Source: a virus. From it: a stretch of DNA of 38,221 bases. The translations under genes and the position numbers were made by a program. Numbering within the stretch: position 1 is the stretch's first letter; each line of letters begins with the position of its first letter. Shown in pieces: positions 1 through 38,221 of the stretch. Where the stretch lies: IMG/VR virus record IMGVR_UViG_3300007511_000054, positions 1 to 38,221 of that record; one strand, 5' to 3'. Below the pieces are notes generated by a model. It ran no database searches and was not told the origin of the DNA. It saw only the letters and a list, made by a program, of their open reading frames with translations.

Positions 1-119
1 CTTAAAACTGCATCTTTCGTTCCAAATGATTTCCAACCCTTTGCGAGTAGGGTTCGACAAGCGTGGAATCTTAACGAGCGAAGGTGTGGTTTCGAGGCAG
101 GGAGGCAACTAAAAATGTA
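1..119. repeat. Terminal direct repeat, left copy
   Basis: The first 119 bases are identical to the last 119 (38103-38221). Last gene, structured element and first gene read sensibly across the join, so the map is circular or terminally redundant. A length of 119 equals a k-mer size used by common metagenome assemblers. The simplest reading is therefore an assembly overlap on a circularly permuted genome, not a physical 119-bp terminal repeat. Confidence 0.95.
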
Positions 120-286
120 TGATTCACCTTTTCATAGAACTATTGCTCTTATTTTTCATCTTTCTTCTGGGATTTTATTATGGACGACATGGAAAAATTA
201 CCTACCAAGATGGATACAAAAAAGGAGTCCAAGATAATATTCAAAGACAACGTGAAATTAAAAAAGAAAGATGGGGAATTAAATAA
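119..286 (+). CDS. Small single-pass membrane protein (55 aa)
   Basis: A strongly hydrophobic segment at residues 1-21 (MIHLFIELLLLFFIFLLGFY) is followed by YGRHGK and a charged, Lys/Arg/Gln-rich tail. This looks like an N-terminal membrane anchor with a basic cytoplasmic tail. AGGGAGG at 99-105 lies 13 bases upstream of ATG 119. A second ATG at 115 in another frame is better spaced but gives a less protein-like 40-residue product. The stop at 286 touches the first base pairs of the next RNA fold. The pattern of hydrophobic stretch, then LGF-x-x-GR, recurs in the gene at 680. Function unknown. Confidence 0.55.
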   Translation: MIHLFIELLLLFFIFLLGFYYGRHGKITYQDGYKKGVQDNIQRQREIKKERWGIK

Positions 287-367
287 CCCCTTCTCGCAGG
301 GTTTCGAGGGAATTTTTACCAGCGCAAGCTGGTGTGCAGAAAAGCCTCTCGAAGCCCGTTGAGAGGG
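287..367 (+). ncRNA. Structured RNA domain A with GCAA tetraloop
   Basis: Three nested helices can be drawn. The outer pairs 288-295 with 361-367 (CCCTTCTC with GAGAGGG, one bulged T). The middle is 12 bp, 299-310 with 346-357, with two G-U pairs. The tip is a perfect 6-bp hairpin, ACCAGC (318-323) with GCTGGT (328-333), closed by the GNRA loop GCAA. A stable nested fold outside any convincing reading frame supports a functional RNA. The ten bases at 300-309 also occur at 88-97, so the 3' strand of the middle helix could pair with the junction element instead. Confidence 0.72.
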
Positions 368-373
368 AATTAA

Positions 374-452
374 GATATTGTTGGGCAGTGGCTATCGTGA
401 GAAGTCACGGGCACCTTCTTAGGAGGGTGGCTGATGCGGCCACAACAATATC
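374..452 (+). ncRNA. Structured RNA domain B, branched and closed by 10-bp stem
   Basis: GATATTGTTG (374-383) pairs perfectly with CAACAATATC (443-452). Inside are TGGC (389-392) with GCCA (439-442), hairpin CGTGA-GAAG-TCACG (396-409), and a 7-bp hairpin 412-418 with 423-429 around a TTAG loop. The outline is a compact branched RNA of tRNA-like size. It lacks a T-arm consensus, a plausible anticodon arm and a CCA end, so I do not call it a tRNA. It is separated from domain A by seven bases. Confidence 0.7.
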
Positions 453-670
453 CCCTTCTTATAAGTTCTGATAGATGGTGTAAAAGGGAAAACACTATAT
501 TCTTAGTAAAATCGGTCTAAGAATGAATACTTACATCGGTTGTTAGCCCGTCGGAATGGAGTAACCGCTCTATGACTTTAAGTCGACATGATCCGTAAAA
601 AATCTGCAAGGTGACCAAGTGACGAAAAGAATCATACGAATTCCTTGCTCTATCAGAACTTAAAAGAGGG
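453..670 (+). ncRNA. Structured RNA domain C closed by 14-bp stem
   Basis: Bases 462-475 pair perfectly over 14 bp with 649-662, closing about 170 bases. The stem can extend outward, 453-460 with 664-670, with one bulge, which captures the GAGGG of the Shine-Dalgarno for the gene at 680. Internal helices: 499-506 with 517-524 (8 bp), 537-541 with 563-567 (5 bp), and 606-611 with 643-648 (6 bp, able to stack on the closing stem). The loop at 511-516 and the strand at 535-540 share ATCGGT, so they could compete for 564-567. No convincing reading frame crosses it. Confidence 0.72.
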
Positions 671-679
671 AGGCTACCA

Positions 680-805
680 ATGGACTACTACACACCGTGT
701 TTCATGTTCCTGTCACTGATCCTTGGATTCGTGGCAGGTAGGAGGTGGGAGAGAAACCATGCAAAAACCACGCAAGACAGTCACAAGAGTGTGTCCTCGG
801 TGTGA
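680..805 (+). CDS. Small single-pass membrane protein (41 aa)
   Basis: A hydrophobic segment at residues 7-20 (CFMFLSLILGFVAG) is followed by RRWER and a hydrophilic tail. AGAGGGAGG at 665-673 is a strong Shine-Dalgarno just upstream of ATG 680, and part of it can be buried in domain C. The LGF-x-x-GR pattern resembles the protein at 119, although the sequences are otherwise different. The 3' end overlaps the next gene by 47 bases. GC content rises here relative to most of the genome. Function unknown. Confidence 0.55.
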   Translation: MDYYTPCFMFLSLILGFVAGRRWERNHAKTTQDSHKSVSSV

Positions 806-920
806 CACAGAGAAAAAGTGCTTTATCCTTTCGGAATATAAGCACCACTACAAGGTCAAGTGCGATACCTGTCATCACATCTTCTTCACAACCATTAACT
901 TGTTCTTCACCAAGAACTGA
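759..920 (+). CDS. Small zinc-ribbon protein (53 aa)
   Basis: Two CxxC pairs, CPRC and CDTC, are spaced as in a zinc ribbon, within a basic protein. I chose the ATG at 759, behind GGGAG at 747-751. The frame is open from 723, but that ATG has no ribosome-binding site and lies deep inside the preceding gene. The spacing resembles short ribbons that bind nucleic acid or host RNA polymerase, though that role is inference. It sits in a run of three GC-rich small genes. Confidence 0.6.
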   Translation: MQKPRKTVTRVCPRCDTEKKCFILSEYKHHYKVKCDTCHHIFFTTINLFFTKN

Positions 921-929
921 GGAGGTTCA

Positions 930-1130
930 GTGCCCGACGTCACACTCTCACGCACTGCTTGCGGCAAGTGCAGCGACACAGACGTTGATCGTCTGATCTT
1001 TCGTGACATGACACTCAAGCGGTGCAAATGCAGACTAGTCTGGGCAACATGCTCTATCTGTGGAGGGGTTTTGGTAAGGTTCGACAACGGACAGTATCAA
1101 TGCAGCTTGTGCACGTTCAGCACGGAGTAA
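930..1130 (+). CDS. Small Cys-rich zinc-binding protein, GTG start (66 aa)
   Basis: Cysteines occur as CGKC, CKC, CSIC and CSLC, enough for two zinc sites. GTG 930 is chosen because GAGGAGG stands directly upstream, around 918-925. Base composition over 680-1130 is clearly more GC-rich than the replication and structural genes, suggesting recent acquisition. Function unknown; the fold resembles tandem zinc ribbons. Confidence 0.65.
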   Translation: MPDVTLSRTACGKCSDTDVDRLIFRDMTLKRCKCRLVWATCSICGGVLVRFDNGQYQCSLCTFSTE

Positions 1131-1158
1131 CCCCTTCACATTTTCTTTATAATTATCT

Positions 1159-1248
1159 ATCTTCCGTCCTCAAACAAATTGGGGCATACAATTGAATACG
1201 TCTCTTTGGCCGAGTGTGGTCGTTACCTTCTCGGCAGGGGCGGAAGGT
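1159..1248 (+). ncRNA. Possible structured leader between small genes
   Basis: ATCTTCCG (1159-1166) can pair with CGGAAGGT (1241-1248), 8 bp with one G-U, enclosing a hairpin GCCGAG (1209-1214) with CTCGGC (1230-1235). The element lies in the 141-base gap before the gene at 1272, which has no good adjacent Shine-Dalgarno. A TATAAT-like hexamer at 1148-1153 could be a promoter, but no convincing -35 accompanies it. Weaker than the folds at 287-670. Confidence 0.4.
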
Positions 1249-1271
1249 GGAGAAATATTAACTAAACACTT

Positions 1272-1475
1272 ATGACTAAAACTCACACAGCAACAGCTCA
1301 ATGCGAAGACTGTAAAGACATAATTACCAGCGAATATGGTGGACATTTTGTTCAATGTAAATGTGGTAATTCATACATAGACCAAGAACGATCAGAGGCT
1401 GCGTATGTCCGTCTTGGTGGTAATCTTGTTGAATGGAGCCGGACTTGTCCTAAAGATTGTAAAGCACATTTATGA
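1272..1475 (+). CDS. Small zinc-ribbon protein (67 aa)
   Basis: CEDC near residue 14 and a later CKCG pair suggest one zinc ribbon, with two more cysteines near the C-terminus. From here to about 4.85 kb the genes run rightward in tightly coupled ATGA or TAATG-type overlaps. The stop overlaps the start at 1472. Family not recognised. Confidence 0.65.
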   Translation: MTKTHTATAQCEDCKDIITSEYGGHFVQCKCGNSYIDQERSEAAYVRLGGNLVEWSRTCPKDCKAHL

Positions 1476-1618
1476 ACAACTTACTCCAAGAAAAGATACA
1501 GCTACTAATTGCCGAGGAGATTGCAATAGCTCAACACGAAGGCCAACCAACAAGCCGCTTAACCAGCTTGGCAAATAAGATTGACAACCTTCTTAATTCA
1601 TTAGAGGAAAAGACATGA
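1472..1618 (+). CDS. Small helical hypothetical protein (48 aa)
   Basis: The ATG overlaps the stop of the previous gene (ATGA), and its own TGA overlaps the next ATG at 1615, so translation is probably coupled on both sides. The protein is Leu/Glu/Ala-rich and predicted all-helical, with no cysteines or catalytic motif. Function unknown. Confidence 0.6.
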   Translation: MNNLLQEKIQLLIAEEIAIAQHEGQPTSRLTSLANKIDNLLNSLEEKT

Positions 1619-1863
1619 GCCATGAACAACAATTAAAACTAATCATCCATGATATTCTTTGGATGGCTGCTCGTTATGCTCATGGCAGAAATACATATGC
1701 TTCATCAATAGTTCGTGAAGCAGTAAAAACAATGCAAACAATTTATCCAGATTGGAAACCAAAAGAAGATCATGTAATTCAACCTCCTGACCCAAAAGAT
1801 ATTAAAGGTTCAAATTTTAGAGAAGATTATCTCGATGATATTTTTAACCCCAATAAGAAATAG
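1615..1863 (+). CDS. Hypothetical protein (82 aa)
   Basis: A soluble mixed-charge protein whose first 45 residues look helical and whose C-terminal half is rich in Pro and Asp. It starts inside the stop of the upstream gene and ends one base before the next ATG. Its position and opening resemble small phage proteins of unknown role; I see no diagnostic motif. Confidence 0.65.
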   Translation: MSHEQQLKLIIHDILWMAARYAHGRNTYASSIVREAVKTMQTIYPDWKPKEDHVIQPPDPKDIKGSNFREDYLDDIFNPNKK

Positions 1864-1864
1864 T

Positions 1865-2032
1865 ATGACAAAATTCATTAAACTTATTTATACAACAGAA
1901 CGAAAAGGTTTTGGAGACGAGAAAGATGACACAGTCAGAAGGGTTGAACAATTATGGACAGAAAATGGACTGTTAGTGGCAGAAAATGATCCATGTGGTG
2001 AAAGTTTTTTTAAAGGTGTTCCAAATTTATGA
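1865..2032 (+). CDS. Hypothetical protein (55 aa)
   Basis: The frame is open from 1835, but ATG 1865 immediately follows the preceding stop and is the natural coupled start. The product is small and soluble, opening with a beta-strand-like TKFIKLIY. Its stop overlaps the next ATG (ATGA at 2029-2032). Function unknown. Confidence 0.55.
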   Translation: MTKFIKLIYTTERKGFGDEKDDTVRRVEQLWTENGLLVAENDPCGESFFKGVPNL

Positions 2033-2139
2033 AAACGCAAACAGTATACATCTGCCAAGTATGTAAAAAACGAATAGAATACGATTCTGAAATTGACGCA
2101 TATTTAGAACACAATCATTCTTACCCTAATAAGAAATAG
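2029..2139 (+). CDS. Tiny C2H2-like zinc-finger protein (36 aa)
   Basis: The residue pattern C-x2-C followed by H-x-H (CQVC near residue 9, HNH near 28-30) is that of a single C2H2-type finger, in a protein barely larger than the finger. ATG overlaps the preceding TGA, and the next gene begins two bases after the stop. Such stand-alone fingers occur in phage early regions and may bind DNA or host proteins; this one's target is unknown. Confidence 0.55.
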   Translation: MKTQTVYICQVCKKRIEYDSEIDAYLEHNHSYPNKK

Positions 2140-2141
2140 GT

Positions 2142-2381
2142 ATGCCATTCCCAAAATACAAAACAACCAAAAAGCGAATTCTGTTTTGGAATTACAATGT
2201 ATCAAAACGAGACGATTGGGAAGACTTGGGTGAGATAGAAAGTTTGGGAGAATATAGAAATGGTAAATATATAAGATTCCAAGATTCATGTTCTCGTTGC
2301 AAAAGTACATTATTCCTTGGACGTGAAGAAACGGAAACATTCAAATTTTGTCCACGTTGTTTAGTTAAAATTAGAGACTAA
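2142..2381 (+). CDS. Zinc-ribbon hypothetical protein (79 aa)
   Basis: The C-terminal half carries CSRC and CPRC about 20 residues apart, typical of a zinc ribbon. The N-terminal half is basic and aromatic. It starts two bases after the upstream stop and ends one base before the next ATG, so it belongs to the same coupled early operon. Function unknown. Confidence 0.65.
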   Translation: MPFPKYKTTKKRILFWNYNVSKRDDWEDLGEIESLGEYRNGKYIRFQDSCSRCKSTLFLGREETETFKFCPRCLVKIRD

Positions 2382-2382
2382 T

Positions 2383-2868
2383 ATGCCTAACACTCTATCA
2401 ATAGACCTAGACAAACTTACACCAGAGCAACAAGAACAAATTAAAGAATGGGTTGGCAACAGCGTCTCCGTTGATGATTGGTTTAAGCCAGAGGAAGGAG
2501 AACTGTATTTTATTCTTGATGACGAAGGTGTTAGAGAAAGTAAAAATTATAATATTGCTACTGGTATTGTTCACACTAAACGCCAACAAGCATTCCGCAC
2601 CAGAGAAGCAGCAGAAGCAGCAGACCAATGGAGAATAGCACTTACATCTATTCGCAGGTACATTGCTAAGAACAATATTGGGTGGAAGGGAGGTAAAAAT
2701 AGAAAATGGTATATTTATTTTGATAGTGACGATAATAAATTTAAGATTGGTGATCTCCATTTGAGCATTTTTTCAAATCCACTCAATCTTTATATAAATG
2801 TTCTGGAAGACGCAGAGCAGCTCATTAAAGACATGGAGCCAGAGCTTAAAATATTATTTGGAGTATGA
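2383..2868 (+). CDS. Hypothetical phage protein (161 aa)
   Basis: Opens with SIDLDKLTPEQQEQIKEW, a helix ending in a coiled-coil-like turn. A middle section like GELYFILDDEG-V and a run rich in Ala, Glu and Arg (residues 65-80) precede a C-terminal aromatic region. This resembles a widespread phage protein of unknown function whose N-terminus varies among relatives; that resemblance is from memory. The stop overlaps the next ATG. Confidence 0.7.
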   Translation: MPNTLSIDLDKLTPEQQEQIKEWVGNSVSVDDWFKPEEGELYFILDDEGVRESKNYNIATGIVHTKRQQAFRTREAAEAADQWRIALTSIRRYIAKNNIGWKGGKNRKWYIYFDSDDNKFKIGDLHLSIFSNPLNLYINVLEDAEQLIKDMEPELKILFGV

Positions 2869-3077
2869 AAAATCAAACTGAGGTAGGAATTACAATCATT
2901 GCAAGCATTGTGCTCATGGCAGGAGTTTTTTGGTTAGCCAGATGGTTTCATGAAGATTCAAACCAAAGACATCTTGATAGTTGCAACCAACAAATTGAAC
3001 TCATCCAACCAGAGGCATCTTGGGTTACAAAGAACGACTGTTTTATTTACCACAACGGACAAATCATTGAGTTATGA
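2865..3077 (+). CDS. Single-pass membrane protein (70 aa)
   Basis: One hydrophobic segment at about residues 8-27 is followed by a soluble tail with three cysteines. The Arg-Trp pair after the segment suggests the tail is cytoplasmic, though orientation is uncertain. It overlaps both neighbours by four bases. Candidate roles are membrane-directed host modification or superinfection exclusion; there is no direct evidence for either. Confidence 0.6.
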   Translation: MKNQTEVGITIIASIVLMAGVFWLARWFHEDSNQRHLDSCNQQIELIQPEASWVTKNDCFIYHNGQIIEL

Positions 3078-3217
3078 ACATCACAAAAGAAAACCTAGAA
3101 ACAATCAAAACTTTAATCAAAGAATACTCAGCGCATGATCTTGAGGCGTTTGAGAATAGAACTGAAATGTTTAGGATGATGATGATGTTAGTTAAGAAAT
3201 TAGAAGAAGTTTTATAA
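3074..3217 (+). CDS. Small helical hypothetical protein (47 aa)
   Basis: Coupled to the gene before it by an ATGA overlap. The product is almost entirely helical and contains four consecutive methionines (residues 35-38) and a Lys/Glu-rich end. No motif recognised. It is followed after two bases by the HNH gene. Confidence 0.55.
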   Translation: MNITKENLETIKTLIKEYSAHDLEAFENRTEMFRMMMMLVKKLEEVL

Positions 3218-3219
3218 TT

Positions 3220-3657
3220 ATGCCGAAGGTTCAATGTTCAAAATGTTCAAAATATACTTACAAAAGACCCTATTTTCTTAAAAGAAATAAGAATATATTT
3301 TGTACTTTAGATTGTTTTTATCTATTCTTGAAAGATAGAAAGTTTACTTCTGAACATAAAATGAAACTTTCAAAAGTTAAAACAGGTAAGAAGAATCCTA
3401 GATGGAAGGGTAATGGAGTAGGTTATGGTGCTTTACATACTTTTATAAAACGTAGAAAGAATAAACCATTTTTTTGTGAAGATTGTAAAGAAAATAAAAA
3501 ACTTGATTTAGCAAACATCTCTCAAGAATATAAACGCGATCTTGATGACTGGGAATGGTTATGTCGAAAATGTCATATGGTTAAAGATGGAAGATTAAAA
3601 AATAATTATCAGAAAATGAGAAAATTTCAGGCTGAGAAACTGGAGGAGGTTTTGTGA
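3220..3657 (+). CDS. HNH endonuclease with NUMOD3-like repeat (145 aa)
   Basis: An N-terminal zinc ribbon (CSKC, later C-x3-C) is followed by SEHKMKLSKVKTGKKNPRWKG, the NUMOD3-type DNA-binding motif found in phage homing endonucleases. A C-terminal HNH core follows, with CEDC, CRKCH and KDG. Such proteins nick or cut DNA, often next to their own gene. The gene is more AT-rich than its neighbours, consistent with a mobile free-standing homing nuclease. Its 3' end overlaps the next gene by four bases. Confidence 0.75.
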   Translation: MPKVQCSKCSKYTYKRPYFLKRNKNIFCTLDCFYLFLKDRKFTSEHKMKLSKVKTGKKNPRWKGNGVGYGALHTFIKRRKNKPFFCEDCKENKKLDLANISQEYKRDLDDWEWLCRKCHMVKDGRLKNNYQKMRKFQAEKLEEVL

Positions 3658-3947
3658 ATGAAGTAAAAAAGAAAATACTAGATGAGATAATGTTTGATTT
3701 GGGCTTTCTTCCATGCAAAGAGGCATTTAACCCATACTGTTGTGAATGTTGTCATTTGAACAATAAGGATGTTCTTGAAACAGCCCTTGATAAATACGCA
3801 GCCATTGTCCTACAAGAATACAGAGACAAGTTAAACGATGAAGGCCTGGGTGAAGACGTCAGCTACGACCCGAAGTTTATGGCACAAGCCTTAAGACTAA
3901 TTGAAGAAACCAAAGACAACCTAAATTGTACAAACCTTAGCGAATAA
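3654..3947 (+). CDS. Cys-rich hypothetical protein (97 aa)
   Basis: A cluster of six cysteines near residues 19-36 (with CCECC at its core) looks like a metal site, followed by a helical C-terminal half. ATG overlaps the HNH stop. A 21-base gap separates it from the next gene. Family not recognised. Confidence 0.6.
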   Translation: MNEVKKKILDEIMFDLGFLPCKEAFNPYCCECCHLNNKDVLETALDKYAAIVLQEYRDKLNDEGLGEDVSYDPKFMAQALRLIEETKDNLNCTNLSE

Positions 3948-3968
3948 GTTAAAATATAAGAAATAGAT

Positions 3969-4091
3969 GTGAAATGTGAGACTTGTAAAATTAAAGAGTT
4001 GGTTAAGAATAATCCTCATCAGGATTTACGTTTTTGTTCCAAGGAATGTAGACATAAAAGACATAACTCAAAGAAGGGAAAAAGATATTAA
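3969..4091 (+). CDS. Zinc-finger protein, possibly the detached N-terminus of the HNH protein (40 aa)
   Basis: From GTG 3969 the frame reads VKCETC ... RFCSKECRHK, a complete four-cysteine finger, then a basic tail ending at TAA 4089-4091. Fingers of this shape commonly form the N-terminus of phage HNH proteins. The recognisable HNH core resumes immediately downstream in the +1 frame, so this may be one gene split by a frameshift, by an indel in the assembly, or by programmed +1 slippage at TAT-TAA. As a stand-alone gene it is also credible. Confidence 0.5.
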   Translation: MKCETCKIKELVKNNPHQDLRFCSKECRHKRHNSKKGKRY

Positions 4092-4464
4092 AAAACCATC
4101 AATTAAAAAACTAGATTCTTTGTGGTCAAATCTCATTCGAGTTCGTGCTGGATCAATGTGTGAGTATGATGGTTGCGGAAAAAAAGACCGGTTAAACTCT
4201 CATCACATCTTTAGCCGGTCTAACAGAGCCACCAGATGGGACTCAGACAACGGAATTTGTCTTTGTGTATCTCACCACGTGTTTGGAAATTTCTCAGCTC
4301 ACAAAGCACCACTTGAATTTGCAGAATGGATGAAAGAAAAGAGAGGTGATGAATGGTTTGAAAGGCTTAGGAAAAAGGCAAGTTCGATTGTAAAAAATCA
4401 AGACCTCAAAGAAATAAGAGAAGGGCTGAAAGAAGAATTGAAAACATATGAATCCAGTATTTAA
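3976..4464 (+). CDS. HNH endonuclease (start uncertain)
   Basis: The frame is open from 3976, but residues 1-37 are an out-of-frame reading of the zinc finger above. Convincing protein begins near 4087 with KKPSIKKLDSLW. The core has CEYDGC, SHHIFSRSNRATRWD, NGICLC and SHHVFGNFSAHK, a textbook HNH nuclease with a zinc-coordinating pair and catalytic His, similar to NinG-neighbourhood nucleases of lambdoid phages. No ATG with a ribosome-binding site precedes the core, which is why a fusion to the 3969 frame or a non-ATG start is suspected. It overlaps the next gene by 17 bases. Confidence 0.7.
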   Translation: MRLVKLKSWLRIILIRIYVFVPRNVDIKDITQRREKDIKKPSIKKLDSLWSNLIRVRAGSMCEYDGCGKKDRLNSHHIFSRSNRATRWDSDNGICLCVSHHVFGNFSAHKAPLEFAEWMKEKRGDEWFERLRKKASSIVKNQDLKEIREGLKEELKTYESSI

Positions 4465-4846
4465 AGGAAAAGTGGAACAAGGAAAACTGCATTTAAAATC
4501 AAGAGAACAGTTTGATAATTTCCTTCACTCAATGACCGGAGATGTTGAAGTGGTAGTGAGACGACCGAGAAAAGATAGGAGTAATCGTCAAAACGCTTAC
4601 TATTTTGGGGTGGTTATAAAGATTCTTGGAGATCACTTGGGATATTTCCCTAATCAAATGCACGAGATTTTAAAGTTCAAGTTCTTAATGCTGGATGATG
4701 GGCGTTACAAGTATGTAAGATCCACAACAAGCCTTTCAACAGTTGAATGGGAAGACTACATGTCAAAAATTCGCATGTGGGCCTCGTCAGAACATGAGTG
4801 TTACATACCGAAGCCTAATCAGGTTGATATTTGTGATACAATATAA
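4448..4846 (+). CDS. NinB-like recombination protein
   Basis: The segment RPRKDRSNRQNAYYFGVV, then a helical LGYFP-x-x-MHEILKFKFL and TTSLSTVEWEDYMSKIR, ending IPKPNQVD, matches the layout of NinB-type proteins. These bind single-stranded DNA and assist Red-type recombination. The phage also has a RecT/Bet annealase, so the role fits. At 132 residues the length is normal. It starts within the end of the HNH gene. Confidence 0.65.
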   Translation: MNPVFKGKVEQGKLHLKSREQFDNFLHSMTGDVEVVVRRPRKDRSNRQNAYYFGVVIKILGDHLGYFPNQMHEILKFKFLMLDDGRYKYVRSTTSLSTVEWEDYMSKIRMWASSEHECYIPKPNQVDICDTI

Positions 4847-4868
4847 ATACTAATAGTAATTTTTAACT

Positions 4869-5066
4869 ATGCGAGGAATAATTAAGAAGAAAACCGAAAA
4901 AGGATTCGGTTTCATCAGCCTAGAAGATGGTTCAAAAGATATTTTCTTTCATCTCACTAAATTAGAAAACGTCGGTTTCAATGAACTAAACGAAGGTGAC
5001 GAGGTAGAATTTGACACAGTAGAAACAGACAGGGGTAAGGTTGCAGTCAAGGTGAATCTTGTTTAA
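4869..5066 (+). CDS. csp: Cold-shock domain protein
   Basis: The whole 65-residue protein is one OB-fold cold-shock domain: RNP1 KGFGFI at residues 11-16, RNP2 DIFFH at 24-28, then EGDEVEFDT. These proteins bind single-stranded RNA or DNA and melt RNA structure. That is suggestive in a phage with several large RNA folds, but a functional link is inference. There is no clear Shine-Dalgarno. It is the last clear gene of the rightward arm, directly before the terminator. Confidence 0.92.
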   Translation: MRGIIKKKTEKGFGFISLEDGSKDIFFHLTKLENVGFNELNEGDEVEFDTVETDRGKVAVKVNLV

Positions 5067-5068
5067 GA

Positions 5069-5092
5069 AAAATCCCCCTTACAGGGGATTTT
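5069..5092 (+). terminator. Intrinsic terminator ending the rightward arm
   Basis: AAAATCCCC (5069-5077) pairs with GGGGATTTT (5084-5092) around a six-base loop, running into a T-rich tract. It sits three bases after the cold-shock stop and faces the converging late arm. The A/T flanks are symmetrical, so it could also act on the opposite strand. Confidence 0.85.
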
Positions 5093-5119
5093 ATTTGATT
5101 TCTGTTTAACTTTAAGCTC

Positions 5120-5227
5120 ATGTTTTTATTACTTTGGATTATCAAGGCTTCGGTAACAGTTTACTTCCTACTGTGGGGAATTCTTTTGCTAGCACTTTTA
5201 AAACAGAAAATTTTATTAAAGTTGTAA
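5120..5227 (+). CDS. Possible hydrophobic peptide (35 aa)
   Basis: The frame encodes two hydrophobic stretches around a short AS-V-TVYF turn, ending with Lys-rich residues. It lies after the terminator, has no Shine-Dalgarno, and overlaps the 3' end of the convergent 1684-residue gene by 12 bases. It may be chance. Confidence 0.2.
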   Translation: MFLLLWIIKASVTVYFLLWGILLLALLKQKILLKL

Positions 5228-8200
5228 AGAAGGTGTTCTTCTTTTTTTCGTTGACCTTTTTCTTGGTTTAACTGTTGGTGCTTTAAGATTAAGAGAAGGT
5301 GTTTTTCTCTTTGTTTCTTTTGGTTTTAATTGTCTTACAATAGCTGGAGTAAACTGTCGTTTTAATTCTTGAACTCCTTTTAATTTTCCTGTTGTTTTAT
5401 ATCTTTCGGCAGTTGCTATTTCTTCTAAGTTACCAGCAAGGCTAGACATAAAAGTCACGATTCTCGGCACACCTGCAAATGTGGAGGGTCTAAGAGCCTG
5501 AATAGTTGTTGATGCTTCACGCAATGCCTTACTTTTAAGTTGTCCAGCAAAAGTTTTATCATCCTCATCTTTAAAAGCTGCTATTAGCATTATCACAAAA
5601 GAAATAAGAATCAATCCTCTAAATTCCTCAATAAATTCTCTTGAATTTGTGTTGATCTTTCTACTCCTCACTTGTTTAATTAGATTATTCCAGTTAGAAA
5701 TTGTTGTGTGAAGAACAGGGATAGCCCAAGTTTTATATTGAGTCATTGCATTTCCAACTGAGGTGGTTCCAACAATAGACTTAAAGTTTTTTACAACACG
5801 TTGTCTGCCAATATCAAGACGCAACTGAGCAATTCGTTCCGGAGATATTGTTGTTGTTTCAAATTCCTTTTCAGTCAAAGAACCAAGTACCCATTCTTTG
5901 TTTGCTTGTAGTGTAGCAATGGAGAAAAGACTAAATAAACCATCTTGAAGTTTTTCTCCGATGTCTTTCTCTGGCATAAACAACTCTTCAATAAAACTAT
6001 GCCCAAATAATTGCTCATATTTCTTTGTGAAAGCTCTACCCTTTCTAGTATTTTGTCTTTTAATTCCCTTAATCATTACTTTGGGTCCAGCACCCTTAAA
6101 TGTTACAACCTGTTCTCCAACGGTTGCAGCCACACCTGTGGCAACATTAAGTCCAAGATCAATCATTGAGGTGAAAGTTCTTGCAAATCTAAGTGAAATA
6201 TCAACTTTTCCACCTGGCTTAACTAATCCCCCAAATGAGAACGGCCTACCACGTTTATTATTGAGCCATTCGTTAATGAATTTTCGTAGTGTTCTATCCA
6301 TTTGAATTCCTTTTTCCGTCATTCTCTTCGGCTCAAGCGAATAAACATACATATCAACAAGCGGAACAACAGAATCTAAAGCAATCTTTTTATAATAAGT
6401 TTTAATATACGCCTCGTATGCCTTGGCTGCATTTTTCGTTGGTGTCAGTTCTCCTGTTCTTTGTAAAGCAAATTGAAAAAACTTCTCATACGGCAGAATG
6501 GTTCCAGTGTCATCATCAATGATATTGAATGTCATCTTATCCAATTCATTCTGTTTAAAAACTTCTTTAAACGCAACAAGTAACCCATCGTCTTTCACAG
6601 TCTCAAGAAACCCACGCCTTATGTGAGTGTAATAGTTTTCAATACCATCAGTTAAAACTTTTCTTTTCAAAAGCTCATCATAAGCCTCTTTGAAAGTAAT
6701 TTGCATTTCAATAGCCGCTTCAAGTTCTTCTGGTGTCATTTTTTCTTCTACCTTCTGTTTGTCTTTTGATTCTAACCATTCGATAACTTTTTCATCCTGT
6801 GGAATCAACATCTTTCCGAGAGTCCTGTTACTAGTTCTTGCCAACTTGATCTTATTTCTAAACGAAATAAGTTTGTTTGTTAAATCAATTTCGTTCCTAG
6901 CCCATTCAGTATGAAAGGTATTTACAATCACTTCATAAAGTGGATTCTTTCTAGCAAGAGCAACATCATAAAGAATTTTATCTAATCCAGTTGATGTAAT
7001 TTCTTCAAGCTCTGATAACGGCACACTGGCATCCTGCGCCAATGCCTCTCTTATTTCTCTAATAGTTCTAGCACCTGCAATTTTTGTATTATCAATCACC
7101 TCCATGCGCCTTGGAGAGATAAACACATCTCCCATTTGATATGGCTCAAGAGCCGCAAAGAATTGTTCAAGTTGCGGAAGGTTCATTTTACTTATTACGG
7201 GTAATTGTAGTGCCTTTTGGAGATTCTCATAAGCGATAAATTTACGATCCCGAATAAGTTGCATGACCTCTGACTTCTTTTGGACTGTCTCTTGAAACGA
7301 AATAATTTGAGTGTCTAAATCATTTAGATACTTATCAAATTCCGCATCTGTCATTAGCGAATAGTCTCTCTTGGTAATTTGTTTCATCTCCCTTGACGAT
7401 AGATTAAAGAACTCCTGAACAGCCCTCAGTCTCACACGACGATGTTGTGTTCTTGATCGTTTACCAAGATCAGTTAAGTAACGTTCAAACGTAACCTTCT
7501 CGCCTCTAACTTCTGCTTTAATCGCATCTAGTTTGTTTACCACATTTTTATATTCCGGATCAGTCTTTTCTAAGTGCGATCGTTTAAGTGCTTTTTCATT
7601 TACATCCAGTCTTGATAAGTTTAACTGATCCTCAAGAAAATCTATGCCACTATAAAATCCATGTTCTTGTGCAAACATTTCAACTGGCAGAACTTCCTCA
7701 TATCCTTTCTTAATAAATCTCTCACGTGCATCAGGCTCAACCAAAGTCAACCTGCCCTTTGGACTGCGCATAATAAAACCTTCTCCGGAAGTATCTTGTA
7801 ATGTTCCTTCGCGCTTGAAATAAATATTGTTCTTAATGGCTGATAAAACATCAGGTTCTAATTTCTCTTGCATTTCTTTATTGAATTCAACCTCTGTCTC
7901 AATTTGAAAAGACGCTTCGCTTTCATCAAATGCTTTTTCAATTTCTCGTTTCCTTTCTTTAAGGCGAACAACCTCTTCTGGTTCAATCTTTCTTTTAAAG
8001 TTGGCTTGAATATCACCGAAATCAAGAACCAACGTGCCTGCATCAGTTTGTTTGGTAAACATTTTGGTATCTGTGCCACTAACAACAACTGGATTACTTT
8101 GTTCCTCCTGAAAAGCAAATTCAAAGAATCTTCTTGTAACATCAATGTTTTCTGGTGCAAACACTTTTCTAATAGCCTCAAAAATGTTCTCAAAGAATTT

Positions 8201-10270
8201 TTCTAGTTTTCCAAATATTGTAGTTGGTTGATTCCTAAGCCTCATCTCAACATACATTTCAAAATCCTCAGCAATCTTTTCTTCCAGGTCTACTGTTTCT
8301 AAATCTCCATATCTCAACCTTGCTTCGTCTTGTAGTTCCTTCCTTGTAATGCCAATATCTAGCTTATGCGCGTTGCGAAGTAATGTATGCATCACTTCGT
8401 GATCTGCGGCAAACTCTGGCACTTGTCTGGTAAAAGAAACCGTATTACCAAAAGAAGACGCAAAAGATTGACTGTGCTTATCCATTATTACATCAACCAC
8501 TTGTGATTCTAGGTTTGTAAGTTTTAACCGTTTCTTATAATCATTTATTGTCTTTACAACATCTCCATAAGTCTTTGGTCTTAAATCATCTCGTTCACGA
8601 ATGAATTGTGGTGATTGTTTTGTTTTAAAACCAGTAAATCCATCTATTACTTTAAATTCTTCTACACGACCGATGGTTAAAATTTTTGGATTTAAAACCA
8701 CTAGTTCTTGTTCCCCTCCACCAATCCAAACAGCATCAACACCTTTTTTTATCAATTCATCAGCATATTCATTTAATTCTTTCGAATCTTCGACACCATC
8801 TATTTGTGTGATAAAAGCATCTGGATTAACAATAGCTTCAAGTACAACACCCCTATTACTATCCCCTGTGAATATTGAAGCTATTTTTGAATCTTTTGAT
8901 AAGCTAACACTTTTTTGTAAAAGACCATAACCGCCGCCACGAAAATTATCCATAGGAAGTTCTGAGCCTTTTTTAAGTCCCGATGTTTTTATCGACTCTA
9001 TATTTTGAGCACTTGTTCCATGAAAGAAAATTAAATTTTCAGTATTAAAAGGTTTAAATTCAAGACTTTCTTTTTTTGTATCAATATCAACAATTTTAGT
9101 TCTTATTAAATCTTGCAAAAAAATTTCATCTTTTCCTCTATATGTTTTTGTTTCTATAAATTCTGCTGTTTCATTTACACCTATTATTCTTTCAAGTTGT
9201 TCAACATCTTCTGGATTTTTTAAATTTAAGATACTTGAATATTTTGTTTTTTCTGCATCTGTTAAGGTTGGAGAAATAGGTTTACCTTCTATTGTGACTG
9301 GTGTTCTAGCTGGTCGCTCAACAGTAGTCAATGCAGGAATAATCATATCCTGCATATTTAAATCTCGGTTATTTACTGCGTTAATTACATCTGCTGTTGC
9401 TTTGAAAAATCCTCCTCCTAAAGCACCTGCGAAAGCAGACATAACACTTCCTTGAATAAACTCATCTTTACTAACTTCACGAACTGTTGATTCAGCTAAA
9501 AGTTGAATGTTTGTCTCGGTAACCTCGGTAATAGATTCACCAAAACTTGTTTTTGCTATTGACGAAGCATACTGTGCTAATCGTTTAAAAAAGTTTTTGG
9601 AAAAATTCGCTTTACCTAATGCACCAAGAGTTTTTACTGGAACAATTTGCCCTACTGCACCAACTAATAATCCAGCAGCAAATGAAAGATTATCTGCATA
9701 CTCATCACTAGCACCATTTTCAAGAGCAACATCCTTGACTTCATTGGCTGTTGAACCTGCATTTAAAGCAAAGCCTAAGGCTGGTCCTATGACAGGAATT
9801 AAATATGGCCCCATTGAACCGACAATATCAGCTCCTGTGTTATAAACCGTTTCTGGGAAATGTTTTGTAGAGAATTTTTCAATTAAAGTTGCGTCAGACC
9901 ATTCATCAGTAGGTCGAATATATGGTGTCTGTTGTAAATCTTTTACATTTTCTTGGAGAGAATCAAAAGGATATTGTACAACACTTGGCAATTTTTCCTC
10001 CCATGTTTGTTTAACATAAGTATCCTTAGCATCAAAAGGATTGAGAAAATCAGACACCTTTGTTTGTACGTCAATATATTTTCCAACCTGTTTTCCAACA
10101 TAACTAGACACATAATCAGTCAATTTAAAAGTCATGTCAGCCAAAGTAAGCGCAGCTTTTGCAGCAAAACGAGGTACAGTTAATTTACTCGGTTCTTCTC
10201 CCTTTTGTTTTGCCAATTCATCTTCAATTGCTTTCGGCTTTGGAAGTATTTTAAAGATGTCAAAACCCAT
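5216..10270 (-). CDS. Giant polyvalent virion protein with ART-like and zincin-like domains (1684 aa)
   Basis: The N-terminal 300 residues hold amphipathic and hydrophobic stretches (for example around 150-215). Residues about 405-540 resemble an ADP-ribosyltransferase: FFHGTS near 413, then VSLS, AS-FTGD and a VVLEA strand. HEVMH near 623-627 is an HExxH zinc-protease motif, with a downstream EEKIAEDFEMYVE able to supply the third ligand. Long coiled coils follow. Near residue 1550 is a membrane-like segment, and the last 50 residues are very basic. This is the architecture of polyvalent proteins that phages carry in the capsid and inject. Its place at the end of the late arm, after the 787-residue protein, fits an ejected internal virion protein. 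Confidence 0.75.
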   Translation of the reverse strand: MGFDIFKILPKPKAIEDELAKQKGEEPSKLTVPRFAAKAALTLADMTFKLTDYVSSYVGKQVGKYIDVQTKVSDFLNPFDAKDTYVKQTWEEKLPSVVQYPFDSLQENVKDLQQTPYIRPTDEWSDATLIEKFSTKHFPETVYNTGADIVGSMGPYLIPVIGPALGFALNAGSTANEVKDVALENGASDEYADNLSFAAGLLVGAVGQIVPVKTLGALGKANFSKNFFKRLAQYASSIAKTSFGESITEVTETNIQLLAESTVREVSKDEFIQGSVMSAFAGALGGGFFKATADVINAVNNRDLNMQDMIIPALTTVERPARTPVTIEGKPISPTLTDAEKTKYSSILNLKNPEDVEQLERIIGVNETAEFIETKTYRGKDEIFLQDLIRTKIVDIDTKKESLEFKPFNTENLIFFHGTSAQNIESIKTSGLKKGSELPMDNFRGGGYGLLQKSVSLSKDSKIASIFTGDSNRGVVLEAIVNPDAFITQIDGVEDSKELNEYADELIKKGVDAVWIGGGEQELVVLNPKILTIGRVEEFKVIDGFTGFKTKQSPQFIRERDDLRPKTYGDVVKTINDYKKRLKLTNLESQVVDVIMDKHSQSFASSFGNTVSFTRQVPEFAADHEVMHTLLRNAHKLDIGITRKELQDEARLRYGDLETVDLEEKIAEDFEMYVEMRLRNQPTTIFGKLEKFFENIFEAIRKVFAPENIDVTRRFFEFAFQEEQSNPVVVSGTDTKMFTKQTDAGTLVLDFGDIQANFKRKIEPEEVVRLKERKREIEKAFDESEASFQIETEVEFNKEMQEKLEPDVLSAIKNNIYFKREGTLQDTSGEGFIMRSPKGRLTLVEPDARERFIKKGYEEVLPVEMFAQEHGFYSGIDFLEDQLNLSRLDVNEKALKRSHLEKTDPEYKNVVNKLDAIKAEVRGEKVTFERYLTDLGKRSRTQHRRVRLRAVQEFFNLSSREMKQITKRDYSLMTDAEFDKYLNDLDTQIISFQETVQKKSEVMQLIRDRKFIAYENLQKALQLPVISKMNLPQLEQFFAALEPYQMGDVFISPRRMEVIDNTKIAGARTIREIREALAQDASVPLSELEEITSTGLDKILYDVALARKNPLYEVIVNTFHTEWARNEIDLTNKLISFRNKIKLARTSNRTLGKMLIPQDEKVIEWLESKDKQKVEEKMTPEELEAAIEMQITFKEAYDELLKRKVLTDGIENYYTHIRRGFLETVKDDGLLVAFKEVFKQNELDKMTFNIIDDDTGTILPYEKFFQFALQRTGELTPTKNAAKAYEAYIKTYYKKIALDSVVPLVDMYVYSLEPKRMTEKGIQMDRTLRKFINEWLNNKRGRPFSFGGLVKPGGKVDISLRFARTFTSMIDLGLNVATGVAATVGEQVVTFKGAGPKVMIKGIKRQNTRKGRAFTKKYEQLFGHSFIEELFMPEKDIGEKLQDGLFSLFSIATLQANKEWVLGSLTEKEFETTTISPERIAQLRLDIGRQRVVKNFKSIVGTTSVGNAMTQYKTWAIPVLHTTISNWNNLIKQVRSRKINTNSREFIEEFRGLILISFVIMLIAAFKDEDDKTFAGQLKSKALREASTTIQALRPSTFAGVPRIVTFMSSLAGNLEEIATAERYKTTGKLKGVQELKRQFTPAIVRQLKPKETKRKTPSLNLKAPTVKPRKRSTKKRRTPSLQL

Positions 10271-10272
10271 AT

Positions 10273-12636
10273 TTATTGGTTTAATGCTTCTTTGATTGCG
10301 TCGTCGTCTCCAATATAATCACCAAAAAATCTCTTACCAGAATTTTGATCCGCTCGTTTCTTTTCTGCGGCTAGAAAATCATAAAGGGTTTGTTTTACTT
10401 CATCTGAATAACCTTCAAGATCAACAAGACTGTCAATACTATTTTTAATAGCAAAAATATCTGCATCATCATTAAGATTACTAATGATATCAAGACTAAG
10501 ATCATGGACAATTTCTTCATCTGTTAATTCTGCGGGTGCTGCAAAAGGCCGAACAAAATCAACTGTTTGATTTACAAAATCCGTAAATTGCATTCCTTCT
10601 GGATTTTCTTTTATGTATCTATCGTAACTTTCTTGAAGTTCAGAATTGGTAAAAAACTTTTCTGCTTTTGTAGTGCTACTAATTTTAGTTCCATCTCCTT
10701 CAACAGAGAGCCTCATACCAACCGGTAAAGGTTCAACTTCTCCTGTTGCTGGATTAAATACACCACCTCCAAATCGAGCCGTTGGAGCGACAAACTGTAA
10801 TTTTGCTTTTTCTTCATCAAGAGCCATATAAGGAGCCATCTTTGCGAGAGCTAGGGTCGGAGAATCTTCATAAGTAACCTTCCCCTTGATCGCTGCCTGT
10901 GGATTGTCTTTAATCAAATCAAACACCTTATCAGCATCATCCTGTGCATTTTCCATTGCTTTTGTAATAACCTCCTGTCTTGATTCCAAGATAGCGTTTT
11001 CTTCATTTGAAAGTTTTACGATCTCTTTATCCTTCAATGTGATGAGTGTATCAATGGCATCCAGTTGTAACTCACGATCTTTGTTCATTGCGCTTATAGT
11101 AGCGTTAGCCATGTCTTTGGCAAATTCCAGGTCTCCTTGCAGGATTTGAGCTATCGACGTTAAGGCGCCAATTCTAGCAAGACCACGGGATTCTAGGGTA
11201 GCTTGTCTCCTTCCAATAATAGAAAGCGGGGCAAGTTTGTCTTGTTCCTGTGCAAGTCCCAAATCTAAACGCGCTCGCTCATTGGCTATTTGTTTTTGAA
11301 TCTCAACAAAGTCAGCCTGCTTTTCTATGATCGTTTGCTTCTCAATATTAAGAGCATCCATTGTTGGAGTGCCTTCTGCAAAGGTTTCAATTTTGCCGGT
11401 AAGAGTGTCCATTCCTCCCTCTGCTGTTGTCAGACGTGAATCAACATCAGTCAACAAAGTTTCGTACGAACTTAAAATTTCAGCGAGATAGTTATCTGCT
11501 GTGTTGATAATTGTTGTTTGTTGATCTGTTGAACTTCCTTCGTCTCCTGAACCTAAAAAAATATCAGCAAAACTTTCCGGGTCTGGCGCATTTATAGACG
11601 CATCAATCTCTTCTGCGCCTGCTCCATTCGTTACGGTTGGTGCTGTAACCTTTGCAATCTGATTTCCACTTACTCCGGATGCCACAGATTCTTTTTGAGC
11701 TTCTGATGTAGTGTCTGGATCTAAGTAAATTCCACCACGATTGTCACGAATTATCTGATCTTCTGAAAAAGCAGATAACTGATCCGGTCTTAAAACTTTT
11801 TGATAACCTTGTTCTTCGGCCTCTTCTGGTGTCAAAATTCCTGTTGGAATGTCAACTAAACCCGGGCTTACTGTTGGAAGTCCTGCAGCCTGTGCTCCTC
11901 CAATAATGTCTTTTCGTACGTCCTCCACATTTTTACCAGTGTGAGCAGCGAGTTCTTGTTCGGTTGCATCTCTATTATGAAAAGCCTTAAAAACTCCATT
12001 TACAAATTCTTTGTTTGCAGCCACGCCCCCGGGAGCATCGAAAACTTTTGTTTGCAAATCTGATAATTTACTCGTAACAGAAAAATCTGTTGGCTTGAAT
12101 TGTTCGCCAAGCGGAATTTGTTGTTTTGGTGGCAATGCAGCAATTCTCTGTTGTTCTGCTTTTGTTTCAGCTTGTCTTTTCCCAAGTAAAGATAGTTCAG
12201 AACTTAATTGCTCTGGTGTTAAGTTTACTGCTTTTGCAGCCGCTTCTTTATCAAAGAAAGCACCATTTAAAAGAACACTACCCTTGCTTACCGCCTCTCC
12301 GGTAGTTAGCTTTTGTTTGAACTCGCTTGTATCGGCCTGTTGCAAATACCAATCAAAAAGTGTTTGACCTTCTTGTATTGTTTCTTTGAATTCAGATGTT
12401 CCAAGATGCTCTCTTGGAGTACCCGGTTTTAAAGGTACGCTCTCTTTTAACCTTTGCGTAGCTTGTTCTTGTGTGAGTCGTCTAAAACCACGACCACTTG
12501 TTGCTGGCATGTCGAAATCAGGAAGAAGCTGTGGCGGTTCTTGATTATTTCCTGTATCAAACCAAGCCAATTTTATTGGTTGAATATCTTTTTTCCCTTG
12601 TTGTAATGATTGTAGTGTTTGTTTGGCTTGAGCCAT
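10273..12636 (-). CDS. Large virion protein, probable internal core or ejection protein (787 aa)
   Basis: A Gln/Pro-rich N-terminus is followed by a long helical, coiled-coil centre at about residues 365-580 (runs rich in Ala, Glu, Gln, Lys) and a mixed C-terminus. Size, helicity and position two bases before the 1684-residue gene suggest a partner internal protein, comparable in layout to the T7 and P22 ejection proteins; sequence similarity was not tested. Near residue 30 the motif WFDTGNN recurs from the tail fibre. Confidence 0.6.
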   Translation of the reverse strand: MAQAKQTLQSLQQGKKDIQPIKLAWFDTGNNQEPPQLLPDFDMPATSGRGFRRLTQEQATQRLKESVPLKPGTPREHLGTSEFKETIQEGQTLFDWYLQQADTSEFKQKLTTGEAVSKGSVLLNGAFFDKEAAAKAVNLTPEQLSSELSLLGKRQAETKAEQQRIAALPPKQQIPLGEQFKPTDFSVTSKLSDLQTKVFDAPGGVAANKEFVNGVFKAFHNRDATEQELAAHTGKNVEDVRKDIIGGAQAAGLPTVSPGLVDIPTGILTPEEAEEQGYQKVLRPDQLSAFSEDQIIRDNRGGIYLDPDTTSEAQKESVASGVSGNQIAKVTAPTVTNGAGAEEIDASINAPDPESFADIFLGSGDEGSSTDQQTTIINTADNYLAEILSSYETLLTDVDSRLTTAEGGMDTLTGKIETFAEGTPTMDALNIEKQTIIEKQADFVEIQKQIANERARLDLGLAQEQDKLAPLSIIGRRQATLESRGLARIGALTSIAQILQGDLEFAKDMANATISAMNKDRELQLDAIDTLITLKDKEIVKLSNEENAILESRQEVITKAMENAQDDADKVFDLIKDNPQAAIKGKVTYEDSPTLALAKMAPYMALDEEKAKLQFVAPTARFGGGVFNPATGEVEPLPVGMRLSVEGDGTKISSTTKAEKFFTNSELQESYDRYIKENPEGMQFTDFVNQTVDFVRPFAAPAELTDEEIVHDLSLDIISNLNDDADIFAIKNSIDSLVDLEGYSDEVKQTLYDFLAAEKKRADQNSGKRFFGDYIGDDDAIKEALNQ

Positions 12637-12641
12637 ATATT

Positions 12642-12944
12642 TTAAATTATATCATGTAGTGATAATAGATAAGTTACTAATTCATTTAATTCAGGTATGG
12701 TTGCTTCATTTACTTTGGCTTTGTCGATCAGTGCCTGCACTTCTGGTTCAACTTGTTTCCCATGTTGAGTCTTCACTAGCTTATTTTTTTCAATCGTTAT
12801 CTTTCGTGCTTCTTTCACTTCCTTTAACTCTTTGTCTGATAAATAAAAGGACTTCACCTTATGAACTTTGTTATCATAATTCGGCCTCTCTTCTGAGAAA
12901 CTTAGCACCCGTCCATTCTTTCTATAAACAAAATAGTATTTCAT
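12642..12944 (-). CDS. Hypothetical late protein (100 aa)
   Basis: A Lys/Glu-rich soluble protein opening with YYFVYRKNGRVLSFS, a likely beta hairpin, then helical. It lies between the Gly-rich fibre end and the 787-residue gene, with tight spacing on both sides. It may be a tail or fibre accessory factor. No family recognised. Confidence 0.6.
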   Translation of the reverse strand: MKYYFVYRKNGRVLSFSEERPNYDNKVHKVKSFYLSDKELKEVKEARKITIEKNKLVKTQHGKQVEPEVQALIDKAKVNEATIPELNELVTYLLSLHDII

Positions 12945-12945
12945 A

Positions 12946-13278
12946 TTAAATTACCATATCAATTCTTACTCCAGCGTTACCGGCATCACCATTCGTACCA
13001 TTTCCACCAGCCGAACCTGCTCCAAATCCAGTTCCTCCAGAACCACCTGTCCCAGCAGTTCCGGCAGCCACACTAATAGTCCCTGAATTAGTAAGTGTCT
13101 TATAAATAAGAATCAAAAGTCCTCCAGCTCCAGCTCCGCCACCTCCACCGCCGCCACCTCCACCATCATTACCGGCTGTGGCATTTAAACCTGTTCCACC
13201 ATTTCCACCGTTACCACCCTTACAGAAAATCTCTCCAGTAGCACCAATAACAATCTTAGCTGCTGAAATCACCATCAC
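12946..13278 (-). CDS. Gly-rich protein in frame with the upstream fibre gene (110 aa)
   Basis: Read in the same frame as the preceding fibre, this segment continues the Gly-rich sequence without break after one TGA at 13318-13320. The codons around the TGA are nearly all Gly, and GGA to TGA is one change. It may be separately translated from GTG/ATG at 13278 behind GGTGGAG, made by stop read-through, or be the true C-terminus of a fibre interrupted by mutation or assembly error. The segment ends in a beta-rich stretch with GTISVAAGTAG repeats, like the tips of Gly-rich adhesins. Confidence 0.55.
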   Translation of the reverse strand: MMVISAAKIVIGATGEIFCKGGNGGNGGTGLNATAGNDGGGGGGGGGGAGAGGLLILIYKTLTNSGTISVAAGTAGTGGSGGTGFGAGSAGGNGTNGDAGNAGVRIDMVI

Positions 13279-13317
13279 TCCACCTGCAGAACCAGCTCCA
13301 CCACCACCGCCACCACC

Positions 13318-16314
13318 TCAACCGCCACCTCCACCCTCTGCCCCACCACCACCACCACCACCTCCACCAGAACCACCTGAATGTTTCATTTGAGTAGGTG
13401 CAGTATCCGAATAATCACGATAAGTAATAAACTCGGGAAGATACCGAATTGTTGTTCCTGGTGCTGTTACCGCACCACCAGTTCCTGCTGGACCAACTGG
13501 CACACCAGCGTCTCCTCCAATACCACCTGTACCGCCATCTGTTCCAGCTACACCCATACTTGGATTAGCCGTTGCACCACCAGTTCCGCCGCCGCCCTGA
13601 ACACCTGGAGTTTCACCGGTTCCTCCTGCACCAGAATTATTACCTTGCCTATAAAATCCACCAGAAAGAGTTGCACCAACAGCTCCGCCTGCTGCTTGTC
13701 CATTATCAGTGCTATTCGTTCCATTTGAGCCATCATTACCTGACCCATCAAGTTTTCCATTTATTGTCAGGGTTCCTGTAACAAAAATTCCATACTGGTC
13801 TAAGATATACGTATCACCAGCTGAAATTGTTAAGTCGCCGTGATAGACACGATCAGTATACGTCTTATCCCCTGCTCCACCACCAGCAGAAGTTTCATCT
13901 CCATCTGACCCATCGCCAAAGATGTCTTGGAAAGCAATTACGGAGTTGTTAATTGCCGATTTGCTTGAACCATCAAACTCAAAAAAATTATCTCCTCCGT
14001 CTCCAACGTAGAACTTAGCCTTGTCTCCGTCCGAATCATCAATACCAAGGATAAAACCAGTTGCAGCTCCCACGTTAGCAAAGTCACCTGTTGCAATACC
14101 TGCTCGAATTTCTGTATCACCTGTACCGGCAGCTACAGCAAGAACAATAGACTTAGATGAGATTGTTCCTGCTGTGAGTTTGCTCACTGTAAGGTCATTG
14201 ATCTTTGCGTCGGTCACAGCAAGGTTATCTATCTTTGCGGTTTCAACAGCAAGTGCTCCAATTTTACCTGCTGTTACAGCCAGGTTGTCAATTTTAGCGG
14301 TTTCTACGGCTAACGCACCAAGTTTTCCCGCAGTGATTGTGAGGTTAGCAATCTCAGCAGCTGTGATAGTCAATCCAGTTATGTTCGCAGCTGTGATAGT
14401 TGTAGCGGCAATATTCCCTCCAGTAATTGTAGCGTTGGCTATTTGGGTTCCAGTTATTCCAGCTGTGTTAGAAATTTGAGTGGTCGTGATCGTTGCATTG
14501 GTTATATTGCCTGCTGTGATTGTAGTATTTGCAATTTGTGTTCCTGTAATATTAGCTGTATTTGAGATTTGAGTTGTGGTAATTGTGGCATTGGTAATGT
14601 TAGCGGCGGTAATGGTTGTGCCAGCAATCTGTGTTCCGGTAATTCCAGCTGTGTTAGAAATTTGAGTGGTAGTTAAAGTATTATTAACAATATTTGCTGC
14701 TGTAATTGTAGTCCCAGCGATCTTTGCTCCGGTAATTGTAGCGTTGGCAATAGCGGCAGCCGCAACCGAAAGTGCATCTAAATATTGTCCGTCAACTGCT
14801 GATCCTGCTTGAAGACCTGTTAAAACAACACTGGAAGCAGTCAAGACACCTGTGGCTGGATCGAGTTGAAAAGTAATTGTATTGGCAGCGTCATAACCAC
14901 GTAACGATGTTGTATCTAATTTTATTCCTGCTGTTGCACCAGCAGCAGTTTGGAACGTACCACCAGTGATCGTCCCTGCGGTGATGGCTCCCAAATCGGC
15001 TGCAATTGCTGAGAGTTGAGCCACATTTATTTCAGTAGCAGTAATAGTTCCTGCGGCAATGTTCGCAGCAGTAATGGTATTCGCTGCAATCTCGGTTGTA
15101 GTGATTGTTGCGGCTGCTATATCACCGGCAGTTATGGTGTTAGCAGCGATTTCAGTGGTTGTTATTGTGCTCGCTGCGATTTCATTTGCTGTAATTGTAT
15201 CAGCAGCTATATTACCAGCGACAATAGTTGTTGCAGCGATCTCTGTTGTTGTGATTGTCCCAGCAGCGATATCAGCAGCTGTTATCGTATTGGCTGCAAT
15301 CTCGGTTGTAGTTATGGTACTTGCCGCAATGTTTCCTGCAACGATTGTATTAGCCGCGATTTCATTAGTTGTAACTGCATTAGCAGCGATCTCAGAAGTA
15401 TCAACAGCATTTGCAGCAATGTTGCCAGCAGTGATTGTATCCGCAGCGATTTCAGTGGTTGTTATCGTTCCTGCAGCAATTTCCGTAGCTGTAATAGTTC
15501 CTACTGCAATATCACCAGCTGTAATTGTATTGGCAGCGATTTCAGTGGTCGTAATCGTATTAGCTGCAATATTTGCAGCTACAATAGTATTTGCAGCGAT
15601 TTCAGTTGTGGTGATTGTTGCGGCAAGAATCTCAGCAGCAGTAATGGTATTAGCTACAATTTCATTAGCTGTTACTGCGTTTGCTGCAAGCGAATCCGTT
15701 GTAATAAACGTGTTTTGTCCAAATCCACCAAACACCTGATATTCTGCATCTTTTCCAGTATCAGCATTTTGTTTTGCAACAGCAACCATCAATTTATTAG
15801 CCCCCACAGCGGTTGCGGGAGTCGTCGTTGTCTGGAGAACTGTTGTTGAAACATCTGTATCCAAATAGATATACGTGATCGCGGCCATATTCCCTGTATT
15901 TCCAGCATCAATCGTATATGTTGTTCCGTCTTTTATAATTGTCCCGGCAGCAGCCCAAGCAACCACTCTGTAATCAGTGGCAGAAAAAACAAGATTATTG
16001 ATAAATTGACCAACCCCCGGACCGGTTGCAACGCCGGTATCTTGAATAGATGTCCAAGTGTTATCAACAAGTTTGTATGGATGGTTATTATTCCCTGTAT
16101 CAAACCAAAGATCCCCCTCTTTTGAGCCGTCTTTACGAGCTTCTGGCTGTGATGATTGTCTAAAAACATGCTCGCCTGTTACGTTTGCAGAGTTTTCTGG
16201 AGCACCAATACCTACAGAATTTCCCCAAGGTATCTCAGGGACAACAATATCCCCGTACAGTCGAGGAGTGAACGGATCTGAAAAAGACTGTTTTTTTAAA
16301 AGTATGATTGGCAC
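13318..16314 (-). CDS. Tail fibre with decapeptide repeats (998 aa)
   Basis: The N-terminus has EARKDGSKEGDLWFDTGNN, a common virion-attachment region. Residues about 205-430 are a long array of ten-residue units of the type NTITAGDIAA / GTITTTEIAA. A second array at about 520-710 has TITTTQISNT and ITGTQIA units. Both should fold as a beta-solenoid or triple-stranded shaft. From about 850 the protein becomes Gly-rich and ends in a Gly run at TGA 13318-13320. The GTG start shares a base with the stop of the upstream propeller gene. The expected role is receptor binding. The repeats are prone to slippage and assembly error. Confidence 0.85.
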   Translation of the reverse strand: MPIILLKKQSFSDPFTPRLYGDIVVPEIPWGNSVGIGAPENSANVTGEHVFRQSSQPEARKDGSKEGDLWFDTGNNNHPYKLVDNTWTSIQDTGVATGPGVGQFINNLVFSATDYRVVAWAAAGTIIKDGTTYTIDAGNTGNMAAITYIYLDTDVSTTVLQTTTTPATAVGANKLMVAVAKQNADTGKDAEYQVFGGFGQNTFITTDSLAANAVTANEIVANTITAAEILAATITTTEIAANTIVAANIAANTITTTEIAANTITAGDIAVGTITATEIAAGTITTTEIAADTITAGNIAANAVDTSEIAANAVTTNEIAANTIVAGNIAASTITTTEIAANTITAADIAAGTITTTEIAATTIVAGNIAADTITANEIAASTITTTEIAANTITAGDIAAATITTTEIAANTITAANIAAGTITATEINVAQLSAIAADLGAITAGTITGGTFQTAAGATAGIKLDTTSLRGYDAANTITFQLDPATGVLTASSVVLTGLQAGSAVDGQYLDALSVAAAAIANATITGAKIAGTTITAANIVNNTLTTTQISNTAGITGTQIAGTTITAANITNATITTTQISNTANITGTQIANTTITAGNITNATITTTQISNTAGITGTQIANATITGGNIAATTITAANITGLTITAAEIANLTITAGKLGALAVETAKIDNLAVTAGKIGALAVETAKIDNLAVTDAKINDLTVSKLTAGTISSKSIVLAVAAGTGDTEIRAGIATGDFANVGAATGFILGIDDSDGDKAKFYVGDGGDNFFEFDGSSKSAINNSVIAFQDIFGDGSDGDETSAGGGAGDKTYTDRVYHGDLTISAGDTYILDQYGIFVTGTLTINGKLDGSGNDGSNGTNSTDNGQAAGGAVGATLSGGFYRQGNNSGAGGTGETPGVQGGGGTGGATANPSMGVAGTDGGTGGIGGDAGVPVGPAGTGGAVTAPGTTIRYLPEFITYRDYSDTAPTQMKHSGGSGGGGGGGGGAEGGGGG

Positions 16315-17810
16315 TATTTTGTATCTCTAAGATGACCAAGAATTTCTATCCTTCTAATTGTAATACCGTTAGTTGCGCTTCCATTTGCAAAGTCTGCACC
16401 AATTGAAATTTCACTACGAAATTTAAAACTTGGACTAAATTCTTTATATGCGGTACTTGCATCGTTTGTGTTTGTTATTGATCCTGTCTGTCCCTCAAAC
16501 GTCAGAGCCTGAGAAGAAAGCTCCTGATCCCCATATAAAGTAAGATCAACTCGTGCACCTGTGGCCGGAGCGGAATAATGAACCCGAACCTTGTCAATAA
16601 TCGCTGGACCCGTATTGAAAAATAAAGACTTCCATGAGCTTGTCACGTCAAGTCCTGAAAGATTCGCAAGTTTAAAACTGGTTGACTGATTGGATGCAGC
16701 CATGAGAGTCCCGAATGGAGCTGCAATTGCTCCGACGGTTGTAAATCCACCGTCTGCATATTGAGATAAAACAGGAGGTACGTTTATATCTGATGATCCC
16801 CAACGGTGTAAAAGACCATCCGAAGACCAAACAAGCATCCCGTCTTTTTCCATGACTTGATAAAAAGAAGGAAGAGAACCGGAGAAGGCAGCAACCTCTA
16901 CAATTTCATTACCATGTATATATCCAAGTTTATATCCACCTGTGTAACCAATCTCCTGATACCAAACAAACATCCGAGAACCAAATGGATACAGTGCACC
17001 AATCTTTCCTTGGAAACGTGGGTTGGGAAAATCATCCCAACTTGAGAACCCAACACCACCCCAAGCATAAATAATTGCTGTTGAGTTATTATTTCCTGAA
17101 ATGTTTGGACTGTTTACCGCAATCCAAACGCGACTGTTTAGATATCGGACATCAACAACTTCTCCACCTTCCGGGGTATCAAACTCATCTGCCGATAACG
17201 TACCCCCTGCGCCTGTGTCGGGATCGTAATAACCACAATATCGACCATTTCCGAAGTACATTACGTTGTCGTTACCAACCACAGATGGATGTGGTGCATC
17301 CTCAAGAGCCGCAGCTCCGGTTGGGGTAGTTGAACCCCAATCGTCATCAAACGTCGCTGTGAGGTTAAAACTACCAATATCACCGGCACTACCGGAATGA
17401 TTGTAGAAATAGTATAAAACACCGTTTATTACAGAAATACTTTCACCGTCCTCTGCTGTCACAACAGCTTTGTCGATTGTGTGTGGAAAGTTCCCTGCAT
17501 TTGTTACAGCCGAAGAACTTATCTCATGGAGTAAATTCCCTCCAATCGCATAACTCGTACCGGATGAAGGTGGAATAGAAAGAATATGTTTAATAAGCGT
17601 TGTCACAGCTCCAGTCTCGGTTCCTGCTGTTAATGTTGAAAGTCCTGGGCCTTGCTTAAAACCGGTCGGATCCACCATGTCAATATTCGTCATCGCACGC
17701 GCTTGATTTTTATTCCCAAAAGAACCTAAAGAATTCTCCCAATATGCAGGCGCAAACCCACCAAAAGGAGCTTGAATTGAGATATAAAACTCACCTGAAT
17801 TTTGTGCCAT
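16314..17810 (-). CDS. Tail protein with beta-propeller-like repeats (498 aa)
   Basis: Residues about 60-350 contain repeated strands with Gly-Gly turns and Trp (for example GNNNSTAIIYAWGGVGFSSW). The layout suggests a beta-propeller-type tail-closing protein such as P22 gp10, placed directly after the connector gene as in P22; that is inference from order and pattern. The N-terminus (GEFYISIQAPFGGFAPAYW) looks like a typical virion docking segment. The stop overlaps the fibre start. Confidence 0.6.
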   Translation of the reverse strand: MAQNSGEFYISIQAPFGGFAPAYWENSLGSFGNKNQARAMTNIDMVDPTGFKQGPGLSTLTAGTETGAVTTLIKHILSIPPSSGTSYAIGGNLLHEISSSAVTNAGNFPHTIDKAVVTAEDGESISVINGVLYYFYNHSGSAGDIGSFNLTATFDDDWGSTTPTGAAALEDAPHPSVVGNDNVMYFGNGRYCGYYDPDTGAGGTLSADEFDTPEGGEVVDVRYLNSRVWIAVNSPNISGNNNSTAIIYAWGGVGFSSWDDFPNPRFQGKIGALYPFGSRMFVWYQEIGYTGGYKLGYIHGNEIVEVAAFSGSLPSFYQVMEKDGMLVWSSDGLLHRWGSSDINVPPVLSQYADGGFTTVGAIAAPFGTLMAASNQSTSFKLANLSGLDVTSSWKSLFFNTGPAIIDKVRVHYSAPATGARVDLTLYGDQELSSQALTFEGQTGSITNTNDASTAYKEFSPSFKFRSEISIGADFANGSATNGITIRRIEILGHLRDTK

Positions 17811-17811
17811 A

Positions 17812-18537
17812 TTAAATCATTGAACGAGATTTAGCTTTCATTACCGGTTGTTCTGTTGCGTCTCTTGTTGAGTAAAAATTTACAAGTCCTTCAAAAAGTT
17901 CAGCCTCTTTAAACCTAAGTCCTTGTGTTCTTTGTGCAGATTTATTTACACTCGACCACTCAGCCGCTGCGCTATAAGCAAGTAGTTTATGAAAAGCGTC
18001 TGCAAATACCGGTTCATCTGTTGAACCGGATAAATCAGTGATGAGAGTCTGTCCCCAAACCTTTAATCCGTCCGTTACCGCTGCATCAGGAATTGGATCG
18101 ATATTAAATTTGTTGTCTCTAATATAAACAAGTGGATTAGATTTTGTTCCCTGAATACTCGCATCATTGGATGTATTAGTAAGAGCATTATCAATTGCTT
18201 GCATTGGAATTGTCTTTGCAACAACATAAGAATTCGTTGTCCCCAAATAAGAAATCTCAATACGATCTATTTGAATCATGTCTGTTGGAAATGCGTATTG
18301 AGAAGTTGAAGCAACCAAATCGATTGATGAGTTACCGGTTGCATCAAGTACATTCTCTTTCCAATCATAATTAAGCGCAGCTAAAACTTTTGCTTGAAGG
18401 CTGCGATATTCAAGATTTAAAAGTGCTTTAATGTTTGCATTAGAAAATGCTGACGTATTGTCGAGCGTGTCTGTCAAGAATCTTGAAAATCCTAATAAAT
18501 CTGATAGTGTGATTGAATCATCGGCTCCAAGTTGCAC
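17812..18537 (-). CDS. Head-tail connector / adaptor protein (241 aa)
   Basis: Size, position just before the propeller gene, and the sequence (helical N-terminus, YAFPTDMIQIDRIEISY, then NKFNIDPIPD, then a helical AYSAAAEW) match the adaptor family that seals the portal in short-tailed phages (P22 gp4 or T7 gp11 type). The C-terminus ends with MKAKSRSMI, typical of these proteins. One base separates it from the next gene. Confidence 0.65.
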   Translation of the reverse strand: MQLGADDSITLSDLLGFSRFLTDTLDNTSAFSNANIKALLNLEYRSLQAKVLAALNYDWKENVLDATGNSSIDLVASTSQYAFPTDMIQIDRIEISYLGTTNSYVVAKTIPMQAIDNALTNTSNDASIQGTKSNPLVYIRDNKFNIDPIPDAAVTDGLKVWGQTLITDLSGSTDEPVFADAFHKLLAYSAAAEWSSVNKSAQRTQGLRFKEAELFEGLVNFYSTRDATEQPVMKAKSRSMI

Positions 18538-18576
18538 ATGGTTATTGGTTAAGTTTATGAAATAATCAATTCAGTC

Positions 18577-18592
18577 CTGCCCCGTAGGGCAG
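18577..18592 (-). terminator. GC hairpin between late genes
   Basis: CTGCCC and GGGCAG form a 6-bp hairpin around a four-base loop in the 65-base gap between the small acidic gene (18603-18755) and the connector gene. There is no T-tract on the minus strand, so a processing or stabilising hairpin is as likely as termination. Confidence 0.4.
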
Positions 18593-18602
18593 AGTCAATT
18601 GA

Positions 18603-18755
18603 CTATTCTGCTGCCTTTTCGTCTGCTTCTGGAGCCTCTTCAGAAGGTTCCTCTGCTGGCTCTTCGGCAGGAGTCTCTTCGACTGGTGCTTCTGGAGCCT
18701 CAGCCTCTGGTGCCGCTTCTGGTGCTGCTTCTGGTGTTTCGTTTTCATCAGACAT
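18603..18755 (-). CDS. Small acidic Pro/Glu/Ala-rich protein (50 aa)
   Basis: The ATG at 18755 opens a 50-codon frame consisting almost wholly of Glu, Ala and Pro in PEA-type repeats. The same composition appears in the protein at 26405. It is probably disordered. Another frame over the same bases gives an implausible basic Gln/Arg product, which I reject. No function assigned; an assembly or scaffold accessory role is possible. Confidence 0.5.
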   Translation of the reverse strand: MSDENETPEAAPEAAPEAEAPEAPVEETPAEEPAEEPSEEAPEADEKAAE

Positions 18756-18879
18756 AAACGTATTTTAAATGAATTAGTGGGCTAATCTTCCCATCACTCG
18801 ATTCATGTCAAACTTTTTTGAAGATTATTATTTGCACAAATCGAAAGTGAGATGACTAGCATCCTTTTTCCCCTGCCTC

Positions 18880-18920
18880 CTTTAAGTCTGCGGCGCTACC
18901 CTCGTCGGCTTAAAAGAAGC
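18880..18920 (-). repeat. Inverted repeat in late intergenic gap
   Basis: On the minus strand CTTTTAAG and CTTAAAGG can pair over 8 bp, with one G-U, around a 22-base loop, followed by AGGAGGCAGGGG and an A-rich stretch. It lies in the 172-base gap after the holin-like gene. AAAGGAGG is a strong Shine-Dalgarno, but the ATG after it opens only a 19-codon frame. I see no gene in the gap; it may hold a regulatory hairpin. Confidence 0.35.
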
Positions 18921-18927
18921 GTTGTTA

Positions 18928-19104
18928 TTATTTTTTCCAAATTTTATGTACTACTCCAACTCCAGCGAAAGCCATTCCTAGCTCATTGAGTCCTGGAATA
19001 TCATAACCCAAGGCAAGCAAACCTCCATCAACAAACAATACAATTCCTCCAAATATTGTCTTTTTACCAGATATAAACTCCCATAGTCTTAATAATGCTT
19101 TCAT
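18928..19104 (-). CDS. Small membrane protein, holin-like (58 aa)
   Basis: MKALLRLWEFISGKKT leads into a hydrophobic GG-rich segment (residues 18-34, IFGGIVLFVDGGLLALG), then a second weaker hydrophobic stretch and a Lys-rich end. This size and pattern, right beside the peptidase and the XhlA-like gene, fit a small holin or holin-like protein. It ends in two consecutive TAA codons. Confidence 0.6.
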   Translation of the reverse strand: MKALLRLWEFISGKKTIFGGIVLFVDGGLLALGYDIPGLNELGMAFAGVGVVHKIWKK

Positions 19105-19123
19105 ATATTATTTTTTAGGTGAT

Positions 19124-19798
19124 TTAGATTTTTTTAATTTTTACTTTTTCAAGATCATTGTTCGAGATGCCAAAAGCATTACGTTGAATGAATTTCAGAA
19201 TGTTTTGTGGAGACAAATATTCTCTTTCACCATTAGGATGGAAGTACCAAAGCTCACCATGTCGCTCAGTTTGTATTGCAAAAGGATAATCTCGATCAGC
19301 TAACTTTTTACCAAACAAAGGATCTATTTTAACTGGTGATTGCTCAGGAGCCTTGCCCTCGAAATAAGCTGCACCTGTAATATTATTATAAGTTTTAAGA
19401 CACTTTTTCTTTTTACCATCCCAAGGATCTACAATAATGTAATCATTTCCGAGAAAACTTTTCCTGACTGCAAGAACCCAATGAGCACCATTATCCACTT
19501 GAAGAATGACTGCGCTGCTTGGATCTTTAAGAGCATGAGAAATGTTGAAATCATTACGACCATATTCTCTTAGAACAAAACGCATGTTTTCAAACCTTAG
19601 TACTGACCAAATTATCAATCCTTCTTTTGTGTAGTTAGCTACATTGCTTGCCAGTTCAAGAGGTGACTTAAAGCAAGTGAAGTAGTCAGAAAGCATTGAT
19701 ATGCATGTTGTAGTACATCCATATCTTCCAACCGTTAACGAACTCTCTCCCAACTTTTTATCTGACCATCTTGAATCGCGTTGTGAAAGATATTTCAT
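19124..19798 (-). CDS. C39-like cysteine peptidase, probable endolysin (224 aa)
   Basis: QRDSRWSDKKLG at the N-terminus, then GRYGCTTTC with Cys28, NGAHWVLAV with His106 and IIVDPWDG with Asp124, give the complete Cys-His-Asp arrangement of the peptidase C39-like (C39_2) family. The C-terminal 70 residues may bind cell wall. Flanked by holin-like and XhlA-like membrane genes, it most likely cleaves peptidoglycan peptides at lysis, although a virion-associated role cannot be excluded. Confidence 0.75.
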   Translation of the reverse strand: MKYLSQRDSRWSDKKLGESSLTVGRYGCTTTCISMLSDYFTCFKSPLELASNVANYTKEGLIIWSVLRFENMRFVLREYGRNDFNISHALKDPSSAVILQVDNGAHWVLAVRKSFLGNDYIIVDPWDGKKKKCLKTYNNITGAAYFEGKAPEQSPVKIDPLFGKKLADRDYPFAIQTERHGELWYFHPNGEREYLSPQNILKFIQRNAFGISNNDLEKVKIKKI

Positions 19799-19807
19799 AA
19801 AAATCTA

Positions 19808-20059
19808 TTAAAGAATAAACTCAAGAACTAAGAACCCTAATGGAAGAACGAATAGAACTAGCAACCCATACATCCATTTATTTGTTGTCTTTTGTTCTGT
19901 TTTAAACTTTGTGAGCTTTTCAACATTGCCGTTCTGAATTTCAAGATGTTTATCAATCCTGTCTACAGAGTCAACAATGGAACCCAACTTAGTTTCAGTA
20001 AGTTCTTTATGCGAGTTAATCATCTCGGCTAAGACGGCATTACTTGGCTTGACCTCCAT
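19808..20059 (-). CDS. XhlA-like haemolysin/holin accessory protein (83 aa)
   Basis: A helical, coiled-coil N-terminal part (KLGSIVDSVDRIDKHLEIQN) is followed by one C-terminal membrane span (residues about 64-82, MYGLLVLFVLPLGFLVLEFI). This is the layout of XhlA-type lysis proteins, which work with a holin and a wall hydrolase. It overlaps the upstream gene by 20 bases and sits nine bases before the peptidase gene. Confidence 0.65.
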   Translation of the reverse strand: MEVKPSNAVLAEMINSHKELTETKLGSIVDSVDRIDKHLEIQNGNVEKLTKFKTEQKTTNKWMYGLLVLFVLPLGFLVLEFIL

Positions 20060-20273
20060 ATAATTTTTCCTTTTTACTCTTGATTATTGCATCGTCTCCT
20101 TTTCTATTTTTCAGTTTCCCTTTCTTGAGTTTTTCAAACGGATTTTTTTCACAAACAAATCCATTTGCGGTAAAAGGAAGACGAAAATAAGCATCCGGAT
20201 CAGCGTTAATCGCATCAAACAACCTATCTTTCCAATTGGGATTTTTGGTTGAGAATCCTTTTATTGTTGGCAT
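20040..20273 (-). CDS. Small basic hypothetical protein (77 aa)
   Basis: The frame is open further upstream, but the ATG at 20273 begins two bases after the upstream gene's stop, and MPTIKGFSTKNPNWKDR reads like a genuine N-terminus. The C-terminal third is Lys-rich. It sits between a virion-type beta protein and the lysis genes. Family not recognised. Confidence 0.55.
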   Translation of the reverse strand: MPTIKGFSTKNPNWKDRLFDAINADPDAYFRLPFTANGFVCEKNPFEKLKKGKLKNRKGDDAIIKSKKEKLYGGQAK

Positions 20274-20274
20274 A

Positions 20275-20853
20275 TCAAGACAATTCAGGAATTGAATTAG
20301 AGGTATAACAAAGGTTCCAATACAAGACCACTGCATCACCAGCATAACTATCTCCATCAAAATCACGAATAAACTGAATAAACAAATCATCTGCCTTTGC
20401 TAATGGTTGATTCCCACCTGTATATGGAATCGTTATATCTGTTTCAAAATGTTCTTTGTCTGTCCCTGCTCCTGATTGCGTATAAGTGGCAGTGGCAGTG
20501 GCTTCTGTTCCATTGTCTATGGCTTCCTCTGGAGTAACAGAATGATAAGCAATATTAAACTTGACAGTTTCGGTATCAAGCAACGTATCGCCTGATTCAG
20601 GATACCAACCTACCTCAAGAGCAATATTGCTTGCACCATCCCAATCGTCAGGAATGTGAAAAGTCATAAATGCTAATTCAATATTCCTATCAAATGCTAA
20701 ACCTCTAGTATTTCCAACAGTTACAAAAGCAGGTGCCGTTACCCCTTGAGCAGCAGCACTAGCTTCCATACGAATACAACGCTCATAAGAATCAAATAAT
20801 ACATCTGTATCATTTTCTGTTTTGTTTACTGTGGTGCCTGTTCCATGCCCCAT
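20275..20853 (-). CDS. Virion protein, probable beta-sandwich (192 aa)
   Basis: The sequence is rich in beta-strand stretches (SYERCIRMEA, FVTVGNTRGLAF, MTFHIPDDWDG, NIALEVGWYPESGD) and has no helical core, as in head-decoration or fibre-tip proteins. It stands among beta-rich late structural genes. A receptor-binding or minor capsid role is inference. Confidence 0.55.
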   Translation of the reverse strand: MGHGTGTTVNKTENDTDVLFDSYERCIRMEASAAAQGVTAPAFVTVGNTRGLAFDRNIELAFMTFHIPDDWDGASNIALEVGWYPESGDTLLDTETVKFNIAYHSVTPEEAIDNGTEATATATYTQSGAGTDKEHFETDITIPYTGGNQPLAKADDLFIQFIRDFDGDSYAGDAVVLYWNLCYTSNSIPELS

Positions 20854-20863
20854 ATTTTCAATA

Positions 20864-23026
20864 TTATACAGTTGTTAGTACAACACCTTGTGAATTTATC
20901 ACAAGCCAATGATCGTCATTTACAGCTTGAATTACTATAAAATCATCAACATCATTCATGGTGGCAGTATTATCACCAACGTCTCCCGGTGCTGAGAAAC
21001 TATCTCCACCCGCACATGTAATTACTAAGTCTTGTGCTCCATCAACATCGAGATAGAATGTAAAGACTTGTCCAAGGACAGTAGAACATTCAGGTAAAGT
21101 CATTGCACTGGAACTACCAGCTCCGGTTGTAACACTAACTACTCCGTCATTCTTGTCTAAAGAAACATCTGCGCCTGCTGCTGAAGTTTGTTGATTGAAT
21201 TGAATTCCACCACCTTTCAAGACAGCACCGCCTCCTGAACCAAGATCAACATCATCGTCGAATCTTGAAGTACCTGCATCTACCCATAAGGAAAGAGTAT
21301 CTGCGCCTTCGATATATAATCCATAATCAGTTCCACCAGAAGTTTGATCGTCAATTCTGATTCCGTAGTTGGTTGTAATTGTTCCACCGGCTACCGGATT
21401 AAGAACCCTTAGTCCGTAATGATCTGTTGCTGTTACACTTGCACCGACTTCATTTTGGATAATAATTCCACCACTTTCTGCAACTGTTCCGCCTCCACCG
21501 TCCATATCTGAACTAAATGCAGCTGCATAAGCCTGTAATGAAGCTCCTGGTGTTGCATCACCCATTTCATTTAATGCCAATAAAGCAACATTGATTGTTG
21601 TTGCTGTTGAAGCTGTACGATCTGATTCAAACTTAGCAGCATATTCTACATTTGGAGTAAACGGAGTTGCTGCTGTTGAAATGCCGACTGTATTTACATG
21701 TGAAATACCACCGCCTGCAATATTCAAAGCGTTAGACGAATGAGTAATTGTAAGATCACCGTTATCAAAGTTAATCACCGCTCCGCTAGCAAGAAATAAG
21801 TCAGACCACATCAATGCTGTTGTTCCAAGTGCTACTCCATCGTTTGCTGAAGGTGCAAGATTCCCGCCTCCAATATTCAAAAGAATGTCACCATTGTTAG
21901 TTATGATATTTGCATCAGTACCGTTATGACCAAAGCTAATATAATCAGCATTAGACGTGTCAAGTATTGCTATAGTTGGTGTAGTTATTCCGTTAAATAA
22001 ACCTAAATCCGTATTAATGACCGTAGGCGCATCTTGATCTCCTATTACCAATACAGGCACATGAACTGCGCCACCATCTGTATCATGATCTGGAAGAGCT
22101 AACACCAACGCGTTAGCGTTCGTATCTGCTGTCTCATAAAGAAATGAAGCCGCAGGGGGTGTGCCACCACCAAAACTTATTCCAACATCACTTAAAACCC
22201 TAAAATATCCGTCATCAGGAGTCACGATAATATTACCACCTTTATTATCAATGTAAGCATTAGTCCCATCATGATAAAATCTAATATAATCATCATTAGA
22301 CTCATCAAGAATGGCTAAAGTCGGATCAGTAATTCCATGAAATAAACCCAAGTCTGCATTAACTACGCTTGGAGAACCCTTATCCCCAATAACACAAACA
22401 GACACATTAGTAGCTCCACCATCTGGTAAGGCTAAAACTAAAGCATTAGCATTAGCATCAACAGTTTCAAATAACAATTCAGCGTCTTCACTGCTTCCTA
22501 TGGCCAAAGGTATATTATCTAAGATATTAACAACATCAGTAGAGATCCATAGGGGGGTAGTGTTCCCTATAGTGAACCTAATAAAATTACTAGAAGTGCC
22601 AGGAATTTTAATGTCCCCATAAGTCCCGTCATGTGACATACTAATATATTTTGTTGCATCATCACTAAGTACCGCCATGGTAGGATCAGTAATTCCATTA
22701 AATAAACCTAAGTCTTTGTTTAATGCAGTATCATCCCCGAAAATTGCAACTGGGACATCAACAGCCCCACCAACAGGAAGAACAAATAAGAAAGCATTAG
22801 CGTTAGCATCCGCTGTTTCCCAAAGTAATCGTACGTCAGGTGTTGCAGCTACATTTCCAAATCCAATAAAATCATCATCACCAAGGTGTAAATTATTTAC
22901 TCCAACTGCATTAAAGTTAAAATCGCCTTGAACTTCAAGATCTCCTGTTATTGTCACATCTACGAAGGTAGGAGAGAAACCTTCCATGGGTGCGTCAAAG
23001 GCCATAGATTTAGTCGTTAGCTCCAA
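20864..23026 (-). CDS. Fibre-like virion protein with about 115-residue repeats (720 aa)
   Basis: Three similar units begin near residues 68, 184 and 295. Each opens with LWETADANANAF or a variant, followed by DLGLFNGITDPT, then a YISMSHDGT-type strand. The rest contains TATTINVALLALN-like helical-shaft sequence and a Gly-rich C-terminus. The repeats suggest a trimeric fibre or tailspike with tandem beta modules. It overlaps the next gene by 17 bases. Confidence 0.7.
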   Translation of the reverse strand: MELTTKSMAFDAPMEGFSPTFVDVTITGDLEVQGDFNFNAVGVNNLHLGDDDFIGFGNVAATPDVRLLWETADANANAFLFVLPVGGAVDVPVAIFGDDTALNKDLGLFNGITDPTMAVLSDDATKYISMSHDGTYGDIKIPGTSSNFIRFTIGNTTPLWISTDVVNILDNIPLAIGSSEDAELLFETVDANANALVLALPDGGATNVSVCVIGDKGSPSVVNADLGLFHGITDPTLAILDESNDDYIRFYHDGTNAYIDNKGGNIIVTPDDGYFRVLSDVGISFGGGTPPAASFLYETADTNANALVLALPDHDTDGGAVHVPVLVIGDQDAPTVINTDLGLFNGITTPTIAILDTSNADYISFGHNGTDANIITNNGDILLNIGGGNLAPSANDGVALGTTALMWSDLFLASGAVINFDNGDLTITHSSNALNIAGGGISHVNTVGISTAATPFTPNVEYAAKFESDRTASTATTINVALLALNEMGDATPGASLQAYAAAFSSDMDGGGGTVAESGGIIIQNEVGASVTATDHYGLRVLNPVAGGTITTNYGIRIDDQTSGGTDYGLYIEGADTLSLWVDAGTSRFDDDVDLGSGGGAVLKGGGIQFNQQTSAAGADVSLDKNDGVVSVTTGAGSSSAMTLPECSTVLGQVFTFYLDVDGAQDLVITCAGGDSFSAPGDVGDNTATMNDVDDFIVIQAVNDDHWLVINSQGVVLTTV

Positions 23027-23417
23027 TTAAATAAGCTGTAAAAGCTCCATCTGTATAAGAAGAGATTTCTAATGAAAACCAAGTTAAATGGTCATTATTT
23101 ACTCGATATTGTCGTGTATTATTTGCAACTGAATCGTTGTTCAAAGTAACTCCAGTATCTCCGTCAATTCCTCCTGCTGGAGTATTTTTATCGTATACAT
23201 GAAGATAATCCCAAAGATTATCAATTGCTTGTGCCGCAGAAAAATCAGGAGCATCATCCATTACTGAACCTTGAAATTGGAATGTTAAAGATGAGTTTAA
23301 TGTTGCGCTAACAACAAGTGTCCAATGTCTAAATTCATCCATCTTGATAGCTTCAGAAACACCTGTGGCTGTAGCTGCATCAAATAAATTAAATTCTTTA
23401 AATTTTTGTCTAGGCAT
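23010..23417 (-). CDS. Virion protein of unknown role (135 aa)
   Basis: A compact beta-rich protein (FRHWTLVVSATLNSSLTFQF; later FSLEISSYTDGAFTAYLIG). Coming after the beta-helix gene, and overlapping the start of the fibre gene, it may be a small decoration or fibre-linking protein. No named family is recognised. Confidence 0.55.
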   Translation of the reverse strand: MPRQKFKEFNLFDAATATGVSEAIKMDEFRHWTLVVSATLNSSLTFQFQGSVMDDAPDFSAAQAIDNLWDYLHVYDKNTPAGGIDGDTGVTLNNDSVANNTRQYRVNNDHLTWFSLEISSYTDGAFTAYLIGAND

Positions 23418-23435
23418 ATTGATTAAGTTAATCTC

Positions 23436-23470
23436 CCCAGGCCCCGACCGAAGTCGGCCCCCAACCTGGG
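23436..23470 (-). other. UUCG hairpin between coat-side and fibre genes
   Basis: On the minus strand CCCAGG pairs with CCTGGG, and inside CCGAC pairs with GTCGG around TTCG, the very stable cUUCGg tetraloop. It lies in the 91-base gap between the beta-helix gene and the gene at 23417. There is no T-tract, so I read it as a processing or stability element that could set the ratio of coat-side to fibre-side messages. Confidence 0.6.
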
Positions 23471-23508
23471 AAGAAACTCAATGGGGATTGAATTATCTAA
23501 CTTCTCAT

Positions 23509-25128
23509 CTAAATGGCTACGACTGTTGCTCCTGTATCAATTGGCCTCCACCAAAGATCAGTAGCTAACAATGCGCCTCCAGTACCAACATCTGCTGCTG
23601 AAAGAATATCAATCGTTCCTTCTGCTGCAATATAAGTTGATAGTGCACCTGCTGCACCACCACCACTACCACCATCAAGAGCTGTTACTCCATCAAGAGG
23701 ACAAGAGTAAATGGTTCCATTTTCATCTGCATTGATATCTAAGACAGCACATAATGGCGCATCTGTACCAACCGTTGGATTAGTAACAAACGAAGTGTTA
23801 GAAGCTCCACCATCAACTGCTGCAACACTAACTTCTGAAACCAATCTTAGAATTTCAACTCTACCACCTGCAACTGTAAACAAGGCAGTTTGAGTTCCAT
23901 CCAATACATCAGCTGCTGCACTGGAAACTTTCTGACCCATTTGCATGTCTAGCAAAGAGAATGAATCAGGAAGTTGACCGCCAAGAGCTGTTCCACCGGA
24001 AGCTAAGAACCGTCCGATTGAACCTGCAATCGGAGCTACGTCCAAAGTTGCTGCATCAAGTTTATCAAGATCTGCTTGAGCTGCGATACCGGCTGTTACG
24101 TTTTGTTTAGCGTAAGCCATTAACGATTCAGTAGTAGATACTGCTCCAGCCGCAGCTGCATCTTCTTTGTTTCCAGTAACATCACTCATTACAGCATTGG
24201 TTACTGCATCAGCTACTCCTACATCGTGATATCCATCAATTGTAACGATTCCTGCTGCAATGACAGAAAGATCCCCCGCTGCAATTGCATTACCAGAACC
24301 TCCGCTGAATTCGGCTCCAGCAGATCCATCATTTCCTACAACAAACCAAGTTGAACCGGTTACTGTATCAAGCACGTTTTGTGAAAGGTCAGTTACACCA
24401 TTTGTATAAAACGAACCGGTCACAAGAACATTTGTTGAAGCAACGTCAACCATTTCCACCCAAGCATTTGTATTGACACCATAAGCATCAATATCAATTC
24501 GGACATTGGCACAGTTATCAAGTCGAACTGCCGCCACAACCGCATTACCGGCTGTAAATCCGAGGTACTTTAATTTCAACTTACAATTATTAGCTGTATC
24601 AAGTCGGACAGCGGTTGCAGCCTCAACGGTTGCAGATGTGTCCTGAAACTCAATATCAATGTCACAGTTATCTCCTGTGACAACAAGAGCATTTGTGAGA
24701 GCGTCATCGTTACAGATAAGTACGAAGTTTTTGAATGCAACATCATCTGAAGCCATTGTCATAGTTCCAGAGTTATCTGTTGATGCAAAAGTAATGGCTG
24801 GTCGTGTATCACCGACACCAAGTCCGATCACTGAGATTCCAGCCGTACCAAGAGCAAGACCGGCGGCTCCGGTAATACTCAAAGTATAACCTTCTGATAC
24901 ATAGATCACATCTCCAACATTAGCTGTGCAAGCGGAAACCGCTGACGCTAGTGTTGTGTGAACTGAACTCTGACCATTGTCGTACATCTCATAATGCTCC
25001 TCATAAAACACATCAAAATCTGCTGCATCGTCTGGTTTGACCCAATAGACATGCCCACCATGTGTTTCTCCAGATTTTGATAGATGCTTTGTGAATGGTG
25101 CATCTAAGACCTTCTGTTTTTTACTCAT
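23509..25128 (-). CDS. Beta-helix virion protein (539 aa)
   Basis: After an N-terminal docking segment, residues about 55-270 are a series of strands with regular Asn, Asp and small residues (IDIEFQDTSATVEAATAVRL; KLKLKYLGFTAGNAVVAAVRL), characteristic of a right-handed parallel beta-helix as in pectate lyase-like phage proteins. It lies 21 bases after the coat gene, so capsid decoration or a head-fibre role is likely; enzyme activity is not evident. Confidence 0.65.
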   Translation of the reverse strand: MSKKQKVLDAPFTKHLSKSGETHGGHVYWVKPDDAADFDVFYEEHYEMYDNGQSSVHTTLASAVSACTANVGDVIYVSEGYTLSITGAAGLALGTAGISVIGLGVGDTRPAITFASTDNSGTMTMASDDVAFKNFVLICNDDALTNALVVTGDNCDIDIEFQDTSATVEAATAVRLDTANNCKLKLKYLGFTAGNAVVAAVRLDNCANVRIDIDAYGVNTNAWVEMVDVASTNVLVTGSFYTNGVTDLSQNVLDTVTGSTWFVVGNDGSAGAEFSGGSGNAIAAGDLSVIAAGIVTIDGYHDVGVADAVTNAVMSDVTGNKEDAAAAGAVSTTESLMAYAKQNVTAGIAAQADLDKLDAATLDVAPIAGSIGRFLASGGTALGGQLPDSFSLLDMQMGQKVSSAAADVLDGTQTALFTVAGGRVEILRLVSEVSVAAVDGGASNTSFVTNPTVGTDAPLCAVLDINADENGTIYSCPLDGVTALDGGSGGGAAGALSTYIAAEGTIDILSAADVGTGGALLATDLWWRPIDTGATVVAI

Positions 25129-25149
25129 AGAGGAGTTTTAAACTGTGAA

Positions 25150-26382
25150 TTAGGCTGCTGTGTAGGCATTAGAACGGATCTTTACGGCTACCATTCTTCG
25201 TGCGCCTTCTGCAAAGGTTTTCTTACCGTAAACATTCCAAGAAACAATGTCGTCACCAATATATCCGTCACGAGATTTAATCTTCATATTTGGCTTAACT
25301 TGAATCACAAGATCCACACATCCTTTGACTCCAAAGAAGTTGTGTTGGATTTGTGCTGTTGCTGTCCATTGGTCCGTTGTGTCAGTAAGAGTATCTCCAA
25401 CAACGATAAATCCTCGTCCTTTTGAGGTTACTGCTGTTGAAGTTGCGGAAGCAGTTGCAGCAAAATCTTTAAGAAGAGCCTGATTAGCTGCTGTAAGAGC
25501 TACTGAAAGAGCATCGGTAGTAGCAGGATCATTGATTGCCGCTGTGAAGTTTGTATTTGAAGCTGCTGCGTTATCACCAATAAGCACGTTTCCTGCTGTT
25601 GTACCAATATTTGTCACAAAAGTGAAAGTAACTGTTGTTCGAGTTCCTTCACTATCCGGAATATTCAATGTGACTGTATCTCCATTGGTTGGTTGTGTTG
25701 CAAGGGCAAGAGTACCTGTCCAGTAAAGACCATTACTCTTGTAAATTCGATAATTATCATACATTCCAATAAAACCTCGTTCACCTACTTTATCACCCCA
25801 AGCCGTCTCACGTTCAAGGATATTCTCTTTAAGAACACGAATTACTTGTGGTGAAAGAATTGCAAAACGTCCTTCTTGTGGAGCATTTCGACGATCTAGT
25901 TTCTCTGTTGCTGCAAGGAATACATCTGACACATTTCCTGATGTCAAAACAATTCCTTGATCTGCTGTACCACCTAAGTCAGCAGCATCAACTGTATTGT
26001 CTGCATTTGCTACTTCTCCAAGAATATCTCCATCAATACCATTTGAAAGAGCTACCGCAGCCTCATCAGCATACAAGTTACGAACAGCATAGTTGTGTTG
26101 AATTACATCAAGATCCTTAACGTAAAAAGCTACTTCTTTCTCTTGGTCAATCGTCAAGCTCTCATCTGTATCTGTGATGTCCTGTCGGGAGTAACTTCCT
26201 TCTGATCCCAAATCATTTACCGTAAGATTTGAACGGTATGGGCGATGAACAGTATCGCCGTTTTTTAGCATCGCTGTTTCCTCAAAAGATGCAATATCTC
26301 GAAACACGTCCTCTCGGTAGTGCTTGAGTTGCATTCGCTTTGACCAATATTCAGGAAACGATGCGCTTACATCATTAGCCAT
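25150..26382 (-). CDS. Major capsid protein with inserted domain (410 aa)
   Basis: Position after scaffold and before decoration genes, and the N-terminal layout (SKRMQLKHYREDVFRD; DQEKEVAFYVKDLDV; then a helical backbone RFAILSPQVIRVLKEN), identify an HK97-fold coat protein, probably of the P22-like branch. Residues about 225-343 form a Thr/Ala/Val-rich insertion unlike the core, resembling small surface domains seen in other capsids. The C-terminal FAEGARRMVAVKIRSNAYTAA is typical of the family. Assignment by context and pattern. Confidence 0.8.
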   Translation of the reverse strand: MANDVSASFPEYWSKRMQLKHYREDVFRDIASFEETAMLKNGDTVHRPYRSNLTVNDLGSEGSYSRQDITDTDESLTIDQEKEVAFYVKDLDVIQHNYAVRNLYADEAAVALSNGIDGDILGEVANADNTVDAADLGGTADQGIVLTSGNVSDVFLAATEKLDRRNAPQEGRFAILSPQVIRVLKENILERETAWGDKVGERGFIGMYDNYRIYKSNGLYWTGTLALATQPTNGDTVTLNIPDSEGTRTTVTFTFVTNIGTTAGNVLIGDNAAASNTNFTAAINDPATTDALSVALTAANQALLKDFAATASATSTAVTSKGRGFIVVGDTLTDTTDQWTATAQIQHNFFGVKGCVDLVIQVKPNMKIKSRDGYIGDDIVSWNVYGKKTFAEGARRMVAVKIRSNAYTAA

Positions 26383-26404
26383 ACTTTTATGGTTAGGTTA
26401 ATTA

Positions 26405-26659
26405 TTACTTCACACTTCCACCAATTTTGTCGGCAAATTGCTTTGCAAGTTCTTCTGCCTTTTCTCCATGATCTTTTAATGAGTATGTCCTTATATATTC
26501 ATCATTCTTGTCATGGACAGGCCACGCACCATTTTCAAGTATCTCTGGCTCCTTCTCTTCTAGAGCTTCTGGAGTCTCGGTGGTTTCTTCAACTGCAGGT
26601 TCTTCTAATTTTTCTTCTTTTTTCTCGACTTTTGTAGCCGGTGTTTTTTTCTTTGGCAT
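26405..26659 (-). CDS. Small acidic virion or assembly protein (84 aa)
   Basis: Residues 1-45 are rich in Lys, Glu, Pro and Thr and probably disordered; residues 46-84 (from NGAWPVHDKNDEYIRTYSL) look folded. It lies between scaffold and coat and shares its acidic composition with the protein at 18603. An assembly or minor capsid role is suggested by position only. Confidence 0.55.
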   Translation of the reverse strand: MPKKKTPATKVEKKEEKLEEPAVEETTETPEALEEKEPEILENGAWPVHDKNDEYIRTYSLKDHGEKAEELAKQFADKIGGSVK

Positions 26660-26662
26660 AAA

Positions 26663-27286
26663 CTAAGAGTTTCTTGTGATTTTAAATTTTGACCGCTTTC
26701 CAGCTTTATTTGAGAGATCTTTAAACGTATCCATATCCATATCCTTGACCTTTTTAGGATCATCTAGATCCTTCACAGATCCAGAACTTGGATTACCAGA
26801 CCTATTTGATGAGTCTGGTCGAGCACGTTCAGCAGTCCTTTTCTCTTCGTTATCTTTTAAATAAGCCTGAAAATAAGAGTCTTCCACCATTTCCGACAGA
26901 GATTTCCCCTCAGCCTTTGCCAGCGTTTTGGCTCGGTTGATCTCTTCATCGGTCATATTAGGATATTTTTGACGAGTAATTGTCTCTGACACGATTTCCT
27001 GCTTAAATGCGTCACGATCAAATTCATCGTCCTTTACTTTTTTCTTTTTCTTTGGTTCAGGCTTTTTTGCTTCTACCTTTTCCTTTAAACGTGGATCTTC
27101 GGAGAGTTTGTTATGTTTCTCTCTCCAATGCTTTTTCTGACCATGCGCTGTTCTAACTTGATTGCGCAGATCGTTAATATCTTCATTGGTATCCAGGTTA
27201 GTTAGATCAAGGTCTTTGTTCATTTGTTCCTCAGTGTTGTCTGGGTCAGCGTTTGCCTGCTGAGGGGCGTTGTCTTGTTCGGACAT
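26663..27286 (-). CDS. Scaffolding protein (207 aa)
   Basis: Strongly charged and helical throughout, with an acidic N-terminus (NADPDNTEEQMNKDLDLTNL) and Lys/Glu-rich coiled-coil segments, located between portal-side genes and the coat gene. This is the normal composition and place for a phage scaffold. The C-terminal KAGKRSKFKITRNS is basic, as in coat-binding tails. On the minus strand, a short GGGG-AAAAAA-CCCC hairpin lies just upstream of the start. Confidence 0.7.
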   Translation of the reverse strand: MSEQDNAPQQANADPDNTEEQMNKDLDLTNLDTNEDINDLRNQVRTAHGQKKHWREKHNKLSEDPRLKEKVEAKKPEPKKKKKVKDDEFDRDAFKQEIVSETITRQKYPNMTDEEINRAKTLAKAEGKSLSEMVEDSYFQAYLKDNEEKRTAERARPDSSNRSGNPSSGSVKDLDDPKKVKDMDMDTFKDLSNKAGKRSKFKITRNS

Positions 27287-27337
27287 AATTTTATTGGGGT
27301 TTTTTCCCCTTAGTCCTTTTTACGAGTGTGGTCTCAA

Positions 27338-27595
27338 TTATTTATATGATCTGTTTAAAGGATCGACTGTCTTTTCTTGTGAGTTGTAAGACTTAAATTC
27401 CGCATCAATAGCCTCAAGTCTTTTCTTGGTTTCTTTTCTAACCATGAGTTCAAACCTTAAATCCTCCCTTTCAAGATCAATGTCATCAACAGAAGAAAGA
27501 TTGCTTATATGTTTATCAATTACTTCTTGGACAAAAGCCCATCCTTTACCTGAAACCAGAGCATGGAGAACATTTGTTTTCGTGTCTTTTTTCAT
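27338..27595 (-). CDS. Small helical hypothetical protein (85 aa)
   Basis: A mostly helical charged protein (ESKRLEAIDAEFKSY-type C-terminus) with KDTKTNVLHALVSGKGW at the start. It lies two bases after the portal stop and 51 bases before the scaffold. Many phages have a small unnamed protein here; its role is unknown. Confidence 0.55.
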   Translation of the reverse strand: MKKDTKTNVLHALVSGKGWAFVQEVIDKHISNLSSVDDIDLEREDLRFELMVRKETKKRLEAIDAEFKSYNSQEKTVDPLNRSYK

Positions 27596-27597
27596 AT

Positions 27598-29376
27598 TTA
27601 TGCCGGTAAAGCTTGTTGAGGTTGCTGAGGTGGTAATAAAGCACCGGTTTTAGGCTTAACATCTATTGTTGCAAGCCCAACCATGTCGAGAATCTTTTCA
27701 AAAGCCGGCATATCAAGAATTGCTGGGTTTTGGACCACTGCTTGCATAACCGTTGTAAGTGTTTGAAGCATTGCAGGACTCTCGCTTTCATCTGTTACAA
27801 AGCAAGTAACTCTTTTTTCAAAGTCCAAATAGTCCTTTGGAAAGTCCAGAAACAATGAGTCTTGTTTTTCAGCCTGTTCTCTAACAAGAGTTTTCACCAT
27901 CTCAATCTGCTGTGTCGTTGGTTTAAGCCCACTCATTAGGAAATCTTTTGTCGTCTCCCAAACCTTTGCGTTAATAAAATGCTCACGAAGATAATCCAGC
28001 TCGTCCTCATCAACAATCTCAAGGATACCTTCCTTTTTCATTTCCTTTTCAAGCTCTGGTAAGACCCAATCGTTAAACACTTCCTCGAGAAAGATTCCAT
28101 AGTCTTCTCTGATAAAGTCAAAGAGCTTAGCCGCATTTTGATCTAGTAAAGCCCCGAGAGAAAACGGAGTACCAGACGGAAGAGTCTCACCGGTTGTAAC
28201 CTCAAAAGCATTGGTAAGGTTTCTAAGAACATTTGAAACTTCGCTTGATAATAGCTGAGAACTTGAATTGTCTTTTACTTGTGTATCAACCCTTTCAAGC
28301 ATTGTTTTTGGAACCTCAGACGCTCCAAACTTCATAATAGACCCATTTTCAACGTCTGAAAGGATGTTTTGAAGGACTGTTTTGTCTCTTGTTTGAAATA
28401 CAATCAGTTGAGATAAGCGCATTGCCATGAGCATCCAGTTGCCTTGAGTATTTTTAACCTCTTGCATTGGGAAACATTCCTCGTAAATTCCTCTTCCCAG
28501 CCATCTACCGTCAACCTTTCGATAGTGAAGTTCTTTAAACGGCATCTCTTTTAGCTCTGTCTTAAACAGAATCAGACCCTCATCGTTACTTTTTACTGAT
28601 GAATCTTTACCTTGTTTAGAACTTTGGGGCATTACTACAAGAAAATTTGCAAGAACAAGATCCTCGTCATCTTCTTCTTCTGTTAAAAGTTTTTTCTCAA
28701 CATATCCATAAAATTCATGGACTGCGATATATTGAGACTTTTTAAACTGTTGTGTAGTGGTGTTTTCATCTCCGACATAGTTTTCCTGTCGGAACGTAAT
28801 AAAGTTTTTAATAGCAATTTCGATCTGGTCAGCATCCCAACCTCTTTCTTTTTGCTTTCTTAACTCGATTGGAGTGTAATAATGCCTTTCCGAAGTCCAG
28901 CCATCATTCAAAGTTTTGGCTGTTGGATCACATGCTAAATTTCGTAAATCAACAAAATCAAAAACTCTGGAACCTTCAACCTTCTTAACTACGATTGAAC
29001 CGATCCCAGAGACTTTTTCCGGTATTAGGTTTAGCTTCTTAGCAATTCCGTTCTCCCTCATCCAGTCTTTAGCTTTTCGCCGGTAGAGCCACGACCGGAA
29101 ATAATTACTCTTTCCGTTTATTGCCTTGAATTGAATATCCTTTGTGTCTATGTCTATGTTTTTGGCTGCGTTTCTTACTGCTGGAGTAGACACATCAAAG
29201 AATACCTTTTGGCCTATTGAGTCTTCGTTACCGTCAACAAATTGCGCATTGGCATATAAATGAATACGCTTAATTGTTTCTGACTGGTTAAAATCATAAC
29301 CATCAACAACGCGCACAGGCTTTTGTTGATAGTCCTTCTCGCATCTTCTTATGATTTCAAATATTTTACTTTGCAT
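27598..29376 (-). CDS. Portal protein (592 aa)
   Basis: Directly after the large terminase, with the usual portal length for short-tailed phages. Typical elements are an N-terminal helical part, RNAAKNIDIDTKDIQF, the stretch KELHYRKVDGRWLGRG (clip and stem area), and a helical C-terminal half with QQIEMVKTLVREQAEKQD. The portal is the ring through which DNA enters and leaves the capsid. The family call rests on context and overall pattern. Confidence 0.75.
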   Translation of the reverse strand: MQSKIFEIIRRCEKDYQQKPVRVVDGYDFNQSETIKRIHLYANAQFVDGNEDSIGQKVFFDVSTPAVRNAAKNIDIDTKDIQFKAINGKSNYFRSWLYRRKAKDWMRENGIAKKLNLIPEKVSGIGSIVVKKVEGSRVFDFVDLRNLACDPTAKTLNDGWTSERHYYTPIELRKQKERGWDADQIEIAIKNFITFRQENYVGDENTTTQQFKKSQYIAVHEFYGYVEKKLLTEEEDDEDLVLANFLVVMPQSSKQGKDSSVKSNDEGLILFKTELKEMPFKELHYRKVDGRWLGRGIYEECFPMQEVKNTQGNWMLMAMRLSQLIVFQTRDKTVLQNILSDVENGSIMKFGASEVPKTMLERVDTQVKDNSSSQLLSSEVSNVLRNLTNAFEVTTGETLPSGTPFSLGALLDQNAAKLFDFIREDYGIFLEEVFNDWVLPELEKEMKKEGILEIVDEDELDYLREHFINAKVWETTKDFLMSGLKPTTQQIEMVKTLVREQAEKQDSLFLDFPKDYLDFEKRVTCFVTDESESPAMLQTLTTVMQAVVQNPAILDMPAFEKILDMVGLATIDVKPKTGALLPPQQPQQALPA

Positions 29377-29378
29377 AT

Positions 29379-30971
29379 TTATCGAAGAATTTGAGGTTTA
29401 TTCTTATTTTTATGTATTGCTATTAAATTTCTTTCTTCTGCTTCATTATCTTTTTTTGTTACTTGAGCATAATCTTTCATTTGCCATGCGATTGCGCAAG
29501 CTGTTAAAAGATCGAAATGTCTAGTTGTTAAACGCGCGTCTTCCACTTTGTCCATTAAATCATGTCTGGAATAACTCTTTGCTTCTATTATAAGATCGGA
29601 ATCGTTCAAAAGTAAATGCCCGTCTTCAACAGCTTTTGAAAGTGCAAAGAGCATTTTGGGCTTAGTAAGTAAGTTTGTATGCCAACCATACTCAGTCGGA
29701 GCCTTTGGTCCGAGCTTAGTATCCTTGCCTTTTGTTGTATGTAAATTTAGACCGAGTTGCCTCGCTCTTAATATTGTAGCATGTCCGTGATTATTTTTCT
29801 CTATTCCAACATAGTTTTTACCATACATATTGCTCTCTCGCTCAATCTCATCTCCAAAAATATCCGGTCTGATCTCATTGCTTTTAAATGTCGCAACCAC
29901 GTTGGCAGGCACAGTAGAGAAGTCAATGAATACAGAGGTCGAGCTGTCGAGACCAACACCTCCGGCAACGTCGTGACCTGAACCGTATCTATGAGAAGGG
30001 TTGAATTTCTTAAAGATTTTAAAGTCTGCAACAACTTTTTGTGGTTCAAGTACGAGCATATTATCCAGAGTCTCTCGGTCAAACAGCGCATCTTTTGATG
30101 CAGAAGGCTGACACATTCTCTCACCTTCAAAGTCCTCATCATCCTCCCGCATTTGTTCAATATCAGCGTGAGAGTAGCGACTTGCCCAAGTAATAATCCC
30201 TTTGTGGATAATCGGTATGATTAAAACCTTTTTCCTTTCAGACTGTTTTAGAACAAGTTTATGTACATTTCCAGCCTCAGAAATGTAGTTGCAGGTGTAA
30301 ATACATACTCCATCCAGTGAAAGACCTGTCCTGGCCTCTTCCATGTTGTCCCAGATAGTCTTAGTAATTCGTCCGGATCGCAATGTTTTTCTATTCTCAA
30401 AATCCTCAAACCAAATGAAATCAGGTCTTGCATCTTCTTGAATTGACCCACGTTGATCTGTTCCTACTGTGTCAGCTAACACCCGAACACCTGTTGAGGT
30501 TGTGAAAGATGACATTGTTTCTTCCCTTTTCTTTGTGGTTTTAGCAAAGATATCCGGGTACATCTCTTTAATCTTTGGAGAAATGAGCATGTTATAAATG
30601 TCTGTTACGATCTGAGACGAGTTCCCTTTATCGTAAGCAAGGATTTTCAAGTATCTCATCATGTTGTCTTCGTCGTTGGTAATGCAAAAAGCAAGGAACA
30701 ATTTAGTCCTTGCTGTTTTTGCTGCACCACGAAAAGCAATATCAGTAAAAGAATCAATTTCGCTTCTATATGCTTTCAAGTTAAGCTCGTCCATTTCCTT
30801 GTGAAAGTCTGCGTCTGGGCTTGTGAAGTATTTGTGGAAGAAATAACGCGCCCAGAGATTAAACTTCAAAAGCACTTTTCCATTTGAATCCTTGTCATTA
30901 AAAAGAAACAATGCTTTTTTCTCAGCAAGAGAACCATCAGCTAGTAGTTGTTGGATTGAGGTGTTCATCAA
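29379..30971 (-). CDS. terL: Terminase large subunit (530 aa)
   Basis: ATPase domain: Walker-A-like RGAAKTA at residues 81-87 and Walker B FIWFED at 185-190, followed by the adenine-binding and coupling region. The nuclease domain begins near residue 325, with GHD (Asp334) and GIEKN (Glu391) as candidate RNase H-fold metal ligands and a further HFDLL motif near the C-terminus. It drives DNA packaging and cuts the concatemer. It overlaps the small-subunit gene by 35 bases. Confidence 0.88.
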   Translation of the reverse strand: MMNTSIQQLLADGSLAEKKALFLFNDKDSNGKVLLKFNLWARYFFHKYFTSPDADFHKEMDELNLKAYRSEIDSFTDIAFRGAAKTARTKLFLAFCITNDEDNMMRYLKILAYDKGNSSQIVTDIYNMLISPKIKEMYPDIFAKTTKKREETMSSFTTSTGVRVLADTVGTDQRGSIQEDARPDFIWFEDFENRKTLRSGRITKTIWDNMEEARTGLSLDGVCIYTCNYISEAGNVHKLVLKQSERKKVLIIPIIHKGIITWASRYSHADIEQMREDDEDFEGERMCQPSASKDALFDRETLDNMLVLEPQKVVADFKIFKKFNPSHRYGSGHDVAGGVGLDSSTSVFIDFSTVPANVVATFKSNEIRPDIFGDEIERESNMYGKNYVGIEKNNHGHATILRARQLGLNLHTTKGKDTKLGPKAPTEYGWHTNLLTKPKMLFALSKAVEDGHLLLNDSDLIIEAKSYSRHDLMDKVEDARLTTRHFDLLTACAIAWQMKDYAQVTKKDNEAEERNLIAIHKNKNKPQILR

Positions 30972-31410
30972 TCACTTGATTTACTTTCTCTTTCGTTTCT
31001 TTGTCCGGTACTATTGCCTCATCGTCTGAGGTGACATCTGATCTTTCTTTCATTCCGTGATTTGAGGATAAAACCAACTTTGCAATTGTGGAATTGTAAT
31101 CTCCAGAAAGCCCATTATTAAGTAATCTTTTCTTCTGTTCTTTAAGAATTTTCTCCAAAGAGTCTGAAAAGTCTGGATGTTTATCCCTCCAATTAAATAC
31201 TGTGCTCCTTGCTACATTGATAAAAGTTGAAAAGTCATCAATAGTTGGAAGTTTCACTTCAAGTTTTCTTTCAAATTTTTGATAACCTTTTTCACTTTCT
31301 AGCGACGTAAAATCATACCACTCATCTTTATTCTTTTTCAGATATTTATCAACTAAATCGCAAAACTCAGGCTTATATTTTGTTGGTCTCCAAGGTTTCT
31401 TTTTAGCCAT
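30937..31410 (-). CDS. terS: Terminase small subunit (157 aa)
   Basis: A helix-turn-helix region around TIDDFSTFINVARSTVFNWRDKHPDF is followed by a helical oligomerisation stretch, and then VLSSNHGMKERSD, a pattern shared by small terminases that bind phage DNA. It immediately precedes and overlaps the large subunit. The C-terminal segment is acidic and likely contacts the large subunit. Confidence 0.75.
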   Translation of the reverse strand: MAKKKPWRPTKYKPEFCDLVDKYLKKNKDEWYDFTSLESEKGYQKFERKLEVKLPTIDDFSTFINVARSTVFNWRDKHPDFSDSLEKILKEQKKRLLNNGLSGDYNSTIAKLVLSSNHGMKERSDVTSDDEAIVPDKETKEKVNQVIDEHLNPTTTS

Positions 31411-31446
31411 AAGTTCATTTTTTAGTGTTTTGTCACTTCTAGTATA

Positions 31447-31971
31447 TCACTCTTTGTCTTTCTTTTTGTCATTGTCTTTTGTTGCTCCTTCTAAATCTGC
31501 TTCAAATTGTTGAATTTCAGCGAAGTCACCATCGGCTGGGAACGGTTCTTTAGGATCAAATTTTTCACCTTTGTTCTTCTTTTCAAACATTTCGTAGATG
31601 TTCTTAATGATGTTCTCAACAGCTAATTGCAAAGCTAGATATTCTTTTTGTTCAAACGCTAAATCCAAGTTTGTCTCTGCAATTTCTTTTTGTTGCTTCT
31701 TCTGTTCATTCCAAGCAACCTGTAATTCTGACGGTGTAACTTCTTTGAGGTTTGCTTCCGGGTGCATACGCTGGTAATCAGCAAGTTTTGATTGGTAGTC
31801 CTGTGTAATAGCTTCGGATGTTTCAAAAAGATGTTGAAATGACTTATTCATTTTCCGTTTGGCAATATATGCTTCTTTTGTTTTTTCTAAAGGCATGGAG
31901 CCTCCAATGCACCTTGCAAACCATCTTGTTGTTGCTGCGGCGGAAGCGAACTGAGTAGAAAATCTGTACAT
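31447..31971 (-). CDS. Helical hypothetical protein upstream of the terminase (174 aa)
   Basis: The frame starts two bases after the previous stop (TAA-GT-ATG). A second ATG at 31896 stands behind GGAGG, so the first 25 residues may not be made. The protein is Lys/Glu/Gln-rich and helical with a coiled-coil centre and an acidic C-terminus. Function unknown; possibly regulatory or assembly-related. Confidence 0.55.
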   Translation of the reverse strand: MYRFSTQFASAAATTRWFARCIGGSMPLEKTKEAYIAKRKMNKSFQHLFETSEAITQDYQSKLADYQRMHPEANLKEVTPSELQVAWNEQKKQQKEIAETNLDLAFEQKEYLALQLAVENIIKNIYEMFEKKNKGEKFDPKEPFPADGDFAEIQQFEADLEGATKDNDKKKDKE

Positions 31972-31973
31972 AC

Positions 31974-32312
31974 TTATTTCACTTTAGTTAGTAAATTTTT
32001 AACATGCTTTTTTTCAAGTGCTGTTCCAAATGTATCCACAAGATACTGTGTATTTGCAGCCATCTCTTCTAATGTTTTTTCTCTTTTTTCGGTAAGCTCT
32101 TCACAAAGTTGGAGATCAATTTGTTTCTCTTTGGTTGGGGATAAAGCATTAAGTGTTTTGTTGCCTGAAAGAGTCATGGTGTTCACAATCTGACAGCCTT
32201 GGCCAATCTCAACCGTAGCCCTTTCTTTTTCATCTATTAAAACGGCGATCTGAACTTGAGGATCTAGTTGCGCTTTATAGGCAATGAGATGAATGTTCTT
32301 TTTTGTTTTCAT
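31974..32312 (-). CDS. Hypothetical protein (112 aa)
   Basis: Residues 1-50 are beta-rich (NIHLIAYKAQLDPQVQIAVL; GQGCQIVNTMTLSG) and the rest is helical. Tight spacing to both neighbours places it in the leftward operon. No family recognised. Confidence 0.55.
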   Translation of the reverse strand: MKTKKNIHLIAYKAQLDPQVQIAVLIDEKERATVEIGQGCQIVNTMTLSGNKTLNALSPTKEKQIDLQLCEELTEKREKTLEEMAANTQYLVDTFGTALEKKHVKNLLTKVK

Positions 32313-32317
32313 AAATC

Positions 32318-32500
32318 CTAATTCCTTGAGCTTTCTGCTATAACACTAATAACGTGTGATCTTACAAACTCTTTGCTGTCTCCATGTCCAATTTCAATCA
32401 AGTGGCTAATACTATCCAACATCCTTGCAAACGCAGGGAAGTCGGGGTCGTTCCAATCTACTCTATCAAGTAAATCACTTGGTCGAAAGTCTACTTTCAT
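32318..32500 (-). CDS. Hypothetical protein (60 aa)
   Basis: A small acidic protein (VDFRPSDLLDRVDWNDPDFPA, then a helical C-terminus). It overlaps the upstream gene by four bases and lies five bases from the next. No function assigned. Confidence 0.55.
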   Translation of the reverse strand: MKVDFRPSDLLDRVDWNDPDFPAFARMLDSISHLIEIGHGDSKEFVRSHVISVIAESSRN

Positions 32501-32739
32501 AATCTCGATCTATAAAATGGAATATGAGTTAAGCCGCCTATTGGGAGATCATAACATTCAATACCCATTTTTTTAACTGTATCGATGTTATCTCCTTGGA
32601 TAAGTTGTTTTGCGAACGCCGGAAGGTTGTGATTTACATTCTGTTTACGTTCGTAATCACGCCTTCTTTTCTTCTTTTTTTGAATCCGTTTCAGCGTAGT
32701 TCGTTTCAACATAGTTTTCTTCTTTAAAAATTTCATCAA
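32497..32739 (-). CDS. Hypothetical protein, start uncertain (up to 80 aa)
   Basis: The C-terminal 45 residues (from NVNHNLPAFAKQLIQG) look like real protein, but the first 30 are a basic out-of-frame reading of the preceding gene's end. ATG at 32712 is a plausible internal start. The overlap with the 32657 gene is 83 bases, unusually long. Function unknown. Confidence 0.45.
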   Translation of the reverse strand: MMKFLKKKTMLKRTTLKRIQKKKKRRRDYERKQNVNHNLPAFAKQLIQGDNIDTVKKMGIECYDLPIGGLTHIPFYRSRL

Positions 32740-33103
32740 TAGTGTTTTCTTTTAGAGCTTTTGTGATTGCTGCAAACCGTTTTTCGTAACCGTAAAGGCG
32801 ACCAGTGAGCTGATTGATTTCGTTTGCATGAACTGTGAGAGCGTTTTCAAGTTGTTCTTTTTGAACCTCGTCCTTACAACCCTTTTTCTTTTCCAAAGTT
32901 TCGGCAAGTAGAAATTCTGTTACATCAATTTTAAGTTTGGTTTCAGTGATGTCCAATATGGTTTGTCTGAGATGGCTTTTTAGGTACTTAACCCCAAAAT
33001 CTCTGTCTTTGAGAGATTCATCATTATCAAAAAGTTGCGACACTTGGTTTAAAACTTCTTTGGCAACGCTGTGTGAAAGCTGCCCTAAAGCTTGTGGATC
33101 CAT
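32657..33103 (-). CDS. First gene of the leftward arm, helical protein (148 aa)
   Basis: Almost entirely helical (KEVLNQVSQLFDNDESL; ENALTVHANEINQLTGRLYG), with an acidic and Lys-rich C-terminus. As the first gene after the divergent control region it is likely made early in the late phase and could be regulatory, but no DNA-binding motif is obvious. Confidence 0.55.
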   Translation of the reverse strand: MDPQALGQLSHSVAKEVLNQVSQLFDNDESLKDRDFGVKYLKSHLRQTILDITETKLKIDVTEFLLAETLEKKKGCKDEVQKEQLENALTVHANEINQLTGRLYGYEKRFAAITKALKENTIDEIFKEENYVETNYAETDSKKEEKKA

Positions 33104-33130
33104 AATAAATTTTCTTAATTGTTATGCTTG

Positions 33131-33152
33131 TATTGTATCATACTTTCAACCC
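33131..33152 (-). promoter_or_regulatory. Candidate leftward promoter (weak)
   Basis: On the minus strand TATGAT (33137-33142) and an overlapping TACAAT resemble -10 boxes, 34 bases or more upstream of the leftward gene at 33103. No good -35 stands 16-18 bases upstream; that position falls in the palindrome. The call depends on location in the divergent gap. Confidence 0.35.
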
Positions 33153-33180
33153 ATACACTAACCCTTAAGGGTTAGTGTAT
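33153..33180. promoter_or_regulatory. Perfect 28-bp palindrome, candidate operator
   Basis: ATACACTAACCCTT and its exact reverse complement AAGGGTTAGTGTAT abut with no spacer. It lies between the divergent arms, directly upstream of the rightward -35 position and overlapping the expected leftward -35. A dimeric or tetrameric repressor site is the natural reading. As RNA, either strand would also form a strong hairpin. No repressor gene is evident. Confidence 0.75.
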
Positions 33181-33189
33181 AGACTTAAA

Positions 33190-33218
33190 TTACACCTTCT
33201 GAAAAACTGTGGTATAAT
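33190..33218 (+). promoter_or_regulatory. Rightward promoter with extended -10
   Basis: TGGTATAAT at 33210-33218 is a perfect extended -10 (TG-n-TATAAT). The -35 region around 33190 is poor, which an extended -10 can tolerate. Transcription would start near 33225, so the structured leader is transcribed in full before the replication gene. Confidence 0.75.
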
Positions 33219-33232
33219 GATTTTGCTTGAAA

Positions 33233-33319
33233 AACGTGGTAGAAAACTCTCACGTCTCTAGGCGGGGTTCGCCCCAAGGTTTCACGTTAAGCCTTAGCAC
33301 CTAGGGACATGAGAGTTTT
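33233..33319 (+). ncRNA. Structured leader of the replication gene, with apparent pseudoknot
   Basis: P1 is a perfect 10-bp stem, 33243-33252 with 33310-33319. P2 is 9 bp, 33254-33262 with 33300-33308 (one G-U). Between them branch P3, GGGG-TTCG-CCCC (33264-33275), and P4, 33276-33282 with 33289-33295 around loop CACGTT. The 5' bases AACGTG (33233-33238) match that loop perfectly over 6 bp, giving a pseudoknot. ACGTG (33234-33238) can instead pair with 33251-33255 and break P1 and P2. P1's 3' strand contains the GAGAG Shine-Dalgarno and is followed by T6, so it could block translation or terminate transcription. It resembles a switch; no known class recognised. Confidence 0.72.
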
Positions 33320-33323
33320 TTAT

Positions 33324-34037
33324 ATGGCTTCACCTCAATTAGAAAATGGATATACAAAAATAGCCAATGAGATTTTGGAAGCATTAAGTCGTGTTCCATC
33401 TTTAGGAAGCGAAGCCTTTCAGATTCTTATGCTTATAATAAGATATTGTTATGGTTTTCAAAGAAAAAAAGCTGAATTAAGTATAAGTTTTATCGCTAAA
33501 GGAACAGGAATGAGAAAAAGAAATGTTAGTCGGGCTATCGAACGGCTAGTGTCCAAACGGATGATAGTACGTGAAAAAAGTATGATAACCTTCAACAAAA
33601 ATCACGATGAGTGGGTAGTGTCCAAACGGACAGGGGGTGTCCAAACGGACAGGGGGGGGGTGTCCAAACGGATGAAGAAGGTAGTGTCCAATCGGACAGA
33701 CAAGAAAGATAACTATAAAGAAAACTATAATAAAGAAAACAAGCAGCGTCCTCAAACGGACGCGGATGAGATAAATCTTATAATGGAAAAATTCCAAATT
33801 CATCTTAACCAGAACATCAATTATGGAAATAAAACTCAACGTCAAGCAATTAAATTTCTTTTGAAAAAACATGGGATAGATAAACTTAAACGCTTAATCT
33901 TATTTTGTGCCAAAATTCAAAATGAACAGTTTGCACCAATAGTAACAACTCCTTGGCAATTAAAAGAAAAAGAAGCCCAGATTGCTGCTTATTGGACTCG
34001 TAAAAATAATTCAAAAGATTCATTAACCGTAGTTTAA
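33324..34037 (+). CDS. Replication initiator, lambda O-like (238 aa)
   Basis: MASPQLENGYTKIANEILEAL opens a winged-helix domain, and KAELSISFIAKGTGMRKRNVSRAI at residues about 45-70 carries the recognition helix, as in phage replication protein O. I chose ATG 33324 because this N-terminus matches the family. The in-frame ATG 33309 lies inside the leader stem. The middle is basic, encoded by the iterons, and the C-terminal half is helical, probably contacting a helicase or loader. A run of nine G at 33652-33660 interrupts the iterons. Confidence 0.82.
   Translation: MASPQLENGYTKIANEILEALSRVPSLGSEAFQILMLIIRYCYGFQRKKAELSISFIAKGTGMRKRNVSRAIERLVSKRMIVREKSMITFNKNHDEWVVSKRTGGVQTDRGGVSKRMKKVVSNRTDKKDNYKENYNKENKQRPQTDADEINLIMEKFQIHLNQNINYGNKTQRQAIKFLLKKHGIDKLKRLILFCAKIQNEQFAPIVTTPWQLKEKEAQIAAYWTRKNNSKDSLTVV
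33547..33763 (+). repeat. Iterons and probable replication origin inside the initiator gene
   Basis: TGTCCAAACGGA or a close variant starts at 33550, 33619, 33638, 33661 and 33685, with spacings of 19-24 bases in the central cluster. Several units have dyad symmetry, TGTCC-AAAC-GGACA. A sixth related unit at 33746-33763 forms a 6-bp hairpin (GCGTCC-TCAAAC-GGACGC). The stretch at about 33700-33740 is very AT-rich. Iterons inside the O gene beside an AT-rich unwinding region are the layout of the lambda origin. Confidence 0.82.
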
Positions 34038-34038
34038 T

Positions 34039-34590
34039 ATGTATTACGTTAAATTGATGTCAGGAGAAAAATTCCAAATAACAGATTCAGAGTTTGAAAA
34101 TATGGCAAAAGCAAAAGGAAGTGTTTTTATTCCATCTCAACAAAGTTGGATAAATATGGCTTCAATTTCTACGATGTATCCTGTTCAAATTGCAGATTTG
34201 ATTGAAGATAGAAAAAAACAAACAACAGGGGTTCTTAAGAATGGTGAACATGTACGTCGACATTTTGGAGAATGGGTTTTAGTTGGATCAGGAGGAGATG
34301 AGCCTGTATATCCGAATCGTGATTATTATAAAGAAATTCGAGAAAATTGTGTTGCTTCAGAAGAAGAATACAAACAAATTTGTGCTACAAATCAAGATTA
34401 TTTTGAATTTATGTATGAAAAATCAAAACTAAAAAGATTGGGTAATTCTTCAATAGAAAAAATTGGTGATTTGTTACAAACAAAACAAATTGAAGAACCG
34501 GACTGGTGCGAGAGACATAAATGTTTTTTAATCGATTGTTCTTGTCACGATCAACAAATTGAAGACTCAAAAGAATTAAATATTGAATAA
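34039..34590 (+). CDS. Hypothetical early protein (183 aa)
   Basis: Opens with YYVKLMSGEKFQITDSEF, likely a small beta domain. The C-terminal part has CERHKCFLIDCSCHDQQ, a cysteine/histidine-rich metal-binding sequence. It begins one base after the initiator's stop. Its place suggests a role in replication initiation, possibly as helicase loader or partner, but no ATPase motif is visible. Confidence 0.6.
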   Translation: MYYVKLMSGEKFQITDSEFENMAKAKGSVFIPSQQSWINMASISTMYPVQIADLIEDRKKQTTGVLKNGEHVRRHFGEWVLVGSGGDEPVYPNRDYYKEIRENCVASEEEYKQICATNQDYFEFMYEKSKLKRLGNSSIEKIGDLLQTKQIEEPDWCERHKCFLIDCSCHDQQIEDSKELNIE

Positions 34591-34598
34591 ATATACCA

Positions 34599-34946
34599 AT
34601 GAGACCATGTGATCGGTGCTTAGAAAGCATATGGAAGTACGAAAAAATGGAAGGTTGTTACATAAAAGCTACCTGCCAGATGTGTGGGTTTGAGGTTGAA
34701 TGGGAGAGTGAAAAGCTATTGAGAAAGAAAAAAAGAGTTGAAGAAGACCCGAATTACTCAGGCGGTTCAGTTGAATATACGATTAGGAAAGGCCGTCTTT
34801 ACAAGGATTCTGTTGAATATGATCTGTACAGGAACAAAAAAGGCTACGTGTGGATGAGACCGGTCAAAGATTATAAAGGCTGGGGGAGAATTAGTTTAGA
34901 AGGTTGTAAATGTTTTTTGAAATCATATTGTGAACATATGGTATAA
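34599..34946 (+). CDS. Zinc-ribbon protein (115 aa)
   Basis: CDRC near residue 4 and CQMC near residue 26 form an N-terminal zinc ribbon. A Lys/Arg-rich middle and a C-terminal CKCFLKSYC stretch give further cysteines. It starts eight bases after the preceding stop. Function unknown, probably nucleic-acid binding. Confidence 0.65.
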   Translation: MRPCDRCLESIWKYEKMEGCYIKATCQMCGFEVEWESEKLLRKKKRVEEDPNYSGGSVEYTIRKGRLYKDSVEYDLYRNKKGYVWMRPVKDYKGWGRISLEGCKCFLKSYCEHMV

Positions 34947-34958
34947 TATAACCATATG
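34935..34958 (+). promoter_or_regulatory. Promoter with inverted repeat around the -10; possible leaderless start
   Basis: CATATGGT (34935-34942) and ACCATATG (34951-34958) are exact 8-bp inverted repeats flanking ATAATATA. TGGTATAAT (34939-34947) is an extended -10, and TTGAAA at 34917-34922 is a -35 at a long 19-base spacing. The start point would fall around 34953-34956, where the gene's ATG (34956) lies, so the message would be leaderless or nearly so. The repeat is a likely operator. Confidence 0.6.
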
Positions 34959-35204
34959 AACAAGATATGGAAAAAGAGGATGCCTAAACTAAAAAATAAG
35001 TACGAACTAATGATCGGTGATGTCTTTGGTAAATGGACAATCACCGGAGCTTTCCGAGACGATCTGAGAAAACAACATCGGTGGAGATTTACAGTTAAAT
35101 GCGAATGTGGCTCTAAACAAGAAATGGCTGTGCATACACTTTTGAAAAAACGAACCACACAGTGCCAGCAATGTTCGTTTAAATCACGAACCAAACGTAC
35201 TTGA
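34956..35204 (+). CDS. Small phage zinc-ribbon protein (82 aa)
   Basis: The pattern G-x-FGKWTITGAF, then CECGSKQ, then AVHTLLKKRTTQCQQC is a recurrent phage zinc ribbon (FGKWTV ... C-x-CG ... L-x-G-x-x-x-C-x-x-C), often linked to HNH or AP2 DNA-binding proteins. Here it stands alone. It is read from the probable leaderless promoter. Confidence 0.7.
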   Translation: MNKIWKKRMPKLKNKYELMIGDVFGKWTITGAFRDDLRKQHRWRFTVKCECGSKQEMAVHTLLKKRTTQCQQCSFKSRTKRT

Positions 35205-35229
35205 CAAGAAGAAATTGAAATGCTATAAT
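35201..35229 (+). promoter_or_regulatory. Consensus sigma-70 promoter for the recombination genes
   Basis: TTGACA (35201-35206) and TATAAT (35224-35229) match both hexamers exactly, with an ideal 17-base spacer. Transcription would start about 35236, leading into the genes at 35258-37070. It is the strongest promoter by sequence in the window. It overlaps the end of the upstream gene. Confidence 0.9.
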
Positions 35230-35257
35230 ACAAACATAATCCATAACCAATACCAAT

Positions 35258-35428
35258 ATGAAAAACAAACAAGCCATTAGTAATACCGTTTCGCGGAAAC
35301 ATCTGCGAAATAGGTTGTCTGATGGTTTTTTAGTTTGCCGGACTTGCAGGAAAGCAATTCTCGGCCAGAAGTTTATAAGAAACGGCTTATCATTTCACAA
35401 GCATTGTTACTTTGGAAAATATGCGTGA
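35258..35428 (+). CDS. Small Cys/His zinc-binding protein (56 aa)
   Basis: Starts 22 bases after the expected start of the consensus promoter. CRTC at residues 27-30 with H-x-x-H-C near 46-50 forms a single zinc site in an otherwise basic protein. Its stop overlaps the next gene by eight bases (ATGCGTGA). It is the first gene of the recT operon. Function unknown. Confidence 0.6.
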   Translation: MKNKQAISNTVSRKHLRNRLSDGFLVCRTCRKAILGQKFIRNGLSFHKHCYFGKYA

Positions 35429-35504
35429 ATCAACAAAAACTAAACTACAAGTCACCTTCGCAGTCCTCGCTATAATTATTTCAGGTTTACAACCAGTTTT
35501 ATGA
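35421..35504 (+). CDS. Tiny membrane peptide (27 aa)
   Basis: MRESTKTKLQ is followed by a hydrophobic run (residues about 11-22, VTFAVLAIIISG). The frame overlaps the stop before it and the start of recT (ATGA at 35501), so it may be a translation-coupling leader as much as a functional peptide. Confidence 0.4.
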   Translation: MRESTKTKLQVTFAVLAIIISGLQPVL

Positions 35505-36241
35505 CAACAGAAATTACCAAACAACCATACTCAAGCGCACAAGTCGCCTTAATTCAAAGAACAGTTGCTTGCGGTTCAACCAAAGACGAGCTGGCACTAT
35601 TCTTAAACGTATCAAAACGTTGCGGCTTGGATCCGTTCTCAAGACAAATCTATTTCATTAAAAGAAAAGTTTGGAACGCAGAGAAAAAAATATCTGAAAG
35701 CATCGGAACAATCCAGACTGGAATTGATGGGTACAGAGCCATCGCAGAAAAGAGCGGAAACTACGCAGGAAGCGACGACGCGATTTATGACTCAGAAGAA
35801 TTGGATCAGCCGAAAAAAGCAACCGTAACGGTTTGGAAAGTCGTAAATGGCGAGAAGTGTTCTTTTACCGCATCAGCTCGCTGGAATGAATACGCTGCAA
35901 TTCATCCCAAAACTAAAAAGATTATGGGACAGTGGAATAAAATGCCGTACCTTATGCTTTCTAAATGTGCTGAATCTCTTGCACTTCGCAAAGCCTTCCC
36001 AAATGATTTATCCGGTCTGTACACAGAAGACGAAATGAGCAGAGCAAGTGCAGAGTCTGAGGCTATTGATATAACGGTAAAAGAGAAAAAAGAAACAAAG
36101 AAAGAAGAAGAGATGAGCAAGCTGCTTGAAGAAGCAACGCCGTCAGAAAAAGAGATCAATACCATGACAATAGAAGAAAACGAAATCAACATGGATCCAA
36201 TAGAGGCTGAGTTTAAAAAACAAGAAGAAGAAGCTAAATAA
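35501..36241 (+). CDS. recT: RecT/Bet-family single-strand annealing protein (246 aa)
   Basis: KDELALFLNVSKRCGLDPFSRQIYF near residue 27 and GIDGYRAIAEKSGNYAG near 75, followed by AVNGEKCSFTA-type and MLSKCAESLALRKAFP motifs, are the conserved core of the Bet/RecT family. The acidic C-terminal tail (SEKEINTMTIEENEINMD) is typical. It anneals complementary single strands during recombination and probably during replication. It is paired with the nuclease gene directly downstream. Confidence 0.9.
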   Translation: MTTEITKQPYSSAQVALIQRTVACGSTKDELALFLNVSKRCGLDPFSRQIYFIKRKVWNAEKKISESIGTIQTGIDGYRAIAEKSGNYAGSDDAIYDSEELDQPKKATVTVWKVVNGEKCSFTASARWNEYAAIHPKTKKIMGQWNKMPYLMLSKCAESLALRKAFPNDLSGLYTEDEMSRASAESEAIDITVKEKKETKKEEEMSKLLEEATPSEKEINTMTIEENEINMDPIEAEFKKQEEEAK

Positions 36242-36242
36242 T

Positions 36243-37070
36243 ATGAAATCAAAATTGTACAAAGGAAAAGTCTCATTGAGATTAGACGGCCGGCACTGCT
36301 ATTGGGCAAGCGAAAAGGGAGAAGAAGAAACAAAAGTAATTGGCACAACATCTATCAGCGGGATTTTAGACAAACCTGCACTCAAATTTTGGGCTGTGGG
36401 GCTTGCTTGCGATCATCTTAATGGTTTACTCGATAATCACGAGGAAATTGATTACGAGGCAATTTCAGAGGCTAAGGCGCTACACACAAAACGACTAAAG
36501 GAAGCCGCTGACAAGGGAACTTTAGTGCATGAGTTTGCAGAAGCAGTGATCCGAGCACAAATCGAAGGAACACCAATGCCGGATAGTCCAAACAAAGAAG
36601 ATGACGAAAACGTATTTAACGGTGCTCTTGCATTTCTAAAATGGACTTCTAAGCACGGTGTAAAGTTCGTTTCGACCGAGAGGCTAGTTTACTCACGAAC
36701 GCACGGCTACGGCGGCCTCATGGACGCTGAGGCGATTGTAGACGGTAAGCTAAGAGTGATTGACTTCAAAACATCCAAGAAAAAGAAACCCAAGACGAAA
36801 AAAATAAAAGGCGAGTATGTTCCGATCCCATGTGCTCTCTGTTCCAAAAATGATTGTGGTGGAGTTTATGACGAGTTTCGTTTTCAAACAGCAGCATATC
36901 GCGCAGCAGCGGAAGAGGAGGGATCAAAATATGACGCAGACAGAATGATTGTGAGTTTTGATAAAGACTCCGCCGGATTTACAGTTCACGAACTCGATAA
37001 TTACGATGCAGACTTAAATGCTTTTCTTGGTTTGTTGGAAGCTAAAAAAAGACTAATAGAATTGAAATAA
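36243..37070 (+). CDS. PD-(D/E)XK exonuclease, partner of RecT (275 aa)
   Basis: KGTLVHEF (His96), GLMDAEAI (Asp161), VIDFKTS (Asp174, Lys176) and the later FQTAAYRAAAEEE (Gln-x-x-x-Tyr) are the full motif set of RecB/Cas4-like nucleases. A CALCSKNDC cluster between the catalytic Lys and the Gln-Tyr motif is unusual and may hold zinc or an iron-sulphur centre. It starts one base after recT ends, as expected for an exonuclease/annealase pair. Confidence 0.85.
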   Translation: MKSKLYKGKVSLRLDGRHCYWASEKGEEETKVIGTTSISGILDKPALKFWAVGLACDHLNGLLDNHEEIDYEAISEAKALHTKRLKEAADKGTLVHEFAEAVIRAQIEGTPMPDSPNKEDDENVFNGALAFLKWTSKHGVKFVSTERLVYSRTHGYGGLMDAEAIVDGKLRVIDFKTSKKKKPKTKKIKGEYVPIPCALCSKNDCGGVYDEFRFQTAAYRAAAEEEGSKYDADRMIVSFDKDSAGFTVHELDNYDADLNAFLGLLEAKKRLIELK

Positions 37071-37084
37071 TAAAGAAAAATAAT

Positions 37085-37390
37085 ATGCCAGAAAAAAAAG
37101 AAAACCAAACTAGAACCCTTAAATTAAATAGAGTAAACTCAGGTTTAATTGAATTAAAGGAGGTTAATTTATTAAAAGGTTTTCCCTTTCATCGTGTGTG
37201 TAAATTTTGTGGAATTGATGAAGGGAAAGCAATAGAATCTTACGATTATTTCAAGAGTAGTCCAATTTTTAAAATAGTCAAACATTTTGGTAAAACTTTT
37301 AGAATCGAAGATCCTGAAGCAGAAAGACTAAAAATTCATTCATATATCTGTTTCAATTGTATTAAACAGCTTGCCAAACTTATAAAATAA
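37085..37390 (+). CDS. Zinc-ribbon protein (101 aa)
   Basis: CKFCG near residue 38 and CFNCI near residue 93 form a widely spaced zinc ribbon, after a Lys-rich N-terminus. It follows the nuclease by 14 bases. Function unknown. Confidence 0.6.
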   Translation: MPEKKENQTRTLKLNRVNSGLIELKEVNLLKGFPFHRVCKFCGIDEGKAIESYDYFKSSPIFKIVKHFGKTFRIEDPEAERLKIHSYICFNCIKQLAKLIK

Positions 37391-37392
37391 AT

Positions 37393-37617
37393 ATGGGGAA
37401 AATTATCACAACAGATATTTACACAGCCGCCTTTCTGATCATGAACGGTGCAATACTGAAATTAAAATGGTTCGGTAATAAATGCGAGTTTACTTTGGAT
37501 CATTCAGAACTCGACAAGCTCATTTCCATCTATGAAAAACCGGGAAATAATGTAAACGCAAAACTGTTTATTAGCCACTACAAAGAAGTTGCCAGACGGG
37601 TAAAAAATACTAAATAA
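37393..37617 (+). CDS. DUF5659-like protein (74 aa)
   Basis: TTDIYTAAFLIMNGAIL followed by a beta-type CEFTLD resembles DUF5659, a small phage family with a conserved D-x-Y-x-A-A-F-L start. The match is from memory. Role unknown; these often occur in replication/recombination regions. It begins two bases after the upstream stop. Confidence 0.65.
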   Translation: MGKIITTDIYTAAFLIMNGAILKLKWFGNKCEFTLDHSELDKLISIYEKPGNNVNAKLFISHYKEVARRVKNTK

Positions 37618-37630
37618 CGTAAAAAACAAT

Positions 37631-37798
37631 ATGTCAAACAAACTAATAGCCAACTTACTCATAGCTTCATTCACACTCGCTGTATTCGCTATTATAATTG
37701 AAGAAGGAACACTCGAACTGATCGCCGGTCTTGGTATGTGGGTCTTTGGAATCTGGAGCATCGTTAGATTGTACAAGTTGCCAGATATTAAGAAATGA
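37631..37798 (+). CDS. Two-span small membrane protein (55 aa)
   Basis: Hydrophobic segments at about residues 5-23 and 28-46 are joined by EEGTLE, and a basic end follows. It could be a second holin-like, antiholin or inner-membrane stress protein. Its place in the early arm favours a host-directed role. Coordinates run from ATG 37631 to TGA 37798. Confidence 0.55.
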   Translation: MSNKLIANLLIASFTLAVFAIIIEEGTLELIAGLGMWVFGIWSIVRLYKLPDIKK

Positions 37799-37799
37799 T

Positions 37800-37931
37800 A
37801 TGCACATCAAACCACTCACAATTTTCGTTGTCCTGATCTGCTTTATTGTTACTGCATCAGTTCCTTTTATCGTCTACAGAAACACAGAGAAAATATGTGA
37901 AGCTGCTATAGTTAATATATTGAGTAAGTGA
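37800..37931 (+). CDS. Single-pass membrane protein (43 aa)
   Basis: ATG 37800 directly follows the upstream TGA, and MHIKPLTIFVVLICFIVTA reads as a signal-anchor. The remaining residues (YRNTEKICEAA) are soluble. The frame is open upstream from 37731, but that part is a shadow of the preceding gene. It forms, with the next and preceding genes, a tight cluster of tiny proteins. Confidence 0.5.
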   Translation: MHIKPLTIFVVLICFIVTASVPFIVYRNTEKICEAAIVNILSK

Positions 37932-37932
37932 T

Positions 37933-38094
37933 ATGAAAGATAAAAAAGAAATGTCAGCAGCCACATGGACAATGACAACCAATGCTTTATATTTTGTTGA
38001 ATGTCCACATTGTAAAAACACAATGTTAATGTCCAAAGAACCTTTAATTAAACGCCTTGTAAAATGGGCTAAGCAATTACCGGAAGTTTTTTAA
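37933..38094 (+). CDS. Small CxxC protein (53 aa)
   Basis: ATG 37933 follows one base after the preceding stop. CPHC near residue 24 is the only cysteine pair, so zinc binding would need a dimer or His ligands. The Lys/Trp-rich C-terminus is helical. It is the last gene before the junction RNA element, whose closing stem starts four bases after its stop. Confidence 0.5.
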   Translation: MKDKKEMSAATWTMTTNALYFVECPHCKNTMLMSKEPLIKRLVKWAKQLPEVF

Positions 38095-38097
38095 CTC

Positions 38098-38207
38098 CCT
38101 CCCTTAAAACTGCATCTTTCGTTCCAAATGATTTCCAACCCTTTGCGAGTAGGGTTCGACAAGCGTGGAATCTTAACGAGCGAAGGTGTGGTTTCGAGGC
38201 AGGGAGG
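38098..38207 (+). ncRNA. Structured junction element before the first small membrane gene
   Basis: Inspection gives a closing stem of CCTCCCT (38098-38104) with AGGGAGG (38201-38207, equal to 99-105 at the left end). Inside are a stem GATTTCCA (28-35) with TGGAATC (64-70), carrying one bulge, and a hairpin ACCCT (36-40) with AGGGT (49-53). A helix between 14-19 and 79-83 is also possible. The 3' strand of the closing stem is the Shine-Dalgarno of the gene starting at 119, so folding could hide it. The element fills the gap between the last gene (ends 38094) and the first. I do not recognise the family. Confidence 0.55.
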
Positions 38208-38221
38208 CAACTAAAAATGTA
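38103..38221. repeat. Terminal direct repeat, right copy
   Basis: This is the exact copy of bases 1-119. With the eight bases upstream of it, this copy contains the whole junction RNA fold, including both strands of the closing stem. The left copy lacks part of the 5' strand of that stem. Confidence 0.95.

Follow-up and report, generated by a model that had tools for sequence, protein, structure and literature searches.

The gene-free interval at positions 287-670 of this virus raises the question whether it specifies a separate large phage RNA or a structured part of a messenger RNA. The window, i.e., the whole stretch of DNA analyzed, is an IMG/VR virus record of 38,221 bases in which positions 1-118 are identical to 38104-38221. 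Given this terminal repeat, the genome was read as circular, with the join falling inside a folded junction element, E0. The head and tail gene set is encoded on the - strand and the replication and early gene set on the + strand, and the folded region is placed within a + strand run of small genes. Coordinates are listed in Table 1.

Table 1. Folded elements, flanking genes, and motifs of the window
Feature	Position	Strand	Description
Junction element E0	38095-38221, also readable as 38095-38103 joined to 1-109	+	Identified by fold z, -4.3 to -4.9
Domain 1	287-368	+	Nested stem; z -6.1; pair probabilities
Domain 2	374-452	+	Branched; closed by 10 perfect bp, 374-383/443-452 (p 0.99)
Domain 3	453-670	+	Closed by 454-460/664-670 plus 14 perfect bp, 462-475/649-662 (p 0.97)
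Element E3	1131-1271	+	CCCCTTC right after the stop of 930-1130, then a stem of ~15 bp; reaches gene 1272-1475
GAGGGAGG, Shine-Dalgarno-like	666-673	+	Partly in the closing stem of domain 3; 6 nt ahead of ATG 680
Candidate 28-codon leader ORF	434-520	+	AGGAGG-7 nt-ATG; crosses the 5' arm of domain 3
ORF	37933-38094	+	Stop codon 38092-38094 directly 5' of E0
55-codon ORF	119-286	+	ORF call; small one-pass membrane protein (MIHLFIELLLLFFIFLLGFYYGRHGK...)
41-codon ORF	680-805	+	ORF call; second small membrane protein (MDYYTPCFMFLSLILGFVAGRRWERN...)
53-codon zinc-ribbon protein	759-920	+	Weak Pfam zinc-ribbon matches, best E 2.5e-4
66-codon zinc-ribbon protein	930-1130	+	GAGGAGG ahead of GTG start; Pfam zinc-ribbon matches weak, below cut-off
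Gene	1272-1475	+	Next gene 3' of E3
NinG-like	3976	+
NinB	4448	+
Major head protein	25150-26382	-
Portal-like	27598-29376	-
TerL	29379-30971	-	Head/tail gene set
O-like replication gene	33309	+	Replication/early gene set
RecT	35501	+
PD-(D/E)XK nuclease	36243	+

The product of gene 119-286 had no Pfam or PHROG match above threshold, that of gene 680-805 was without a PHROG match, and relatives of the small proteins adjoining the folded region were found neither in phages nor in IMG/VR. The interval had initially been annotated as the only gene-free stretch of more than 300 bases, which holds only if two - strand ORFs of about 60 amino acids each, 18566-18748 and 18928-19104, are genes. The protein encoded at 3220-3657 is of the HNH type and, with its weak NUMOD3 motif, resembles homing endonucleases.

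Fold strength and anatomy of the elements

The + strand of 287-680 was predicted to fold with a minimum free energy (MFE) of -148.1 kcal/mol, compared to -104.15 ± 5.47 in 100 dinucleotide shuffles of the whole region, none of which folded as well (0/100; z -8.03). The reverse strand reached a z of -4.51. The better fold lies on the strand of the flanking genes, and a large, structured, and strand-biased RNA segment is supported. Analyzed part by part on the + strand with 300 dinucleotide shuffles, z was -5.7 for domain 2 (369-452), -4.2 to -4.5 for domain 3 (453-676), and -7.6 for domains 1 and 2 together. The coding neighbors were not unusually folded (gene 119-286, z -1.0; 680-1130, z -0.9), so the fold signal is confined to the non-coding parts. 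The three consecutive folds between tiny membrane genes described in the initial annotation were thus recovered, each with a z of at most -4.2, and the additional fold at the junction was found where it had been placed.

Domain 1 is built of the helices 289-296/360-367, 299-310/346-357, and 318-323/328-333, the last carrying a GCAA tetraloop. An AGGAGG word sits in the hairpin 412-418/423-429 of domain 2. In domain 3, well-defined inner helices were limited to 556-562/567-573, 606-611/643-648 (pair probability of 0.93-1.0 for these two), and 619-622/632-635, and the 5' half was without a single fold, the MFE helices between 486 and 549 having p of 0.11-0.14. A candidate pseudoknot, 588-592/631-635, is possible in the modeled domain. 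The only Watson-Crick inverted repeats of at least 10 bp in the folded region are the 10-bp and 14-bp closing helices. Pair probabilities confirmed the GCAA-capped nested stem and both perfect helices read earlier from the letters; of the large domain with four internal helices, the 14-bp closure stood and the inner structure was settled only in part. The third element, E3, gave a z of -3.3 to -3.4 for 1128-1272, yet only -1.7 for 1100-1280.

Layout between stop and start codons

The folded region fills the spacer between two genes, opening with CCCCTTC at 287, the first base after the stop codon of 119-286, and ending at 670, 10 nt ahead of the ATG at 680. Likewise, E0 and, less strongly, 1131-1271 span the distance from a stop codon to the next start, and the flanking genes are co-oriented. 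E0 opens with CTCCCTCCC directly after the stop codon at 38092-38094 and closes with AGGGAGG ahead of gene 119-286. Genome-wide, the + strand has CCCCTTC at three sites and no others, 287, 452, and 1131, and a fold opens at each of them; shuffling of the block predicts 0.05 occurrences. For TAACCCCTTC, two occurrences compare with 0.003 expected. These motif observations, like those on GGAGG, are post hoc, and their nominal rarity makes them look stronger than they are. E0 and domain 3 close on GGAGG preceding the next start codon, 6 of the genome's 14 + strand GGAGG words fall in this 1.4-kb block, and genes 119, 680, 759, and 930 have an upstream GGAGG-type motif, which most other genes of the virus do not.

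In the predicted ensemble, these motifs were mostly paired, with a mean unpaired probability of 0.11 for gene 119, 0.00 for 361-367, and 0.14 for gene 680. When the footprint of a terminating ribosome was forced open in an occlusion calculation, the unpaired probability rose from 0.11 to 0.26 for the gene 119 motif and from 0.00 to 0.41 for the motif at 361-367; blocking the leader ORF region left the gene 680 motif unchanged. With a small rise or none, masking is predicted and the route of unmasking is not. For the candidate leader ORF, shuffles yield an ORF of this type in 0.4% of cases, a figure that is likewise post hoc. Promoter-like and terminator-like sites in 1-2400 were not above the shuffle background. 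This, together with the layout running from stop codon to Shine-Dalgarno-like motif, points to a segment of a polycistronic mRNA and not to an abundant RNA standing on its own. A similar layout was observed at 18845-18930 on the - strand, where a 12-bp stem masks AAAGGAGG right after a - strand ORF, with a z of only -1.2.

Searches for known families and relatives

The Rfam covariance search of the window returned no family at the gathering score, GOLLD and ROOL included, and at E up to 5 on 1-1300 just four sub-threshold chance matches; tRNA and tmRNA genes were absent from the window. Group I intron, group II intron, tmRNA, tRNA-like, RNase P, and riboswitch readings were dropped for want of an Rfam match or a tRNA/tmRNA call. 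The 14-bp inverted repeat resembles the a1/a2 repeats of a retron, but no reverse transcriptase was among the proteins scanned. A horizontal origin of the block was unsupported, its tetranucleotide distance ranking only 58 of 301 windows.

By blastn, the RNA matched nothing in 50,697 phage records (E up to 10) or in 72,556 plasmids (E up to 1). The TerL search yielded about 80 IMG/VR contigs, mostly with 51-66% identity, including a same-species fragment (100% TerL) that does not reach the RNA region. Nothing credible came from blastn and nhmmer searches of the TerL and RecT relatives, about 70 related phage records among them. The RNA, E0, and the adjoining proteins were without a counterpart in the TerL contigs, in 80 RecT relatives, and in the 50,697 phage records. 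The two covariance models (R1 and R2; domains 1 and 2, and domain 3), each built from this single sequence, were run over 2.3 Mb of DNA from relatives and recovered the window and nothing else. Exact-pattern scans of IMG/VR viral contigs with AAGGTGACCAAGTGACG and TAGGGTTCGACAAGCG gave chance hits, all in unrelated GC-rich contigs with dissimilar flanks. Two relatives share 17 bases with 476-492; the flanking sequence shows a chance match, and the stretch was rejected as a shared motif. Neither the RNA nor the junction element was found in 287 genomes of the phylum to which a TerL-bearing MAG belongs, and the TerL profile matched only that one MAG among them. The element has no relative in the collections searched, and absence there does not show absence in nature.

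Adjacency to tRNA genes is frequent in GOLLD and ROOL RNAs and is not a strict requirement. Like GOLLD, the region is a phage-encoded, large, multi-domain folded RNA; unlike GOLLD, it measures 385 nt, is wedged between two genes, and has neither a nearby tRNA nor an Rfam match, whereas many GOLLD members exceed 800 nt, have a conserved 3' region, and often lie beside tRNAs (PMC12286853). It resembles ROOL as a phage or prophage RNA with an extensive fold (PMC12286853) and differs in having no Rfam match, no tRNA island, and no sign in its sequence of an independent transcript. GOLLD and ROOL are discrete, abundant RNAs that form homo-oligomeric nanocages. The suggestion of a divergent GOLLD or ROOL relative was accordingly not upheld, given the missing Rfam match, a length half that of GOLLD, and no adjoining tRNA.

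Shine-Dalgarno use and structured gaps in the TerL clade

An upstream GGAG/GAGG/AGGA motif was present at 8% of TerL-clade ORFs, compared to 32% in RecT loci measured alike, and at 14% of ORFs in genomes of the phylum of the TerL-bearing MAG. The low Shine-Dalgarno use of the TerL relatives holds over a wide GC range. The GGAGG-rich block is odd for a member of a clade in which Shine-Dalgarno sequences are hardly ever used. The MAG carrying the TerL relative is 1.2 Mb, and most genomes of its phylum measure 0.5-1.2 Mb, sizes that would suit Patescibacteria; the two other MAG matches lie in Methylococcaceae bins, a second candidate host group. A study of Bacteroidia describes ribosomes that hide the anti-Shine-Dalgarno and an extended Shine-Dalgarno sequence on rpsU of many Flavobacteriales (PMC9976891); by analogy, one may speculate about a Bacteroidia-like arrangement in the present virus.

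Strongly folded gaps were somewhat commoner in the clade, with z below -4 in about 46 of 212 gap strands of TerL relatives (approximated from the best 45, the last still at z -4.04) versus 7 of 76 in control phages, a comparison in which shuffle numbers differ, strands are not independent, and some genomes overlap. The leader of the O-like replication gene (33230-33330, +) forms a three-way junction with a very long closing stem (z -6.3), and its end, at the start codon, is a run of T. The relatives L150 (before 6742, -) and L146 (before 12968) have large hairpins at the corresponding site. Other leaders of the clade are therefore folded too, which counts for a cis-acting role of the present region.

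Further candidate RNAs were observed in the relatives. Contig L100 carries a strongly folded non-coding region of ~600 nt on the - strand (6830-7842; 6988-7687) with a TTGACA/TATAAT promoter-like sequence and a terminator-like end; it recurs in L010, L011, L012, and L013, with no Rfam match in L100 or L013. A 616-nt structured non-coding region preceded by a TTGACA/TATATT-like promoter, also without an Rfam match, lies in L143 (179-794, +). A phage-borne tmRNA with an unusual tag ending VLA was identified by ARAGORN and Rfam in L078 (3583-3917), and a group I intron in L099 (347-564, -; Rfam RF00028, 59.6 bits). Gaps of relative G016 hold tRNA or tRNA-like genes (L156: 3076-3169, 4571-4656, 4665-4739, and 5122-5310), some with odd anticodon loops, two called by ARAGORN and the others by eye. 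A Leu-tRNA-like sequence recognized by eye in L007 (2390-2525), with an apparent insert near the anticodon, lies in a gap with z -9.9 and received no ARAGORN call. The most structured control gap was a 409-nt gap of a RecT relative (L178: 6859-7267; z -8.8).

Alternative explanations

A stand-alone RNA acting in trans, as the founder of a new ornate family functionally analogous to GOLLD or ROOL and either processed out of the early operon transcript or transcribed inside the operon, is unlikely. The strong multi-domain + strand fold, the GNRA loop, and the long perfect closing helices are what it would predict, and two TerL-clade relatives carry the long structured regions described above, promoter-driven by eye, one of them (L100) found again in sister contigs. 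However, the fold boundaries coincide with the flanking stop and start codons, promoter-like and terminator-like sites do not stand out, and neither an Rfam match nor a homologue turned up in any collection searched. There is a smaller chance that the spacer serves mainly RNA processing or stability, e.g., through RNase III sites, with no regulatory masking. Tandem perfect or near-perfect stems of 10-14 bp between co-oriented genes would suit this role, which leaves the recurring CCCCTTC openers and GGAGG closers unexplained and for which the domains are more elaborate than plain processing hairpins.

It is improbable that the region acts other than as RNA, whether as selfish elements built of inverted repeats whose ends resemble TIRs (CCCCTTCT...AGAGGG) or as DNA hairpins for replication or packaging. 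Domains 1 and 3 do share the ends CCCCTTCT and GAGGG, and inverted repeats fold on both strands, but the gene strand folds clearly better, G-U pairs make up 14 of 128 in the predicted fold, the inner sequences of the domains are unrelated, and the genome holds no further copies. The least credible explanation is chance folding of a spacer that is locally richer in GC and free of constraint, or else an assembly artifact where the contig ends. The GC content is ~45% in the folded region versus 38.7% genome-wide, and the region adjoins the circular join; against this, dinucleotide shuffles never match the native fold, and although the region was chosen by a reader, a whole-genome scan in 200-nt windows placed 301 (+; z -5.0) at rank 4 of 764.

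A proposed cis-acting structure in an early messenger

The favored reading, to which a probability of roughly 0.45 was assigned, is that the region belongs to a long early polycistronic mRNA, as an untranslated spacer whose three domains act in cis, a function that is predicted. Such structures are preferred over an ornate RNA acting in trans because of the fit from stop to start codon, the CCCCTTC openers, and the GGAGG closers. The pyrimidine arm would pair with and mask the GGAGG-type motif ahead of the next small gene, and the small membrane and zinc-ribbon genes would be translated only once the stem had been opened, whether by ribosomes terminating upstream, by binding of a factor, or by cleavage of the RNA. 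The hairpins may additionally set mRNA stability or processing.

Cis action is favored by the fold bias toward the gene strand (z -8.0 versus -4.5) beside unstructured coding DNA, and by the CCCCTTC openers, the clustering of GGAGG, and the predicted pairing of the motifs. Counting against it, homologues were lacking in the searched collections, hence neither covariation nor a conserved arrangement was available, and opening the stop footprint or the leader ORF frees the masked motifs slightly or not at all. With Shine-Dalgarno use at 8% in the virus and its clade, masking of GGAGG may be irrelevant in the host. Simple masking would also need less than 385 nt.

Known translational-coupling structures are usually short hairpins. 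In intercistronic coupling as described in a review, the ribosome-binding motif of the next gene pairs near the upstream stop codon (PMC12548453), and the present region is similar in being a spacer between co-oriented genes with the motif predicted to pair with sequence near the upstream stop. The paired arms here, unlike those of known coupling hairpins, bracket additional folded sequence of up to 175 nt, and support from the occlusion calculation is weak. In translational attenuation of the erm/cat type, a short leader ORF runs into a stem masking the next start. The candidate leader ORF, with its strong AGGAGG, likewise runs into a stem masking the next start; unlike in erm/cat leaders, there is no inducer or resistance gene, and blocking the leader ORF left the downstream motif masked in the calculation.

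It is unlikely, if conceivable, that the region founds a new kind of large phage RNA, or a modular class of intercistronic regulators clamped by CCCCTTC/GGAGG stems and using Shine-Dalgarno-type signals specially. As a separate RNA, the element would extend the very short list of large phage RNAs by an unrelated one. If it is regulatory, tandem elaborate mRNA folds would gate tiny phage genes where Shine-Dalgarno sequences are scarcely used, and the locus would offer a testable case for start-site choice in a Shine-Dalgarno-poor lineage.
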